A stretch of 64,000 nucleotides of DNA, taken from Catenuloplanes atrovinosus (lineage in GTDB: Bacteria > Actinomycetota > Actinomycetes > Mycobacteriales > Micromonosporaceae). The first letter of the stretch is position 1. Every line of letters starts with the position of its first letter. Location: assembly GCF_031458235.1 (NCBI RefSeq), contig NZ_JAVDYB010000001.1:1054001-1118000 (forward strand), written 5' to 3'. Of the stretch, positions 1 through 64,000 are shown piece after piece. The translations under genes and the position numbers were made by a program. Under the pieces are notes generated by a model, which saw only the letters and a list, made by a program, of their open reading frames with translations, did not search any database and was not told the DNA's origin.

Positions 1-225
1 TTGGCCGACGGCTCCAACCCGTGGAACTCGCACCTCAACGAGGGGCTCCCGCCGACCGCGATCAACAACCCGGGCAAGGCCGCGCTCGAGGGCGCGGTGA
101 CGCCGGCGGACGGCAAGTGGTACTTCTTCGTCGCCATCGACAAGGACGGCAACTCGGCGTTCGCCGAGACCTACGCCGAGCAGCAGGTGAACGAGCAGAA
201 GGCCCGGGAGGCCGGGGTTCTGTGA
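1..225 (+). CDS. mltG: Endolytic murein transglycosylase MltG (YceG), C-terminal fragment
   Basis: The frame is already open at base 1, so only the last 74 residues are present and the true start lies outside the window. The segment reads NPWNSHLNEGLPPTAINNPG, then a KWYFFVA strand and a GNSAFAET stretch, which is the usual C-terminal end of YceG/MltG. This membrane-anchored lytic transglycosylase cleaves nascent peptidoglycan glycan chains. Its stop overlaps the aroE GTG start (GTGA), so the two are probably co-translated; mltG-aroE adjacency is common in actinobacteria. Catalytic residues lie upstream of the window and cannot be checked. Confidence 0.85.
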   Translation: MADGSNPWNSHLNEGLPPTAINNPGKAALEGAVTPADGKWYFFVAIDKDGNSAFAETYAEQQVNEQKAREAGVL

Positions 226-1055
226 CGTCCACCCACCGGGCGGCCGTGCTCGGCAAGCCGATCGCGCATTCGCTATCACCCGTGTTGCACAACGCCGGTT
301 ACGCGGCCGCGGGCCTCACCGGGTGGGCGTACACCGCGATCGAGTGCGCCGAGTCCGAGCTGCCCGGTCTGGTGGCCGGCCTCGGCCCCGAGTGGCGCGG
401 CCTGTCCGTGACCATGCCGCTCAAGGAGGTCGCGCTCACCGTCGCCGCGGAGGTCAGCCCGGCCGCCGCGGCGCTCGGCGTCGGCAACACCCTGGTCCGG
501 CGCCCCGACGGCTCCTGGTTCGCCGACAACACCGACGTGATCGGCATGGTCACCGTGCTCCGCCGCGCCGGCATCACCGACGGCGCCACCATCGCCCTGC
601 TCGGCGGCGGCGGCACCGCCCGCGCCGCCCTCGGCGCCGCCGCCCGCCTCGGCCACGCCCCGGTCACCACCTTCGTCCGCCGCCCCGAGGCCGGCGCCGA
701 ACTGGCCCCCGTGGCCGACGCCCTCGGCGTACCGTTCCGGGTCGCGCCCTGGTCCGACGCCCCCCACACCCTCGGCACGTTCGACGTGATCGTCTCGACC
801 GTCCCCAAGGGCGCCGCCGACCACCTCGCCACCGGCCCGCACTGGCCCCCCACCACCGTCTACTTCGACGTGGTCTACCACCCCTGGCCCACCCCGCTGG
901 CCGCCTGGGCCGCCACCGCCGGCTGCCCCGTCCTCTCCGGCCTCGACCTGCTCCACGCCCAGGCCCTCGACCAGTTCACCCACTTCACCGGCCTCCCGGC
1001 CCCCGCCGCCGCCATGCGCGAGGCCCTCGACCGGGCCATAGCCACAAAGCCCTGA
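222..1055 (+). CDS. aroE: Shikimate dehydrogenase
   Basis: Reduces 3-dehydroshikimate to shikimate with NADPH in the cytosol, the fourth step of the shikimate pathway. The N-terminal domain has the substrate-binding motif HSLSP (residues 16-20) and VTMPLK with the catalytic Lys68. NTD follows, then the Rossmann loop LLGGGGTARAAL. The product is 277 aa, normal for AroE. I chose the GTG at 222 because it overlaps the mltG stop and begins just before the conserved GKPIAHSLSP; the longer open frame upstream is only the mltG gene read in another frame. The rest of the aro cluster begins about 3.2 kb downstream, after an interruption. Confidence 0.95.
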   Translation: MTSTHRAAVLGKPIAHSLSPVLHNAGYAAAGLTGWAYTAIECAESELPGLVAGLGPEWRGLSVTMPLKEVALTVAAEVSPAAAALGVGNTLVRRPDGSWFADNTDVIGMVTVLRRAGITDGATIALLGGGGTARAALGAAARLGHAPVTTFVRRPEAGAELAPVADALGVPFRVAPWSDAPHTLGTFDVIVSTVPKGAADHLATGPHWPPTTVYFDVVYHPWPTPLAAWAATAGCPVLSGLDLLHAQALDQFTHFTGLPAPAAAMREALDRAIATKP

Positions 1056-1270
1056 CCTTTTCCCACTCCCGGCGTGCCCACTCCCCGCACGCTCCCGCGG
1101 GCAAACCTCGCGCCGCCTCCGCCGCCGCTCCGGCACCGCATCGGAGCCGGTCCCGCCTTCGGTCCCGCCCCGGTGGTCCCGCGACCACCCCGGCCCCGCC
1201 CGGAGGGCGGCCACCCGGGTAGCGTCACCGCGCGCCCACCCGGAACTCCTCGTCGATGGGCTGTTCGAAT

Positions 1271-1378
1271 GGCGTCCTGGAGATCGCTGTTGAGTCGCGT
1301 CGTCCTGGAGATCGCTGTTGAGTGGCGTCGTTGTGGAGTTCGTTGTGAGCGGCGTCGTTGTCGAGGTCGCTGCGAGGC
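1271..1378. repeat. Degenerate ~27-bp tandem repeat, four units
   Basis: Units begin near 1271, 1298, 1324 and 1351. The first two share a 23-base identical core (1273-1295 and 1301-1323, beginning CGTCCTGGAGATCGCTG). The third and fourth are diverged (GCGTCGTTGTGGAGTT and GCGTCGTTGTCGAGGT). The divergence gradient suggests an old array still recognisable on one side. Confidence 0.75.
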
Positions 1379-1448
1379 GCGGCGACGAGCAGCCCTAGCC
1401 CCTGTCGGATATTTCGGTATATCTGCCGCACTATTCGATCATCCCTGC

Positions 1449-1509
1449 GACTTTGTGAGCCTCAGGCACGTAATTCCGCGCGAATAACGTGCCTGAGGCT
1501 CACAAAGTC
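1449..1509. repeat. Perfect 23-bp inverted repeat around a 15-base centre
   Basis: The left arm is 1449-1471 (GACTTTGTGAGCCTCAGG...) and the right arm 1487-1509; the 23 bases are exactly complementary. Past one A-A mismatch a further 4 bp (ATTC/GAAT, 1473-1476 with 1482-1485) can pair. It is too long and too AT-moderate for an ordinary Rho-independent terminator and has no T run. It lies about 400 bp past aroE and could be a mobile-element remnant, a binding site or a cruciform. Confidence 0.85.
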
Positions 1510-1672
1510 GGTGACCAGCAGAAATCACGCAAAATAAGCGCCTTTCCCAATCACCTCGCGGCCCGGCTGCGCAGGCAACGGCAGAAGTTCGCCACCGGCG
1601 GTGCGGGCCGGGCGCGACCCTCGGGTTCACCAGGCACGATCGGCACGTGCCCCCGGTGCGAGGCCGCACCGT

Positions 1673-1903
1673 GCTTGTTTTCTCGTGCGCCAGCACGTAC
1701 CGCCGCCGCCTGGCTGTCCCCGTCGCCGTCGACCCGCCCTTGGGGTGCAGATCATCGGCAGGGCCGCCACCACCGACGAAACCGAAGCCGGCGAGACCAA
1801 AGCTGGCGGCCCTGCCGATGATCTGCTCGGCTTCGCCCGGGAGACGGTGACGGGGACAGCCAGGCACACCAGACGCAACCCATCCACCCACGAAAAAACA
1901 GCC
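1673..1903. repeat. Nested imperfect inverted repeat, ~100-base arms
   Basis: The inner arms 1747-1769 and 1804-1826 are a perfect 23-bp match (GCAGATCATCGGCAGGGCCG...). Outer arms 1708-1724 and 1849-1865 are a perfect 17-bp match (GCCTGGCTGTCCCCGTC), continuing with one mismatch into CCGTC/GACGG. Further out, TGTTTTCTCGTG faces CACGAAAAAACA. The two sides are thus diverged copies of one sequence facing each other across a 34-base centre. This architecture resembles a non-autonomous (MITE-like) element or two converging repeats; no coding capacity is seen. Confidence 0.75.
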
Positions 1904-2118
1904 GGGCCAACGAACCCCGCCGCGACCGGCAAGCCACGCCCGTCCCCCGGAGCCCGAGGCCCCCCGGAGGGTGCCCGAAAAGCGGCCCACCACCTACAGC
2001 CACCAATAGACCGAAATTTCGGGCGCGCAGCGCCCGACAGATCCCCGCAGCTCTCAGAAGAAGCGATCGGGACCCGCGTGGGAGGGGACGGCGAGCCGGC
2101 CGGGAGAGAATCCGTTAG

Positions 2119-2390
2119 ATGGAGGGGTGGTCATACGGCGGTGTGGGACCGGGCCGAGGGTCGGGACCGGCGGGAGGGCCGGTCGCACGGTGGTGTGGGA
2201 CCGGGCCGGGGCCGGAACCGTCAGGAGGGCCGGTCACACGGCGGCGCGGGAGCGGGCCGGGACCGGAACCGTCAGGAGGGCCGGTCACACGACGGCGCGG
2301 GACCCGGCCGGGGCCGGAACCGTCGGGAGGGCCGGTCACACGGCGGCGCGGGAGCGGGCCAGGGTCAGGACCGTCAGGAGGGCCAGTCCC
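2119..2390. repeat. 51-bp minisatellite copying the 3' end of the MFS gene
   Basis: Landmark CCGGTC and its variants occur at 2128, 2179, 2230, 2281, 2332 and 2383, exactly 51 bases apart. The unit covering 2336-2388 encodes the last residues of the MFS transporter, ending ARSRAAV-stop; the units below it repeat that sequence beyond the stop codon. Because 51 is 17 codons, each unit keeps the same frame on the minus strand. Confidence 0.9.
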
Positions 2391-3550
2391 GCGCACACGC
2401 AGATGACCAGGGTCATCGGCACCGCGGTGGACTCGCCGCCCAGGCCCACCAGTGGTGCCGCGGCCGAGCCGATCAGCGTTTGGACCGTGCCGAGCAGTGC
2501 CGCCGATGTTCCGGCGCGGTCGCGGTGGCGGTCGAGCGCCAGTGCGGCGCTGTTGGGGTTGACCATGCCGATGCTGGCCAGGAAGAAGAACAAGAGCACC
2601 ACCACGCCCAGCATGCTGGTCAGGACGGCCGCGCCGAGCAGCGCGGCACCCACCACGGCACCGGTGGCGAGTGAGGCTACCAGCAGCCGGCGGGACGAGA
2701 ACCGGTCGAGCAGGCGGCCGTTGAGCTGGCTGGCGGCGACCAGGCCGATGGCGTTGAGGCCGAAGAGGATGCCGTAGGTGGTGGTGGAGAGGCCGAAGAC
2801 GGTCTGCAGCACGAACGAGGAGCCGGAGAGGTACGCGAAGAGGCCGGCCATGGCGAGGCCGCCGGCTACCGCGTACCCGATGAAGATCCGGTCTTTGGCG
2901 AGCACGCGGGTGGTGTCGGCGACGTCGGCCAGGCCGCGGGTGCTGCGGCGGGCGGGCGGCAGCGTCTCCGGCAGCACGCGGACGACGGCGATGGTGATCA
3001 GGGTGGCGAGGGCGGCGAGTACCAGGAAGATGCCGCGCCAGTCGGTGACGCGCAGGATGAGGGTGCCGAGGCTGGGTGCCAGCACGGGCGCGACGCCGAA
3101 GACGAGCGTGAGCTGGGAGAAGTATTTCGCGGCGGCGCGGCCGGAGTAGAGGTCGCCGACGACGGCGCGGGCCACGACCGTGCCCATGCCGCCGGCGAAG
3201 CCCTGGGCGAAGCGGACGGCGGCCAGCGTGCCGGTCGACGGCGCGAAGGCGCAGGCGACGGAGAGGAGGGCGTACGCCACCATGCCGACGATCACGGGGG
3301 TACGGCGGCCCAGGCGGTCGCTGAGCGGGCCGGTGACCAGTTGGCCGACGGCCATGCCGACCATCAGTGTGGTGAGTGACAGCTGCACCTCGGGCGGGGC
3401 CGCGTTCAGGTCGTCGGCGATCTGGGGGAACGCGGGCAGGTACATGTCGATCGACAGCGGGCCGATGGCGGTGAGCGTGCCGAGCAGCGCCACCAGGGCC
3501 ATGGCGGCCCGTCCCCGCGGCGGCGCCGTCTCGACGGTGGTCTGTGACAC
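2336..3550 (-). CDS. MFS drug-resistance transporter, Bcr/CflA family
   Basis: A 404-aa multi-spanning inner-membrane protein. The N-terminus carries the Bcr/CflA hallmark (IGPLSIDMYLPAFPQIADDL) in the first membrane region, then the MFS loop motif GPLSDRLGRR between helices 2 and 3. It probably exports a small toxic compound by proton antiport; the substrate is unknown. The GTG start at 3550 is preceded by GGAGGAAG at good spacing. It is divergent from a MarR gene 79 bp away, the usual arrangement for a repressor and its pump. The last codons lie in the first unit of a 51-bp tandem repeat, so the C-terminus has probably been remodelled by repeat expansion. Confidence 0.9.
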   Translation of the reverse strand: MSQTTVETAPPRGRAAMALVALLGTLTAIGPLSIDMYLPAFPQIADDLNAAPPEVQLSLTTLMVGMAVGQLVTGPLSDRLGRRTPVIVGMVAYALLSVACAFAPSTGTLAAVRFAQGFAGGMGTVVARAVVGDLYSGRAAAKYFSQLTLVFGVAPVLAPSLGTLILRVTDWRGIFLVLAALATLITIAVVRVLPETLPPARRSTRGLADVADTTRVLAKDRIFIGYAVAGGLAMAGLFAYLSGSSFVLQTVFGLSTTTYGILFGLNAIGLVAASQLNGRLLDRFSSRRLLVASLATGAVVGAALLGAAVLTSMLGVVVLLFFFLASIGMVNPNSAALALDRHRDRAGTSAALLGTVQTLIGSAAAPLVGLGGESTAVPMTLVICVCAGLALLTVLTLARSRAAV

Positions 3551-3629
3551 TCTGGGTCTTCCTCCCCGAAGAAAAGCTCTGTGGTCAGACTAGTTGCACA
3601 AGGCGAATAAAAGACAGCGGGAGTACGCC

Positions 3630-4205
3630 ATGACCTCGGCGGATGAGATCAGCGACACGCTCGGTCACCTGCATCAGGTTCTGCGCCGCGCGGCGACCCG
3701 GCGCGACGGCGAGCGGCTACCCGACGCCCAGGTCGAGGTGCTGCGGCTGGTGGAGCGGCAGCCGGGCATCCGCGTCCGGGACGCGGCCGAGGCGCTGCGC
3801 ACGGCGCCGAACACGGTGAGCACGCTGGTCGGCGACCTCGCGAACGCGGGGTTGATCGCGCGCGAGCGCTCGCCGGAGAACCGCCGCGAGGTACGCCTCA
3901 CGCTCACCGACGAGGCGCGCCGCCGGATCGACGCCTATCAGCTGCGGCGCCGCGCGCTGGTCGCGGACGCGCTCGACCGGCTCGGCGACGACGCCCGGGA
4001 CCGGATCGCCGCGGCCGTCCCCGACCTGCGCCGCCTCGTCCAACTGCTGACCGACGGTCCACGACACGGACGGGCCGCGGACTCGCGGGGTGAACGGGCC
4101 GCGAATCCCCAGGAAGAGCGGGTCGCGAGCCCGCGCGAGGAACGGGCCGCGAGCCCGCAGCGTGAGACGGCGATGCCGCCGCGTGGGACGGGGACGGCGC
4201 CATGA
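3630..4205 (+). CDS. MarR-family transcriptional regulator with repeat tail
   Basis: A winged-helix dimeric regulator of 191 aa. The recognition-helix region reads [27 protein letters not shown], followed by the wing [20 protein letters not shown] chose the ATG at 3630 because of GGGAG just upstream; a start at 3594 would add 12 residues without a good ribosome site. It is divergent from the MFS pump and probably represses it. The last ~40 residues are an octapeptide repeat ([32 protein letters not shown]) encoded by a 24-bp tandem repeat. That charged tail is likely disordered and is not part of the MarR fold. Confidence 0.9.
4071..4190 (+). repeat. 24-bp coding tandem repeat in the marR 3' end
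   Basis: Unit starts at 4071, 4095, 4119, 4143 and 4167 (CGGGCCGCG or close variants) are exactly 24 bases apart. The array encodes about five copies of an 8-residue charged peptide. Units are imperfect, so it is old enough to have diverged but has stayed in frame. Confidence 0.85.
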
Positions 4206-4218
4206 CAGACTGGGCGGC

Positions 4219-5397
4219 GTGTTGCGCTGGTTGACCGCAGGTGAGTCCCATGGCCCCGCTCTCGTCGCGCTGCTGGAGGGTGTTCCCGCCGGCGTGCGGG
4301 TGACGAGCGCCGACATCGGGCGGGAGCTGGCCCGTCGCCGTCTGGGTTACGGCCGCGGCGCCCGCATGTCGTTCGAGCAGGACGAGATCGAGATCATCGG
4401 TGGGCTCCGGCACGGCGTCACGCTGGGCAGCCCGGTCGCGATCCGGATCGGCAACTCCGAGTGGCCCAAGTGGCAGACCGTGATGGCCGCCGATCCGGTC
4501 GACGCGGAGGAGCTGGCCGGTCAGGCCCGCAACGCGCCGCTGACCCGTCCCCGCCCGGGTCACGCCGACCTGGCCGGCATGCAGAAGTACGGGCATACCG
4601 ACGCCCGCCCGATCCTGGAGCGCGCCTCGGCGCGGGAGACCGCGGCGCGCGTCGCGGTCGGCACCGTGGCCAAGGCGATCATCGAGCAGACGCTCGGCGT
4701 CCGGATCGTCTCGCACGTGGTCGAGCTCGGCTCCGTCGCGGCCAAGCCGGGCCTGCAGCCGCGCCCGGAGGACTTCGACCGGATCGACGCGGACCCGCTG
4801 CGCTGCCTCGACCCGGAGGCCAGCGCGCGGATGGTCGCGGAGGTCGACGCCGCCAAGAAGGACGCGGACACGCTCGGCGGCATCGTGGAGGTGCTGGCGT
4901 ACGACGTACCCCCGGGGCTCGGTTCTCATGTCCAGTGGGACCGCAAGCTGGACGCGCGGCTGGCCACCGCGGTGATGTCGATCCAGGCGATCAAGGGCGT
5001 GGAGATCGGCGACGCGTGGCTGCAGGCCCGGTCGCGCGGTTCGGTCGCGCACGACGAGATCGCGCCCACCGCGACCGGCGTTAAGCGGCTCACCGATCGG
5101 GCCGGGGGCCTGGAGGGTGGCATCACCACCGGCGAGCCGCTGCGCGTCCGCGCGGCCATGAAGCCGATCTCGTCGCTCAACCGCGCGCTCTCCACGGTCG
5201 ACGTCGTCACCGGCGAGGTCGCCACCGCGATCAACCAGCGCTCCGACGTCTGCGCGGTCCCGGCCGCCGCGGTCGTGGCGGAGGCGATGGTGGCGCTGGT
5301 GCTGGCCGAGGCCGCCACGGAGAAGTTCGGCGGCGACTCGGCCGAGGAGATCCGCCGCAACCTGGCCGGGTACGTCGACAACCTGATCATCAGGTGA
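4219..5397 (+). CDS. aroC: Chorismate synthase
   Basis: Converts 5-enolpyruvylshikimate 3-phosphate to chorismate, an FMN-dependent trans-1,4 elimination ending the common aromatic pathway. The protein opens [14 protein letters not shown], the first family signature, and has [14 protein letters not shown], the RPGHADL segment and a C-terminal [10 protein letters not shown] region. Length is 392 aa, normal for the family. The GTG at 4219 places the conserved TAGESHG at residue 6; earlier in-frame codons would lie inside the marR tail. The next gene, aroK, overlaps by four bases (GTGA). Confidence 0.95.
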
Positions 5398-5906
5398 GCG
5401 GGGTGAGGCCGGCCTGCGTGCTGGTCGGGCTGATGGGCGCCGGCAAGACCACGGTCGGGACCGCGCTGGCCGGGCGCCTCGGCGTCGAGTTCCGCGACAC
5501 CGACCACGACGTGGAGGCGATCGCGGGCAAGCCGGTCTCGGAGATCTTCATCGACGAGGGCGAGGACCACTTCCGCGCGCTGGAGCGGCAGGCGGTCGCG
5601 ACCGCGCTGGAGTCGTTCGACGGCGTGCTCGCGCTCGGCGGCGGCGCGGTGCTGGCGGACGAGACGCGCGCGCGGCTGGCCGGCCACACCGTGGTCTTCC
5701 TGTCCGTGGAGCTGACGGACGCGGTCAAGCGCGTCGGGCTCGGCGCGGGCCGCCCGCTGCTGGCGATCAACCCGCGCGCCACGCTGCGGCATCTGATGGC
5801 GCAGCGCGCGCCGCTCTACCAGGAGGTGGCCACGCACGTGGTGATCACCGACGGCCGCGAGCCCGACGAGATCACCGACGAGATCGAGGCGCTGCTCGGG
5901 CGGTAG
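5394..5906 (+). CDS. aroK: Shikimate kinase
   Basis: Phosphorylates shikimate at the 3-hydroxyl with ATP. Seen: the P-loop [11 protein letters not shown] near residues 12-22, the DTDHD shikimate/Mg site, FRALER, the GGGAV loop, and the RPLL lid segment. At 170 aa it is a typical single-domain nucleoside-kinase fold. The GTG at 5394 overlaps the aroC stop; GTG 5403 is a possible alternative start. The order aroC-aroK-aroB-aroQ is conserved in actinobacteria, although here a relic gene lies between aroK and aroB. Confidence 0.95.
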
Positions 5907-5936
5907 CGGGGGAGACCGCCCGAGCGGCGCGAAACC

Positions 5937-6053
5937 TCAGACGAACGGCCACCCGGACGGCTGGCCGGCCGCGATCCGGCCGGGGCGCGTCCACTGCGTG
6001 GCGGGCAGGTTCGCCGCCTGCGGCGACCGGTGAGAGCGCGCCGTGTGATCCAC
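5937..6053 (-). CDS. Possible 38-residue peptide downstream of the sigma relic
   Basis: From GTG 6053 the minus strand encodes 38 residues ending NLPATQWTRPGRIAAG then QPSGWPFV. It starts three bases after the stop of the ECF sigma relic and is in the same reading frame. The composition (two Trp, ordered-looking ending) is less random than the shadow frames around it. It could be a genuine small gene, a read-through tail of the relic, or chance. I do not recognise it. Confidence 0.25.
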   Translation of the reverse strand: MDHTARSHRSPQAANLPATQWTRPGRIAAGQPSGWPFV

Positions 6054-6056
6054 ACC

Positions 6057-6389
6057 TCAGGCGCGCGGGATCTCCCCGTAGGCGACGCCGAGCCGCGCGA
6101 CCCGCCCCTCCCGCAGGCGCAGTAGCCAGGCGAACGTGGGTGGGCAGTGATCAGGATCGGACGGCGGGTTGACGAAGTCGCCCGCCGCCGGCTCGCGCAG
6201 TACCGGCAGCCCGCGGAACGCGGTGATCAGCGCGTCCTGGGCCGCGTCGTCGACCTCGCCGGTACGGTAGCCGAGCAGCGAGATCGCGGTCGCGCGCAGC
6301 CCGGCCCGGTGCCGCTCGGCCGGCGCCGCGAACGAGGCGGCGTCCCCGCCCTGGGCGGCGCATGCCGGCCCGGCGTCCGGCGACTCCAT
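6057..6389 (-). pseudogene. Internally deleted ECF sigma factor with SnoaL-like C-terminus (relic)
   Basis: The 110-residue product begins like sigma-70 region 2 (FAAPAERHRAGLRATAISLLG, then VDDAAQDALITAFRGLPVLREPA). At the point where ECF factors continue GGWLRAI, it jumps to a short ending, PTFAWLLRLREGRVARLGVAYGEIPRA. That ending resembles the C-terminal SnoaL/NTF2-like domain of ECF41/SigG-type factors. Region 4, needed for -35 recognition, is missing, so a functional sigma factor is unlikely. About 200 residues appear to have been removed by one in-frame deletion. It lies antisense between aroK and aroB. Confidence 0.6.
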
Positions 6390-6467
6390 CCGCGCGACCG
6401 TAGCGACCGCGCCACGAGGTGGGAGAAGGCGTGGCCGGACGCGCGGTGCGTACTAGGCTCAGCGCCG

Positions 6468-7559
6468 ATGAGTGAGCTGACTGTGACCGGACCGACGCGC
6501 ATCGACGTCGGCGGAGACGCCCCCTACCAGGTGCTGGTCGGCCGCGACCTGCTCGGCGAGCTGCCGGCGCTGCTGACCGGCGCGGAGCAGGCCGCGCTGC
6601 TCTACGCGGAGCCGCTCAAGCCGCGCGCCGAGGCGCTGGCCGGGCTGCTCGACGCCGCCGGCGTGCGGGCGCTCCCGATCGAGGTCCCGGACGCGGAGGA
6701 CGGTAAGACCATCGGCGTCGCGGCCGGGTGCTGGGACGCGCTCGGCGCGAACGGCTTCACGCGTACCGACGTGGTGATCGGCCTGGGCGGCGGCGCGGTG
6801 ACCGACCTGGCCGGATTCGTGGCCGCGGCCTGGCTGCGCGGCGTGCGCTGGGTGCCGGTCTCCACGTCGCTGCTCGGCATGGTGGACGCCGCGGTCGGCG
6901 GCAAGACCGGCGTCAACACCGCGGCCGGCAAGAACCTGGTGGGCGCGTTCCACCCGCCGGCCGGCGTGCTCTGCGACCTGGCGATGCTGGACACGCTGCC
7001 GCACGCCGACCTGGTCGCGGGCCTGGCCGAGGTGGTCAAGTGCGGCTTCATCGCGGACCCGGCCATCCTCGACCTGATCGAGGCGGACCCGGCCGCCGCG
7101 CAGGACCCGGCCTCGCCCGCGCTGCGCGAGCTGGTGGAGCGCGCGATCCGGGTCAAGGCGCACGTGGTCACGCACGACCTGCGCGAGTCCGGCCTGCGCG
7201 AGTTCCTCAACTACGGGCACACGCTGGCGCACGCGATCGAAAAGGTCGAGCACTACCGCTGGCGGCACGGGCACGCGGTCTCGGTCGGGCTGATCTACGC
7301 GGCCGCGCTCTCGGTCGCGGCCGGTCACCTGGCGCCGGAGATCGCGGCCCGCCACCGCCGCGTGCTGGCCTCGCTGGGCCTGCCGGTCGGCTACGAGGCG
7401 GACGCGTGGCCCGCGCTGCTCGCCGCGATGCGGGTGGACAAGAAGGCGCGCGGCAGCCGGCTGCGGTTCGTGGTGCTGGACGACCTGGGCAGCCCCACGA
7501 TCCTGGCCGGCCCGGCCGACGAGCTGCTGGAGGCCGCGTACCGCGAGGTGATCGCGTGA
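6468..7559 (+). CDS. aroB: 3-Dehydroquinate synthase
   Basis: Converts DAHP to 3-dehydroquinate with NAD+ and a divalent metal. Seen: [21 protein letters not shown] (NAD/substrate loop), [19 protein letters not shown] (active-site Lys region), LAEVVKCGF, and the metal-binding segment [13 protein letters not shown] with a later HGHAV. The ATG at 6468 gives 363 aa, the family norm, and starts just before [12 protein letters not shown]. Its TGA overlaps the aroQ GTG. The upstream gap holds only the antisense sigma relic, so aroB probably depends on read-through from aroK or a local promoter. Confidence 0.95.
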
Positions 7560-7987
7560 CCGTGCTGGTGCTCAACGGGCCTAACCTCGGCCGGCTCGGC
7601 ACCCGTCAGCCGGAGATCTACGGGCGCACCACCCACGCCGACCTGGTCCGGTTCTGTGAGGAGGCGGGCCGCGAGGCCGGGCTGGAGGTCGAGGTCCGGC
7701 AGACGAACGCGGAGCACGAGATGCTGGCCTGGCTGTACGAGGCCGCCGACGCCGGGATTCCCGTGGTGCTCAACGCGGGCGCCTGGACGCACTACAACTA
7801 CGCGCTGCGCGACGCCTGCGCCATGCTCACCGCGCCGCTGGTCGAGGTGCACATCTCCAACATCCACACGCGCGAGGAGTTCCGCCACCACTCGGTGATC
7901 TCCGCCGTCGCCACCGGCGTCATCGCCGGCCTCGGCATCGAGGGCTACCGCCTCGCGCTGCGCTACCTCGCCGCCCACCCCGCCTGA
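7556..7987 (+). CDS. aroQ: Type II 3-dehydroquinate dehydratase
   Basis: Dehydrates 3-dehydroquinate to 3-dehydroshikimate; the type II enzyme is a dodecamer of flavodoxin-like subunits. Signature segments: [18 protein letters not shown] (with the catalytic Tyr), [12 protein letters not shown], and [17 protein letters not shown] (substrate-binding His and Arg). It is 143 aa, standard length. The GTG at 7556 overlaps the aroB stop. Immediately after the stop begins a C-rich 14-bp tandem array leading into a palindromic element. Confidence 0.95.
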
Positions 7988-8001
7988 CCACCCCCGCGTC
8001 C

Positions 8002-8071
8002 CACGACCCGCGCCTCACCACCCGCGCCTCACCACCCGCACCGCACGACCCGCACCGCACGACCCGCGCCG
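8002..8071. repeat. 14-bp C-rich tandem array, five units
   Basis: Five 14-base units start at 8002, 8016, 8030, 8044 and 8058 with consensus CACSACCCGCRCCK. The array begins 15 bases after the aroQ stop and runs directly into the left arm of the palindrome at 8067. The same layout, with 15-bp units, precedes the second palindrome copy near 27.7 kb. Confidence 0.85.
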
Positions 8072-8130
8072 ATCTAGGGCGAATTCGCGTGATCGGAGAT
8101 CACAACGCCGGAATTCGCCCTAGATCGGCG
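8067..8130. repeat. Dispersed palindromic element, copy 1
   Basis: A perfect 20-bp stem (8067-8086 with 8111-8130; GATCTAGGGCGAATTC core) encloses 24 bases. Within these, GTGATC (8089-8094) and GATCAC (8098-8103) form a second 6-bp stem with a GGA triloop. Copy 2 lies at 27714-27783. This copy sits between the convergent aroQ and mannosyltransferase genes and could end transcription from both sides, though no T run is present. A G-rich repeat tract follows to the stop of the next gene. Confidence 0.9.
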
Positions 8131-8197
8131 GCTGAAGGGGTCGGCGGCGGGAGGGGGCGGCGGCGGGGGAGGGCGGGGGAGGGCGGGGCGGGGAGGG

Positions 8198-9724
8198 TCA
8201 GGCGGGGACGCGGGCGCGGTCGCGGTAGGCGGGCTCCTCGGCGTCGTCCTCCCAGCTCGGCAGCCACCACAGCACCACCGCGGCCGAGAGCACCAGCATC
8301 AGCACGCCGCCCAGCACCGCCATCACCACCTGGCCGACCGTGGCCGAGGCGCCGGTCGGGATCAGCAGCAGGGAGAGCGCGGCGCTGCCGATCGCCACCC
8401 AGCGCCGCACCGGGCTGTCCGCCGCGCTCGGCGCGCCGGCCGCGACCAGCACGATGCCCCACAGCAGGTACCACGGGTGCACCACCGGGCCGAGCAGGAC
8501 CAGCGCGAGCAGGCCGAGGCCGATCGCGTAGACCGGGCCGAGCACGCGCGCCCGCACCCACATCAGCAGCCCGTAGCCCACCGCGGCCGCGAGTCCCACG
8601 CCGCGCCAGAACGGCACCGCGTGGTGGGCCAGCCCGGACCCGATCGCGTCCAGCAGGTGCGCGGTGATCGCGCCGGCGTCCGTGCTCAGCGACATCCAGT
8701 TGTGCACCACCGCGGGCGTGTCCAGCGCGGCGATCCAGCCGTACCCGGTACCGGCCACGGCGTGCACCACGATCGCGGTCGCGGCCGCGCTCAGCACGGT
8801 CAGCGGCGCGGTGCGCAGGAACGGCAGCAACGGCCAGGGCATGTTCCGCAGGTACGCCAGGAACGCCCAGCGCGTCGGGGCCGCCGGCTGCTTGGCCCGG
8901 CCCTGCTGGATCTTCAGCGCCCAGAGCAGCGCGCAGAACGGCAGCACCAGCGCGGCCGGCGCCTTGACCAGCGCGGCCATCGTCACCAGCGCCACGCCGA
9001 TCACCGGGCCGGCCGCGCCCGCGCGCCGGGAGACCACCGCGGCCAGCCCGGCCGCCAGCAGGCCCAGCATCAGTGAGTCGTTGTGCGCGCCGGCCACCAG
9101 GTGCGTGAGGACCAGCGGGTTCAGCACGCCGAGCCAGAGCGCCTGGCCGGGGGAGACGCCGAGCCGGCGGGCGAGCACCGGCACCGTGAACGCCAGCATC
9201 GCCACGCCCAGCATGGCGACCAGGCGCATGCCGAACACGCCCGCGATCACGTGCGTGCCGGTCACGGTCGTCACCAGCGCGGCCACGGCCAGGAACAGCG
9301 GACCGTACGGCGCGGGGGTGTGCTGCCAGATGCCCGGTACCTCGGCCGCGAGCGGGCCGCCGAGCGTGGACGGGCCGTACAGGTAGACGTCCATCCCCTG
9401 GGCGAACATCTTGCCCTGCGCGAGGTAGCTGTACACGTCCCGGCTGAACATCGGCGGCGCGATCATCAGCGGCGCCGCCCAGAGCCCGAGCGTGATCTGC
9501 AACGAGCGGGCCGTCGCCTCCGTCGTACCCAGCCGCCACCAGGCCACCACGAGCAGGGTCAGGCCGGCGTACGCCAGCGCCATGCCCATGCCGACCAGGT
9601 CGGCGCGCTCGGCCGTCTGTTGGTACGGCAACGCACCGGCCGCGGTGCCGCCGGCGGCGAGCATGACCGCGCCGGCGAAGCCGAGCCATCGTGGCACGCT
9701 CCCGATCGAGGTCAGGCGCACCAT
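8198..9724 (-). CDS. Polyprenol-phosphomannose-dependent mannosyltransferase, MptA/MptB-like
   Basis: A multi-spanning glycosyltransferase of about 508 aa. It resembles actinobacterial alpha-1,6-mannosyltransferases that use polyprenyl-phosphate-mannose to extend lipomannan-type glycans on the outer face of the membrane. Seen: SRDVYSYLAQGKMFAQGMDVY with the Asp after the first long helices, typical of GT-C enzymes; YGPLFLAVAALV; and ten or more hydrophobic segments. I chose the ATG at 9724 because the first membrane helix starts soon after; the frame is open to 9925, so a longer N-terminus is possible. It is inserted convergently between aroQ and efp. The exact acceptor is unknown. Confidence 0.8.
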   Translation of the reverse strand: MVRLTSIGSVPRWLGFAGAVMLAAGGTAAGALPYQQTAERADLVGMGMALAYAGLTLLVVAWWRLGTTEATARSLQITLGLWAAPLMIAPPMFSRDVYSYLAQGKMFAQGMDVYLYGPSTLGGPLAAEVPGIWQHTPAPYGPLFLAVAALVTTVTGTHVIAGVFGMRLVAMLGVAMLAFTVPVLARRLGVSPGQALWLGVLNPLVLTHLVAGAHNDSLMLGLLAAGLAAVVSRRAGAAGPVIGVALVTMAALVKAPAALVLPFCALLWALKIQQGRAKQPAAPTRWAFLAYLRNMPWPLLPFLRTAPLTVLSAAATAIVVHAVAGTGYGWIAALDTPAVVHNWMSLSTDAGAITAHLLDAIGSGLAHHAVPFWRGVGLAAAVGYGLLMWVRARVLGPVYAIGLGLLALVLLGPVVHPWYLLWGIVLVAAGAPSAADSPVRRWVAIGSAALSLLLIPTGASATVGQVVMAVLGGVLMLVLSAAVVLWWLPSWEDDAEEPAYRDRARVPA

Positions 9725-9948
9725 GATCTGGCGGTCGGCGAATAGGACGTTCGGCAGGCTGGAGGCAGTCGGCACGCCCGCACGCTGCCAGTAGCGGGTG
9801 TCTATTCGGCGACGCGAAGGTAACGATTGATAGATCGTCGCACCATCACCGGCCCGGGAGGCGGCGCGACCGGTACGCCGGTAGACTGGGCTATTGTCCG
9901 CTAACGTTTTGCCGGTTTCACACACACGGCTTCACACCAAGGCAGGAA

Positions 9949-10509
9949 ATGGCCACCACCAACGACCTCAAGAACGGCCTGGTCCTCAACCTCGACAAGG
10001 AGCTGTGGTCCGTCGTCGAGTTCCAGCACGTGAAGCCCGGCAAGGGCCCGGCCTTCGTGCGCACCAAGCTGAAGAGCGTGCTCTCCGGCAAGGTCGTCGA
10101 CAAGACGTTCAACGCCGGCACCAAGGTGGAGACCGCCACGGTCGACAAGCGGACCATGCAGTACCTCTACCAGGACGGCGACGAGTTCGTCTTCATGGAC
10201 CACCTCGACACGTTCGAGCAGCACCACGTGCCGGGCGCGGTCGTCGGGTCCGCCGCCGACTTCCTGCTTCCCGAGGCCGAGGTCACGGTGGCGTTCCACG
10301 AGGGCGCCCCGCTCTACGTCGAGCTGCCGACCTCCGTCATCGTCGAGATCACCTACACCGAGCCGGGCCTGCAGGGCGACCGCTCGACCGGCGGGAACAA
10401 GCCCGCCACCGTGGAGACCGGCGCGACCGTCCAGGTGCCGCTGTTCATCACCACCGGTGAGAAGATCAAGGTCGACACCCGCGACGGCCGCTACCTCGGC
10501 CGCGCATAA
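9949..10509 (+). CDS. efp: Translation elongation factor P
   Basis: Binds the ribosome between the P and E sites and relieves stalling at polyproline stretches. It has three beta-barrel domains in 186 aa. The domain I tip loop reads [14 protein letters not shown], giving the exposed Lys in KPGKG found in actinobacterial EF-P; no modification enzyme is in the window. The C-terminal signature [20 protein letters not shown] is intact. The ATG is preceded by AAGGCAGGAA. The stop overlaps the nusB start (TAATG), so the two are coupled. Confidence 0.95.
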
Positions 10510-10943
10510 TGGCGGAGGGTCCGAAACAGTCGATGCCCGCGCGCCGCAAGGCGCGCAAGCGGGCGCTCGACGTCCTCTACGAGGCCGACCTCCGTAACCT
10601 GCCGCCGGTCGAGGTGCTGGCGAGCTACCTGGAGCGCATCGAGCAGCCGCGCCCCGACCACATCGGCTACACGATCCGCATCGTCGAGGGCGTCGCCGAG
10701 CACCTCGACCGGATCGACGAGCTGCTGGCCAGCTACGCCGAGGGCTGGACCCTCGACCGCATGCCGGTCGTCGACCGGAACCTGGCCCGCATCGCGGTCT
10801 ACGAGCTGCTCCAGGCCGACGACGTGGACGACGCGGTCGCCATCACCGAGGCGGTCGAGCTCGCCCGCCAGATGTCGACCGACGATTCGCCCCGGTTCCT
10901 GAACGGCCTCCTCGGCCGCATCGCCGAGTACGCCACCCGCTGA
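10509..10943 (+). CDS. nusB: Transcription antitermination protein NusB
   Basis: An all-helical RNA-binding protein that with NusE (S10) binds boxA in rRNA leaders to prevent premature termination. The 144-residue product has the N-terminal ARRKARKRALDVLYEADLR helix and the typical VDRNLARIAVYELL and AITEAVELARQMSTDDSPRFLNGLLGRI segments. It overlaps efp by one base. A GC-rich hairpin follows 20 bases after the stop. Confidence 0.95.
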   Translation: MAEGPKQSMPARRKARKRALDVLYEADLRNLPPVEVLASYLERIEQPRPDHIGYTIRIVEGVAEHLDRIDELLASYAEGWTLDRMPVVDRNLARIAVYELLQADDVDDAVAITEAVELARQMSTDDSPRFLNGLLGRIAEYATR

Positions 10944-10963
10944 CCCGCGGACCAGCCCGCTCG

Positions 10964-11002
10964 AGGGCCCGCCAGGCCACCCGGCCCGGCGGGCTCTCGT
11001 CG
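10964..11002 (+). terminator. Probable terminator of efp-nusB
   Basis: AGGGCCCGCC (10964-10973) pairs with GGCGGGCTCT (10988-10997) with one mismatch across a 14-base loop. It is followed by CGTCGTTT, a weak T tract as usual in high-GC actinobacteria. The remaining bases to the bldD stop at 11272 hold the bldD terminator and no other gene I can support. Confidence 0.6.
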
Positions 11003-11072
11003 TTTCCCGCTGGGGCGCCGACGTCGTTGAGGAGCGGCGCGCACTCCGCGGTGAACCGGGCCGGAAGACGCG

Positions 11073-11100
11073 AAAAACCGCGCAGCGGAGGCTGCGCGGT
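11073..11100 (-). terminator. Intrinsic terminator of bldD
   Basis: On the minus strand a perfect 10-bp stem (ACCGCGCAGC with GCTGCGCGGT, 4-base loop) is followed directly by five T residues. This is a textbook Rho-independent terminator and unusually clear for this GC content. It lies about 170 bases beyond the bldD stop, so bldD mRNA has a sizeable 3' untranslated region. Confidence 0.85.
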
Positions 11101-11271
11101 GGGCCTGGGCGCTCTGCGTAGCGATGCGCGGCGCGGTGGGCCGGAGCGTGAGGGGGATGGAGTATGCGGTCGGCGGAGGGGAGCCGGCCGGTTTGACGTT
11201 GCGGTCGGGCGGTCCGTGCTGGGTCGGGGCACGGGCCGCCCGGAGCTGGGCCGGGAGGGGCCTGAAGCGCC

Positions 11272-11760
11272 CTAGGAGGCGAAGAAGGCGCGCGGGTCGG
11301 CGACCAGCACACCGGCCTCGGTGAGGCGCTCGATCAGGCCGGAGGGGGAGATGTCGTAGACGATGGCGAGCGCGCGCAGGTCGTCGGCCCTTATGGAGAG
11401 GACGCGGCCGTTGTAGTCGCCGCGCTGCTGCTGGATGGCGCGGGCGTAGCGGGCGACGTACGCGAGGTCCTCGCCGGCCTCGTCGTACAGCTTCTCGAGG
11501 TCGAGGACGATCTTGTTGGTCGGCTCGTGCCGGATGCCGCTGCCGTCGGGCAGCAGCTCGGAGACCGGCACCCGGTAGAAGTCGGCCAGCTCGGCCAGGC
11601 GCGAGACGGTGACCGCGCGGTCGCCGCGCTCGTAGGAGCCGACGACGACGGCCTTCCAGCGCCCGTTCGACTTCTCCTCCACACCCTGCAGGGAGAGCCC
11701 CTGCTGCTGGCGGATAGAGCGCAGGCGGGCGCCCAAAGACTTGGCGTACTCAGAGGGCAT
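11272..11760 (-). CDS. bldD: c-di-GMP-responsive developmental repressor BldD
   Basis: A master regulator that represses sporulation genes in vegetative hyphae when dimerised by tetrameric c-di-GMP. The N-terminal helix-turn-helix is LGARLRSIRQQQGLSLQGVEE with GSYERGDRAVTVSRLAELA. The C-terminal domain has the c-di-GMP motif RxD-X8-RxxD intact as Arg113-Gly-Asp115 and Arg124-Ala-Asp-Asp127, matching the Streptomyces arrangement. The ATG at 11760 gives 162 aa; a longer frame upstream would run through the promoter. A BldD-like box lies 46 bases upstream, suggesting autoregulation. Position between nusB and pyrR is conserved in actinobacteria. Confidence 0.95.
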   Translation of the reverse strand: MPSEYAKSLGARLRSIRQQQGLSLQGVEEKSNGRWKAVVVGSYERGDRAVTVSRLAELADFYRVPVSELLPDGSGIRHEPTNKIVLDLEKLYDEAGEDLAYVARYARAIQQQRGDYNGRVLSIRADDLRALAIVYDISPSGLIERLTEAGVLVADPRAFFAS

Positions 11761-11805
11761 CAGGACACTCCAGTGCTGGCGTGGGCTTCGACCCACCGCG
11801 CGATC

Positions 11806-11820
11806 GCTACGCTGCGTGAC
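11806..11820 (-). promoter_or_regulatory. Probable BldD-binding box upstream of bldD
   Basis: The minus strand reads GTCACGCAGCGTAGC. Compared with the BldD consensus nTnACnCWGnGTnAn (recalled from Streptomyces work) all defined positions match except the last A. It lies 46-60 bases upstream of the bldD start, as expected for the known autoregulation. A weaker match (TAACGTAGCGTGC, 11965-11977) sits upstream of pyrR. Confidence 0.65.
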
Positions 11821-12003
11821 GGTACGTCGCTAAAGACACGCGGTCAAGTGGCGATTACGGTCCAGTTGGCGAGATCATAGGACTTGACCGGTTTTTCGCT
11901 TTCCTGAGTCGGGGGTCAGTCAGATCACCACCAGGTCGACCGGAGTGACGTGTGGGAACGCTGGTAACGTAGCGTGCTGACCGGCGCAGACATCCTTTAA
12001 CGA

Positions 12004-12021
12004 CCCGTCCAGTGAGGCGGG
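12004..12021 (+). promoter_or_regulatory. PyrR-binding hairpin in the pyr operon leader
   Basis: CCCG(12004-12007) pairs with CGGG(12018-12021) around TCCAGTGAGG, which matches the PyrR recognition-loop pattern UCCAGNGAGG. It ends one base before AAGGAGG, the pyrR ribosome site, so PyrR-UMP binding would hide the site. This is the translational control described for mycobacterial pyr operons rather than the Bacillus antiterminator system; no terminator pair is visible. Confidence 0.75.
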
Positions 12022-12035
12022 GAAGGAGGTCCCAC

Positions 12036-12608
12036 GTGGCGTTGCCAGACGCTGCCCATGACCAGGTGAGAACGGGCAAAAGCATCCTCACCGACACCGA
12101 GGTCCACCGGGTGGTGGACCGGATAGCGCATCAGATCCTGGAGAAGACCGAGGGTGCGCGCGACACCGTCCTCTTCGGGATTCCCACCAGGGGCGTACCG
12201 CTGGCGCGGCGGCTCGCCGCCCGGATTCACGCTTTCGAGGGTATCGAGATGCCGGTCGGCATCCTCGACGTCACGCTCTACCGCGACGACCTCCGGCTGA
12301 AGGCGGCCCGCGCGCTCGGCCCCACGGACGTGCCCCCGGGCGGCGTCGACGGCCTGCGCGTGATCCTCGTCGACGACGTGCTCTTCTCCGGCCGTACGGT
12401 CCGGGCCGCGCTGGACGCGCTCGGCGACCTGGGCCGGCCGGCCTCGGTGCAGCTCGCGGTTCTGGTCGACCGTGGCCACCGAGAGCTGCCGATCCGCGCC
12501 GACTACGTCGGCAAGAACATCCCGACCGCGCTGAGCGAGAGCGTGAGGGTCTCGCTCGCCGAGATCGACGGCGCGGACGAGGTCAAGCTGTACGGGGGCG
12601 ACGCATGA
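12036..12608 (+). CDS. pyrR: Bifunctional pyr operon regulator / uracil phosphoribosyltransferase
   Basis: Binds the pyr leader RNA in response to UMP and has minor uracil phosphoribosyltransferase activity. Seen: [18 protein letters not shown] and the PRPP-binding motif [21 protein letters not shown] near residues 108-128. It is about 190 aa. The GTG at 12036 is preceded by a strong GGAAGGAGG at 12021-12029; earlier codons would lie in the PyrR hairpin itself. It is the first gene of an eight-gene operon; pyrB overlaps by four bases. Confidence 0.95.
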
Positions 12609-13513
12609 TCCGGCACCTGCGCGAGGCCGCGGACCTGGACGCGGAGAACGCCACGCTGATCCTGGACACCGCGCGCGAGCTGGCCCGGCTGACCGGCGGC
12701 CGCGAGGTGAAGAAGCTGCCGACGCTGCGCGGGCGCACCGTGGTGAACCTGTTCTACGAGGACTCCACGCGTACCCGCATCAGCTTCGAAGCGGCCGCGA
12801 AGCGGCTCTCCGCCGACGTCATCAACTTCTCCGCCAAGGGCTCCAGCGTCTCCAAGGGCGAGAGCCTGAAGGACACCGCGCTCACGCTCCAGGCGATGGG
12901 CGCGGACGCCGTGGTGATCCGGCACGGCGCGTCCGGCGCGCCGCACCGGCTGGCGAACTGGGTGGACGGCTCCGTGGTCAACGCCGGCGACGGCACGCAC
13001 GAGCACCCCACGCAGGCGCTGCTGGACGCGTTCACCATGCGCGAGCGCCTCGGCCGGCTCGCCGGGCTGAACGTGACCATCGTCGGTGACGTGCTGCACA
13101 GCCGCGTCGCCCGGTCGAACGTGGTGCTGCTCGGCACGCTCGGCGCGAAGGTGACGCTGGTCGGGCCGCCCACGCTGATCCCGGTGGACATCACCAACGC
13201 GGAGGTCAGCTACGACCTGGACGCGGTGCTGCCGGCCAGCGACGTGGTGATGATGCTGCGCGTGCAGCACGAACGGATGTCCGCCTCCTACTTCCCGTCC
13301 GCCCGGGAGTACAGCCGCCGCTACGGCATGGACGGCGCCCGCATGCGCCGGCTGCCGGAGCACGCGATCGTCATGCACCCCGGTCCGATGAACCGGGGCA
13401 TGGAGATCTCGCCGGAGGTGGCGGACTCGCCGCGGTCCACGATCGTCGAACAGGTCGCCAACGGCGTGAGCGTCCGGATGGCCGTCCTCTACCTGCTGCT
13501 CGGAGGAAAGTAA
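12605..13513 (+). CDS. pyrB: Aspartate carbamoyltransferase catalytic subunit
   Basis: Condenses carbamoyl phosphate with aspartate, the committed step of pyrimidine synthesis. The phosphate-binding signature [13 protein letters not shown] lies near residues 50-62, with [12 protein letters not shown] and the C-terminal MHPGPMNRG. It is 302 aa. No pyrI regulatory gene is present, as in other actinobacteria; the downstream dihydroorotase has its active-site residues, so this is not the inactive-PyrC' type complex. The ATG overlaps the pyrR stop. Confidence 0.95.
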
Positions 13514-14800
13514 GTGGCGTACCTGATCAAGAACGTCAGCGTCCTCGGCGGCGCTGCCCGTGATCTCCTGATCGAGGACGGGGTGATCAAGGAACCGGCC
13601 GGCGAGAACCCGCGGAACATCATCGACGGTACGGGCCTGGTCGCGCTCCCCGGCCTGGTCGACCTGCACACCCACCTGCGCGAGCCCGGCCGCGAGGACG
13701 CGGAGACCGTGGAGACCGGTTCCCGGGCCGCGGCGCTCGGCGGCTACACCGCGGTCTGCGCGATGGCGAACACGTCGCCGGTCGCGGACACGGCCGGTGT
13801 GGTCGAGCAGGTCTGGCGGCTCGGCCGCGAGGCGGGCCTGGTCGACGTGCAGCCGATCGGCGCGGTCACCATCGGGCTGGCCGGCGAGCGGCTGGCCGAG
13901 CTGGGCGCGATGGCCGACTCCGCCGCCACCGTGCGGATCTTCTCCGACGACGGCCACTGCGTCGCCGACCCGCGCCTGATGCGCCGCGCGCTGGAGTACG
14001 TGAAGGCGTTCGACGGCGTCATCGCGCAGCACGCGGAGGAGCCGCGGCTGACCGAGGGCGCGCAGATGCACGAGGGCGAGGTCGCCACCCGCCTCGGCCT
14101 GACCGGCTGGCCCGCGGTCGCGGAGGAGGCGATCATCGCGCGTGACGTGCTGCTGGCCGAGCACGTCGGCTCCCGCCTGCACGTCTGCCACCTCTCCACG
14201 GCCGGCAGCGTCGAGGTGGTCCGGCAGGCGAAGGCGCGCGGCGTCCGGGTGACGGCCGAGGTCACGCCGCATCACCTGGTGCTCACGCACGACCGCGCGG
14301 AGAGCTACGACCCGGTGTTCAAGGTCAACCCGCCGTTGCGTACCGCCGATGACGTGAAGGCTCTTCGGACGGCGCTGGCGGAGGGCATCATCGACGTCGT
14401 GGCCACCGATCACGCGCCGCACGCGGTGGAGGACAAGGAATGCGAGTGGGCGTACGCACGCCCCGGCATGGTCGGCCTGGAGACGGCGCTCTCCGTGGTG
14501 CTCTCCACTGGCGCGCTGACCACGAGCGACGGCACCATCGACTGGGACCTGATCGCGGAGCGCATGTCGCGCACGCCGGCCCGGATCGCCGGGCTGGCCG
14601 AGCACGGGCACGATCCGCTGCCCGGCGCACCGGCCACGTTCACGCTGGTGGACCCGGCGGCGACCCGGACCGTGGACGCCACGGAGACGGCCAGCCGCAG
14701 CACGAACAACCCCTACGCGGGCATGAGCCTGCCCGGACGGATCGTCGCCACGTTCCTGCGCGGCGAGCCGACGGTACTGGACGGAAAGGCACAGAAGTGA
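13514..14800 (+). CDS. pyrC: Dihydroorotase
   Basis: Cyclises N-carbamoyl-aspartate to dihydroorotate with two metal ions. Metal ligands are visible: [10 protein letters not shown] near residues 53-62, the HAEE and CHLSTA histidines, and VATDHAPH with the catalytic Asp. It is 428 aa, a class I enzyme. The GTG start follows the pyrB TAA directly with no gap; GGAGG lies nine bases before it. Its stop overlaps the carA GTG. Confidence 0.95.
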
Positions 14801-15930
14801 GTTCCGCTGCGAAAAGGCAGTCCGCGATTCTGGTGTTGGAAGACGGCCGGTCGTTCCGTGGGGAGTCCTACGGCGCGGCGGGGGAGACGTTCGGCGAGGC
14901 CGTCTTCACCACCGGCATGACCGGTTACCAGGAGACGCTGACCGATCCGTCGTTCCACCGGCAGGTCGTGGTGCAGACCGCGCCGCACATCGGCAACACC
15001 GGGGTCAACGGCGAGGACGACGAGTCGTCGAAGATCTGGGTCGCCGGGTACGTGGTGCGCGACCCGGCCCGGATCGGCTCCAACTGGCGCGCGACCGGCG
15101 GGCTGGGCGAGCGCCTGGCCGCCGAGGGTGTGGTCGGCATCTCCGGCATCGACACCCGCGCGCTCACCCGCCACCTGCGCGAGCGCGGCGCGATGCGGGT
15201 CGGCATCTCCACCGTCGACCTGGACCCGGCGTCGGTGCAGGCCCGGGTGCGGGCCCAGCCGGAGATGCTCGGCGCGGACCTCTCCGCCGAGGTGACCACC
15301 GCGAAGCCGTACACGGTCCAGGCCGAGGGCGAGCACCGCTACACGGTCGCCGCGGTCGACCTGGGCATCAAGGCGAACGTGGCCCGCCGGCTCGCGGCCC
15401 GCGGCGTGACCACGCACATCATGCCGGCCACCTCGTCGCTCGCGGAACTGCTGGCGGTCTCGCCGGACGCGGTGTTCTTCTCGCCCGGCCCGGGCGACCC
15501 GGCCACCGCCGACCACCCGGTCGCGCTGGCCCGCGAGGTGATGAACCGCAAGGTGCCGCTGTTCGGCATCTGCTTCGGCAGCCAGATCCTGGGCCGCGCG
15601 CTCGGCTTCGACACCTACAAGCTGGGGTACGGCCACCGCGGCATCAACCAGCCGGTGCTGGACCGGACCACCGGCAAGGTCGAGGTCACGTCGCACAACC
15701 ACGGGTTCGCCGTGCAGGCGCCGCTGAACACCGTGATCGACACCGACTTCGGCGGCGTCGAAGTGAGTCATGTCTGCCTCAACGACAACGTGGTCGAGGG
15801 GCTGCGGGCGCTCGAGGTGCCCGCGTTCACCGTGCAGTACCACCCCGAGGCGGCGGCCGGCACGCACGATGCCGACTACCTGTTCGACCGCTTCGTCGAG
15901 CTCGTCGAGGGGCGCAAGACCAATGCCTAA
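14797..15930 (+). CDS. carA: Carbamoyl-phosphate synthase small subunit
   Basis: The glutaminase subunit that supplies ammonia through a tunnel to CarB. The N-terminal domain contains [18 protein letters not shown]. The C-terminal class I amidotransferase domain has FSPGPGDP, the nucleophile in [14 protein letters not shown] (the actinobacterial variant of GICLGHQ), and the His-Glu pair in QYHPEAAAG. It is 377 aa. The GTG overlaps the pyrC stop by four bases, and carB starts inside its last codons. Confidence 0.95.
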
Positions 15931-18900
15931 GCGGACCGATCTCAAGCACGTCCTCGTCATCGGCTCCGGCCCGATCGTCATCGGTCAGGCCTGTGAGTTC
16001 GACTACTCCGGCACCCAGGCCTGCCGGGTGCTGCGCAGCGAGGGCATCCGGGTGAGCCTGGTCAACTCGAACCCGGCGACGATCATGACGGACCCGGAGT
16101 TCGCGGACGCCACCTACGTGGAGCCGATCACGCCGGAGTTCGTCGAGTTGGTCATCGCGAAGGAGCGCCCGGACGCGATCCTGCCCACGCTGGGTGGGCA
16201 GACCGCGCTGAACACCGCGGTCGCGCTGCATGAGAACGGCGTGCTGGACAAGTACGGCGTGGAGCTGATCGGGGCGAACATCGACGCGATCCAGCGCGGT
16301 GAGGACCGGCAGCTGTTCAAGGAGATCGTCGCGAAGGCGGGTGCGGAGACGCCGCGTTCGCGGGTCTGCAAGAGCATGGACGAGGTCCGCGAGACCGTGG
16401 CCGAGTTGGGGCTGCCGGTGGTGGTGCGGCCGTCGTTCACGATGGGTGGCCTCGGCTCCGGCATGCCGCACACCCACGAGGACCTGGAGCGGATCGCCGG
16501 TGCCGGTCTGGCCGCCTCCCCGGTGCACGAGGTGCTGATCGAGGAGAGCGTGCTCGGCTGGAAGGAGTACGAGCTCGAGCTGATGCGCGACCGCAACGAC
16601 AACGTCGTGGTGGTCTGCTCGATCGAGAACCTGGACCCGATGGGCGTGCACACCGGCGACTCGGTCACGGTCGCGCCGGCCATGACGCTCACCGACCGGG
16701 AGTACCAGAAGCTGCGCGACGTCGGCATCGCGGTGCTGCGCGAGGTGGGTGTGGACACCGGTGGCTGCAACATCCAGTTCGCGATCAACCCGCGCGACGG
16801 GCGTCTGGTCGTGATCGAGATGAACCCGCGCGTCTCCCGGTCGAGCGCGCTGGCGTCGAAGGCGACCGGGTTCCCGATCGCGAAGATCGCGGCGAAGCTG
16901 GCGATCGGGTACACGCTGGATGAGATCCCGAACGACATCACCCGGGAGACGCCGGCGGCGTTCGAGCCCGCGCTCGACTATGTGGTGGTGAAGATCCCGC
17001 GGTTCGCGTTCGAGAAGTTCCCCGGCGCGGACGCGGAGCTGACCACCACGATGAAGTCGGTGGGTGAGGCGATGAGCCTGGGCCGCAACTTCACCGAGGC
17101 GCTGAACAAGGCGATGCGGTCGATGGAGACGAAGGCCGGCGGCTTCTGGACCACGCCGGACCCGACCTCCTCGGTGGAGGAGACCCTGGCCGCGCTGAAG
17201 GTTCCGCACGACGGCCGGCTGTACACGGTGGAGCGGGCGCTGCGGCTGGGCGCGAGCATCGAGCAGGTGCACGAGGCCAGCGGTGGCATCGACCCCTGGT
17301 TCCTGGACCAGATCGTGTCGCTGCTGGAGTTGCGGGCCGAGATCGAGGCCGCGCCGGTGCTCGACCTCGAACTGCTCAAGGCCGCCAAGCGGGCCGGGCT
17401 GTCCGACCGGCAGATCGCCGCGATCCGGCCCGAACTGGCCGGCGAGGACGGCGTGCGCACGCTGCGCCACCGGCTCGGGCTGCGCCCGGTCTACAAGACC
17501 GTGGACACCTGCGCGGCCGAGTTCGCCGCGAAGACGCCGTACCACTACTCCTCCTACGACGAGGAGACCGAGGTCGAACCGTCCGACCGGCCCAAGGTCC
17601 TGATCCTCGGCTCCGGCCCGAACCGGATCGGCCAGGGCATCGAGTTCGACTACTCGTGCGTGCACGCGGTCATGGCGCTGCGCGGCGCGGGCTTCGAGAC
17701 CGTCATGGTCAACTGCAACCCGGAGACCGTCTCCACCGACTACGACACCGCCGACCGGCTCTACTTCGAGCCGCTCACGTTCGAGGACGTGCTGGAGGTG
17801 TTCCACTCCGAGGACAGCTCCGGCAAGGCCGCGGGCGGGCCCGGCGTGATCGGCGTGGTCGTGCAGTTGGGCGGGCAGACGCCGCTCGGGCTGGCGCAGC
17901 GGCTGAAGGACGCGGGCGTGCCGATCGTCGGCACCAGCCCCGAGTCGATCCACCTGGCCGAGCACCGTGGCGCGTTCGGCGCGGTCCTCGCGAAGGCCGG
18001 GCTGCGCGCGCCGGACCACGGCACCGCGGTCAGCTTCGACGACGCCAAGGCGATCGCGGACGAGATCGGCTACCCGGTCCTGGTCCGCCCGTCCTATGTG
18101 CTCGGCGGCCGGGGCATGGAGATCGTCTACGACGAGCCGACGCTGTCCGACTACATCGGACGCTCGACCGAGATCTCCGAGGACCACCCGGTGCTGGTCG
18201 ACCGGTTCCTCGACGACGCGATCGAGATCGACGTGGACGCCCTCTGCGACGCGAACGGCGAGGTCTACCTCGGCGGCGTGATGGAACACATCGAGGAGGC
18301 CGGCATCCACTCCGGCGACTCCTCCTGCGTGCTGCCACCCATCACGCTCGCCGGGCCGCACCTGGAGCAGGTGCGGCGGTACACGGTGGAGATCGCCCGC
18401 GGCGTCGGCGTGCGCGGCCTGCTCAACGTCCAGTACGCGCTCAAGGACGACGTGCTGTACGTGCTGGAGGCGAACCCGCGCGCGTCGCGTACCGTGCCGT
18501 TCGTCTCCAAGGCCACCGCGGTCCCGCTGGCCAAGGCCGCCGCGCGGATCATGCTGGGCGCCACCATCGCGGACCTGCGCGAGGAGGGCCTGCTGCCGGC
18601 CGAGGGCGACGGCGGGCACCTGCCGGACACCGCGCCGATAGCGGTCAAGGAGGCGGTGCTGCCGTTCAAGCGGTTCCGCACGCCGGCCGGCAAGGGCGTG
18701 GACAGCCTGCTCGGGCCGGAGATGAAGTCCACCGGCGAGGTGATGGGCATCGACACCGGCTTCGGGCAGGCGTTCGCGAAGTCGCAGGCCGGCGCGTACG
18801 GTTCGCTGCCCACGTCCGGCAAGGTGTTCGTCTCCGTGGCCAACCGCGACAAGCGCGGCATGATCTTCCCGATCAAGCGGCTGGCCGACCTCGGCTTCGA

Positions 18901-19240
18901 GATCATCACGACCGCCGGGACCGGCGAGGTGCTGCGGCGGTACGGGATTCCGTGCGAGATCGTGCCGAAGCACTACGAGTCGCCCGGCACCAACGCGGTC
19001 GAGCTGATCGCGCGCGGCGAGATCGCACTGGTGATCAACACGCCGCAGGGCTCGGGCGCGCACGCGCGCACGGACGGCTACGAGATCCGCAGCGCGGCCG
19101 TGACCGCGGACATCCCGTGCATCACCACGGTGCCGGGCGCGTCCGCCGCGGTGATGGGCATCGAAGCCACGATCAACGGCCAGATGCGGGTCCGCCCGCT
19201 CCAGGACCTGCACGCCGCGATCAAGGCCGAGGCGAAGTAG
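15923..19240 (+). CDS. carB: Carbamoyl-phosphate synthase large subunit
   Basis: Makes carbamoyl phosphate from bicarbonate, ammonia and two ATP, for both pyrimidine and arginine synthesis. The 1105 residues show the two homologous ATP-grasp halves: [21 protein letters not shown] at the N-terminus and [20 protein letters not shown] near residue 555. Matching [13 protein letters not shown] and [11 protein letters not shown] active-site loops follow. A C-terminal allosteric MGS-like domain ([19 protein letters not shown]) lies near residue 970. The ATG overlaps carA by eight bases. Confidence 0.95.
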
Positions 19241-20259
19241 TGCTCTGGGAGCAGTTCGCGCGCCCCGCCCTCTTCCGGATCGGGGGCGGGGACGCGGAGA
19301 CCGCACACGAGTGGACGCTGCACCGGCTGGCGCGGCTCTCCGCCGTACCCCCGGCGCTCCTGGCCCTGTCGCGCCGATACGGGACGGACAATCCCGTCGA
19401 GGTGTTCGGCGTCCGGTTCCCGAACCCGGTCGGGCTCGCGGCCGGCATGGACAAGAACGGGATCGCGTTGCCCGCGTGGCCCGCGCTCGGCTTCGGCTTC
19501 GTCGAGGCCGGCACGGTGACCGCGCTGGCGCAGCCCGGCAACGACCGGCCGCGGGTGTTCCGGCTGCGCGAGTCCGCCGCGATCATCAACCGGATGGGTT
19601 TCAACAACGAGGGCGCGGCGGCCCTGGCCGAACGGCTCGCCGCGCTCCCGGCGAAGCTGCCGGTCCCGATCGGGATCAGCCTGGGCAAGTCCAAGATCAC
19701 TCCGCTTTCCGGCGCGGTCGAGGACTACCTGACCTCGCTGCGGCTGCTGCACCCGTACGCGGACTACATCGCGGTCAACGTCTCCTCGCCGAACACGCCG
19801 GGCCTGCGGCAACTCCAGGGGCGCGAGCACCTGGACGAGCTGCTCGGCGCGCTGGTCAAGGAGGCGAACGGGCTGCCCGTACTGGTGAAGATCGCTCCTG
19901 ATCTGACCGACGCCGCGATCGGCGAGGCGCTGCGCGTGTGCGCGGACACCGGCGTGGCCGGGCTGATCGCGACGAACACCACGCTCGCCCGGAACGGGCT
20001 CGCGCCGGTTGATCAACCGACGGCCGCGGAGGCCGGCGGGCTCTCCGGCCGCCCGGTCACCCGGCGGGCGCGCGAGGTGGTGTCGTTCGTGCACCGGGAG
20101 ACCGGCGGCTCACTGCCGATCATCGGCGTCGGCGGGATCATGACGCCGGACGACGCGGCCCGGATGTTCGACGCCGGCGCCAGCCTGATCCAGCTCTACA
20201 CCGGATTCATCTACGGCGGGCCCGCGCTCGTGCGGGCCGCGGCCTCGGTCCGGCGATGA
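19240..20259 (+). CDS. pyrD: Quinone-dependent dihydroorotate dehydrogenase (class 2)
   Basis: Oxidises dihydroorotate to orotate and passes electrons via FMN to menaquinone at the inner membrane. Class 2 is shown by the N-terminal amphipathic pair of helices ([21 protein letters not shown]) and the catalytic Ser in [19 protein letters not shown]-binding segments include AAGMDKNG and IIGVGGI. It is 339 aa. The GTG shares one base with the carB stop, and bioA overlaps its stop. Confidence 0.95.
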
Positions 20260-21539
20260 CCGCGCCGGACGAGCTGCTGCGGCTGGACCGGGCGCACGTC
20301 TGGCACCCCTACGGCCCGATGCCCGGCCGCTCCGCGCCCTTCGTGGTCTCGGAGGCGGCCGGCGCGGTGCTCACGCTCGCGGACGGGCGCGAGCTGATCG
20401 ACGGCATGTCGAGCTGGTGGTCGGCGATCCACGGCTACCGGCACCCCGTGCTGGACGCGGCGGTCCGCGACCAGCTCGGCCGGATGAGCCACGTGATGTT
20501 CGGCGGGCTCACCCACGAGCCGGCCGTCACGCTGGCCCGCACGCTGGTCGAGCTGACGCCGGACGGGCTGGAGCACGTCTTCCTCTGCGACTCCGGCTCG
20601 GTCAGCGTCGAGGTCGCGGTGAAGATGGCGTTGCAGTACCAGCGCGGCGCCGGACGGCCGGAGCGGCGGCGCCTGGCCACCTGGCGCGGCGGCTACCACG
20701 GCGACACCTGGCACCCGATGAGCGTGACCGACCCGGACGGCGGCATGCACGCACTCTGGGCCGGCGTGCTGCCGCGGCAGCTGTTCGCGCCGCCACCACC
20801 GGGTGGATTCGACTCCCCGATCGATGGGTCCTATGCGGACTCACTCGTTCGCATGGTGGAGGAGCACGCGGACGAGCTCGCCGCCGTGATCGTGGAGCCG
20901 GTGGTGCAGGGCGCCGGCGGCATGCGCTTCCACCACCCGGGTTACCTCCGGATTCTGCGTGAGGTCACGGCCCGGCACGGGATTCTGCTGATCTTCGACG
21001 AGATCGCCACCGGGTTCGGGCGTACCGGCGAGATGTTCGCGGCCGGGCACGCGGGCGTCACGCCGGACGTGATGTGCGTGGGCAAGGCGCTGACCGGCGG
21101 GTACCTGACGCTGGCGGCGGCGCTGTGCACGACCGAGGTGGCCAGGGCGATCTCCGACGGGGAGGGCGGCGGCCTCGCGCACGGGCCCACGTTCATGGGG
21201 AACCCGCTGGCCTGCGCGGTCGCGAACGCCTCCATCGGTCTGCTGCGAGGTCAGGACTGGCGCGGCCTCGTCCACGTCATGGAGAAGCGGCTCCGGGCCG
21301 CCCTGGAGCCGCTCAGCGGGTTCGCCGGCGTGCGCGACGTGCGCGTGCTCGGCGGCATCGGCGTGGTGCAGCTCGACCACCCGGTGGACCTGCCCGCGGC
21401 CACCGGTGCGGCCGCGGCGGAGGGCGTCTGGCTGCGCCCGTTCCGCGACCTGATCTACACGATGCCGCCGTACGTCACGTCCGGCGAGCAGATCGTCCAG
21501 ATCGGACGGGGCATCGCGGCGGCCGTCCGGGCCGGTTGA
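20256..21539 (+). CDS. bioA: Adenosylmethionine-8-amino-7-oxononanoate aminotransferase (DAPA synthase)
   Basis: Transfers an amino group from S-adenosylmethionine to KAPA in biotin synthesis, using PLP. Seen: [16 protein letters not shown] and [10 protein letters not shown], both typical of BioA rather than general class III aminotransferases. [22 protein letters not shown] and the PLP-lysine loop [14 protein letters not shown] follow. It is 427 aa. It is placed in the pyrimidine operon between pyrD and pyrF, overlapping pyrD by four bases. No other bio gene is in the window, so the pathway must be completed elsewhere. Confidence 0.92.
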
Positions 21540-21682
21540 GCCGGCCGACTCGGGCGAGGAGCGGAAAATCAAGACCCCTGATCAGGGGTACGCCGACGAA
21601 GTCGCCTGTCGGCTTTCGGACTAAAACGCGATTTAGCGGTAGGAACGGGACGTGGCCGCGCTGGCGGCGCGAGGGAAGGGGT

Positions 21683-22528
21683 GTGCCCGTGGAGAGCTTC
21701 GGGGCCCGGCTGAACCGGATGGTGGCCGCGCGCGGCCCGCTGTGCGTGGGAATCGACCCGCACGCGACTCTGCTGGAGCGATGGGGCCTGAGCAACGACG
21801 TGGAGGGCCTGACGCGGTTCAGCGAGACCGTGGTGGAGGCGCTCGCGGACCGGGTCGCGGTGTTCAAACCGCAATCGGCCTTTTACGAACAATTCGGATC
21901 AAAGGGACTGGCGGTCCTTGAGTCAATTATCCGACAGTTGAGAGAGGCCGGAGCGCTTGTCCTGCTGGACGTGAAGCGGGGTGACATCGGCTCGACGGTC
22001 GCGGCGTATGCCAACGCATACCTGGACGCATCGAGTCCGCTCTATGTCGACGCGATCACCGCCAGCCCGTTCCTGGGCGTCGGTTCGCTGGCTCCGATGT
22101 TCGACCTGGCGGCGAAGAATGGCGGCGGCGTTTTCGTTCTGGCGCTCACGTCGAATCCGGAGGGCGGTTCCGTTCAGCGCGCGGTGGCCGCCGACGGCCG
22201 CACCGTCGCGCAAACCGTCATCGACGAGATTTCCCAGCTCAACGCGGGTGCGACGCCGATCGGAAGCATGGGTCTCGTGGTGGGCGCCACGGTGGGTGAC
22301 ACCGGACATGATCTTTCTCGGGTGAACGGTCCGCTGCTCGCGCCGGGTCTCGGGGCCCAGGGTGGTACCGCTCGGGACCTACGCACCGTGTTCGGCTCCG
22401 CGGTCGGCTCGGTGCTTCCGTCGTACTCGCGTGAAGTTCTCGGAAAGGGTCCGGAAATCGCCGGGTTGAGGGCCGCCGCCGAGCGCGTACGGGACGACGT
22501 CCGGGCGGCATTGTCCGCCGCGAGCTGA
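21683..22528 (+). CDS. pyrF: Orotidine 5'-phosphate decarboxylase (actinobacterial type)
   Basis: Decarboxylates OMP to UMP, the last step of the pathway. The catalytic DxKxxD motif is LLDVKRGDIGST near residue 95. The product is 281 aa, the longer actinobacterial subfamily with FKPQSAFYEQFGS and a C-terminal LPSYSREVLGKGP. The GTG at 21683 follows GGGAAGGGG. There is a 143-base gap after bioA, so pyrF may have its own promoter or leader. Codon use in the 3' half is a little less GC-rich than in its neighbours. Confidence 0.95.
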   Translation: MPVESFGARLNRMVAARGPLCVGIDPHATLLERWGLSNDVEGLTRFSETVVEALADRVAVFKPQSAFYEQFGSKGLAVLESIIRQLREAGALVLLDVKRGDIGSTVAAYANAYLDASSPLYVDAITASPFLGVGSLAPMFDLAAKNGGGVFVLALTSNPEGGSVQRAVAADGRTVAQTVIDEISQLNAGATPIGSMGLVVGATVGDTGHDLSRVNGPLLAPGLGAQGGTARDLRTVFGSAVGSVLPSYSREVLGKGPEIAGLRAAAERVRDDVRAALSAAS

Positions 22529-22557
22529 GTAATTGCCTAGTCACGCTTAGTCGATCA

Positions 22558-22645
22558 TGGTGTGGCCACGTTGCCGAAAGCGGCGCTGACCGCTAGTTTT
22601 CCCCGCGCTGGGAACCACATGCCCCTTTGGTTCCTGGTCACACCA
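22558..22645 (+). ncRNA. Candidate structured leader upstream of mihF
   Basis: A 10-bp outer helix can form between 22558-22567 (TGGTGTGGCC) and 22636-22645 (GGTCACACCA, one G-U). It would enclose GCCG-AAAG-CGGC (22573-22584) and GGAACCA with TGGTTCC (22611-22617 and 22628-22634). Several helices nested in one closing stem suggest a multibranch leader or small RNA rather than chance. I cannot match it to a named riboswitch. It starts about 30 bases after pyrF and ends 56 bases before the mihF start. Confidence 0.4.
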
Positions 22646-22701
22646 CGTTTCACAGAGCGCCGGTAGTGGATGCCGACGCGTAAGGGACCTGAGGAGAACT
22701 G

Positions 22702-23019
22702 GTGCCGCTCCCGTCACTGAGCCCCGAACAGCGTGCAGCCGCGCTGGAGAAGGCTGCTGAGATCCGTAAGGCTCGTGCTCAGCTCAAGGAGGAGCTCAAG
22801 CAGGGCAAGACGACCCTCGCCTCCGTGCTCGACCGCGCGGAGGGCGACGACGTCGTCGGCAAGCTGAAGGTTTCGGCCGTCCTCCAGGCGCTGCCGGGCA
22901 TCGGCAAGATCCGGGCCACCCAGATCATGGAGAAGCTCAAGATCGCCGAGAGCCGTCGCCTTCGTGGCCTCGGCGAGCAGCAGCGCAAGGCTCTGCTCGC
23001 GGAGTTCGCGTCCAACTGA
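22702..23019 (+). CDS. mihF: Actinobacterial integration host factor mIHF
   Basis: A small nucleoid-associated protein, unrelated to enteric IHF, that bends DNA and binds through a helix-two-turn-helix domain. At 105 aa it has the standard sequence: LSPEQRAAALEKAAEIRKAR at the N-terminus, LPGIGKIRATQIMEKLKIAESRRLRGLG in the DNA-binding part, and AEFASN at the end. The GTG at 22702 is preceded by GAGGAGAA. It is conserved beside gmk and rpoZ in actinobacteria. Confidence 0.95.
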   Translation: MPLPSLSPEQRAAALEKAAEIRKARAQLKEELKQGKTTLASVLDRAEGDDVVGKLKVSAVLQALPGIGKIRATQIMEKLKIAESRRLRGLGEQQRKALLAEFASN

Positions 23020-23109
23020 ACGCGGAAATCGCCTCGTGCGGGTCTGCCGGGCGCCGGGAATCCGGGGTTCGCTGCAGGCCCGCACGGGGCACCGTGTAGG
23101 AATTAGCGT

Positions 23110-23718
23110 GTGAGCATGAGTGACGACGCCCGCCCGCCTGCCCGGCTCACCGTCCTCTCCGGCCCGTCAGGGGTCGGCAAGGACAGCGTGATCGAGCTGA
23201 TCCGGGCCCGCTCGCCGTGGATCTGGCTGTCGGTGTCGGCGACCACCCGGCGCATGCGCGACTACGAGGTCGAGGGTGAGCACTACTTCTTCGTCGACCG
23301 CGCGGAGTTCGAGCGCCTGCGCGCCGGCGATCAGCTGCTGGAGTGGGCCGAGTTCGCCGGCAACCTCTACGGCACGCCCCGCGGCCCGGTCGAGGCCCGG
23401 CTGCGCGAGGGCGCGCCCGTCCTGCTGAAGATCGACCTCCAGGGCGCGCGGCAGGTCAAGGCCGCGATGCCCGACGCCCAGCTGGTCTTCCTGGCCCCGC
23501 CCTCGGTCGAGGAGCTGCGCCGCCGCCTGATCGGGCGCGGCACGGACGACGAGGAGACCATCCGCCGCCGGCTGGCCCACGCGGACGAGGAACTGGCCGC
23601 GCAGTCGCTCTTCGACGTGACCATCGTCAACGACTACGTCGAGCGTGCCGCGGACGAGCTGGTAGGGTTGCTCAGTTCGCCGGTCTTGACACCGGCGCAG
23701 CCGGCACCTCAGGCTTGA
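23110..23718 (+). CDS. gmk: Guanylate kinase
   Basis: Phosphorylates GMP to GDP. The P-loop [12 protein letters not shown] is at about residues 16-27. The GMP-binding region has [20 protein letters not shown] and [13 protein letters not shown]. At 202 aa it is typical. The GTG at 23110 or the ATG at 23116 could be the start; the difference is two residues. The gene precedes rpoZ, the usual order. Confidence 0.95.
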
Positions 23719-23752
23719 TCGTTCTGCTGTTCGTTAGGGGTTTGAGAGAACC

Positions 23753-24016
23753 GTGGGAATCATCGCTGACCCGCAAGGCATCACCAGCCCGCCCATCGAC
23801 GAGCTGCTGGAGAAGACCACCTCCAAGTACGCGCTCGTCATCTTCGCCGCGAAGCGCGCCCGCCAGGTGAACGCGTACTACAGCCAGCTCGGCGAGGGCC
23901 TGCTGGAGTACGTCGGTCCGCTGGTCGAGACCACGCCGCAGGAGAAGCCGCTCTCCATCGCCATGCGCGAGATCAACACCGGCCTGCTCACGGCCGAGCC
24001 GACCGACCAGCCGTAA
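23753..24016 (+). CDS. rpoZ: RNA polymerase omega subunit
   Basis: Assists assembly of the beta' subunit into core RNA polymerase. The 87-residue protein contains [20 protein letters not shown] and [15 protein letters not shown], both omega signatures. The GTG at 23753 follows GAGAGAACC. Six bases separate it from coaBC. Confidence 0.95.
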
Positions 24017-24021
24017 GACCG

Positions 24022-25275
24022 ATGAGTGGTCCGCAGGTCGTCCTCGGCGTCGGGGGCGGAATCGCCGCGTACAAGTCATGCGAGCTCCTGCGGCTCTTGA
24101 CCGAGTCCGGTCACCGGGTCCGGGTGGTGCCCACCGCCGCCGCGCTGCGGTTCGTGGGCGCCCCGACCTGGGCCGCGCTCTCCGGGCAGCCGGTCGCCGA
24201 CGAGGTCTGGGACGGCGTCCACGAGGTCCCGCACGTGCGCATCGGAAAGTCCGCCGATCTGGTGGTGGTCGCACCCGCCACGGCGGACCTGCTGGCCAAG
24301 GCCGCGCACGGCATCGCCGACGACCTGCTGACCAACACGCTGCTCACCGCGCGCTGCCCGGTGATCTTCGCGCCGGCCATGCACACCGAGATGTGGGAGC
24401 ACCCCGCCACGGTGGCGAACGTGGCGCTGCTCCGCGAGCGGGGAAGTCTCGTCATCGAGCCCGCGTCCGGGCGCCTCACCGGCGCGGACACCGGCAAGGG
24501 CCGCCTGCCCGACCCCTCCGCGATCTTCGCGTTCGCCCGCCGGGTGCTGGCGCGCGGCCCCGCTGCCGCCCCGGCCAACCCACCCCCGACCGGGCTGAAG
24601 GCAGAGCTTGCCGATCTTCAGGGCCGGCACGTCGTGGTCACCGCGGGTGGCACGCGCGAGCCGCTCGATCCGGTGCGGTTCCTGGGGAACCGGTCGTCCG
24701 GCAAGCAGGGGTACGCGTTCGCGACCGCCGCGGCGGCCCGGGGCGCCCGGGTGACGCTCGTCTCGGCGAACGTCGCGTTGCCCGACCCGGCCGGCGCCGA
24801 CGTCGTCCGGGTGGGCACCACCGAGGAATTGCGCAAGGCGGTCGTGGCGGCCGCGGACGGCGCGGACGTGGTGGTGATGGCCGCGGCGCCGGCCGACTTC
24901 CGGCCCGCCGCCGTGGCCGATCAGAAGATCAAGAAGGCCGAGGACGGCGCCGCGCCGGTGATCGAGCTGGTGACGAACCCGGACATCGCGGCCGAGCTCG
25001 GCGCGCGCAAGCCGCCCGGGCAGGTGCTGGTCGCCTTCGCGGCCGAGACCCACGACGCGATCGAGAACGCGCGCGGCAAGCTGCGGCGCAAACGGGCCGA
25101 CCTGATCGTGGTCAACGAGGTCGGCGTGGACAAGGTCTTTGGCGCCGACGCCAACGCAGCTACTGTTCTGGCTGCTGACGGATTCGAGACCCGGTTCGAC
25201 GAGCGGCCCAAGGAAGATCTGGCGGACGCCGTGCTGAATCTGGTAGTCAGGCAGCTAAGCTCGACCACCGCATAG
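24022..25275 (+). CDS. coaBC: Bifunctional phosphopantothenoylcysteine decarboxylase / synthetase
   Basis: Two fused coenzyme A enzymes. The N-terminal flavoprotein CoaC (about residues 1-185) shows GVGGGIAAYKSCELLRLL, APAMHTEMWEHPA and ASGRLTGADTGKGRLP, the actinobacterial form of the substrate-clamp region. The C-terminal CoaB synthetase (from about residue 200) begins LQGRHVVVTAGGTREPLDPVR and has GNRSSGKQGYAFA plus the KxKK-like segment DQKIKKAEDG. It is 417 aa. Confidence 0.95.
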   Translation: MSGPQVVLGVGGGIAAYKSCELLRLLTESGHRVRVVPTAAALRFVGAPTWAALSGQPVADEVWDGVHEVPHVRIGKSADLVVVAPATADLLAKAAHGIADDLLTNTLLTARCPVIFAPAMHTEMWEHPATVANVALLRERGSLVIEPASGRLTGADTGKGRLPDPSAIFAFARRVLARGPAAAPANPPPTGLKAELADLQGRHVVVTAGGTREPLDPVRFLGNRSSGKQGYAFATAAAARGARVTLVSANVALPDPAGADVVRVGTTEELRKAVVAAADGADVVVMAAAPADFRPAAVADQKIKKAEDGAAPVIELVTNPDIAAELGARKPPGQVLVAFAAETHDAIENARGKLRRKRADLIVVNEVGVDKVFGADANAATVLAADGFETRFDERPKEDLADAVLNLVVRQLSSTTA

Positions 25276-25356
25276 CGTTTGCCCCCCAAACCCAGGGGAT
25301 TGGTAGACAACTAGGCTGCATCTGCAGTTTCGTTTCGACTTACCTAGAGGAGCACC

Positions 25357-26550
25357 GTGGCACGCCGTCTGTTCACCTCCGAGTCGGTCACGGAGGGCCA
25401 CCCGGACAAGATCGCTGACCAGATCAGCGACGGCATTCTGGACGCGCTTCTCGCGCAGGACCCGGCCAGCCGGGTCGCCGTGGAGACGCTCATCACCACC
25501 GGCCAGGTTCACGTCGCCGGCGAGGTGACCACGAAGGCGTACGCCGACATTCCCGCAATCGTCCGCGAGACGATCCTGAACATCGGCTACGACTCCTCGA
25601 AGAAGGGCTTCGACGGCGCGTCCTGCGGCGTCAGCGTCTCCATCGGCGCGCAGTCGCCCGACATCGCGCAGGGCGTCGACACCGCCATCGAGGCCCGCGA
25701 GGGCGAGTCCGACCACCTGCTCGACTCGCAGGGCGCCGGCGACCAGGGCATGATGTTCGGCTTCGCCTGCTCGGAGACGCCCGAGCTGATGCCGCTGCCG
25801 ATCGCGCTGGCCCACCGCCTGGCCCGCCGCCTGTCCCAGGTGCGCAAGGACGGCACCGTGCCGTACCTGCGGCCCGACGGCAAGACCCAGGTCACCATCG
25901 AGTACGACGGCCTGCGCCCGGTCCGGCTCGACACGGTCGTGGTCTCCTCGCAGCACGCCGCGGACATCTCGCTGGACTCGCTGCTCACGCCGGACATCCG
26001 CGAGCACGTGATCGCGCCGGAGCTGGAGGGTCTCGGCCTCGACGTCGAGGGCTACCGCCTGCTGGTCAACCCGACCGGCCGCTTCGAGATCGGCGGCCCG
26101 ATGGGCGACGCCGGCCTCACCGGCCGCAAGATCATCGTCGACACGTACGGCGGGTACGCCCGGCACGGCGGCGGCGCGTTCTCCGGCAAGGACCCGTCGA
26201 AGGTCGACCGCTCCGCGGCGTACGCGATGCGCTGGGTCGCCAAGAACGTGGTCGCGGCCGGCCTGGCCGAGCGCGTCGAGACCCAGGTGGCGTACGCGAT
26301 CGGCAAGGCCCACCCGGTCAGCCTCTTCGTCGAGACGTTCGGCACCGAGAACGTGCCGGTCGAGCGGATCGAGAAGGCCATCCACGAGGTCTTCGACCTC
26401 CGCCCGGCCGCCATCATCCGCGACCTCGACCTGAAGCGCCCGATCTACCAGCAGACCGCCGCCTACGGCCACTTCGGCCGCGAGCTGCCGGAGCTGCGCT
26501 GGGAGTCCACCGACCGCGCCGCCGACCTCAAGTCCGCCGCGGGCGCCTGA
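25357..26550 (+). CDS. metK: S-Adenosylmethionine synthetase
   Basis: Makes S-adenosylmethionine from methionine and ATP; SAM is also the amino donor for BioA encoded upstream. Signatures: [20 protein letters not shown] at the N-terminus, [12 protein letters not shown] near residue 128, and the P-loop-like [16 protein letters not shown]. It is 397 aa. The GTG follows AGAGGAGCACC. The 81-base gap after coaBC shows no SAM riboswitch that I can recognise. Confidence 0.95.
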
Positions 26551-26565
26551 CCGCACCACCGCACG

Positions 26566-26595
26566 GGCCCGGAAACGCTTCGGCGTTTCCGGGCC
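26566..26595 (+). terminator. metK terminator with UUCG tetraloop
   Basis: A perfect 13-bp stem (GGCCCGGAAACGC with GCGTTTCCGGGCC) closes a TTCG loop with the stabilising C-G closing pair. It lies 16 bases after the metK stop and is followed by TTCGTCGTG rather than a full T run. It may also serve the convergent dehydrogenase gene ending at 26616. Confidence 0.85.
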
Positions 26596-26615
26596 TTCGT
26601 CGTGTGCCGTGCGGG

Positions 26616-27470
26616 TCAGGCGTCGCGGAACTCGAGGGCGTGCAGGGCGGCGGTGAAGTCCTGGGAGCCGTGGCCGAGAACGACGGTCTCCTCCATCAGG
26701 CGGTGCATGGTCTCGGTGAGCGGGACCGAGACGCCGGCGGTGCGGGCGGCGCCGGCGACCAGGGACAGGTTCTTCAGGACGTCGGCGGCGCCACCCTGGA
26801 TGCTGAAGTCGCGGTCGACCAGCTTGGGTGACTTCACCCGGGAGATGTCGCTGGTCATCTGGCTGTCGTCGACGATGGCGCGCAGCGTGGCCAGGTCCAG
26901 GTTGTTGCGGGCGGCGAAGTGGAACGCCTCGACCAGGCCCATCACGCTGCTCAGCATGAAGATGTTGGTGGCCAGCTTCATGGTCAGCGCGTCCGGGACC
27001 GGGCCGCAGACGATGATCTCGCGGCACATCGGGGCCAGGACCGGGCGTACCGTCCCGATCGCGTCCGGCTCGCCGGCCACCATGGCGACCAGCTCACCCT
27101 TCTCGGCGGGCACCCGCGAGCCGGAGACCGGCGCCTCGACGTACGTGCCGCCGCCCGCGTGGACGGCGGACCGCAGGCGCAGCGAGTCCTCCGGCGAGAT
27201 CGTGCCCATGTGCACGACGGTGCGGCCGGCGACGTCCGCGTCCTCCAGCACGGCATCGGCCGCGGCGGCGTTGGCCAGCATCAGGACGATCACCCCGGCG
27301 CGCGTGAAGACCTCGGCGGCGGTGGCGGCGACGTGCGCGCCGGCCTCCCGCAGCGGCTCGGCCCGCGAGGCCGTGCGATTCCAGACGACGAGGTCGGTGC
27401 CGGCGCGGACGAGGTTCAGCGCCATCGGCTGACCCATGGTCCCCAGCCCGACGAAACCCACGGTTGTCAT
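26616..27470 (-). CDS. NAD(P)-dependent 3-hydroxyisobutyrate dehydrogenase-family protein
   Basis: A beta-hydroxyacid dehydrogenase of 284 aa. The Rossmann motif GFVGLGTMGQPMALNL is at residues 5-20. The family signature follows as YVEAPVSGSRVPAEKG, and the catalytic Lys is in ALTMKLATNIF near residue 175. Substrate cannot be assigned: hydroxyisobutyrate, tartronate semialdehyde (GarR-like), glyoxylate reductase and imine-reductase relatives share these motifs. It is convergent with metK. Its 5' side is a 680-base gene-free stretch with tandem arrays. Confidence 0.85.
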   Translation of the reverse strand: MTTVGFVGLGTMGQPMALNLVRAGTDLVVWNRTASRAEPLREAGAHVAATAAEVFTRAGVIVLMLANAAAADAVLEDADVAGRTVVHMGTISPEDSLRLRSAVHAGGGTYVEAPVSGSRVPAEKGELVAMVAGEPDAIGTVRPVLAPMCREIIVCGPVPDALTMKLATNIFMLSSVMGLVEAFHFAARNNLDLATLRAIVDDSQMTSDISRVKSPKLVDRDFSIQGGAADVLKNLSLVAGAARTAGVSVPLTETMHRLMEETVVLGHGSQDFTAALHALEFRDA

Positions 27471-27610
27471 AGGTGCCCTCCGAAGTCACGGCAACTCGCG
27501 GTGAGAGAACGTGACCGGCACCGCCCCCGGTTCGCCCCCTATGGCTCACCTCACCCCACCCCCGCCCGCGTGCGCTCTGCCCGCGCGCGCTCTGCCCGCG
27601 CGCACTGTCC

Positions 27611-27715
27611 GCGCGTGCTCTGTCCGCGCGTGCTCTGTCCGCGCGTGCTCTGTCCGCGCGTGCTCTGTCCGCGCGTGCTCTGTCCGCGCGTGCTCTGTCC
27701 GCGCGCGCCCCGTCC
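27611..27715. repeat. 15-bp tandem array, six exact units and one variant
   Basis: GCGCGTGCTCTGTCC is repeated without change at 27611, 27626, 27641, 27656, 27671 and 27686, then once as a variant at 27701. Degenerate copies extend left to about 27560. The perfect identity implies recent expansion. It runs directly into the palindrome copy at 27714. The array is 5' of the dehydrogenase gene, whose promoter must lie in the 90 bases between them, or upstream through the array. Confidence 0.95.
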
Positions 27716-27783
27716 GCGCCGATCTAGGGCGGATTCGCGTGATTGGAGATCGAAGTGCGGGAATCCGCCCTAGATCGGCGCGG
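27714..27783. repeat. Dispersed palindromic element, copy 2
   Basis: A 23-bp perfect stem (27714-27736 with 27761-27783) encloses a 24-base centre. The core equals copy 1 at 8067-8130 except for paired changes: GAATTC/GAATTC there becomes GGATTC/GAATCC here, so pairing is kept. The centre begins GCGTGATTGGAGATC, one change from copy 1. It is flanked by a C-rich array on the left and a G-rich array on the right, as in copy 1. Confidence 0.9.
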
Positions 27784-28140
27784 CAGCGGGGCGGCGCGGC
27801 AGTGGGGCGGCGGCGCGGCAGTGGGGCGGCGGCGCGGCAGTGGGGCGGCGGCGCGGCAGTGGGGCGGCGGCGCGGCGGCGGGGCGGCAGTGGGGCGGCGG
27901 CGGGGCGGCAGTGGGGCGGCGGGGCGGCGGCGCGGCGGCGGCGCGGCGGCGGGGCGGCAGGGCGGCAGCGGGGCGGCGGCGCGGCGGCGGGGCGGCGGCA
28001 GCGGGGCGGCGGGGCGGCAGCGGGGCGGCGGCGCGGCAGGGCAGCGGGGCGGCGGCGCGGCAGCGCGGCAGGGCAGCGGGGCGGCGGCGCGGCAGCGGGG
28101 CGGCGGCGCGGCGGTGCGGTGGTGCGGTGGTGAGCGGGGG
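27784..28140. repeat. G-rich 19-bp-type tandem array
   Basis: The plus strand is almost only G, C and occasional A/T in GGGGCGGCGGCGCGG blocks. CAGTGGGG recurs at 27800, 27819, 27838 and 27857, 19 bases apart, before the register breaks into shorter GGGGCGG units. Repeated G runs give G-quadruplex potential on this strand. It ends about ten bases before the stop of the VOC gene, i.e. at its 3' side. I see no gene here. Confidence 0.85.
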
Positions 28141-28151
28141 CGGTGGGTGGG

Positions 28152-28625
28152 TCAGGGGGCGACGAAGATGCAGAAGGGGTGGCCGGACGGGTCGGCGTAG
28201 ACGCGGAGTGGCTCCGGGGTGTCGTCGCCGGTGCGTTCCAGCAGCAGGGTGGCGCCCAGAGCGAGTGCGCGGGAGTGCTGGGCGTCCAGGTCGGCGACGC
28301 TGGGCACGACGAGGTCGAGGTGGAGCTGCTGGGGGATGCCGGGGGTGGGCCAGGTGGGGCGGGGCAGCGAGGGCACGTGCTGGAAGGCGAGCCGGGGCGG
28401 GCCGCCGGGTTCGCGGAGTACCAGCCAGTCGCGGCCGAGCGGGTCGTCGGCACCGGGGGCGGGGGGCTCGTCGCCGGGGCGGTATTCCAGGGCGAGCAGT
28501 TCGCGATAGAACTCGGCGAGGGCGCGCGGGTCGGGGGTGTCCAGCACCACCTGGCGGATGGCCGGGACGCTCACGCCGGCCCGTTCGGTGCGGTGTCCGT
28601 CTGTTTCGCGCGCAAGCTCGCTCAT
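28152..28625 (-). CDS. VOC-family (glyoxalase/bleomycin-resistance fold) protein
   Basis: A 157-residue single-module VOC protein. The betaalphabetabetabeta units begin IRQVVLDTPDPRALAEFYRELLALEY and, in the second half, HLDLVVPSVADLDAQHSRALALGATLL, ending VYADPSGHPFCIFV. This is the common actinobacterial VOC layout. Function cannot be predicted; relatives include dioxygenases, isomerases and antibiotic-binding proteins. The ATG at 28625 precedes the fold by 20 residues; the frame is open further but with repeat-like sequence. Confidence 0.8.
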   Translation of the reverse strand: MSELARETDGHRTERAGVSVPAIRQVVLDTPDPRALAEFYRELLALEYRPGDEPPAPGADDPLGRDWLVLREPGGPPRLAFQHVPSLPRPTWPTPGIPQQLHLDLVVPSVADLDAQHSRALALGATLLLERTGDDTPEPLRVYADPSGHPFCIFVAP

Positions 28626-28729
28626 GCCGGACGGTTCTGTCCGTGTTGGTGGCGCCGAGCCGGTGATTCGCTCATGCCGCCATTGTGCCCACCGCCGGGC
28701 CGGATGGCCCGGCCCGGCGGCGTCGGGGC

Positions 28730-31426
28730 TCAGGTGGGGCGGCGGCGTTCGATGGGGAGGCGGGAGCGGGTCAGCAGGCCCGCGCCGAGCATCGCGACCA
28801 GCGGCACCACCAGGATCAGACCCAGGTGCGCCCACGGTACGGCCAGCGGGTAGAGCGCCTCCAGCGGCCACGTGCCGGAGATCGTGGCGTTGCGGGCGGC
28901 CAGCACGGCGAAGGCCGAGCCGATCCCGGCCAGGATGCCGAGCACCGAGCCGAGGCCGGCGATCACGCCGGACTGGCTCAGCGACAGCAGCCGGCGCACG
29001 CGTGGTGCGGCGCCGATCGCGGCCAGCGTGGACAGGTCCGCGCGGCCGTCCGCCGCGGCCAGGCCGGTCGCCATCCCGGCCGCGCCCAGCGTGATCAGCC
29101 CGGATGCGGCGGCGAGCATCAGGGCGACCGGGTCCCCGTCGTCGGCGGGGCCGCTCTCCACGTGCGCGCTGCCGGATCCGGCCTCGGCCAGCGCCGAGTT
29201 GAGCCGGTCGAGGTCACTCACCGCGGGCGCCGGGGCGGTGGCGACGACCAGCCCGGCCGGCGCGTGGGCCAACCCGGCCCGCTCGACCGCGGCCGGGGAC
29301 AGCACCACGCCGGCGCCGAACGGGCCGGACTCCAGCAGGTATCCGGGCACCGTGATGTCCTCGGACTCCGACTCGTCGGCCCCGGGCAGCATTCGCAGCC
29401 GCTGCACCGAGACCATGCCGTTGTCGATGTGGGACGGGTCGCCGACGACCACGCCGCCCCGGTCCAGCATGGCCGCGGCCCGGTCCAGGTCGGCACCGGA
29501 CGCGCCGGTCAGCGCGACCAGCGCGTCGCGCCCGCCGACCGCGGACCGGAACGTCACGCCGGTGTGCCGCCAGATCCGCTCGCACCGGGGGTCCCGGGCC
29601 AGCGTCTCGATCTCCTCCCGGGTGGTGGGCTCGTTCTCCTCGCCGGGGCAGCGGTGCGCCGGCGCGACCATCAGCTCGATCGCGCACGACTCGTACCCGC
29701 TCCCGTCCGGGCAGGTCACCTCCGAGATCTCGGTGGCCGTCGCGCCCGGCAGCGCGGCGGTGACCGCGGCCCGCGCCAAGCCCTCGGACGCCGGGTCGTA
29801 GTCGTCGCGGTAGGTGTCGTACTGGACGGTGACGTACCCGTCCGGCACTCCCGGCCGGTAGCCGGCGTTGTCCTTCGCCTCCGTACTGACCAGGTAGACG
29901 CCGATCGCGACCGTGCCGGCGACCGCGGCCATCACGGCGGAGACGGCCGGTGCGGCCGCCGCGCGGTTGCGGGCGGCGTCGCGCAGCGCGATGCGCGGCG
30001 CGGGCGGCAGCGCGCCGCCGAGCCGTGCGATCAGGCCGACCAGCGACGGCGTGCACAGCACCAACCCGAGCTGGGCGATCACCAGGCCGGCGACGATGCG
30101 CTCGGCACCCCAGTTCGCGGCGTCCTGCGGCCCGGTGGCGGCGATGGCGCCGCCGGCCGCGGCCAGCACCAGGCCGGCGATCAGCCACCGGCGCTTGGAC
30201 CGGACCACGCCCCGGCGCCCGGTCAGCGCCGCCACCACGTCGGCCCGCGCGGCGGTGAACGCGGGCACCGCCGCGGCCAGCACGCCGGTGACCACGGCCA
30301 GCACCACGATTCCGGCCAGCGAGGTCGGGCTGAACCGGTAGGCGCCGAACCGCGCGTCGACCAGGTCCTCCACGAACGGGCGCCCGACGACGGCCAGAAT
30401 CACGGCGAGCACCAGGCCGATGGCCGCGCCGGCGAGGCCGAGCGTCAGGCCGTCCGCGAGCACGATGCGGCGCAGGTGGGCGCGGGTGCCGCCGTTGGCG
30501 GCGACCAGGGCCAGGGAACGCTGCCGCCGCCGGGCGCCGACCGCGAACGCCGGGCCGGCCAGCAGGATGATCTCCAGCATGGCGAGTCCGGACACCACCG
30601 GCAGGAGCGCGAACGTCCGGCTCGGCGGCGTGTCGTCGAACGTGACGGCGGTGGTCGACGGGTCCGGCGGGTCGAGCAGCACGGCGCGCGAGGTGACCGC
30701 GATGCCGCGCCGGTTGATCTGGTTGACCTGGGCCCAGTCGACCGGCTCCGGCGTGTCGGCCAGCCACACGGACGGGCTGCCGCCCTGCTCCAGCGCGTGG
30801 GTGCCGGGCGGGAAGAGCATCAGCTCGCCCAGCTCGGCCGGGAACTCGACGGTGCCGACCACGGTCCAGGTGCGGTCGCGCTCCCGGTTCTGGATCGTGT
30901 CGCCGAACCGCTCCCGGGCGGCCTCGGACATGGCCACCTCGCCGGGCCCGGCCGGTGCCCGGCCGTCGACCAGCTCCACCATGCCGCGGAAGATCGGGTC
31001 GGCCAGGTCCAGCTCCACGAAGGGGGCGTTCGCCAGGCCACCGGCCGCGGTCCGGAACTGGTCGCCGGAGCTGCCCATCGACACGACGCGGCTGCCCATG
31101 GGCAGCACGTCGAGCGCCTCGGCCTCGGTCATGCTGGCCCGGCCCTGGTGGCTCTCGGAGTCGGTCGTGCTCGCCGGCATCCACATGTCGCCGTCCGGGC
31201 CCTGCACGATCGGCTCGGTGAGTCTCGGCAGCAGCAGCGCGTCCGCGGCGCCGAGCTGGCGGGTGGCCGTCTCCTCGGGCGTGAGCACGTACATGTCGTA
31301 GGAGGCGGCCGCGTATCCGAGCGCGGCGACCGGGACCGCGATCATGGCGACCACCATCGCGGACCGGCCCTTGGCGCGGCGCATCTCGCGGCGGGAGATC
31401 CGCAGCGCGGTCAGCCACGATCTCAT
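28730..31426 (-). CDS. FtsX-like ABC transporter permease
   Basis: An 898-aa membrane protein with an N-terminal cytoplasmic-membrane segment (RREMRRAKGRSAMVVAMIAVPVAALGYAAA), a large extracellular domain (about residues 45-265), a first FtsX helix bundle, a second extracellular domain and a second bundle near the end. This is the two-bundle MacB/FtsX-type architecture of type VII ABC systems, which transmit force rather than form a solute channel. It overlaps the ATPase gene by four bases. With the PadR regulator it forms a three-gene operon padR-ATPase-permease. Substrate is unknown; antimicrobial-peptide or lipoprotein handling is typical of relatives. Confidence 0.88.
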   Translation of the reverse strand: MRSWLTALRISRREMRRAKGRSAMVVAMIAVPVAALGYAAASYDMYVLTPEETATRQLGAADALLLPRLTEPIVQGPDGDMWMPASTTDSESHQGRASMTEAEALDVLPMGSRVVSMGSSGDQFRTAAGGLANAPFVELDLADPIFRGMVELVDGRAPAGPGEVAMSEAARERFGDTIQNRERDRTWTVVGTVEFPAELGELMLFPPGTHALEQGGSPSVWLADTPEPVDWAQVNQINRRGIAVTSRAVLLDPPDPSTTAVTFDDTPPSRTFALLPVVSGLAMLEIILLAGPAFAVGARRRQRSLALVAANGGTRAHLRRIVLADGLTLGLAGAAIGLVLAVILAVVGRPFVEDLVDARFGAYRFSPTSLAGIVVLAVVTGVLAAAVPAFTAARADVVAALTGRRGVVRSKRRWLIAGLVLAAAGGAIAATGPQDAANWGAERIVAGLVIAQLGLVLCTPSLVGLIARLGGALPPAPRIALRDAARNRAAAAPAVSAVMAAVAGTVAIGVYLVSTEAKDNAGYRPGVPDGYVTVQYDTYRDDYDPASEGLARAAVTAALPGATATEISEVTCPDGSGYESCAIELMVAPAHRCPGEENEPTTREEIETLARDPRCERIWRHTGVTFRSAVGGRDALVALTGASGADLDRAAAMLDRGGVVVGDPSHIDNGMVSVQRLRMLPGADESESEDITVPGYLLESGPFGAGVVLSPAAVERAGLAHAPAGLVVATAPAPAVSDLDRLNSALAEAGSGSAHVESGPADDGDPVALMLAAASGLITLGAAGMATGLAAADGRADLSTLAAIGAAPRVRRLLSLSQSGVIAGLGSVLGILAGIGSAFAVLAARNATISGTWPLEALYPLAVPWAHLGLILVVPLVAMLGAGLLTRSRLPIERRRPT

Positions 31427-32145
31427 GAGGCGCGCTCCAGCAGGTCGTCCGCGCTGCCGAGCGGGCCGGACGAGTCGATGATCACGCCGTCGCGCAGGAA
31501 GATCACCCGGTCGGCCCAGCCCGCGTGCCGGGCCTCGTGCGTGACGAGCAGGCCGGCCGCGCCCGCGTCGACGCGCTCGCGCAGCACCCGCAGCACGGCC
31601 TCGCCGGTCTGCGAGTCCAGCGCGCCGGTCGGCTCGTCGGCCAGCACCAGGCGGCGCTCGCCGACCAGCGCGCGGGCGATCGCCACGCGCTGCTGCTGGC
31701 CGCCGGACATCTCGTCGGGGAAGCGGCCGGCCAGGTCGGCGAGCCCGACCTCGGACAGCGACGCGATCGCGGCGCGGCGGGCCGCGCGGATGCTCACGCC
31801 GTCCAGCTCCAGCGGGAGTGACACGTTCTCCGCGGCGGTGAGGCTGGGCAGCAGGTTGAAGTCCTGGAAGACGTAGCCGATGGTCCGGCGCCGCACCCGG
31901 GAGAGCTCGCGGTGGCTGAGCGTGCCGAGCGAGGCGCCCTCCACGCGCACCTCGCCGCTGGTCGGGCGGTCGAGGCCGCCGGCCAGGTTGAGCAGCGTGG
32001 ACTTGCCGGAGCCGGACGGCCCCATGATCGCGACCAGTTCGCCGGGGCGGACGGTCAGCGTGACGCCGCGCAGCGCCTGCACCGCCTGCGGGCCGGTGCC
32101 GTGCGTGCGGTGGACGTCGTCGAGTGCCAGCACCGAGTCGGTCAT
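31423..32145 (-). CDS. ABC transporter ATP-binding protein (MacB/LolD type)
   Basis: The ATPase partner of the adjacent FtsX-like permease. The 240 residues contain Walker A GPSGSGKSTLL near 42-52, Q-loop YVFQDFNLLPSLTA, signature MSGGQQQRVAIARAL, Walker B LVLADEPTGALD, and the switch His in LLVTHE. The LADEPTGALDS form is characteristic of the LolD/MacB/FtsE branch. The GTG/ATG overlaps of four bases on both sides show tight translational coupling. Confidence 0.92.
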   Translation of the reverse strand: MTDSVLALDDVHRTHGTGPQAVQALRGVTLTVRPGELVAIMGPSGSGKSTLLNLAGGLDRPTSGEVRVEGASLGTLSHRELSRVRRRTIGYVFQDFNLLPSLTAAENVSLPLELDGVSIRAARRAAIASLSEVGLADLAGRFPDEMSGGQQQRVAIARALVGERRLVLADEPTGALDSQTGEAVLRVLRERVDAGAAGLLVTHEARHAGWADRVIFLRDGVIIDSSGPLGSADDLLERAS

Positions 32146-32747
32146 CGTCCGGCTCCCTCGGGTTCCTTGGCCGCCGGGTCCGCGGCGGGCGTGGGTGCGG
32201 CGGCGGACGTGGGGCCGGTCCCGGATGGGCGGCGGCGCAGGATCGTCGCCTCGCAGTGGTCCAGCCAGCGGATCTCCGCCTCACACTGGAAGATCATCGC
32301 GTCCAGGACCAGCGGCCACGACAGATCGGCGGACTCCGCGGCGTCCTGGCCGCGCTTGAGCCGGGTGTACTCCTGGAGCGCGCGGATGCCGGCGGCGCGC
32401 TGGCTCTGCACGACCGCCGACACGTCCACGCCCGGCGTGGCCATGGCGAGCGCGAGCTTGATGGCGAGTTCGTCGCGCGGCCGGTCGGTGCGTTCGATCG
32501 GCGTGGCGAACCAGCGGGTCAGCTCGGCGCGGCCGGTCTCGGTGATCTCGTACGGCCGCTGGCCGCCGTCGTTCTCCGGCAGCGGGTGCACGAACCGGTC
32601 GCGTTCGAGGCGCGACAGCGTGGTGTAGACCTGCCCGATGTTCAGCGACCAGGTGCCGCCCACGCTCTCCTCGAACGCGGCGCGCAGCTGGTAGCCGTAC
32701 ATGGGACCGCGCTCCAGGAGCGCGAGCAGGCCATGGCGAATGGACAT
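32142..32747 (-). CDS. PadR-family transcriptional regulator
   Basis: A winged-helix repressor of 201 aa. The N-terminal domain is typical: IRHGLLALLERGPMYGYQLRAAFEE, then LNIGQVYTTLSRLERDRFV, then a C-terminal Vir-like helical domain used for dimerisation. A Pro/Ala tail ends it. The ATG at 32747 fits the motif start; a frame open further upstream would read across the operator. It is first in the operon with the ABC exporter and probably represses all three genes. A palindromic operator overlaps its own start codon. Confidence 0.9.
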   Translation of the reverse strand: MSIRHGLLALLERGPMYGYQLRAAFEESVGGTWSLNIGQVYTTLSRLERDRFVHPLPENDGGQRPYEITETGRAELTRWFATPIERTDRPRDELAIKLALAMATPGVDVSAVVQSQRAAGIRALQEYTRLKRGQDAAESADLSWPLVLDAMIFQCEAEIRWLDHCEATILRRRPSGTGPTSAAAPTPAADPAAKEPEGAGR

Positions 32748-32774
32748 ACCTACGGAGTATGCATACCGAGTATG
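32745..32774 (-). promoter_or_regulatory. Candidate PadR operator overlapping the padR start
   Basis: Two adjoining dyads, CATAC-N7-GTATG (32745-32761) and CATAC-CGA-GTATG (32762-32774), lie end to end, the first overlapping the ATG. On the minus strand CATACT ends eight bases before the ATG and could be a -10 hexamer, so the mRNA may be leaderless. The four half-sites, inverted in pairs, would suit two repressor dimers. This is inference from symmetry and position. Confidence 0.6.
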
Positions 32775-32922
32775 TGGTGCGCAAGAAGCGCAGGTCAGCG
32801 CCGGCGCGCGAGTGTCTACGCCGGTTGCGAGTGCCGCGGCGCGGGCAGCGAGCCCCATGTCCGCGGCCGACCCGTGCCCGCGGGAGCATGCGGGACCGGC
32901 GCCGCCGGAAGCGGGCAGATCA

Positions 32923-33636
32923 TCATCGGGCGAAGCCCGTGAGGAGGCCGGTGTAGAGCTTGGCCGGGGGTGGCGCGTACTCGTCGCGGGGCGACGTGCG
33001 CAGGCCGAGGCGGACCAGTGACTCGGCCAGCGTGACGGCCGCGGCGACGCCGTCGATGACCGGGACGCCCAGCTCGGCGGTGGCGGCCGCGCAGAGGTCG
33101 GCCATGCCGGCGCAGCCCAGCACGATCACGTCGGAGCCGTCGTGGTCGAGCGCGTGGCGGGCCAGCGCCACCACGCGGTCCAGCGACTCCGGCGAGAGCG
33201 AGAGCACCGGGATGTCGGTGGCGTGCACGCCCCGGCAGGCGTGCGGCGGGCAGTACCGGGCCGCGAGGTCGCGGGCGCGTCCGCGGGTCCGGGACAGCGT
33301 GGTGACCACGCTGAAGCCGCGGCCGAGCAGTGTGGCGGCGTGCATGGCGGCCTCCGCGATGCCGATCACCGGGCCGGTCGCCAGCTCGCGGGCCGCGTCC
33401 AGGCCGGGGTCGCCGAAGCAGGCGATGACGTGCGCGTCCGCCGGGGCGTCCGCGACCGCGCGCAGGACGCCGGGCACGGCCAGCGCCTCGTCGTAGTGGC
33501 TCTCGATGGAGGCCGGGCCCATGACCGGCGTGATCGCCTCGATCAGCGTGCCCGGGCCGGCCGCGGCCCGGGCACTCGCCTCGATCGTGGCGGTCATCGC
33601 CTCGGTGGTGTTCGGGTTGATGACCTGGATCCGCAC
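32923..33636 (-). CDS. Asp/Glu/hydantoin racemase-family protein
   Basis: A cofactor-independent two-cysteine racemase fold of 237 aa. The start RIQVINPNTTEAMT is the hydantoin/allantoin racemase hallmark. The two active-site cysteines are Cys73 in VIACFGDPGL and Cys175 in VIVLGCAGMADL. The GTG at 33636 begins two bases after the stop of the NCS1 permease gene, so they are co-transcribed. Together they suggest uptake and racemisation of a hydantoin or allantoin-like compound; no hydantoinase or allantoinase is in the window. The last 35 residues are unremarkable. Confidence 0.85.
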   Translation of the reverse strand: MRIQVINPNTTEAMTATIEASARAAAGPGTLIEAITPVMGPASIESHYDEALAVPGVLRAVADAPADAHVIACFGDPGLDAARELATGPVIGIAEAAMHAATLLGRGFSVVTTLSRTRGRARDLAARYCPPHACRGVHATDIPVLSLSPESLDRVVALARHALDHDGSDVIVLGCAGMADLCAAATAELGVPVIDGVAAAVTLAESLVRLGLRTSPRDEYAPPPAKLYTGLLTGFAR

Positions 33637-33638
33637 GG

Positions 33639-35150
33639 TCAGGCCCGGCTCAGCTCGCGCACCCGGAACGGGCCGGCCAGCGCCAGGTACGCGCCGAGGC
33701 CGAGCGCCATGCCGATGAACCAGCTGTACTGGGCGATCCCGTGCATGCCCGGCCCGCCGGTCCAGAGCACCGGGACCATCGCGACCAGCGCGCCGATCGC
33801 GGTGGCGGTGAGCGCGGCCGGGTTGTAGCCCTTCCGGTAGTGGTAGCGGCCGGTGGGGGAGAGCGTGAACATGTCGTCCACGTCGACGCGCTGGCGGCGG
33901 ATCAGGTAGTAGTCGGCGATCAGCACGCCGAACAGCGGGCCGATGAACGCGCCCAGCACCTCCAGCGTGTAGTGGATGACCTCGGGGTTGTTGTAGAGGT
34001 TCCACGGTGTGATCAGTACCGACCCGACCGCGGCGATCATGCCGCCCGCCCGCCAGGAGATGCGCTGCGGGCTGACGTTGGAGAAGTCGAACGCGGGGGA
34101 GATGAAGTTCGCGACGATGTTGATGCCGATCGTGGCGATGGTGAAGGTGAGCGCGCCCAGCACGATCGCGAACGTGCTGTCGATGCGCGCCACGGTGGCG
34201 ACCGGGTCGGTGATCAGCTCGCCGAAGACCGGCATGGTCAGCGACGCGGTGACCACCGTGAGCAGCGAGAAGACCAGGAAGTTGACCGGCAGGCCGAGCA
34301 GGTTGCCGGTCTTGACCGCACGGAAGCTGCGCCCGTACCTGGAGAAGTCGCCGAAGTTCAGCATCGGGCCGGAGAAGTAGGAGACGACCAGCGCGATCGC
34401 GCCCAGCATCACCGGCAGCGCGTCCCAGCCGTGGTAGCGGACCTCGCCGAGGGTCAGGTTGATCGAATCCCAGCCGGCCCGGTAGATCAGGTATCCGGTC
34501 AGCGCGAACATCACCACGTAGACCGCGGGGCCGCAGAAGTCGATGAACCGGCGGATCGTCTCCATGCCGGTCCAGAACACGGCCGCCTGCAGGACCCAGA
34601 GCAGCGCGTACGAGCACCAGCCGAGCAGCGGCAGGCCGAGGAAGCCGTACTGGTCCACGTCCGCGTACGGTGCGAGGCCGGGCCACAGCTTGAGCAGCAC
34701 CACGTCGAGCGCGGCGCTGGCCAGGTAGGTCTGGATGCCGTACCAGGCGACCGCGATCAGGCCGCGGATCACCGCGGGCACGTTCGCGCCGAGCACGCCG
34801 AACACGCTGCGGCAGATCACCGGGTACGGCACGCCGGTCAGCTGCGACGGCTTGGCGACCAGGTTGCAGAAGACGTAGACGATGGTGATGCCGGCCAGCA
34901 GCGACACCAGCACCTGCCAGCTGGACAGCCCGAGCGCGAACAGGCTGCCCGCGGTGACGTAGCCGCCGACGCTGTGCACGTCCGACATCCAGAACGCGAA
35001 GATGTTGTACGCGCCCCACCGCTGTTCCCGCAGCGGGGCCAGATCCTCGTTGGTCAGCGCCGGGTCGTACCCGGGCTTGATGTTCCCGCTGCCGACCGGC
35101 ATGCCGGCGGCCTCGACGAGATCCTGCGGGGGGTGCAGTGTGTCGGCCAT
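33639..35150 (-). CDS. NCS1-family nucleobase/hydantoin:cation symporter
   Basis: A 12-helix secondary importer of 503 aa related to Mhp1 and allantoin/uracil permeases. Seen: NEDLAPLREQRWGAYNIFAFWMSDVHSVGGY, the conserved NCS1 opening; WYGIQTYL in helix 3; SYFSGPMLNFGDFSRYGRS; and PWNLYNNP. The ATG at 35150 has GGAGCG upstream. The protein is the first gene of a two-gene operon with the racemase. The substrate is inferred from that partner to be a hydantoin, allantoin or pyrimidine base. Confidence 0.88.
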   Translation of the reverse strand: MADTLHPPQDLVEAAGMPVGSGNIKPGYDPALTNEDLAPLREQRWGAYNIFAFWMSDVHSVGGYVTAGSLFALGLSSWQVLVSLLAGITIVYVFCNLVAKPSQLTGVPYPVICRSVFGVLGANVPAVIRGLIAVAWYGIQTYLASAALDVVLLKLWPGLAPYADVDQYGFLGLPLLGWCSYALLWVLQAAVFWTGMETIRRFIDFCGPAVYVVMFALTGYLIYRAGWDSINLTLGEVRYHGWDALPVMLGAIALVVSYFSGPMLNFGDFSRYGRSFRAVKTGNLLGLPVNFLVFSLLTVVTASLTMPVFGELITDPVATVARIDSTFAIVLGALTFTIATIGINIVANFISPAFDFSNVSPQRISWRAGGMIAAVGSVLITPWNLYNNPEVIHYTLEVLGAFIGPLFGVLIADYYLIRRQRVDVDDMFTLSPTGRYHYRKGYNPAALTATAIGALVAMVPVLWTGGPGMHGIAQYSWFIGMALGLGAYLALAGPFRVRELSRA

Positions 35151-35476
35151 GGTGCGCTCCTGGTAATCGGGCCTGCGCGATCCGTGAGGCACACGCTATG
35201 AACGTTTGATTTCGCCGGGATGAGCGGAGATATATATCTTCCGGGCCTGCCGGGGCGGTGTTCACGCTGCGTACAGGCCCGCGACGGCGAGCTACAGTTC
35301 TGTCGCATTACCGGCCAATCGGTGCAGGAGGTGTGCGGGTCTGCCACACAGGTCAGACGGAGATCTTGCGTACAATCCGCGTCTGCGGACGGGACCCCTC
35401 ACCTTCGCGGTTTCGCCGCCGACCGTATGGGTCGACCGGACGTCGAGCACGAGCACAGGATCGGGAGGACACGCTG
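35151..35476. promoter_or_regulatory. Divergent intergenic region, NCS1 operon / diguanylate cyclase
   Basis: A stretch of 326 bases with lower GC than its surroundings around 35195-35245, including GAGATATATATCTTCC, whose GATATATATC is a perfect dyad. It must contain promoters for the leftward permease operon and the rightward GGDEF gene. I see no further gene; a frame open from 35258 is excluded because the ribosome site GGGAGG precedes only the GTG at 35477. Confidence 0.5.
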
Positions 35477-37027
35477 GTGCGTAATGACCGCCTGCCGGTG
35501 CCCGTGTCGCCCTATGGTCCGTGGCCGGAGCTGGCGCTGCGCGTCCACGACCTGACCATCCGCGGCCACCACACCGAGGGCCTGCACACCGCGGACGAGT
35601 CCGAGGCGATCCTGCTGCTGCTCGGCGACCAGCGCACCTGGCGGGTGGCCCGGCTCGGCCGGATGTACGCGCTGGCCGCGCTCGGCCGGCACGACGAGGC
35701 GCTGACCATCGGCGAGGCGCTGATCGCGGACACCTACTACGGCGGGCCGCGCGCCACCGATGCCAAGATCATGGCGGACACCGCGCGGGCGTACATCAGC
35801 ATCGCGCGCATCGACGAGGGGCTGCACTACATCGCGCGCGCCATGTCCGTGCTGGACACGGCGCCGACCGGCGGGCCCCGCTACTTCTCCGCGATGGCGT
35901 CGCTGTGCGAGGCCGCCAAGTACGCGGAGCTGTTCGAGCTGGCCGACGAGATCATGCGGCGCGCGCTCGGCGCCCCGGAGGCGCCCGAGCTGTGGCGCAC
36001 CTCCGCCGAGCTGCAGCACGCGGAGCTGCTGCTGGAGTGGGGCGTCCGGCTGGAGCAGGTGGACCGGATCGAGGACGCCGCGCTGGAGACCGGCAAGGCC
36101 GTCGTGCTGCTGCGGAAGACCACCGACCGGGACATCGACTCGCCGCTGGCGTTCGCGCTGCTCGCGCTGGGTGCGGCGAAGCAGGGCGACCACGCGGAGG
36201 CGATGGGGCACGTCGACCGGCTGCTGCTGAGCATGCGCGCGGCCGGCCAGAGCCACGAGGCCCGGCTGCTGCACCTGGCGCACGGCATCGTGCTGCGCGA
36301 CCGGGGGGATCTGCGCGGCGCCCGCCGCGAGTTCCAGGCCGGCCTGGAGCTGGCCGTGCTGGCGTCGCAGCGGCTGCTCTACCGGTACGAGCTGGCTCGC
36401 CTGGCGCTGCGCGAGTCGCCGGGTGAGGCCACCGCGTCCGTCTTCGCCGCGCTGCGCCTGCACGTCGAGGCGCTGTGGCGGCTGCGGCTGGACCGCCGCA
36501 CCATGCTCCGCCAGGCGCACCGCCGGGTGGAGCTGGAGGCGGCGCGGTCCCGCGCGGACGCGGCGGCCAGCTCGGACGCGCTCACCGGGCTCGGCAACCG
36601 GCGCATGTTCGACCGGCGGATGGAGCACCTCAGCGACGTCGGCTCGCTGCTGCTGATCGACGTGGACGAGTTCAAGGGCATCAACGACCGGTACTCGCAC
36701 GGCGTCGGCGACCGCGTGCTCGGCGAGATCGCGGCCGTGCTGCGCGCGCACTGCCGCCACGACGAGGTCGCGATCCGGTTCGGCGGCGACGAGTTCGCCA
36801 TGTTCCTGTCCGTGGGCGAGCGCGAGGCCCGGGTGGTGGCGGAGCGCATCCGCCAGGTCATCCTCACCCGGGACTGGCACCAGATCGCGCCCGGCCTGCG
36901 GGTCACGCTGAGCATGGGCCTGGCCCAGTGCGTGGCCGGCGACTCCGGCCGCGACCTGTACGACCGCGCGGACGCCCGGCTCTACCTGGCCAAGCGCGGC
37001 GGCCGCAACCAGCTCGCGGCCGCCTGA
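35477..37027 (+). CDS. Diguanylate cyclase with N-terminal TPR-like helical domain
   Basis: Makes c-di-GMP from two GTP. The C-terminal GGDEF domain (about residues 360-516) has DALTGLGNRRMFDRRM, the metal site LLIDVDEFKGINDRYSHGVGDRVL, and an intact GGDEF at 436-440. The inhibitory I-site position reads RHDE, so RxxD is altered to RxxE and product inhibition may be weak. Residues about 40-350 are helical repeats (AALGRHDEALTIGEALIADT, ALGAAKQGDHAEAMGHVDRLL) resembling TPRs, likely a partner- or signal-sensing part. No membrane helix. The GTG at 35477 has GGGAGG upstream. It may feed the c-di-GMP pool read by BldD, also encoded here. Confidence 0.9.
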   Translation: MRNDRLPVPVSPYGPWPELALRVHDLTIRGHHTEGLHTADESEAILLLLGDQRTWRVARLGRMYALAALGRHDEALTIGEALIADTYYGGPRATDAKIMADTARAYISIARIDEGLHYIARAMSVLDTAPTGGPRYFSAMASLCEAAKYAELFELADEIMRRALGAPEAPELWRTSAELQHAELLLEWGVRLEQVDRIEDAALETGKAVVLLRKTTDRDIDSPLAFALLALGAAKQGDHAEAMGHVDRLLLSMRAAGQSHEARLLHLAHGIVLRDRGDLRGARREFQAGLELAVLASQRLLYRYELARLALRESPGEATASVFAALRLHVEALWRLRLDRRTMLRQAHRRVELEAARSRADAAASSDALTGLGNRRMFDRRMEHLSDVGSLLLIDVDEFKGINDRYSHGVGDRVLGEIAAVLRAHCRHDEVAIRFGGDEFAMFLSVGEREARVVAERIRQVILTRDWHQIAPGLRVTLSMGLAQCVAGDSGRDLYDRADARLYLAKRGGRNQLAAA

Positions 37028-37036
37028 CGCCCGCCC

Positions 37037-39016
37037 TCAGCCCACGTGGATGCCGGGGCGCCGGGCCGCGTCCCGCTCGGTCTGGCGGATGATCTCGCGG
37101 ACCACCGGCGCGGTGTCGCCGCGGCCGAGGAGCAGGTAGCGCAGCAGGTGGACGACCGGGCTGCCCTCGGCCCACTCGAAGTAGCAGTGCGGGCGTACCC
37201 CGGTGGCGTCGCGCAGCGCGAGCAGCACGGCCGCGATCGCGTTCGGCGCCGCCGGTGACTGGGTGCGCAGGACGCGGTACGGGCCGACCTGCACGCCGGT
37301 GACCCGCAGCACGCCGCTGAACGCGGACGGATCGGCCACGTCGACCTCCAGGAACAGCACGTCGGCGCGGCCCGGGACCGGGTTGATGCCGCGCTGCTCG
37401 CCCTCCTTCTCCGCGTACTCCTGCTCGGCGCCGGTGTGCCGCCGGTTCGCGATCAGGTTCAGCGCGCCGTCGTGCGCGATCGAGTCCGCGATGAACGCCC
37501 GGGCCGCGTCGTCGAACTCGATCCGGTCCGCGCGCAGCTCCGTCGTGCGCGTCACCCGGGAGATCAGCGAGACCACGATGATCCCGGCGATGAACAGTGC
37601 GGAGATGGCGATGCCGTCCGGCTTGGCGATGATGTTCTCCGCCATCGCGTACAGCAGCACCAGCGTCAGCACGGCGAACCCGATGCTCGCCCAGCGCCTG
37701 CGGTGCCGGATGGCGAACACGGTGACCGCGACCGCGCCGGACACCATCATCGCCAGGATGCCGGTCGCGTACGCGCCGGCCTGCGCGTTGACGTCCGCCC
37801 CGAACGCGATCGTGAGCACCACGCTGATCAGCGTGTAGACCAGCACCACCGGCCGGACCGCGCGGGACCACTCCGGCGCCATGCCGTAGCTGGGCAGGTA
37901 GCGCGGCACGATGTTGATCAGGCCGGCCATCGCGGACGCGCCGGCGAACCACAAGATCAAGATCGTGCTGATGTCGTACGCCGTGCCGAACGCCTCCCCG
38001 AGCCGCTCGTGGGCCAGGTAGGCCAGCGCCCGCCCGTTCGCCGGGCCGCCCTCCTCGAAGGCCTCGTGCGGGATCAGCACGCTGGTCACGAAGCTGGTCG
38101 CGATCAGGTAGAAACTCATGATCACCGCGGCGGCGGTGAGCAGCCGGCGCGTGTTGCGCACCCGGCTCTCCAGGCGCTGCGCCGCGTCCTCGCCCTTCGC
38201 CGCGACCAGCGGCATCATGCTCACGCCGGTCTCGAATCCGGACAGCCCCAGCACCAGCAGCGGGAACGCCACCACCGCGGTGGTCACCACGCCGAAGAAC
38301 CCGTCCTGGCCGGTGGTCAGCGCGGTGGTCCAGCCCGCCAGCGCGCCCGGCGTGCTGAACACGTCGGTCAGCCCGACGCCGACCACGACCAGGTTCAGCC
38401 CGAGGAACACCGCGACCAGCGGGATGGCCACGCCGACCGCCTCGCTGAAGCCGAGCAGGAAGACGCCGCCGAGGATGAGCAGCATCACCACCGTGATCAG
38501 CACGGCCTGGCCGTGGAAGACACCCGGCAGGTACGGGTTCTCCAGCAGGTGCACGGACGCGTCCGCGGCGGAGAGCGTGATCGTCACGATCCACGAGGTG
38601 GCCACGAAGCCCAGCAGGATCAGCACGAACAGCTTGCCCCACCAGAACGGCAGCAGGTTCTCCAGCATCGCCACCGAGCCCTGGCCGTGCGGGCTCTCCC
38701 GGGCCACCCGCCGGTACATCGGCAGCATGCCGAGCAGCGTCAGCGCCACGATCAGCAGCGTGGCCAGCGGCGACAGCACGCCCGCGGCCAGCGCCGCGAT
38801 GCCCGGCAGGTAGGCCAGCGTGGAGAAGTAGTCCACGCCGGTCAGGCACATCACCTTCCACCAGGCCTGCGGGCGGGCGTGCGACTCGTCGGTCTCCGGG
38901 CCGGGCGGCTGCACCCGGTCCTTCAGCAGCCAGCGGCCCAGCGGCGTGCCCGGCGGCCGTTCCCGGGCCGGGCTGTCCACGTACGCCGGAATCGTCAGCT
39001 CCGGGCTGCCGCCCAT
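37037..39016 (-). CDS. APC-superfamily permease with C-terminal cytoplasmic domain
   Basis: A 659-residue inner-membrane transporter. The first 500 residues hold about 12 helices beginning [25 protein letters not shown] and including [17 protein letters not shown]. The last 150 residues are soluble ([30 protein letters not shown], then [18 protein letters not shown]), a form often seen in actinobacterial APC/KUP-like proteins. Substrate may be an amino acid or potassium; I cannot decide. The ATG has GAGGGAGA upstream. It is convergent with the diguanylate cyclase, separated by nine bases. Confidence 0.8.
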
Positions 39017-39108
39017 GTCGTCTCCCTCGATCGTGATCCGTCGGGCACGGTACCCCTCCGCCGCCCGCCGTCAACGTCGCGTCGATACCTTCGTGATCCG
39101 CTCGCGCC

Positions 39109-39906
39109 ATGCGAGCTTCCTACGACGCGACCGCCGGCGAGGACCTGAGCGTGTTCGACGTGGTGCGGCGGGACATCGGCGTGGACGGTCACCGGGGTGC
39201 CGCGCTGGCCGGCACCGTGTTCGGCCGGCCGGACCACACCGGCACCGGACCGGGGGTGTTCGTGCTGCACGACGGCGGCAACCGGTTCACCGGGCTGTCG
39301 CTGATCCTGCCGTTGCTGGCCGCGCACGACGTGGTGGTGGTCACGGTCGACCGCCGGCTGCCGCCGGAGCATCCGGACCCGTACCCGGTGGAGGACGCGT
39401 ACGCGGCGCTGACCTGGACCGCGCGCAACGGGGGCGACCTCGGCATCGATCCGGGCCGGCTGGTCCTGGCCGGGATCGGTGCCGGCGGGGGACCGGCCGC
39501 CGGGACCGCGCTGCTGGCCCGCGACCGCGGCGGGCCGGCGCTGCTCGGGCAGTTGCTCATCGACCCGATGCTGGACGACCGGGACCGGGCCGGCGGGCAC
39601 CACCGGCACGCGTGGTCCGCGCTGCTCGGCGCGCGGGCGGGCACGTCGGACGTGTCGCCCTACGCCGCGCCGGCCCGCGCCTGGGATCTGTCCGGGCTGC
39701 CGCCCGCGTTCGTGGACGTGGACGCCGACGACGTGGTCCACGACGAGGCCACCGGGTACGCGAGCCGGATCCGGGCCGAGGGCGGCGCGGCCGAGTCGCA
39801 CGTCCGGCCGGGCGGCACACCGGCGGCGGACCGCGCCGCGGCCGAGGCCCGGTCCGCCTGGCTGGGACGGCTAGTCGCCGCCACCACCCCCGTCGCCGCC
39901 GCCTGA
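39109..39906 (+). CDS. Alpha/beta-hydrolase (HSL family) lacking catalytic Ser and His
   Basis: A 265-residue protein that aligns by eye with hormone-sensitive-lipase-like esterases: FVLHDGGN in place of the HGGG oxyanion loop, VVTVDRRLPPEHPDPYPVEDAYAAL, then the nucleophile elbow. There the expected GDSAGG reads GIGAGG, so the catalytic Ser is Gly124. Near the end, where family members have GAPHGF, this protein has GGTPAAD, so the His is also missing. The frame and length are intact, so it is a pseudoenzyme rather than an obvious pseudogene; a binding role is possible. Its last 36 bases overlap the convergent membrane-protein gene. Confidence 0.75.
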   Translation: MRASYDATAGEDLSVFDVVRRDIGVDGHRGAALAGTVFGRPDHTGTGPGVFVLHDGGNRFTGLSLILPLLAAHDVVVVTVDRRLPPEHPDPYPVEDAYAALTWTARNGGDLGIDPGRLVLAGIGAGGGPAAGTALLARDRGGPALLGQLLIDPMLDDRDRAGGHHRHAWSALLGARAGTSDVSPYAAPARAWDLSGLPPAFVDVDADDVVHDEATGYASRIRAEGGAAESHVRPGGTPAADRAAAEARSAWLGRLVAATTPVAAA

Positions 39907-40335
39907 GTCGCCCCAGCCGCCGTCGTCGCCGCCGCCGTCACCGCCGCGCGACCAGCGGCCTCCCCGGGAGAAGATCAGGAAGAGCCCGGCCACGACGAAC
40001 AGCAGCGGCAGGCAGTAGAGCGCCAGCGTGACCGTGCCGGGGATGACGATCGCGGCGTCGCCGTCGACGCGCGCGTCCACCGCTGAGCCGGTCTCCAGGT
40101 TCACGCCGCGGATCTCGCCGGTGACCGCGGCGCCGTCCCGCGTCCAGGAGGCGGCGCAGAGCCGCTCGGTCTGGTTGACGCCGGACTCGCACGGGCCCTC
40201 GACCAGCACGGTGGTCTCCGGGTACGTGTACGACACCAGGTACGGCCAGCCGAGCTGGCCGAAGGCGAACACACCGACCACGATGAAGATCGCGCCGATG
40301 AGGAGCCGGCGGACGGCCGACAGGAGCGTGCCCAT
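39871..40335 (-). CDS. Small two-helix membrane protein with Gly/Asp-rich tail
   Basis: A 154-residue protein with a first membrane helix (LLIGAIFIVVGVFAFGQLGW), an external loop of about 75 residues with two Cys (GPCESGV and RLCAASW) that could form a disulphide, and a second helix (TVTLALYCLPLLFVVAGLFLIF). It ends in a cytoplasmic tail of GGDGGGDDGGWGDSGGGDGG type. No known family recognised. The glycine tail lies where it overlaps the end of the convergent pseudo-hydrolase. Confidence 0.65.
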   Translation of the reverse strand: MGTLLSAVRRLLIGAIFIVVGVFAFGQLGWPYLVSYTYPETTVLVEGPCESGVNQTERLCAASWTRDGAAVTGEIRGVNLETGSAVDARVDGDAAIVIPGTVTLALYCLPLLFVVAGLFLIFSRGGRWSRGGDGGGDDGGWGDSGGGDGGGGGD

Positions 40336-40517
40336 GGCGCGTCACCCTATCGACCGCCGCCCATTTTATCGAGGTATATCGGCCCAGAACTCGCATTGAT
40401 GCGCGGTCTCCGCGTCCAGCTCACCGATCGCGTCCGGGGCCGGGAGAAGCGGCACGTCCGGGTGCCGCCGCCACGACGATCGCGGCGGCGGCCCAGGCAC
40501 TGCGCACAGGGGAATTC

Positions 40518-41243
40518 TTACCCGGTCCGGAGCGCGTGGAAGCGGTTCCCCTCCGGGTCCTCGAGCAGCCAGCCGTCCTCGTCCACGTCCGGCCCGGAGA
40601 TCAGCCGGGCGCCGTGCGCGATCAGGTCCTTCGGCGTCTCGTCGCGCAACGTCACGTGCCAGTGCAGGCGGTTGCGGACCGGCCGCGGGTCGGTCACCGG
40701 GTCGAAGACCATGTAGTCCCACGGAAACTCGGGCGCGCCGGTCACCGAGACCGCCTCACCCTCGTGCTCCAGCCGGCCGCCCAGCACCTCGCTCCACCAC
40801 CGCGCCAGGTCGCGCGGCTGCTCACACTTCACGACCAGCTCGAAGATGCCGGCGGGCCGCTCGTCGGCCGCCGGGTACGCACAGAACTCGTTGCCCTCCG
40901 GGTCGGCCAGCACGTACCACGGCTCCGCGCCGGGATCGCGGACCACCCGCGCGCCGGCGTCGACCAGCGCGTGCGGCTCCTTCTCCGGCAGCCGCAGGTC
41001 GACGTGCACGCGGGCGCCGTCCGGCGGGAGACTCCGCATCTGCCGCAGCCGCAGGATCTCGGCGTCCGGACGCCGGGGTATCTTGTCGATCCGGGCCCGC
41101 CCCGGCCCCTCCGGCCGCAGCGTGCCACCGCCGAGCGCGGCCCGCCAGAACGTCGCCTGGGCGTCCGTATCGAGAACGTCGAGTGACAGCCCGTCGAATT
41201 GCACCATCGGGCGCGTCGCCTTGATCAGATCTTCGGAAAGCAT
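40518..41243 (-). CDS. Tandem VOC-domain protein
   Basis: 241 residues with two VOC modules. The first runs from VQFDGLSLDVLDTDAQATFWRAALGG to YVLADPEGNEFCAYP; the second from IFELVVKCEQPRDLARWWSEVLGG to WLLEDPEGNRFHALRTG. Each half ends in the same DPEGNxFxA motif, showing an internal duplication. Metal ligands are not clearly conserved. The ATG at 41243 or 41207 could be the start; neither has a good ribosome site. The 180 bases downstream show no gene I can support. Confidence 0.8.
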   Translation of the reverse strand: MLSEDLIKATRPMVQFDGLSLDVLDTDAQATFWRAALGGGTLRPEGPGRARIDKIPRRPDAEILRLRQMRSLPPDGARVHVDLRLPEKEPHALVDAGARVVRDPGAEPWYVLADPEGNEFCAYPAADERPAGIFELVVKCEQPRDLARWWSEVLGGRLEHEGEAVSVTGAPEFPWDYMVFDPVTDPRPVRNRLHWHVTLRDETPKDLIAHGARLISGPDVDEDGWLLEDPEGNRFHALRTG

Positions 41244-41308
41244 GACCAGGAGTACCGCGTCGAACGGCGCGGTAAACGGGGTTAACTGATTTCACCGGAA
41301 TGGGTGCC

Positions 41309-41560
41309 CTATAGCAACGGCTCGGTCGGCTCCAAACGGTCGCGATACCAGGATTCGATCATCGGCCAGAGGTCGGCGTCATTGTTATCAAGCGCTTGAG
41401 CAGCTCTTTTGCCTAGCTTGGCGGGCAGATACTCCCACAGGTGATTGCCGTCCGCGGCCTGCACAGAGCCCTTCGCCAGCAGCGGCTCGTAACGCGCGGT
41501 GCCGGCCGGGCCGGAGACCGTGTAAACGCCGTGCTCGTGCCGTCGGATCAGATCCGCCAC
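41309..41560 (-). CDS. Hypothetical 83-residue protein
   Basis: Starts at GTG 41560 with a strong AAAGGAG nine bases upstream. The sequence (MADLIRRHEHGVYTVSGPAG..., then LLAKGSVQAADGNHLWEYLPAKLG, then WYRDRLEPTEPLL) looks like a small folded soluble protein with several aromatic residues and no signal or membrane segment. I do not recognise the family. Its GC content is lower than that of its neighbours, which with the isolated position hints at acquired DNA. Confidence 0.6.
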   Translation of the reverse strand: MADLIRRHEHGVYTVSGPAGTARYEPLLAKGSVQAADGNHLWEYLPAKLGKRAAQALDNNDADLWPMIESWYRDRLEPTEPLL

Positions 41561-41674
41561 CGTCTTTCTCCTTTCTCCTCCCGATTCGTACCCGTTCTTT
41601 TCGGGATGTCACCATGCCTGCGGGGGATTGCGCTCCCGGGTTTCATCTTTCCCGCTCCGGGTAGCCACGACGTC

Positions 41675-41911
41675 ATGACGACGGACCCGCAGTACGTAGC
41701 CGCCGGCCTGGCGGCCGCCCGCGCCGCCGCGGACCGCGCGGAGAACGACGACGCCACCCACGCCGGCGAGGTCGTCGGCGCCGACGACGCCCGCGCCGAC
41801 GCCATCCGCGCCGGCGCCGACGACACCCTCCCGGCCCCCACCCGCGACACCGACCCCACCCCCGTCGGCCGCGCCGACGCCGAGGCCGACCGCGACCGCG
41901 CGGCGGGCTGA
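41675..41911 (+). CDS. Short acidic Ala/Asp-rich protein
   Basis: A 78-residue product (MTTDPQYVAAGLAAARAAADRAEND...), very rich in Ala and Asp, without hydrophobic core or known motif and probably disordered or a single helix. A terminator-like hairpin follows 16 bases after the stop, which favours a real transcription unit. No clear ribosome site is seen before the ATG, so the call is tentative. Confidence 0.4.
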   Translation: MTTDPQYVAAGLAAARAAADRAENDDATHAGEVVGADDARADAIRAGADDTLPAPTRDTDPTPVGRADAEADRDRAAG

Positions 41912-41927
41912 TCCACCCCCAGTGCGT

Positions 41928-41962
41928 GGCCGTGGTCCGGGTGGGGCGCCCGGACCACGGCC
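41928..41962. terminator. 14-bp hairpin terminator, possibly bidirectional
   Basis: GGCCGTGGTCCGGG (41928-41941) pairs perfectly with 41949-41962 across a 7-base loop. It lies between the small acidic gene and the acyltransferase gene that comes from the other strand, so it can serve both. ATTCCC follows on the plus strand. Confidence 0.75.
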
Positions 41963-42085
41963 ATTCCCATGCCGCCGGACGCGGCTGGCGCTGATCGCCG
42001 ACGTTCGCCCCGTGTCGCGGAGGATGCGGAACTCGGCCAGGCCGGGAGCGGGCACCGGGAGCGGGCACCCGGGAATCGCCGGCCG

Positions 42086-43198
42086 TCAGGTCGGTTCCCG
42101 GCGCCGGCGGAACGGCGTCTCGCACCCGGCCGCGAACACCCGGGCCGTGATCAGGGCGGCCGGGACGGCCAGGGCCACGGTGAGCCAGAAGGCGGCCGGG
42201 CGGGAATCGGTGTGCGGCCGGGCGAGCAGCGTGCTGATCGCCGCCACGATCGGCATGTGCACGAGGTAGAGGCTGTAGGAGAAATCGCCGAGGGCCCGCA
42301 GCGGCCCGCTGTGCAGCAGCTGGATGGTGCGGGCCGGGCGCCCGGTGGCCAGCCCGGCGAGCAGGAACGCGATCGCCGGGCCGATGGCGAGGTCCAGCCA
42401 GTAGTAGTGTGCGCCGGTCCAGGCCGGGCCGCGGACGGCGGCCAGCGTCAAGACCGGTGCGGCGGCCAGCACGGCCAGCCCGAGCCAGGGCAGGCGCCGG
42501 ATTCGCGGGCCTGCCGGGATCACCCCGGCGGCCAGCATGCCGAGCGTGAACAGCGGGGCGAGTTCCACCGTGTAGCCGGTCGCCCGCGGCCCGGAGGCCA
42601 GGCCGAGCAGGCCGGCGAGGACGACCGGCACGATGACCAGGCCGAGGGTGGCGGTCGCGCCGAGGTGCCGGCGGGCCGCCAGCAGCAGCGGGAAGGACAG
42701 GTACAGGCCGGCCTCCACGGCGATCGACCAGAACGCGCCGTTCGGCGTGGGCACGGCGATGACGTCCTGAAGCAGGAGAGTGTGGACGATCATCGCGCGG
42801 AGCGTCGGTGGCGCACTCTGCGGCAGCGACGGCAGGGCGGCCGCGACGACGGCGCTCCCGGCCAGCGCCGCCCAGTAGGCGGGCAAAATCCGCAGCGCCC
42901 GCCGCCGCACGAAGCGCGCCGCGCCGCCGAGCCGCCAGCCGTGCCGCGCCGGTGCGACGGCCAGCGAGAAGCCGGACAGCGTGATGAACACGACCACCGC
43001 GAACCGGCCGTGCACCAGCCAGTCGAGCCCGCCCGGGCCGGTGTTGGCCGGGTAGCCCGGGAAGGACAGCAGCCAGCAGTGGTGCAGCACGACGTACAGC
43101 GCGGCCAGGCCACGGATCCCGTCCAGCCCGGGGATGCGGTTGTCGTCGACGGTCACGGGGTCCGTTCCTGGGTTCGGGCGCACGGCGGCGGCAGGCAT
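42086..43198 (-). CDS. Acyltransferase family 3 (OafA/YrhL-like) membrane protein
   Basis: A 370-residue integral membrane acyltransferase that transfers acetyl or similar groups to exported sugars or glycolipids. Seen: the opening IPGLDGIRGLAALYVVLHHCWL with the conserved Arg and His, FVRRRALRILPAYW, NGAFWSIAVEAGLYLSFPLLLA, and the late LGDFSYSLYLVHMPI with its His. About ten membrane helices. The acceptor cannot be predicted; the neighbouring sigma-factor operon might control surface glycan changes. Confidence 0.88.
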   Translation of the reverse strand: MPAAAVRPNPGTDPVTVDDNRIPGLDGIRGLAALYVVLHHCWLLSFPGYPANTGPGGLDWLVHGRFAVVVFITLSGFSLAVAPARHGWRLGGAARFVRRRALRILPAYWAALAGSAVVAAALPSLPQSAPPTLRAMIVHTLLLQDVIAVPTPNGAFWSIAVEAGLYLSFPLLLAARRHLGATATLGLVIVPVVLAGLLGLASGPRATGYTVELAPLFTLGMLAAGVIPAGPRIRRLPWLGLAVLAAAPVLTLAAVRGPAWTGAHYYWLDLAIGPAIAFLLAGLATGRPARTIQLLHSGPLRALGDFSYSLYLVHMPIVAAISTLLARPHTDSRPAAFWLTVALAVPAALITARVFAAGCETPFRRRREPT

Positions 43199-43234
43199 GA
43201 CCGGCGGTCATGCCTGGGCGGGACGGGATGCGGG

Positions 43235-44440
43235 TCAGGGCAGGCGGTGCCGCCGCCAGGTGCGGCCGTCCTCGGAGAGGTACGGTCCGGTCTCCGAGGC
43301 CACCAGGTAGCGGCCGGCGGCCACCGGTTCCGGCTGCACCGCGTCGGCGGGGAAACCGGGCAGGTCCACCGGCGTGTACGGCTCGGCGCCGCGACCGCCG
43401 AGCGGACCGGCCCACGTCCGGACGACGTGCAGGCCGTCCGCGGTGACGAAGCTGTCGGCGAGCACCGCGCCGGCGATCGTCGCGCCCGCCTGCCAGGTCG
43501 TGCCACCGTCGACCGTGTAGTACGTGTCGGACCGGTCGCCCGCCCGATACGTCTGGACGTACGCGGTTCCATCCGGGCCGGCCGCCACCTGCGGCACGTG
43601 CATCGCCAGGTCGGTCACGGCCACGTCGGCGCCGGCGAAGACGTGCGTGCGCCAGGTCCGGCCGGCGTCGGCGCTGGTCGCCACCGCGGGTTTGTTCGTG
43701 ACCGGTTCCAGGCCGGGCACCCACAGGCGCCCGTCGGCCGGCGCGGTGACGTCGGCCGTCCACCGTGCCCGGACGTCGATGCCGGTGGGCTGGGCGGCCA
43801 GCGGTGCGAACCGGCCGGTCGCGGGGTCGAGGACGGCGACCGCGCAGTCCGGAAGCGCCAGGAGATGGTCGCAGTCGACCGGCCGGGTGCCCGCCGGGAC
43901 CGCGTCCACCGGTGTCGTGTCCACCGCGGCGCGCCGCCACGTCCGGCCGCCGTCGCCGGTGATCCACAGTCGGCGGGGCGTCTCGTTGAGCGGGATCTCG
44001 TGCCAGACCACGGTTTCCGGGGCGAGGGAGGTGAGCACGGCCCGGCGGGCGTCACCGCCGGAACCGGTCGCGGGCGGCACGGTGCGCCGCTCCCAGGACG
44101 CGCCGTCGTCCGAGGAGGCGTAGAACTCCGGCGGGCACGTCGTGCAGCGGGTGAGCAGCCCGTACAGGTCCGTTCCGCCGGCCGTCGCCGAGGTCATCCG
44201 CGGCCAGGCCGCATCCTGATCGAGGGTCGGCGCGGCGGCCGGGACGGCGGGACGCTCGTCCGCCGTGCCTCGCACCGCCACGCCGAGCCCGGCGAGGACC
44301 AGCACGGCCGCGAAGAAGGCCGAGGCCACGGTACGGCGCCGGCGCACCGCACGCGCCCGCCCGCGCACGGTGCCGAAGTCCGGCTGGCGCACCGCCGCAC
44401 CCACCTCGGCCCGGAGACCGTCGAAGTCCGATTCAGGCAT
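43235..44440 (-). CDS. Membrane-anchored protein with extracellular BNR/sialidase-type beta-propeller
   Basis: A 401-residue product with a short cytoplasmic N-terminus (MPESDFDGLRAEVGAAVRQPDFGTVRGRARAVRRRR), one membrane helix (TVASAFFAAVLVLAGLGVAV), and about 320 external residues. The outside part has repeated Asp-box motifs: SSDDGASWERR, TGDGGRTWRRA, SADAGRTWRTH, TVDGGTTWQAG and SEDGRTWRRH. These mark beta-propeller blades like those of sialidases or photosystem II factor YCF48. It overlaps the upstream ECF sigma gene by eight bases, so it is probably the anti-sigma partner, with the N-terminal segment binding sigma and the propeller sensing outside. Anti-sigma function is inference. Confidence 0.7.
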   Translation of the reverse strand: MPESDFDGLRAEVGAAVRQPDFGTVRGRARAVRRRRTVASAFFAAVLVLAGLGVAVRGTADERPAVPAAAPTLDQDAAWPRMTSATAGGTDLYGLLTRCTTCPPEFYASSDDGASWERRTVPPATGSGGDARRAVLTSLAPETVVWHEIPLNETPRRLWITGDGGRTWRRAAVDTTPVDAVPAGTRPVDCDHLLALPDCAVAVLDPATGRFAPLAAQPTGIDVRARWTADVTAPADGRLWVPGLEPVTNKPAVATSADAGRTWRTHVFAGADVAVTDLAMHVPQVAAGPDGTAYVQTYRAGDRSDTYYTVDGGTTWQAGATIAGAVLADSFVTADGLHVVRTWAGPLGGRGAEPYTPVDLPGFPADAVQPEPVAAGRYLVASETGPYLSEDGRTWRRHRLP

Positions 44441-45023
44441 GACGGACCTCCCGGGGCAGCGGCGCGGGTTCCTCGCCGGACAGCCGTGCGGGTTCTCCGC
44501 CGGACGACGCCGGGGGTGCCTCGCCGGACAGCGGTGTGGATTCCTCGTCGGACAGCAGGCGGGCGAGCGCGGTGCGGCCGCGGGCCAGCCGGGCCTTGAC
44601 CGTGCCGACCGGGATGCCGAGCGTGACCGCGACCTCGGCCACCGGCAGGTCGGCCACGTGGTGCAGGACCACCACCTCGCGGGTCGGCGGTGCCAGCCGC
44701 CGCAGCGCCGCGACCAGCGCCACCCGGTCACCGGAGATCCCCGGCACCGGCGGCGCGACCTCGACCCGGCCCGACCGGACCAGACGGTCGAACAGCCACC
44801 GCCGCCGATACCGGGTCCTGGCGATGTTGAGGGCCGCCACCCGGAGCCACCGCTCGGCGTCCTCCGCCTCCAGGAACGACCGCGGCGCCGCCAGCACCCG
44901 CGCGAACGCCTCGTGCACCGCGTCCTCCGCCTCGGCCAGCTCACCGACCAGGCCGAACACCTGCGTCACCAGCCGTCGGTAGTGGGCCTCGTACGCCTGC
45001 CGCACCGCGTCCTCGGCCTCCAC
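44433..45023 (-). CDS. ECF sigma factor (SigE/SigM-like) with repeat tail
   Basis: A 196-residue extracytoplasmic-function sigma factor. Region 2 is YRRLVTQVFGLVGELAEAEDAVHEAFARVLA; region 4 is LRRLAPPTREVVVLHHVADLPVAEVAVTLGIPVGTVKARLARGR with the helix-turn-helix. After region 4 comes a tail of four or five 8-residue units (LSDEESTP, LSGEAPPA, SSGGEPAR, LSGEEPAP) encoded by a 24-bp tandem repeat. The propeller protein gene starts inside its last codons. A regulated promoter is not identified. Confidence 0.9.
   Translation of the reverse strand: MEAEDAVRQAYEAHYRRLVTQVFGLVGELAEAEDAVHEAFARVLAAPRSFLEAEDAERWLRVAALNIARTRYRRRWLFDRLVRSGRVEVAPPVPGISGDRVALVAALRRLAPPTREVVVLHHVADLPVAEVAVTLGIPVGTVKARLARGRTALARLLSDEESTPLSGEAPPASSGGEPARLSGEEPAPLPREVRHA
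44440..44555 (-). repeat. 24-bp coding tandem repeat in the sigma-factor 3' end
   Basis: On the minus strand, units beginning CTGTCCGACGAGGAA, CTGTCCGGCGAGGCA, TCGTCCGGCGGAGAA and CTGTCCGGCGAGGAA follow each other every 24 bases and stop at the end of the gene. The period and 3'-terminal location equal those of the marR array at 4071-4190, but the sequence is unrelated. Confidence 0.85.
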
Positions 45024-45162
45024 ACACCCCTCCCGTCACCACCGCTCGTCCATCAGAGGACAAACGGCCTCCACGTGCGGTTGCATCGGTTCGGCGATTT
45101 TCTCGCGCGCGTGATGCGGCGGGCGCCGGGCCGGCCGGGCGGGCCGTCGGGGGGTAGCCGGA

Positions 45163-45900
45163 TCATCGGTGGTAGACGGTGACGTCGATGGTGTAGTGGT
45201 CGGCGCGGTAGAGGTTGTCGGCGAATTCGACGGCGGTGCCGGCGGCGTCGAAAGCGGTGCGCTGCATGGCGATCAGCGGGGCGCCGGGGCCGATGTCGAG
45301 CAGGCGGGCCTGGGCGGCGGTCGCGGCGCGGGCGGTGATCTGCTGTTTGGCGACGGACGGGCGGCCGTTCTGGGCGCCGAGCAGGTGGTAGAGGCCGTGT
45401 GTGGCCAGGTCGGCGGCGGTCACGGACGCGAAGCGGGGCGGGAGCCAGTTGCGCAGGATGGCCAGCGGCGCGCCGTCCGCGTAGCGGAGGCGTTCGCAAT
45501 GGATCAGACGTTCGCCGTCCGGCAGACCCAGCATGCGGCTGGCGTGCCGGTCCACCGCGAGCGGATCGAAGGCGAGGACCCGGGTGGTCGGGTGGCGGCC
45601 GGCCGCGGTCAGGTCGTCGTGAAGGCTGGTGAGGGCGACCCGGCGCCGCACCTGGAGGTCGTTGACCCGGGTGCCGGCGCCGCGTTTGCGGGTGAGCAGC
45701 CCGTCCGCGCGCAGTTCCTCGATCGCGCGGCGCATGGTGGGGCGGGAGACGCCGAGGGAGGCGGCGAATGACACCTCGTCCGGCAGGCGTTCGCCGGGCG
45801 CCAGCAGGCCGGTCTCGATAGCGTGCACGAGGGCGGTGCTGACCTGCAGGTACAGCGGGTCGGTGGCGCTGCGGTCGAGGTCGATGGGCGGGAGTGGCAC
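45163..45900 (-). CDS. iolR: GntR/HutC-family regulator of the inositol operon
   Basis: 245 residues. The N-terminal GntR winged helix reads PLYLQVSTALVHAIETGLLAPGERLPDEVSFAASLGVSRPTMRRAIEELRADGLLTRKRGAGTRV. The C-terminal UTRA/HutC effector domain follows from LTSLHDDLTAAGRHP to VEFADNLYRADHYTIDV. The GTG at 45900 places PPIDLDRSATDPLYLQ directly after it. It is divergent from iolC with a dyad between them, the usual arrangement of IolR in corynebacteria. Repression relieved by an inositol-derived intermediate is inferred. Confidence 0.85.
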   Translation of the reverse strand: MPLPPIDLDRSATDPLYLQVSTALVHAIETGLLAPGERLPDEVSFAASLGVSRPTMRRAIEELRADGLLTRKRGAGTRVNDLQVRRRVALTSLHDDLTAAGRHPTTRVLAFDPLAVDRHASRMLGLPDGERLIHCERLRYADGAPLAILRNWLPPRFASVTAADLATHGLYHLLGAQNGRPSVAKQQITARAATAAQARLLDIGPGAPLIAMQRTAFDAAGTAVEFADNLYRADHYTIDVTVYHR

Positions 45901-45926
45901 GTGATCACCCCGGACAAGCGAGCGTG

Positions 45927-45940
45927 TTTGTCAGGACAAA
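45927..45940. promoter_or_regulatory. Candidate IolR operator
   Basis: TTTGTC-AG-GACAAA is a perfect 6-bp dyad 27 bases from the regulator start and about 90 bases before iolC. The inner TGTCAGGACA agrees at nine of ten positions with the C. glutamicum IolR motif KGWCHTRACA as I remember it. A second half-site GGACAA lies at 45912-45917. It could control both divergent transcripts. Confidence 0.65.
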
Positions 45941-46031
45941 GTATTGACCGGGGCGGCGGGTGAGCGGAAGCTCGCGGAACGGAAACGTTCCCGACACCTG
46001 GGCGCAATCCATCGAGGGAGATACGTACCTT

Positions 46032-46979
46032 ATGGCCGGGTTTGAGGTTGTCACGATGGGGCGCGTCGGCGTCGACATCTATCCGCTGCAGACCGGGGTC
46101 GGGCTGGAGGATGTCGAGTCGTTCGGCAAGTTCCTGGGTGGCAGCGCGACGAACGTGGCGGTGGCGGCGGCGCGGCACGGACGGCGGACCGCGGTGATCA
46201 CCAGAGTCGGGCCGGACCCGTTCGGGCGCTACATCCGGCGGACGCTCACCGAGCTGGGCGTGGACAACCGCTTCGTCAGCGCGGTCGAGGGCCTGGCCAC
46301 ACCGGTCACGTTCTGCGAGATCTTCCCGCCGGACGACTTCCCGCTCTACTTCTACCGGCAGCCGATCGCGCCCGACCTGGTGATCCGCGCCGAGGAGCTG
46401 GACGAGGAGACCATACGAGCGACAAGCCTCTTCTGGTGTACGGTGACCGGCCTGTCCAAGGAGCCCAGCCGCGAAGCACACCACGCCGCGTGGGCCGCGC
46501 GCCGACGACGACAGCACACCGTCCTGGACCTCGACTACCGCCCGATGTTCTGGGACTCGCCCGGCGAGGCCCGCGCAGAGATCGAGAAGGCGCTACCGAA
46601 CGTCACCGTCGCCGTCGGCAACCTCACCGAGTGCACGGTCGCGACCGGCGAGACCGACCCGGAGAAGGCCGCCGACGCGCTCCTCACGACCGGCGTCGAG
46701 CTGGCGATCGTCAAGCTCGGCCCCGAGGGCGTACTGGCCAGGACCGCCACCGAGTCGGTACGCGTCCCGAGCACCCCGGTCGACGTGGTCAACGGCCTGG
46801 GCGCCGGTGACGGCTTCGGCGGCGCGCTCTGCCACGGCCTGTTGACCGGCTGGCCCCTGGAGCGGCTGATCCGCTTCGCGAACGCGGCCGGTGCGATCGT
46901 CGCCGGTCGGCTGGAGTGCTCGACCGCGATGCCCACCACCGACGAGGTCGAGCGCGCGCTGGTGGCGAACCATGCCTGA
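46032..46979 (+). CDS. iolC: 5-Dehydro-2-deoxygluconokinase
   Basis: Phosphorylates 5-dehydro-2-deoxy-D-gluconate in inositol catabolism. It is a PfkB/ribokinase-fold protein of 315 aa: GRVGVDIYPLQTGVGLEDVESFGKFLGGSATNVAVAAARHG at the N-terminus (IolC signature) and the catalytic Asp motif NGLGAGDGFGGAL near residue 255. The ATG at 46032 has GAGGGAG upstream. It is first in a nine-gene, mostly overlapping operon; the next start lies within its last codons. Confidence 0.93.
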   Translation: MAGFEVVTMGRVGVDIYPLQTGVGLEDVESFGKFLGGSATNVAVAAARHGRRTAVITRVGPDPFGRYIRRTLTELGVDNRFVSAVEGLATPVTFCEIFPPDDFPLYFYRQPIAPDLVIRAEELDEETIRATSLFWCTVTGLSKEPSREAHHAAWAARRRRQHTVLDLDYRPMFWDSPGEARAEIEKALPNVTVAVGNLTECTVATGETDPEKAADALLTTGVELAIVKLGPEGVLARTATESVRVPSTPVDVVNGLGAGDGFGGALCHGLLTGWPLERLIRFANAAGAIVAGRLECSTAMPTTDEVERALVANHA

Positions 46980-47856
46980 CGTCGAGAAGCTGCGGGAGCT
47001 GCGCGCCACCAATCCGGAGGCGATCGCGGAGAAGGCCGCGAACCGGCGACAGGGCTCGCTCCACACCCCGGACGGCCGCCTGATGCTGATCGCGGCGGAT
47101 CACCCGGCCCGGGGCGCGCTCGCGGTCCGTGGCGACCGGACCGCGATGGCCGACCGGCGCACGCTGCTCACCCGCCTGATGACGGCGCTGGACCGGCCCG
47201 GCGTGGACGGCGTGCTCGGCACCGCGGACGTCCTGGAGGACCTGCTGCTGCTCGGCGCGCTGGACGGCAAGGTCGCGATCGGCTCGATGAACCGGGGCGG
47301 CCTGGCCGGCGCGGTCTTCGAGATCGACGACAGGTTCACCGGCTACGACGCCGCGGCCGTGGCGCGGATGGGCTTCGACGGCGGCAAGATGCTGGTCCGG
47401 ATCGACCTCGAGGACCCGGCCACGGCACGCACGCTGGAGTCCGCCGCGAAGGCGGTCGATCACCTGGCGGCGGCGGGCAGGATGGCCATGGTCGAGCCGT
47501 TCCTGTCCCGCCGCGTGGACGGCAGGGTGAGCAACGACCTGAGCACCGAGGCCGTGGTCAGGTCCGTGACGATCGCGTCCGGGCTCGGCGGAACCAGCGC
47601 GTACACCTGGCTGAAGCTCCCGGTCGTCGACGACATGGAGGCCGTGATGGCCGCGACCACGCTGCCCACGCTGCTGCTCGGCGGCGACCCGTCCGGCAGC
47701 CCGGACGAGACCTACGAGCGCTGGGGCCGGGCCCTGGCCGCGCCGGGCGTGCGTGGCCTGATGGTCGGCCGCGCGCTGCTCTACCCGCCGGACGGCGACG
47801 TGGCCGCGGCGGTCGACACGGCGGTCGCGCTGGTCCACGGGCAGGGGGTGCGGTGA
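46972..47856 (+). CDS. Cgl0159-family TIM-barrel protein, probable aldolase of inositol catabolism
   Basis: 294 residues with a (beta/alpha)8 pattern: LMLIAADHPARGAL, GVLGTADVLEDLLLLGALDGK, GGKMLVRIDLED, VEPFLSR, TWLKLPV, LLGGDPSG. It corresponds by position and sequence style to the protein following iolC in Corynebacterium (Cgl0159), thought to stand in for the IolJ aldolase that splits the phosphorylated sugar acid to dihydroxyacetone phosphate and malonate semialdehyde. The Lys in TWLKLPV is a candidate Schiff-base residue. The assignment is by analogy. It overlaps iolC by eight bases. Confidence 0.8.
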   Translation: MPDVEKLRELRATNPEAIAEKAANRRQGSLHTPDGRLMLIAADHPARGALAVRGDRTAMADRRTLLTRLMTALDRPGVDGVLGTADVLEDLLLLGALDGKVAIGSMNRGGLAGAVFEIDDRFTGYDAAAVARMGFDGGKMLVRIDLEDPATARTLESAAKAVDHLAAAGRMAMVEPFLSRRVDGRVSNDLSTEAVVRSVTIASGLGGTSAYTWLKLPVVDDMEAVMAATTLPTLLLGGDPSGSPDETYERWGRALAAPGVRGLMVGRALLYPPDGDVAAAVDTAVALVHGQGVR

Positions 47857-48671
47857 TGACCGTGCTCACGGACATCACGCCGGAGGACGCCGGTTGGGCC
47901 TACTCCGGCCTGCGGATCGTCGCGCTGGAGCCGGGGGAGACCTACTCGGCCGAGACCGGCGGCACCGAGGTGATCGTGGTCCCGCTGAGCGGCGGCTGCA
48001 CGGTGGTCACGGGCCGGGGGGACAGGGCGGAGCTCCGCGGGCGCGCCGGCGTCTTCGACGGCCCGACCGATGTCGCATACATCCCCGTCGACACCACGCT
48101 GACGATCACCGGGTCCGGGCGGATCGCCCTGGCGAGTGCGAAGGCCACGAACCCCAAGCCGTTCCGGTACGTCCCGGTGGACGAGGTTCCGGTGGAACTG
48201 CGCGGCGCCGGGAACTGCTCGCGGCAGGTGCACAACTTCGGCGTGCCGGAGGTGCTGGACGCGGACCGGATCATCGCCTGCGAGGTGCTCACGCCCGGCG
48301 GCAACTGGTCGTCCTACCCGCCGCACAAGCACGACGAGGAGCGCGACGGCGAGTCCGTGCTGGAGGAGATCTACTACTTCGAGGTGGCGAACGGCGGCCC
48401 CGGCTACCAGCGCGTCTACGGCACGCCGGAGCGGCCGATCGACGTGCTCACCGAGGTGCGCGGCGGCGACGTGGTGCTGGTCCCGCACGGCTGGCACGGG
48501 CCGTCGATGGCCGCGCCCGGCTACGACCTCTACTACCTGAACGTGATGGCCGGGCCCGGCGCCCGCGCCTGGCTGATCCGCGACGACCCGGAGCACGCCT
48601 GGATTCGGGACACCTGGGCGGGCCAGCCGATCGACCCGAGGCTGCCGTTCGGGAAAAGGAGTCTGGCATGA
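47856..48671 (+). CDS. iolB: 5-Deoxy-glucuronate isomerase
   Basis: Isomerises 5-deoxy-glucuronate to 5-dehydro-2-deoxygluconate. A bicupin-like protein of 271 aa with the metal-binding motif SSYPPHKHDEERDGESVLEEIYYFE (two His and Glu) near residues 155-180 and VLVPHGWHGPSMAAPGYDLYYLNVMAGP. The ATG at 47856 shares one base with the preceding stop; a GTG three bases earlier is the alternative. iolD overlaps its end by four bases. Confidence 0.94.
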   Translation: MTVLTDITPEDAGWAYSGLRIVALEPGETYSAETGGTEVIVVPLSGGCTVVTGRGDRAELRGRAGVFDGPTDVAYIPVDTTLTITGSGRIALASAKATNPKPFRYVPVDEVPVELRGAGNCSRQVHNFGVPEVLDADRIIACEVLTPGGNWSSYPPHKHDEERDGESVLEEIYYFEVANGGPGYQRVYGTPERPIDVLTEVRGGDVVLVPHGWHGPSMAAPGYDLYYLNVMAGPGARAWLIRDDPEHAWIRDTWAGQPIDPRLPFGKRSLA

Positions 48672-50533
48672 GGCTGACCGTGGGACAGGCCGTGGTGCGG
48701 TTCCTGGCCGCGCAGCGCACCGAGCGCGACGGCGTCGAGCACCGGCTGATCGAGGGCTGGTTCGGCATCTTCGGGCACGGCAACGTGGCCGGGCTGGGGC
48801 AGGCGCTGCTGGAGGCGGAGCTGACCGATCCGGGCGCGGCACCGTACCGGCAGGCCCGCAACGAGCAGGGCATGGTGCACGCGGCGGCCGGGTTCGCCCG
48901 CATGCGGAACCGGATGTCGACGCTGGCCTGCACGTCGTCGATCGGCCCGGGCGCCACCAACATGGTGACCGGCGCGGCGCTGGCCACGGTGAACCGGCTG
49001 CCGGTGCTGCTGTTCCCGGGCGACGTGTTCGCCACCCGGGTCGCCGACCCGGTGTTGCAGCAGCTGGAGGACCCGCGCGCCGGCGACGTGTCGGTCAACG
49101 ACACGTTCCGGCCGGTGAGCCGCTACTTCGACCGGGTGTGGCGGCCGGAGGCGCTGCCGTCCGCGCTGCTCAACGCGGCGCGCGTGCTGACCGACCCGGT
49201 CGAGACCGGCGCGGTGACGATCGCGCTGCCGCAGGACGTGCAGGCGGAGGCGTACGACTGGCCGGAGGACCTGTTCGCGCCGCGGGTCTGGCACGTGCCG
49301 CGCCCGGTGCCGGAGCCGGCGGCGCTCGCCCGCGCGGCCGAGATCCTGAGGTCCGCGGCGCGGCCGCTCATCGTGGCCGGCGGCGGCGTCATCTACGCGG
49401 AGGCGACCGAGGCGCTGCGGGAGTTCGCCGAGGCGACCGGCATCCCGGTGGCGGAGACCCAGGCGGGCAAGGGCTCGTTGCCGTACGACCACCCGCTCAG
49501 CCTCGGTGCGGTCGGCGCGACCGGCACCACGGCCGCGAACGAGTTCGCCCGCGAGGCGGACGTGGTGATCGGCATCGGCACCCGGTACAGCGACTTCACC
49601 ACCGCGTCCCGGACGGCGTTCGCGGCACCGGGCGTGCGGTTCGTGAACATCAACGTCGCGGCGTTCGACGCGGCCAAGCACTCCGGCGCCATGGTGGTCG
49701 GTGACGCGCGCGAGACGATCACGCGGCTGCGGGAGGCGCTGGCCGGATACCGGACGGGCGACGCGTACCGGGAGCGGGCCGGGCGGCTGGCGGCCGAGTG
49801 GGACGCGACCGTGGAGCGCGCCTACCGGCTCGGCCACCGGCCGCTGCCCGCGCAGACGGAGGTGATCGGCGCGGTCAACGACGCGGCCGAACCCCGCGAC
49901 GTGGTGGTCTGCGCGGCCGGCTCGATGCCCGGTGACCTGCACAAGCTGTGGCGGACGCGGGACCCGAAGGGCTACCACGTGGAGTACGGCTACTCGTGCA
50001 TGGGCTACGAGATCGCCGGTGGCCTCGGCGTGAAGCTGGCCGCGCCGGACCGGGAGGTGTTCGTCCTGGTCGGCGACGGTTCGTACCTGATGATGGCGCA
50101 GGAACTGGTCACCGCCGTGCAGGAGCGGGTGAAGCTGATCGTGGTGCTGGTCCAGAACCACGGGTACGCCTCGATCGGCCGCCTCTCCGAGTCCGTCGGC
50201 GCGCAGCGGTTCGGCACCGCCTACCGGTACCGCGACGGCGAGGGCCGGCTGGCCGGGGACACGCTGCCGGTGGATCTGGCGGCGAACGCGCGCAGTCTCG
50301 GCGCCGAGGTGATCCGCGCCACCACGGTCGATGAGCTGACCGACGCGCTGGCCCGGGCGCGCAAGGCGGAAGGCGTCATCGTGGTGCATGTCGACGCAGA
50401 TCCGTACGTGGATTCCCCGGGAAGTGGATCGTGGTGGGACGTGCCGGTCGCGGCCTCATCTACCTTGAACACCGTGCGCGACGCGAACGCGCGGTATCGG
50501 GAGGGCAAACGCGCCCAGAATCACTACCTGTAA
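48668..50533 (+). CDS. iolD: 3D-(3,5/4)-Trihydroxycyclohexane-1,2-dione acylhydrolase (decyclising)
   Basis: A thiamine-diphosphate enzyme that opens the inositol-derived ring. The 621 residues show the N-terminal Pyr domain with catalytic Glu in YRQARNEQGMVHAAAGFARM, CTSSIGPGATNMVTGAALATVNRLPVLLFPGD, and the C-terminal PP domain motif LVGDGSYLMMAQELVTAVQE ... LVQNHGYASIGRLSESVG. The sequence VSRYFDRVWRPEALP is typical of IolD. The ATG overlaps iolB. The end PSGSGSWWDVPVAAS-like segment is also characteristic. Confidence 0.95.
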   Translation: MRLTVGQAVVRFLAAQRTERDGVEHRLIEGWFGIFGHGNVAGLGQALLEAELTDPGAAPYRQARNEQGMVHAAAGFARMRNRMSTLACTSSIGPGATNMVTGAALATVNRLPVLLFPGDVFATRVADPVLQQLEDPRAGDVSVNDTFRPVSRYFDRVWRPEALPSALLNAARVLTDPVETGAVTIALPQDVQAEAYDWPEDLFAPRVWHVPRPVPEPAALARAAEILRSAARPLIVAGGGVIYAEATEALREFAEATGIPVAETQAGKGSLPYDHPLSLGAVGATGTTAANEFAREADVVIGIGTRYSDFTTASRTAFAAPGVRFVNINVAAFDAAKHSGAMVVGDARETITRLREALAGYRTGDAYRERAGRLAAEWDATVERAYRLGHRPLPAQTEVIGAVNDAAEPRDVVVCAAGSMPGDLHKLWRTRDPKGYHVEYGYSCMGYEIAGGLGVKLAAPDREVFVLVGDGSYLMMAQELVTAVQERVKLIVVLVQNHGYASIGRLSESVGAQRFGTAYRYRDGEGRLAGDTLPVDLAANARSLGAEVIRATTVDELTDALARARKAEGVIVVHVDADPYVDSPGSGSWWDVPVAASSTLNTVRDANARYREGKRAQNHYL

Positions 50534-50595
50534 CCGCGCGTACGCGGAGGGCACCCCGCGTATCGCGCGCTGTAATCCTGAAAGGACCCTCGGTA

Positions 50596-51585
50596 ATGAA
50601 GACTCTCTACCGGGTCGGGGCCTCCGTGGCAGCCCTGGCCCTGCTTGTGACCGCCGCCGCATGTTCCAGCGAGAACGCGGTGAACCGTGACGACGATGAC
50701 ACCTCGGGCGGCGGCGGTGGCACCTACGGCTACAGGATCGCGGTGGTGACGCACGGCGCGGCCGGTGACGCGTTCTGGAGCATCGTCAAGAACGGTGTCG
50801 AGAAGGCCGGCACCGACCTCGGCGACACCATCACGTACAGCAGCGACGGTGACCCGCAGAAGCAGGCGCAGCTGATCGACGCGGCCGTGAACCAGAAGGT
50901 CGACGGCCTGGTCGTCTCCATGGCGAATCCGGACGCGCTGAAGGCGTCCGTGGAGAAGGCGGTCGCGGCCGGCATCCCGGTCATCACCATCAACTCCGGC
51001 GCGTCCCGGTCGGCCGAGTTCGGCGCACTCACCCACATCGGCCAGGACGAGCGGGTGGCCGGCGAGGCGGTCGGCACCGAACTCAAGAACCAGGGCGTCA
51101 AGAACGTGGTCTGCGTGATCCACGAGGCCGGCAACGTGGGCCTGGAGGAGCGCTGCGCCGCGGTCGGCGCCACGCTCGGCGGCCAGCTCCAGAACCTGCA
51201 GGTCGACATCAACAACCTCCAGGCCGCGCAGTCGACGATCAAGGCGAAGCTGCAGTCGGACACCGCGATCGACGGCGTGGTCACGCTCGGCGGCCCGGTG
51301 GCGAACGTGGCCGCGGCCGGCATCACCGAGGCCGCCTCGTCCGCGAAGTTGGCCACCTTCGACCTGAACGCGGAGGTCGCCAAGGCGGTGCAGGACGGCA
51401 AGATCCTCTTCGCGGTGGACCAGCAGCCGTACCTGCAGGGGTACCTGGCCGTCACCATGCTCACCCAGTACAAGGCGAACCTGAACGTGCTCGGCGGCGG
51501 CCAGCAGGTGCTGACCGGCCCCGCGCTGGTCACCAAGGAGAACGCGGCGCAGGTGGCCGAGCTCGCCGCGGCCGGAACGCGCTGA
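50596..51585 (+). CDS. Sugar ABC transporter substrate-binding lipoprotein (probable inositol)
   Basis: A periplasmic-binding-protein type 1 (ribose/inositol class) of 329 aa. The signal peptide MKTLYRVGASVAALALLVTAAAC ends in a lipobox with Cys23, so it is a lipoprotein anchored outside. The mature part has YGYRIAVVTHGAAGDAFWSIVKNGVEKAG, VDGLVVSMANPDALKASVEKAVAAGIPVITINSG and FAVDQQPYLQGYLAV. The ATG is preceded by GAAAGGA. Being inside the iol operon, the likely ligand is myo-inositol or another inositol; this is inferred. Confidence 0.88.
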   Translation: MKTLYRVGASVAALALLVTAAACSSENAVNRDDDDTSGGGGGTYGYRIAVVTHGAAGDAFWSIVKNGVEKAGTDLGDTITYSSDGDPQKQAQLIDAAVNQKVDGLVVSMANPDALKASVEKAVAAGIPVITINSGASRSAEFGALTHIGQDERVAGEAVGTELKNQGVKNVVCVIHEAGNVGLEERCAAVGATLGGQLQNLQVDINNLQAAQSTIKAKLQSDTAIDGVVTLGGPVANVAAAGITEAASSAKLATFDLNAEVAKAVQDGKILFAVDQQPYLQGYLAVTMLTQYKANLNVLGGGQQVLTGPALVTKENAAQVAELAAAGTR

Positions 51586-52631
51586 TGACCGCGGCCGTCG
51601 CGACCGAGGCGGGCGACGAACGCGTCGCCCGCGTCGGGCCCCTCACCCGGCTCCTGCTCAAGCCGGAACTGGGCGCGCTGCTCGGCGCCGTGCTGGTCTT
51701 CGCGTTCTTCGCGCTGCTCTCCGGCGTGTTCCGGTCGGCCAGCGGCGTGGCGAACTGGCTGGACCCGGCGTCCACGCTCGGCATCATGGCGGTGGCGGTG
51801 GCGCTGCTGATGATCGGCGGTCACTTCGACCTGTCCGCGGGCGTGCAGACCGGCACGGCCGCGATCACCAGCGGCATCCTGACCACCTACTACGGCGTGA
51901 ACACCTGGGCCGCGCTGGCGCTGTCGCTGCTGCTCTGCCTGGCGATCGGCTTCGTCAACGGCTATCTGGTGGTGCGCACGAAGCTGCCCAGCTTCATCAT
52001 CACGCTCGGCACGTTCCTCATGCTCCAGGGCCTGAACCTGGGCGTGACGAAGCTGGTGACGAACACGGTCCAGGTCAACAACTTCGACAAGATCCAGGGG
52101 TACGGGGTCCTCAAGGCGATCTTCGCCAGTGAGATCACGATCGGCGGCGCGCCGTTCCAGATCGCGATCGTCTGGTGGGTGGTCGCCACGGTGATCGGGT
52201 CCTGGGTGCTGTTGCGCACGCGCTTCGGCAACTGGATCTTCGCGGTCGGCGGCGACCTCACCGCGGCGCGCAACGTCGGCGTACCGGTGCAGCGCACCAC
52301 CATCGCGCTGTTCATGACCACGTCGTTCGCGGCCTGGTTCGTCGGCACCACGCAGATCGTGCGGCTCACCTCGATCCAGGCGCAGGCCGGCTTCGGCCAG
52401 GAGCTGATCTACATCGTGGCCGCGGTGATCGGCGGCTGCCTGCTGACCGGCGGCTTCGGCTCCGCGATCGGCGCGTCGATCGGCGCGCTGATCTTCGGCA
52501 TGACGTCGCAGGGCATCGTCTACGCCGGCTGGGACGCGGACTGGTTCAAGTTCTTCCTCGGCGCGATGCTGCTGCTCGCCGTGCTGGCCAACCAGTACAT
52601 CCGCCGCTTCGCCGAACAGTCCCGGAGATGA
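51585..52631 (+). CDS. Sugar ABC transporter permease (RbsC type)
   Basis: 348 residues with 8-10 membrane helices. Typical RbsC/FrcC segments: [76 protein letters not shown] and [30 protein letters not shown]. Only one permease gene is present, so the channel is presumably a homodimer. The start shares one base with the lipoprotein stop, and the ATPase overlaps the end. Confidence 0.9.
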
Positions 52632-53470
52632 CCATGCCCTCGGAAAACGGCGCTCCGCTCCTGGAGATCAAGAACGTCGCCAAGACCTTCGGTACGGTCA
52701 TCTCGCTGGCCGGCGTGTCGACCACGGTCCGGGCCGGCGAGGTCACCTGCGTGCTCGGCGACAACGGCGCCGGCAAGTCCACGCTGATCAAGATCCTGTC
52801 CGGCGTGCACCGGCCGGACGGCGGCGAACTGCTGATGAACGGCGCGCCGGTGACGCTGGCCAACCCGCGGGCCGCGCTGGACGCCGGCATCGCCACGGTC
52901 TACCAGGACCTGGCGATGGTGCCGCTGATGGCGATCTGGCGGAACTTCTTCCTCGGCTCGGAGCCGACGAAGGGGTGGGGCCCGTTCCGGCGGTTCGACC
53001 GGCGGACGGCCATCGACATCACCCGTCGCGAGCTGCGCGAGATGGGCATCGACATCCGCGACCCGGAGCAGCCGGTCGGCACGCTCTCCGGCGGCGAGCG
53101 GCAGTCGGTGGCGATCGCCCGCGCGGTGTACTTCGGCGCGAAGCTGCTGATCCTGGACGAGCCCACGTCCGCGCTGGGCGTGAAGCAGGCGGGCGTGGTG
53201 CTGCGCTACATCGCGGCGGCCCGGGACCGCGGGCTCGGGGTCATCTTCATCACGCACAACCCCCATCACGCGTACCCCATCGGTGATCGGTTCCTGCTCC
53301 TGAACCGGGGCCGGAGCCTCGGCGACCTGGCCAAGTCCGAGATCTCCCTCCCGGAGCTGACCCGGCTGATGGCCGGCGGCGCCGAACTGGAGGAGCTGGC
53401 CCACGAGCTGGAGCGCGACCCTTCGACGAGTTCGGCGGCGAAGGCGTATCAGGAGGAGGCTCAGGCATGA
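52628..53470 (+). CDS. Sugar ABC transporter ATP-binding protein, single-domain form
   Basis: 280 residues with one nucleotide-binding domain: Walker [16 protein letters not shown] near 39-53, Q-loop [20 protein letters not shown], signature [14 protein letters not shown], Walker [13 protein letters not shown], and switch His in [16 protein letters not shown]. RbsA-type partners are usually about 500 aa with two domains; this one has only one, as in FrcA-like proteins, so it should act as a homodimer. It overlaps both neighbours by four bases. Confidence 0.92.
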
Positions 53471-54330
53471 CCGCAGCGGCGGAGCGGATCGGTGGCGCAC
53501 CGATCTCCTGGGGTGTGTGCGAGGCGCCCGGCTGGGGGCTGGAACTGCCCGCGGACCGGGTGCTGTCCGAGATGCGGTCGCTGGGCCTCCCGGCGACCGA
53601 GCTGGGCCCCACCGGATACCTGGGCAAGGACGCGGCCGACGTGCGGGAGCTGCTGGACCGCAGCGGCCTGCGGCTGATCGGCGGATTCCTGCCGGTGCCC
53701 ATGCACCTCGCCACCGCCGCGGACCTGGACGAGGCCGCGGCCGCGATGGACACGCTGGCCGCGGCCGGCGCCACCGTGGTCGTCCTCGCCGCCCGCTCCG
53801 CCGACGGCGGCTACGACCGTGCGGTCACGCTGGACGAGACCGAGTGGCGGACGCTGTTCGCCACGCTCACGACGCTGCGGGAGATGGCGCGCGAGCGTGG
53901 CCTGCTGCCGACGCTGCACCCGCACGTCGGCACCGCGATCGAGTCGCGGGACGCGGTGCTGCGGCTGCTGGACGGCAGCGACGTGCCGATCTGCCTGGAC
54001 ACCGGCCACCTGCTGCTCGGCGGCATGCGGCCGGAGGAGCTGATCGCGCTGGCCGGGGACCGGATCGCGCACGTCCACCTGAAGGACGTGGACACCTCGG
54101 TCGCCGGTCGCGGGCTGGCCTACATCGACGCGGTACGGGCCGGGCTGTACCGGCCGCTCGGCGCCGGCGACCTGGACATCCCCGGCATCGTCCGGAGCCT
54201 GGAGGCCGCGGGCTACCGCGGCTGGTACGTGCTGGAACAGGATTGCGCGCTGCACGAGGTGCCGCCGGCGGGCGAGGGCCCGATCGGCGACGTGCGGCGC
54301 AGCGTGAACTACCTGAGGGAGAACGTGTGA
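53467..54330 (+). CDS. iolE: Inosose dehydratase-like TIM-barrel protein
   Basis: Probably dehydrates scyllo-inosose to the trihydroxycyclohexanedione that IolD uses. 287 residues of the xylose-isomerase-like fold: [42 protein letters not shown] at the start is the IolE pattern. Metal ligands occur in [26 protein letters not shown] and [10 protein letters not shown]. The ATG overlaps the ATPase gene. IolE and IolH/IolI share the fold, but the N-terminal ISWGVCE favours IolE. Confidence 0.88.
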
Positions 54331-55496
54331 CCGCGTCCGACCGGATCGGTGCCGGCCCGGTCGGCGTCGGCGTGGTGGGCTTCGGCTGGATGGGCGAGGT
54401 GCATGCCCGCTCCTACCAGCGGGTCCGCCACCACTACCCGGACCTGCCGCTGGTCCCCACGCTGGTCGCGGTGGCCGATCCGGCGCCCGGCCGGGCCCCG
54501 GCCGCCGCCGCGCGGTACGGCTTCCTCTCCTCGTCCCCGGACTGGCGGGAACTGATCGCCGACGACCGGATCGGCGCGATCAGCGTGACCGCGCCGAACT
54601 TCCTGCACCGGGAGATCGGCGAGGCGGTCGTCGCCGCGGGCAAGCACCTGTGGATCGAGAAGCCGGTCGGCGTGGGCGCCTCCGACGCGCGCGCGGTGCG
54701 TGACGCCGCCGCCGCGGCCGGGGTGCGGAGCACGGTCGGGTTCAACTACCGGGCCGCGCCCGCGGTGGCGCACGCCCGGGAGCTGATCGCGGCCGGCGAC
54801 ATCGGCACGGTCACCAACGCGCGCATCCGGTTCTTCAGCGACTACGCGGCGCACCCGGACGGCGGGCTGTCCTGGCGCTTCACCCGCTCGCACGGCGGCG
54901 ACGGCGTGCTCGGCGACCTCGCCTCGCACGCGGTCGACCTGGGCCGGTACCTGCTCGGCCCGCTGTCCGCGCTGGTCGCCGACACCTCGGTGATCATCCC
55001 GGCGCGGCCCACGGTCTCCGGCGCGGGCAGCCACTTCTCCCGCGCGGACGGGCCGCCCGGTGCGGTGGAGAACGAGGACTACGTCTCCGCGTTGCTGCGG
55101 TTCGCGTCCGGCGCCCGCGCGGTGCTGGAGGCCAGCCGCGTCGCGGTCGGCGAGCAGAACACCTACGGCTTCGAGGTGCACGGCACCACCGGCGCGCTCT
55201 CCTGGGACTTCCGGCGGATGGGCGAGCTGCGGGTCAGCACCGGCGCGGACTACCAGGACCAGAGCTACCGCACGGTGTACGCCACCGCCGGTCACGGCGA
55301 CCTGGCCGCGTTCCAGCCCGGCGCCGGCATCCCGATGGGCTACGACGACCTGAAGGTGATCGAGGCGGCCGGGTTCCTCACCTCCATCGCGACGGGCAAG
55401 CCGCACGGCCCGACGCTCGACGACGCGGTCGCGGCGGCCACCGCGCTCGACGCCATGTCCGAGTCCGTCCGTACCGGAGGGTGGGTATCGCTGTGA
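54327..55496 (+). CDS. Gfo/Idh/MocA-family oxidoreductase (inositol pathway)
   Basis: A 389-residue NAD(P)-dependent dehydrogenase. The Rossmann motif GVGVVGFGWMGEVHARSY is near residue 12, EKPVG near 112, and the substrate Asp/His motif HAVDLGRYLLGPL near 200. Compared with classical IolG it is longer and has an insertion around DTSVIIPARPTVSGAGSHF. It may oxidise another inositol isomer (scyllo- or chiro-) or a keto-inositol. The GTG at 54327 overlaps the iolE stop. Confidence 0.85.
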   Translation: MTASDRIGAGPVGVGVVGFGWMGEVHARSYQRVRHHYPDLPLVPTLVAVADPAPGRAPAAAARYGFLSSSPDWRELIADDRIGAISVTAPNFLHREIGEAVVAAGKHLWIEKPVGVGASDARAVRDAAAAAGVRSTVGFNYRAAPAVAHARELIAAGDIGTVTNARIRFFSDYAAHPDGGLSWRFTRSHGGDGVLGDLASHAVDLGRYLLGPLSALVADTSVIIPARPTVSGAGSHFSRADGPPGAVENEDYVSALLRFASGARAVLEASRVAVGEQNTYGFEVHGTTGALSWDFRRMGELRVSTGADYQDQSYRTVYATAGHGDLAAFQPGAGIPMGYDDLKVIEAAGFLTSIATGKPHGPTLDDAVAAATALDAMSESVRTGGWVSL

Positions 55497-56482
55497 AGCG
55501 CGTGGGCATCATCGGCACCGGGATCATGGGCGCGGACCATGCCCGGCTGCTCACCACCTCGGTCTCCGGCGCGATCGTGGCCGGCGTTCACGACCTCGAC
55601 CCGGTCCGGGCCGCGGAGGTCGCGATGCACAGCGGCGGCGCCCGCGTGTTCGGCAACCCGTACGAGCTGATCGTCGACGACGACATCGACGCGGTGCTGG
55701 TCGCGTCCTCGGACGACACGCACGAGGAGTACGTGCAGGCCTGCATCACCGCGGGCAAGCCGGTGCTCTGCGAGAAGCCGCTCGCGCCGACCGTGGAGGC
55801 GTGCACCCGCATCCTGGACGCGGAGGACCGGGCCGGCAGCCGCCTGGTCTCGGTCGGCTTCATGCGCCGCTTCGACCCCGGCTACGCCCAGCTGCGGCGC
55901 ATGCTGCGGCTCGGCGAGATCGGCGCGCCGCTGATCCTCCACTGTGTGCACCGCAACCCGGCCGCGGTGCCCGGCCTGCCCGGCGCCTCCGTCATCACCA
56001 ACTCCGCCGTGCACGAGCTGGACATCACCCGGTGGCTGTTCGCCGAGGAGATCACCGAGGTGTCCGTGCACGCGCCGCGCGCGACCAGCCACGGCGGCGG
56101 CACGCCGGACCCGCAGATCCTGCTGCTGCGCACCGCGTCCGGCGCGATCGCGGACGTCGAGGTGTTCGTCAACGCCCGATACGGCTACGACGTGCGCGCG
56201 GAACTGGTCGGCGAGCTGGGCACGGTCACGCTGGACGGCCCGCCGCCCACGGTGCTGCGCCGCTCCGGCATGGACGGCCGGGCGCTGCCGGCCGACTGGC
56301 GCCCGCGCTTCGCGGAGGCGTACCGGCTGGAACTCCAGGACTGGGTGGACGGGGCGGCCAACACCGCCACCGCCTGGGACGGCTTCGCCGCCACGTTCGT
56401 GGCCGCCGCGTGCGTGCGTGCGCTGGAGACCGGCACGCCGCAGCAGGTCACGCTGCCCCCGGTGCCGAAGCTCTACCGCTGA
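55493..56482 (+). CDS. iolG: Inositol 2-dehydrogenase
   Basis: Oxidises myo-inositol to scyllo-inosose with NAD+, the entry reaction of the pathway. 329 residues: Rossmann VGIIGTGIMGADHARLL, CEKPLAPTVEAC with the catalytic Lys, GFMRRFDPGYAQLRRML (IolG signature), and the HELDITRWLFAEE motif with catalytic Asp/His. I chose the GTG at 55493 because it overlaps the preceding stop (GTGA) and has GGAGGG upstream; GTG 55481 is possible. It ends the operon. Confidence 0.9.
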   Translation: MKRVGIIGTGIMGADHARLLTTSVSGAIVAGVHDLDPVRAAEVAMHSGGARVFGNPYELIVDDDIDAVLVASSDDTHEEYVQACITAGKPVLCEKPLAPTVEACTRILDAEDRAGSRLVSVGFMRRFDPGYAQLRRMLRLGEIGAPLILHCVHRNPAAVPGLPGASVITNSAVHELDITRWLFAEEITEVSVHAPRATSHGGGTPDPQILLLRTASGAIADVEVFVNARYGYDVRAELVGELGTVTLDGPPPTVLRRSGMDGRALPADWRPRFAEAYRLELQDWVDGAANTATAWDGFAATFVAAACVRALETGTPQQVTLPPVPKLYR

Positions 56483-56538
56483 CTTTTGGCACAGTGACAT
56501 GGTCCGTAATGCGCCCGCTCGGCTAGGACGATAGCGTG

Positions 56539-56596
56539 AGGCCCGGGAGGACGGTCATAATTGCCCCTATGGGCTATGACGAATCCTCCCGGGCCT
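56539..56596. terminator. Three-tier 58-base hairpin between iolG and the GPP34 gene
   Basis: AGGCCCGGGAGGA (56539-56551) pairs perfectly with 56584-56596. Inside, GTCATA (56554-56559) pairs with TATGAC (56575-56580), and GCCC with GGGC (56563-56566 with 56571-56574) around CTAT. Small bulges separate the tiers. It may end the iol transcript; without a T run, an operator or 5' leader function for the next gene, 34 bases on, is also possible. Confidence 0.65.
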
Positions 56597-56630
56597 GACG
56601 AACCGTCATCACCGAAGGGACGCCCCCGAC

Positions 56631-57308
56631 ATGCTGATCGTCGAGGATCTGCTGTTGCTCCTGCTGGACGACGAGACCGGAACGCCGGCCAAGGCCGGCA
56701 CGCTGCCGTACGCGCTCGGCGGCGCGGTGCTGGTCGAACTGGCCATGCTGGGCCGGGTCGACACCGCGAAGGGCAACCTGCTGACCGGCGCCCAGGTCAC
56801 CGCCGTGGGTGACGGCCCGCTGCCCGACCCGCTGCTCCAGGAGGCGTACGACGAGATCGCCCGCAAACCGCGCAGCGTCCAGACGCTGCTGCTGAAGATC
56901 GGCGGTGGCCTGTGGGACACCGTGGTCGAGCGGCTGATCGCGCAGGGCCAGATCCGCCGCGAGAGCAAGCGCGTGCTCGGCCTGTTCCGCACGACGCGGC
57001 TGCCCGCCGCCGACACCGGCCACGAGGCCGAACTGCGCCGCGTCATCCGCGCCGTCCTGGTCGACGGCGCGGAGCCGGACCCGCGCACCGCCGCCATCAT
57101 CGCGCTCCTCTCCGGCAGCGGCGCCCTCCCCGAACTGCGCCCGCTGATCGCCTGGTCCGGCGACGTCCACCGGCGCGCCAAGGAACTGGAGAAGGGCCAC
57201 TGGGGCGCCGCCGCCGTCGGCACCGCGGTCGCCCGCACCGCCGCGGCCATCGCCGCCGCCAGCGCGGCCGCCTCCGCCGCCGTCATCACCACCACGGTCA
57301 CCTCCTGA
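56631..57308 (+). CDS. GPP34 (GOLPH3/VPS74-like) family protein
   Basis: 225 residues matching the GPP34 fold, a mostly helical family whose eukaryotic members bind phosphatidylinositol-4-phosphate at the Golgi. Bacterial members, common in actinobacteria, are of unknown role. Seen: LIVEDLLLLLLDDETGTPAKAGTLPYALGGAVLVELAMLGRV, DPLLQEAYDEIARKPRSVQTLLLKIG and RTAAIIALLSGSGALPELRPLIAWSGDVHRRAKEL. The tail is an Ala-rich hydrophobic stretch (AAAIAAASAAASAAVITTTV) that could touch the membrane. A clear terminator follows. Confidence 0.85.
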   Translation: MLIVEDLLLLLLDDETGTPAKAGTLPYALGGAVLVELAMLGRVDTAKGNLLTGAQVTAVGDGPLPDPLLQEAYDEIARKPRSVQTLLLKIGGGLWDTVVERLIAQGQIRRESKRVLGLFRTTRLPAADTGHEAELRRVIRAVLVDGAEPDPRTAAIIALLSGSGALPELRPLIAWSGDVHRRAKELEKGHWGAAAVGTAVARTAAAIAAASAAASAAVITTTVTS

Positions 57309-57312
57309 CCAC

Positions 57313-57349
57313 ACCGGTACGGACCCCGCGCCCCGGGGTCCGTACCGGT
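57313..57349 (+). terminator. Terminator after the GPP34 gene
   Basis: ACCGGTACGGACCCC (57313-57327) pairs perfectly with GGGGTCCGTACCGGT (57335-57349) across a 7-base loop, four bases after the stop codon. A 15-bp perfect stem is strong; no T run follows. Confidence 0.8.
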
Positions 57350-57757
57350 CAGAGGATCAGCACGGCCAGCAGCGGTGCCGGAGCCCCACCCGTCCCGGCT
57401 GGTGTCCCGCACGGTCTTGGTGGCGAGGATGCCGCGCCTCGCCACGCCGGCCGTGATCGACCCGGGTGCTCTCCCGCCGCACCGTGCTGACCACCCCTGC
57501 CGCGGACGGCACGGACACCGGCGCGGGGCCGACCTCGTTGTCCGTGGTGGAGCGGGAGAAGCCGAGGGTGTCGCCGCCGACCCGGCGCCCTCGTCGAGCC
57601 GGTCGACGGTGCGGGCCGGTGCCACGGTGGAGAGGGCTGGACGCGCGCCGGGACAGCGGTACTTTAGCCTGCCGAAAGCAGGGGGTCCGAGGAGTCGTTT
57701 CCTGCCGGATGCATGGCTTGGGGCAGGACGTGAACTGTCAACAGCGGGGGGTCTGCG
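57350..57757. other. Gene-free stretch, possible decayed gene
   Basis: About 400 bases without a credible intact gene. On the minus strand two fragments in different frames, GDTLGFSRSTTDNEVGPAP and ILATKTVRDTSRDGWGSGTA, look more protein-like than the background and could be a frameshifted remnant. The AT-richer part from about 57660 to 57757 (including TACTTTAGCC and GGACGTGAACTGTCAAC) is probably the promoter region of the following dehydrogenase. Confidence 0.3.
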
Positions 57758-58486
57758 ATGGATGTCTGTGTGATCACCGGGGGGACGCGGGGGATCGGGG
57801 CGGCGGTGGCGCGGGTGCTGGCGGGGGAGCCGGGGCGGGCTCTGGTGCTGGGGTATCGGGCGGAGCACGAGCGGGCCCGGGCGATCGCGGCGGAGCTGGA
57901 TCGGGCCGGGAGTCCGGCGCGGGCGGTGGCCTGTGACGTCGCGGACCCGGCGGGGGTGCGGGCGCTGTTCGCGGCCGCCGACGAACTCGGGGAGCTGACC
58001 GGGCTGGTGAACGGCGCGGCGGTGCTGGAGCGGCAGGGCGGCTTCGAGGAGATCTCGCCGGAGCGGTGGGCGCGGGTGCTGGGCGTGAACGTCATCGGGC
58101 TGGCCGGCTGCTGCCGCGAGGCGATGGAGAGGATGCGCGAGGGTGGCGTGATCGTCAACCTGTCGTCGCGGGCGGCGGTGCTGGGGTCGCCGGGGGAGTA
58201 CGTGGACTACGCGGCCAGCAAGGCGGCGGTCGACACGATCACGCGCGGGCTGGGGCTGGAGGCGGCGGCGCGCGGCATCCGGGTGGTCGGCGTGCGGCCC
58301 GGGATCATCGACACGGAGATGCACGCGTCCGGTGGCGATCCGGATCGGGCGCGGCGGGTCGGGCCGACGCTGCCGCTCGGGCGGGCGGGTACGCCGGAGG
58401 ACGTGGCGGCGGCGGTGAAGTGGCTGCTGTCGCCGGCGGCGTCGTACGTCACCGCGACCACGATCGACGTGTCCGGCGGGCGCTGA
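57758..58486 (+). CDS. Short-chain dehydrogenase/reductase (FabG-like)
   Basis: A classical SDR of 242 aa: cofactor loop VITGGTRGIGAAVARVL at residues 5-21, NGAAVL in the NAG position, catalytic Ser in IVNLSSRAAVLGSPGEYVDYAASKAAVDT with Tyr-X3-Lys (YAASK), and the closing TATTIDVSGGR. FabG-type oxoacyl or other ketone substrates are possible; no pathway neighbours tell which. The start ATG follows GGGGGGTCTGCG. It is convergent with the secreted glycosidase gene. Confidence 0.9.
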   Translation: MDVCVITGGTRGIGAAVARVLAGEPGRALVLGYRAEHERARAIAAELDRAGSPARAVACDVADPAGVRALFAAADELGELTGLVNGAAVLERQGGFEEISPERWARVLGVNVIGLAGCCREAMERMREGGVIVNLSSRAAVLGSPGEYVDYAASKAAVDTITRGLGLEAAARGIRVVGVRPGIIDTEMHASGGDPDRARRVGPTLPLGRAGTPEDVAAAVKWLLSPAASYVTATTIDVSGGR

Positions 58487-58489
58487 CGG

Positions 58490-58522
58490 GGACGGGCCAG
58501 CCCGGCCGGGCCGGCCCTGTCC
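58490..58522. terminator. Probable bidirectional terminator
   Basis: GGACGGGCC (58490-58498) faces GGCCCTGTCC (58513-58522) with one bulged base; the inner GCCCGGCCGGGC also folds. It fills the 36-base gap between the convergent dehydrogenase and glycosidase genes. Confidence 0.5.
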
Positions 58523-59899
58523 TCAGTGGACGACGCGGAACGTGGCGTCCTGGCGGTCGGTGGCGGGGGAGCCGGACGTGATCGGGTCGATCCGCAGCAC
58601 GTAGCCGCTGTGCCGGAGGTAGCGGTCCGGGACGTTGTGCGACCGGAACGAGGTCCAGGAGGAGTCCGCGAGCCCGGCCGTACGGTGGAACGTGGCGTCC
58701 GCGCGGAACGTGGCGCTGCCGTCGTCCGCGGCCAGCACCAGCGCGTAGCCGGAGTGCCGCAGGTACATGGCCGGGAAGTTCACGCTCCGGAACGACACGC
58801 CCGCGGCGTCGGCCAGCCCGGGGACGAGCGTCCACTGCTGGTCCTGGTACGGATCGAACGGGTAGACGTCGATCCGCGCCACGTTGTCCGCGTGCCGGAC
58901 GTACCGGTCGGGGAAGTTGTAGCTCTTGATCCGGTTCCACGCCGGGGTGCCGAACGTGGCGGTCAGCCCGGACAGCTCGGCCGCGGTGACCGGCGCGATG
59001 CCCGGGTGCTTGGAGTTCAGCGGCTGCGTGTAGGCGCGGTCGTTGAGCGGCGTCCACGAGCCACTCGCCACGTCCGCGGTCTGCCAGGCGAAGAACCGGC
59101 CGTTCGGGCTCCACGTGTCGCCCCACATCCACCAGGTGTTCGCCGTGTTCGACTTGACGATCTGCGGTGCCTCCACGCCCCGGCCCGGCGAGATCGCGCC
59201 GGTGTAGACGCTCCAGCTGTTCGGGCCGGCCGTGCCGGACCGGGTGCCGAGCAGCGTGCTGTTCGTGTTGTTCTTGTAGTACATGTAGTGCACGCCGCCG
59301 ACCGTCACGAAGCTGCCGTCGATCGCGTCGTACCCCGGGTCGAAGAAGACGACGCCGTCGGTGGCCGTGCGGAAGTCCGTGGTGTAGCTGACCATCAGCA
59401 CGTTGTGCCCGGACGCGTTCACCGCGGAGTAGACGATCGCGTACTGGCCGCGCGCCGGGTCCCACACCGCCTCCGGCGCCCACGCGTGGGTGGCCAGCGA
59501 GTGGACCTTGAGCAGCCGGTACCCGGTGAAGCCGCGCAGATCCGCGGAGTCCCAGACGTGCAGGTGCCGGCTCTGGTACGCCCAGTCCGTCCCCTTCAGA
59601 TCGGTGGCCAGCACCGTGAACGTGCCGTCCTGCTTGCGCAGGATGAACGGGTCGCGCAGCCCGGTGCTGCCCAGCGTCGGCATGGCCACCGGGCGGTTCT
59701 GGTTCAGCGGCGTCCAGTTCAGCCCGTCGGAGCTGACCGCCAGGTGCAGGCCGTAGACGGCCGCGGCCATGGTCGGCGACTCCGTGAAGTAGGCCATCGC
59801 GTATCCGGTGTAGGCCGCGGCGGCGGCCGGGCCGGGCCCGGCGACCGCACCGGCGACGGCGGCGCCGCCGGCGGCGGCCATCAGCGTGCGACGCTTCAT
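58523..59899 (-). CDS. Secreted GH43-like glycosidase with AbfB (CBM42) domain
   Basis: 458 residues. The N-terminus MKRRTLMAAAGGAAVAGAVAGPGPAAAAA is a twin-arginine-like signal. The catalytic part (about 30-310) is a five-bladed propeller of GH43/GH62 type with LRDPFIL (catalytic Asp), WAPEAVWDPARGQYAIVYS and APQIVKSNTANTWWMWG. The C-terminal AbfB arabinose-binding beta-trefoil (about 320-458) shows three similar units with SYNFPDRYVRH, SVNFPAMYLRHSGY and SHNVPDRYLRHSGY. It probably trims arabinose-containing plant polysaccharides outside the cell. A LacI-type operator is just upstream. Confidence 0.88.
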   Translation of the reverse strand: MKRRTLMAAAGGAAVAGAVAGPGPAAAAAYTGYAMAYFTESPTMAAAVYGLHLAVSSDGLNWTPLNQNRPVAMPTLGSTGLRDPFILRKQDGTFTVLATDLKGTDWAYQSRHLHVWDSADLRGFTGYRLLKVHSLATHAWAPEAVWDPARGQYAIVYSAVNASGHNVLMVSYTTDFRTATDGVVFFDPGYDAIDGSFVTVGGVHYMYYKNNTNSTLLGTRSGTAGPNSWSVYTGAISPGRGVEAPQIVKSNTANTWWMWGDTWSPNGRFFAWQTADVASGSWTPLNDRAYTQPLNSKHPGIAPVTAAELSGLTATFGTPAWNRIKSYNFPDRYVRHADNVARIDVYPFDPYQDQQWTLVPGLADAAGVSFRSVNFPAMYLRHSGYALVLAADDGSATFRADATFHRTAGLADSSWTSFRSHNVPDRYLRHSGYVLRIDPITSGSPATDRQDATFRVVH

Positions 59900-59912
59900 C
59901 TCGCACCTCTCA

Positions 59913-59926
59913 TGTGAGCGCTCACA
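59913..59926 (-). promoter_or_regulatory. LacI-family operator upstream of the secreted glycosidase
   Basis: TGTGAGCGCTCACA is a perfect 14-bp palindrome with the central CG typical of LacI/GalR-family sites, similar in form to the CebR site of Streptomyces. It lies 13 bases before the start codon, where a bound repressor would block transcription or initiation. No LacI-family gene is present in the window. Confidence 0.75.
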
Positions 59927-60004
59927 AAATCGGGCCGGAGATGTGGCGGGAGAATGTCCGGCGGGTTGCGAACATCCTCGGCGATGAACGGATTCAAGTC
60001 AACG

Positions 60005-60409
60005 TCATCGATGAATGGACTCGGCTCGCCGGGCCAGCCGGTCCGCGTTGCCGCGCATCTCGCGCCGGAGGTACCAGGGCCAGAACCGGCTCAGCAGCGC
60101 GTGCCGGCTGCGAAACGTGGCGTGCCACCGGATGTCGGTGCCGCCGCCGTCCGCCGGCGTCAGCTCGATCGTGGACCGGTAGTCGTGCCACAGCGTCCCG
60201 GAGGTCTCCACGTAGGTGAGGGAACGGTCCGGCACCACGTCGACCACCCGGATGACCGTGGTCGGGGAGCCGCCGACCACCCACTCCTCGCCCTGCGGCC
60301 GCACCCTGTCGATCCGCTGCCAGGACGGCCAGCTGGACACGTCGGTGACCAGGCCGAACACGGTCGCCACGCCCGCCGCGGACCGCGCCCGCACGTCGTA
60401 GTGGGACAT
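60005..60409 (-). CDS. SRPBCC-family (polyketide cyclase/dehydrase-like) protein
   Basis: 134 residues with the helix-grip fold: MSHYDVRARSAAGVATVFGLVTDVSSWPSWQRIDRVRP, EWVVGGSPTTVIRVVDVVPDRSLTYVETSGTLWHDYRSTIELTP, DIRWHATFRSR. Such proteins bind hydrophobic ligands; the function here cannot be assigned. The ATG at 60409 has GGAGG ten bases upstream. It is isolated between two divergently oriented genes. Confidence 0.85.
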   Translation of the reverse strand: MSHYDVRARSAAGVATVFGLVTDVSSWPSWQRIDRVRPQGEEWVVGGSPTTVIRVVDVVPDRSLTYVETSGTLWHDYRSTIELTPADGGGTDIRWHATFRSRHALLSRFWPWYLRREMRGNADRLARRAESIHR

Positions 60410-60670
60410 ATCGCCAGACCTCCATATATGAACGGCTTCGCGGCACGGTGATGCTAGTGCCCTGACCACGAACGTTCGAGGTTTGGGGGTCGGGCTGCGC
60501 GGGTTGCGGGGAGCCGCCGGTCTCGTACTCGATGCGGCGATTCGGGTTCCGCTACGGATCGGCATCGAGGGTAGGGTTTGCCTTACCCGAGCGGGGCCCG
60601 CTGTCCGGGTTCTGGCAGCGGTCGTGATCCCCGAGTCTGGTGGGGTTCGTTCCTCGCTGACAGGAGCATC

Positions 60671-62089
60671 ATGACAAGGCACCTCTCGAAACGCCGCCGG
60701 CTTGCCGCCGTGGTGCTGACCGGGCTGACCGCGATCGCGGCGACGGCGGTCGGCACCGCGTACGCGGGCACGACGCCGGACCAGAGCCGCTTCCACCGGC
60801 AGAAGCTGACCTGGCAGGCGTGCCCCAGCGGCGATCTGCCACTGGACTGCACCCGCGTCACGGTGCCCGTCGACTGGGCCGCACCGGACGGCGCCACCCT
60901 CACGCTGAAGGTGACCCGGCACCGGGCGACCGGCACCCGGCGCGGCTCCCTCCTGATCAATCCGGGCGGTCCCGGCGGGTCCGGCGCCGGGTTCACCGAG
61001 CGGGCCGCCGCGGCCTTCGGCGAGAAGACGCTCGCCGCGTACGACGTGGTCGGCTGGGACCCCCGCGGCGTCGGTGAGTCGTCGCCGCTGACCTGCCCGG
61101 CGAGCGCGAACGCCGACTACTGGAACGCCCGCCTGCCCACCACGGTGGCCGAGCGCGTCGAGTTCGAGCGGATCACCGCGAACTGGGCGGCGGCCTGCCG
61201 GGCGGAGTCCGGTCCGCTGTTCGACCACGTCGACACGATCAGCACCGTGCGCGACCTCGACGTGCTGCGCGCCGTGCTCGGCGACCGGAAGCTGTCCTAC
61301 ATCGGCATGTCGTACGGCACCCGGATCGGGATCTTCTACGCCGACCTGTTCCCCGGCCGGGTCGGCAGGATGGTGCTGGACGCCGCGACCGATCCGGCGA
61401 GCGACGGCGCCGACTTCTGGCGCGGCACGTCGCTGGCCGCCGGCCGCGGCTTCGACGACTATCTCGCCGGGTGCGCGGACCGCGAGGGCTGCCCGCTGGC
61501 GGACCGGACGGCCGCGCAGGCCCGCGCGGACGTCGGCCGGCTGCTCAGCACGCCCGGCCCGGCCCAGGACTACCTGGCCACCGTCGCGGCGTATCTGGTG
61601 AAGTCGCCTGAGAACTGGGTCAACCTGGACGGGTTCCTCAGCGAGGCGCTCAACGGAGAGGTGGTCCCGGAGAACGCCGAGCCGGACATCGCGAACGCCG
61701 CGATCAACTGCATGGACCTGCCGGATCACCGGACCGCCGCTCAGGTCATGGCGGACACCGCGCGGGACGTCGCCGACCGGCCGGTGTTCGGCCACATGAT
61801 GATGGCCAGCACGCTCTGCCCGCAGTGGCCGGTGGCCGCGACCGGGCGACCGCACCACGTCACCGCGCGCGGGGCGGCGCCGATCCTGGTCGTCGGCGCC
61901 ACCCGGGACACCGCGACGCCGTACGAGTGGGCGGTGTCGACCGCACAGCATCTGGCCAACGGACGCCTGCTGACCCGGGACGGCACCGGGCACGTGGCCT
62001 ACCCGCGCACCCCCTGCGTGACCGAGGCCGTCGACGGCTACCTGGTGGACGGCGCCCTGCCCCCCGCCGGAACGGTGTGCGCGGGATAG
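60671..62089 (+). CDS. Secreted S33-family peptidase (tripeptidyl aminopeptidase/SlpD-like)
   Basis: 472 residues. A basic N-terminus with hydrophobic core (SKRRRLAAVVLTGLTAIAATAVGTAYAG) is a secretion signal. The alpha/beta-hydrolase core has the oxyanion motif INPGGPGGSGAGF, nucleophile elbow YIGMSYGTRIGIFYADLFP (Ser), acid in VVGATRDTATPYEWA and His in DGTGHVAYP. Four or more Cys (TCPAS, AACRAE, GCADREGC, TPCVTE) probably form disulphides. The ATG at 60671 has CAGGAGC upstream. The 260 bases before it show a weak dyad near 60569-60588 and no gene. Co-transcribed with the kinase that shares one base. Confidence 0.88.
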   Translation: MTRHLSKRRRLAAVVLTGLTAIAATAVGTAYAGTTPDQSRFHRQKLTWQACPSGDLPLDCTRVTVPVDWAAPDGATLTLKVTRHRATGTRRGSLLINPGGPGGSGAGFTERAAAAFGEKTLAAYDVVGWDPRGVGESSPLTCPASANADYWNARLPTTVAERVEFERITANWAAACRAESGPLFDHVDTISTVRDLDVLRAVLGDRKLSYIGMSYGTRIGIFYADLFPGRVGRMVLDAATDPASDGADFWRGTSLAAGRGFDDYLAGCADREGCPLADRTAAQARADVGRLLSTPGPAQDYLATVAAYLVKSPENWVNLDGFLSEALNGEVVPENAEPDIANAAINCMDLPDHRTAAQVMADTARDVADRPVFGHMMMASTLCPQWPVAATGRPHHVTARGAAPILVVGATRDTATPYEWAVSTAQHLANGRLLTRDGTGHVAYPRTPCVTEAVDGYLVDGALPPAGTVCAG

Positions 62090-63216
62090 TGCGACACGTG
62101 CGCGGTGTGTGGCTCGCTACGGTGCACAGCCTGACCGGTCTGCCGGCCGGGCTGTGCACCGCGGTGCTGGCCGGATGCGCGCTCCCGCTGAGCCCGGTGA
62201 CGGTGGCCCCGCTGCGCGCCGTCGTGCGTGGCGCCACCGCGATGCAGCGCGCACGGTTCCGGGCGCTGCTCGGCGCCGAGATCCCCGACGTGCCGGGGGT
62301 CCGGGACGCCACCCGCCGCACGACCGCCCTCTGGCGGCAGACCGCGTACCACCTGCTGGCCCTGCCGTTCGGGGCGGCCGGGGCGGCGGTCGTCACCGCC
62401 GCCTGGTCGGCCGGGCTCGCGTTCGCCGGCCTGTCGTTCACCTTCGCGACGGGTGTGCGGGGCACGCTGCTGACGGCCGCCGGGCTGGCCCTGCTGGTCG
62501 TCGCCGCCGCGCTCGGGCGGGGCGTCGCCCGGCTCGACGCCGCCGTGGCCCGGCGGCTGCTCGGGCCGAGCCCCACCGAGGCGCTCGCCGCCCGGCTCGA
62601 CGAGCTCGCCCGCAGCCGGTCCCAGGCGATCGAGGCAGCTGACGCCGAGCGCCGCCGGATCGAACGCGACCTGCACGACGGCACCCAGCAGCGGCTGGTC
62701 TCGCTCGCCCTGACGCTCGGCATGGCCCGCGCGGAGCTGCCCGACGGCCCGGCCCGCGACGCCGTCGGGCAGGCGCACGAGGAGGCCAAGGCGACCCTGG
62801 CCGAGCTGCGCGGTTTCGTACGCGGCCTGCACCCGGCGGTGCTCGACGACCGGGGCCTCGACGCCGCGCTCTCCGGCCTGGTCGTGCGGCTGCCGCAGCC
62901 GGTCGACCTGCACGTCGACGTGGTGCCGCGCTGCCCGGCGGTGATCGAGGCGATCGCCTACTTCGTGGTGTCCGAGTCGCTGACGAACATCGCCCGGCAC
63001 GCCCGCGCCACGCACGTGCGGGTCAGCGTCGTCCGGAGCCGGGACCGGCTGCGGATCACCGTCACCGACGACGGGATCGGCGGCGCCGCCGCCCGGCCCG
63101 GCGGCGGCCTGCACGGCCTGGGCCAGCGGGCCGCGTCGGTGGACGGTACCCTCCGCGTCCAGAGCCCACCGGGCGGACCGACGACTGTGGAGGTCGAGCT
63201 GCCGTGCGGATCGTGA
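62089..63216 (+). CDS. Two-component sensor histidine kinase (NarL-type, HisKA_3)
   Basis: About 375 residues. Two hydrophobic segments near the N-terminus (LTGLPAGLCTAVLAGCALPLS; AAGAAVVTAAWSAGLAFAGLSF) and a third at LLTAAGLALLVVAAAL, a sensor of the membrane-embedded type without a large outside domain. HisKA_3: ERDLHDGTQQRLVSLALTL with the phosphorylated His196. HATPase: ESLTNIARHARATHVRV (N box) and GGGLHGLGQRAASVDG (G box). The GTG at 62089 shares one base with the peptidase stop; GTG 62098 is possible. Pairs with the following regulator. Confidence 0.9.
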   Translation: MRHVRGVWLATVHSLTGLPAGLCTAVLAGCALPLSPVTVAPLRAVVRGATAMQRARFRALLGAEIPDVPGVRDATRRTTALWRQTAYHLLALPFGAAGAAVVTAAWSAGLAFAGLSFTFATGVRGTLLTAAGLALLVVAAALGRGVARLDAAVARRLLGPSPTEALAARLDELARSRSQAIEAADAERRRIERDLHDGTQQRLVSLALTLGMARAELPDGPARDAVGQAHEEAKATLAELRGFVRGLHPAVLDDRGLDAALSGLVVRLPQPVDLHVDVVPRCPAVIEAIAYFVVSESLTNIARHARATHVRVSVVRSRDRLRITVTDDGIGGAAARPGGGLHGLGQRAASVDGTLRVQSPPGGPTTVEVELPCGS

Positions 63217-63857
63217 TCGCGGAGGACTCGGTGCTGCTGCGCGACGGGCTGCGCAGGCTGATGGCCGCCAGCGACATCGACGTCGTCGCCACCGCCGGCG
63301 ACGCCGAAGAGCTGCTGCGTGCGGTCGAGGAGCACCGGCCCGACCTGGCCCTCATCGACGTGCGCATGCCGCCCACCCACACCGACGAGGGCGTCCGCGC
63401 CGCGCTGGTCCTCAAGCGGCAGTGGCCGGAGACGGCGATCCTGCTGCTGTCGCAGTACATCGAGGAGCGCTACGCGGCCGACCTGTTCGCCGAGCGCACC
63501 GGCGGGCTCGGCTATCTGCTCAAGGACCGGGTCGCCGACGTCACCGAGTTCATCGACGCGGTACGCCGGGTGGCGGCCGGCGGCACCGCCCTGGACCCCG
63601 AGGTGGTGGCGCAGATCCTCGCGCGCCGCCGCGGCGACCCGCTGGGCAGCCTGACGCCCCGGGAGACCGACGTGCTGGCCACGATGGCGGAGGGCCGGTC
63701 GAACGCGGCGATCGCCGCGGCGCTGGGCATCGGCGGGCACGCGGTGGAGAAACACGTCAACAACATCTTCGCGAAGCTGGGCCTGCAACGGGCCGACACC
63801 GACCACCGCCGCGTCCTCGCCGTGCTGCGGTTCCTGCGAATCGATCCGCGCTCGTGA
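63204..63857 (+). CDS. LuxR/NarL-family response regulator
   Basis: 217 residues. The receiver domain has acidic EDS at 7-9, the phosphoacceptor Asp52 in LALIDVRMPP, and the Lys in YLLKDRVAD. The C-terminal LuxR helix-turn-helix is LTPRETDVLATMAEGRSNAAIAAALGIGGHAVEKHVNNIFAKLGL. The GTG overlaps the kinase by 13 bases. Targets are unknown; regulators of this type often control the gene that follows, here a membrane protein. Confidence 0.93.
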   Translation: MRIVIAEDSVLLRDGLRRLMAASDIDVVATAGDAEELLRAVEEHRPDLALIDVRMPPTHTDEGVRAALVLKRQWPETAILLLSQYIEERYAADLFAERTGGLGYLLKDRVADVTEFIDAVRRVAAGGTALDPEVVAQILARRRGDPLGSLTPRETDVLATMAEGRSNAAIAAALGIGGHAVEKHVNNIFAKLGLQRADTDHRRVLAVLRFLRIDPRS

Positions 63858-64000
63858 CCGGGACGATCGGCTGGCGGGTCATCGGTTCGGTGTGGAGCGC
63901 GCTGATCCTGCTGGCCTGCACCGGCGTCACGGCGGCCGTCGCCGCCGCGCAGAGCAGCCACACCACCACCGTGCACCACGGCATCCGGAGCCTGGTGGTC
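63854..64000 (+). CDS. Membrane protein, N-terminal fragment (possible DUF4097-type)
   Basis: Starts at GTG 63854 overlapping the regulator stop (GTGA) and runs off the window end; 49 residues are visible. It has one membrane helix (IGSVWSALILLACTGVTAAVAAA) followed by an outside segment SSHTTTVHHGIRSLVV. Proteins of the DUF4097 adhesin-like type often follow NarL-type regulators in actinobacteria and start this way, but too little is visible to be sure. Confidence 0.6.
   Translation, partial: MTGTIGWRVIGSVWSALILLACTGVTAAVAAAQSSHTTTVHHGIRSLVV

Follow-up and report, generated by a model that had tools for sequence, protein, structure and literature searches.

A palindrome of fixed length, commonly flanked by C-rich tandem repeats on its left and by G-rich ones on its right, recurs in about 50 copies in the genome of Catenuloplanes atrovinosus and appears, from searches of Rfam and of the literature (the latter yielding nothing relevant to the element), to represent a hitherto undescribed palindromic repeat family of the Micromonosporaceae. 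Judging from its sequence, we think it somewhat more probable than not that this is a new REP-like family that stops transcription from both directions where genes end, and that the arrays are secondary, arising by tandem duplication of its borders. We analyzed a 64-kb stretch (the window; 64,000 nucleotides) that holds two copies, along with the genome to which it belongs (G000, a single 8.9-Mb contig), further Micromonosporaceae genomes, and orthologous sites in congeners.

Two palindrome loci in the window

The features of the copy at 27.7 kb, and of a second one next to aroQ, are as follows.

27721..27776, + strand: palindrome core of 56 bp with the inverted half-sites GATCTAGG / CCTAGATC, orientation set by the central GGAGATC (84.9 bits)
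27717..27728, + strand: left half-site with its foot, CGCC-GATCTAGG, (nearly) invariant across 48 copies
27769..27780, − strand: right half-site with its foot, CCTAGATC-GGCG, from the 48-copy alignment
27745..27751, + strand: conserved apical loop GGAGATC
27566..27719, + strand: C-rich left tandem array, 15-bp unit, 10.4 copies, 92% matches (TRF)
27776..28127, + strand: G-rich right tandem array, 19-bp unit, 18.5 copies, 80% (TRF)
27558..28151, no strand: composite stretch as a whole, missing from congeners (empty site in G002, G003, and G004)
26616..27470, − strand: 3-hydroxyisobutyrate dehydrogenase-like gene (PF03446, PF14833), start toward the element
28152..28574, − strand: glyoxalase/VOC gene (PF18029), 3' end toward the element
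8071..8126, + strand: second palindrome core (73 bits)
7978..8070, + strand: C-rich left array at the aroQ copy, 14/28-bp unit
~8126..8208, + strand: G-rich right array at the aroQ copy, 10-16-bp units
7556..7987, + strand: aroQ, type II dehydroquinase (PF01220), convergent with a gene at 8198-9775 (− strand)

At 27.7 kb, the extended stem (~27714-27783) has an RNA minimum free energy of −66.5 kcal/mol (z = −9.6), and the innermost units of the right array open with GGCGCGGCAG, a sequence of the element's border. A first-pass annotation had described the left repeat as a perfect 15-bp array at 27611-27715; the array is present, and its strictly perfect part consists of six copies at 27607-27696. 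The array-palindrome-array layout that this annotation had seen at both loci is borne out, as is its remark that the array sequences differ between them. Within the window, pairs composed of a C-skewed array, a gap, and a G-skewed array occur at these two loci only, and C-left/G-right pairs numbered zero in 280 kb of control DNA from the same chromosome and one in 360 kb of congener DNA. Array pairs without a palindrome, named in the annotation as the observation that would speak against a composite element, are thus nearly absent.

The window also contains further long inverted repeats at 1448-1510 (29 bp, 97%) and 1708-1865 (62 bp, 82%), which share one 1.3-kb convergent gap with a 51-bp array at 2121-2388; none of these matches the 66-base element.

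A family with near-invariant half-sites and variable arms

Copies were counted with pattern and covariance-model searches, and 48 of those in G000 could be aligned without gaps, their length being fixed and the offset between the arms invariant. The element has the format CGYC-GATCTAGG...GAGATC...CCTAGATC-GRCG around a core of 56 bp, within a conserved span of ~66 bp that runs through CGYC, GATCTAGG, a variable arm ending in ATTC, GAGATC, GGAAT, the second variable arm, CCTAGATC, and GRCGCGG. Copies share on average 46 of 56 bases. A search that tolerated 3 mismatches anywhere in 19 bases returned 3 mismatches in half-site positions 1-8 versus 62 in positions 9-16, and the constraint on the half-sites is hence not an artefact of detection. 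Most variable arm positions show no covariation within G000, with position pair -1/58 as the exception, which counts against a two-way stop. As proof of an RNA structure, within-genome covariation was therefore rejected, being absent save at -1/58; between genomes it is clear. Rfam gave no match in the window above the gathering score, and the weak matches obtained at permissive E-values were to generic hairpins such as microRNA precursors, so that assignment to an Rfam family was discarded.

Five close pairs of palindromes (L005, L012, L020, L026, and L027) lie 133-258 bp apart in like orientation, and some of their members have rare variants in common (54 and 51 of 56 bases identical), which suggests local tandem duplication of longer stretches.

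With a covariance model built from 46 copies, we searched 151 Micromonosporaceae genomes and obtained matches in 33 of them, with no more than 31 candidates scored in any one genome; 11 genomes had 15 or more scored matches, and three of four congeners had none. Carriers include the Micromonosporaceae metagenome-assembled genomes (MAGs) CSSed165cm_73 and CR_Sed_300A_bin.20. Individual genomes have variants of their own, namely AAATACGTGTG arms in G462, GATCAAGG half-sites in G034, and near-perfect 26-bp stems in CSSed, and across genera the half-sites and their spacing stay fixed. Compensatory change in the arms is evident between genomes, with 138 double-changed cells versus a mean of 77.5 upon shuffling and at most 67 for slid versions. 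One copy is orthologous in two species of another genus (L067/L263); its half-sites and loop are intact, its arms have diverged, and its pyrimidine and purine flanks are conserved in composition only. In G462 (L244-L263), 7 of 20 copies are hybrids that combine arms from two subfamilies and are mismatched there, and arms seem to have been exchanged between copies. Given these mismatched copies and the lack of covariation at most arm positions in G000, perfect pairing is not strictly required. Mismatched arms fit DNA half-sites and an RNA hairpin equally, and the DNA half-sites may be as important as the hairpin.

Beyond the Micromonosporaceae, isolated matches in one other family of the class reveal a sister palindrome, CGTTGATCTTGG...CCAAGATCAACG and also GTTGATCTTGGAGTTGTTCGG...CCGAACAACTCCAAGATCAAC (L286-L289), which shares the layout CGTY-GATC-NNGG; this suggests that palindromes with a GATC foot form a broader superfamily among Actinobacteria. 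A phage or viral origin was rejected, as the pattern is absent from viral contigs.

Location at gene ends

Genes were called with a gene finder built on a simple codon model. By these calls, 32 of 48 copies fall in gaps between convergent genes, compared to 41 of 217 adjacent gene pairs in control regions. The element sits at gene 3' ends, where several genes terminate within it and a few copies overlap a predicted gene end. In two MAGs, the stop codon of a neighbor falls inside the element in 21 of 47 and 10 of 21 copies, and in several cases, according to gene coordinates, this stop codon is the TAG of GATCTAGG. Both orientations of the element occur along the chromosome, with no replichore rule obvious on inspection. 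The 27.7-kb copy has both its neighbors on the minus strand, being downstream of the glyoxalase gene and upstream of the 3-hydroxyisobutyrate dehydrogenase-like gene, and these co-directional neighbors count against reading it as a two-way stop.

Polarized arrays that begin at the border

Tandem arrays detected by TRF occupy the left intergenic flank of 33 of the 48 copies, the right flank of 32, both flanks of 25, and neither flank of 8. At least one array thus accompanies 40 of 48 copies, so the earlier notion of a composite element largely holds, with the correction that the arrays are optional: 8 copies in G000 are array-less, as is almost every copy in two related MAGs. By genome, G000 and G462 have arrays commonly and G034 has them in part, whereas the two MAGs have hardly any, although short-read assembly may also hide them there. 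Arrays make up 46% of flank bases; the corresponding share is 16% for control gaps between convergent genes and 6-7% for the remaining control gaps.

The C/G asymmetry that the annotation had pointed to is found, as an average, for each copy set and each gene orientation. In convergent gaps, C/G skew averages +0.35 in left flanks and −0.38 in right flanks, compared to +0.03/−0.04 in control convergent gaps; it is similar or stronger at non-convergent copies, and all lineages show the same C-left/G-right polarity on average. Convergent transcription was ruled out as its source, because control convergent gaps lack the skew and non-convergent copies have it. G-quadruplex motifs follow this polarity, appearing on the outward G-rich strand at 56 of 96 sides and on the other strand at 2 of 96, with 13 of 206 for control gaps. 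Complementarity between the two flanks beyond that expected from composition was significant in G000 (p = 0.0006) and not in G030.

Read outward from the palindrome, the array units of 17 sides, a set biased by how sides were selected, have their first base precisely at the border that follows GATC; L036, for example, has GACGCGCAGAGAGGGC three times from the border outward, and L048 has GACGCGGACGGGGCATC twice and then close variants. Counts of border decamers in the flanks are 41 and 63, versus 6 and 11 in shuffles, and usual unit lengths are 13-20 bp. At 34 of 48 sides in G034, the half-site recurs at a distance of exactly 19 bp outward. The units on the left and on the right are border sequences inverted relative to each other, not one array cut in two. 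Inner units are slightly more alike than outer ones (0.858 versus 0.800, p = 0.04), with a reversed trend in the 27.7-kb arrays, which lends weak support to the inner units being the newest. In other genera (L229, L241, and L240), the unit of the right array opens with the foot, e.g., (GATCGACGGGGACGGTGG)n and (CCCTTGATCRGCGTCGCAAT)n.

Congener sites without the element

The element was absent at all orthologous congener sites examined. At the VOC site, the flanking genes nearly abut in three congeners (8-20 bp; G002-G004), with neither palindrome nor array, and both are likewise missing from the VOC locus of a fourth (G001). As these sites are empty, the lineage of G000 gained the arrays as well as the palindrome, the arrays from local border sequence; and as the examined sites of congeners without the palindrome are free of arrays too, the palindrome did not insert into arrays that were already there. 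The earlier suggestion that the palindrome induces repeat expansion is thereby largely upheld, with fork stalling as its presumed cause. Of the two hallmarks of a MITE, terminal inverted repeats and a target-site duplication, the element has inverted repeats; comparison with the empty VOC site revealed no duplication, and other sites were too diverged for this comparison.

Unrelated hairpins stand at the matching gene ends of congeners at aroQ, L015, and L050, as well as at L017 in one of two congeners, from which it follows that a hairpin has a conserved role there and that the element replaced or joined it. At L050, the ancestral hairpin has been kept in G000, and its 3' arm is the source of the left array unit. 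No clear congener hairpin was found at co-directional sites, which counts against a two-way stop.

The genus also has a second dispersed repeat near gene ends, CCCGCTTCCGGCGTGG...GCGGGCACCGGTCGTCGCTGGCGCTCCTCCCTGC (L017:1280-1420; congener loci L195-L209), which occurs where congeners are without the palindrome.

A proposed two-way stop and its alternatives

In the reading that we favor, RNA polymerase coming from either side would copy a C-rich, G-poor stretch of the Rho-loading type, then a stable hairpin (mean energy about −50 to −58 kcal/mol), and then G-rich DNA. No U-tract follows the hairpin, which makes classical intrinsic termination unlikely. Units of ~13-20 bp, starting at the border after GATC, would be duplicated outward, the simplest cause being slippage of the polymerase at a hairpin that may stall replication. 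As the half-sites are near-invariant in every copy, they point to a sequence-specific reader, presumably a protein. We also considered, with little confidence, that a dedicated host protein reads the inverted GATCWAGG and that the palindrome with its outward G-rich tracts acts as a two-way insulator, its flanks being regenerated by border duplication; if so, gene-end insulators would be made and remade through repeat expansion.

The patchy distribution of the element, its absence from all orthologous congener sites examined, its lineage-specific variants, and the average identity of 46/56 between copies speak for a mobile palindrome that is non-autonomous and purely selfish (REPIN- or MITE-like), happens to be tolerated at gene ends, and has no use for the host. 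We hold this to be possible although doubtful. Against it, the half-sites are almost undecayed while the arms decay; moreover, one copy (L067/L263) has been kept in place in two species with its half-sites intact, the one closely read site has no target-site duplication, and RAYT (PF01797) is lacking in 13 of 14 genomes tested, G000 included. Half-sites that are invariant at fixed spacing across genera, that recur at 19-bp steps in G034, and that tolerate mismatched arms could alternatively be read by a nucleoid or chromosome-organizing protein, which would bind two inverted GATCWAGG at fixed spacing and, in some species, arrays of half-sites. We regard this as rather unlikely: the strong bias to gene ends and convergent gaps speaks against it, as do the two orientations, which on inspection follow no obvious replichore rule, and the reader protein is so far hypothetical. 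Tandem arrays also exist elsewhere in G000 (3% of bases), and the palindrome might in principle have inserted into older C-rich and G-rich arrays. This is very improbable, given that orthologous congener sites are array-less, the two genes at the VOC site being 8-20 bp apart, that left and right units are inverted borders and hence no single split array, and that pairs of such polarity are absent from the 280 kb of controls.

With ~50 natural replicates in one genome and empty orthologous sites beside them, the system allows one to ask whether a palindrome seeds two-sided tandem repeats. It further opens to testing the idea that a repeated, sequence-specific element, as opposed to individual terminators, can insulate gene ends in actinobacteria.

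Comparison with known systems

The element resembles REP, REPIN, and BIME sequences in being a short, extragenic, high-copy palindrome with species-specific variants, in lying at gene 3' ends and in convergent gaps, and in pairing two conserved halves in inverted orientation. It differs from them in its foot, which is CGYC compared to GTAG in the GTAG family of REP/REPINs, in its length of 56-66 bp versus the 20-40 bp of a single REP stem-loop, and in the C-rich and G-rich tracts and tandem arrays flanking it. A REP driven by RAYT, the Y1 tyrosine transposase, was ruled out, as G000 has no PF01797; G011 was the sole genome of the 14 with matches, both of them partial.

Closer in their foot are the CGTC-tagged REPs (Di Nocera et al. 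2013), including dRS3 of Neisseria, which have an unpaired tag, a CCA-like tail, a stem of 8-9 bp, and a loop of 4-5 nt, and for which the main text makes no mention of Actinobacteria (PMC3733652). The element shares with them the CGTC at the foot, the location downstream of genes, and the lack of a known dedicated transposase; in contrast, its CGYC pairs with GRCG, as covariation at -1/58 indicates, and its stem extends to 26 bp plus flanks.

Like a terminator, the element offers a stable hairpin on both strands with a C-rich, G-poor tract ahead of it from either side, and it replaces or joins the ordinary hairpins of congeners. Judged by flank skew, the upstream transcript has the C-rich, G-poor composition of Rho-dependent terminators in all lineages. 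It departs from intrinsic terminators in having no U-tract, and from terminators in general in that it is one repeated sequence with invariant half-sites, conserved far beyond what a terminator needs.
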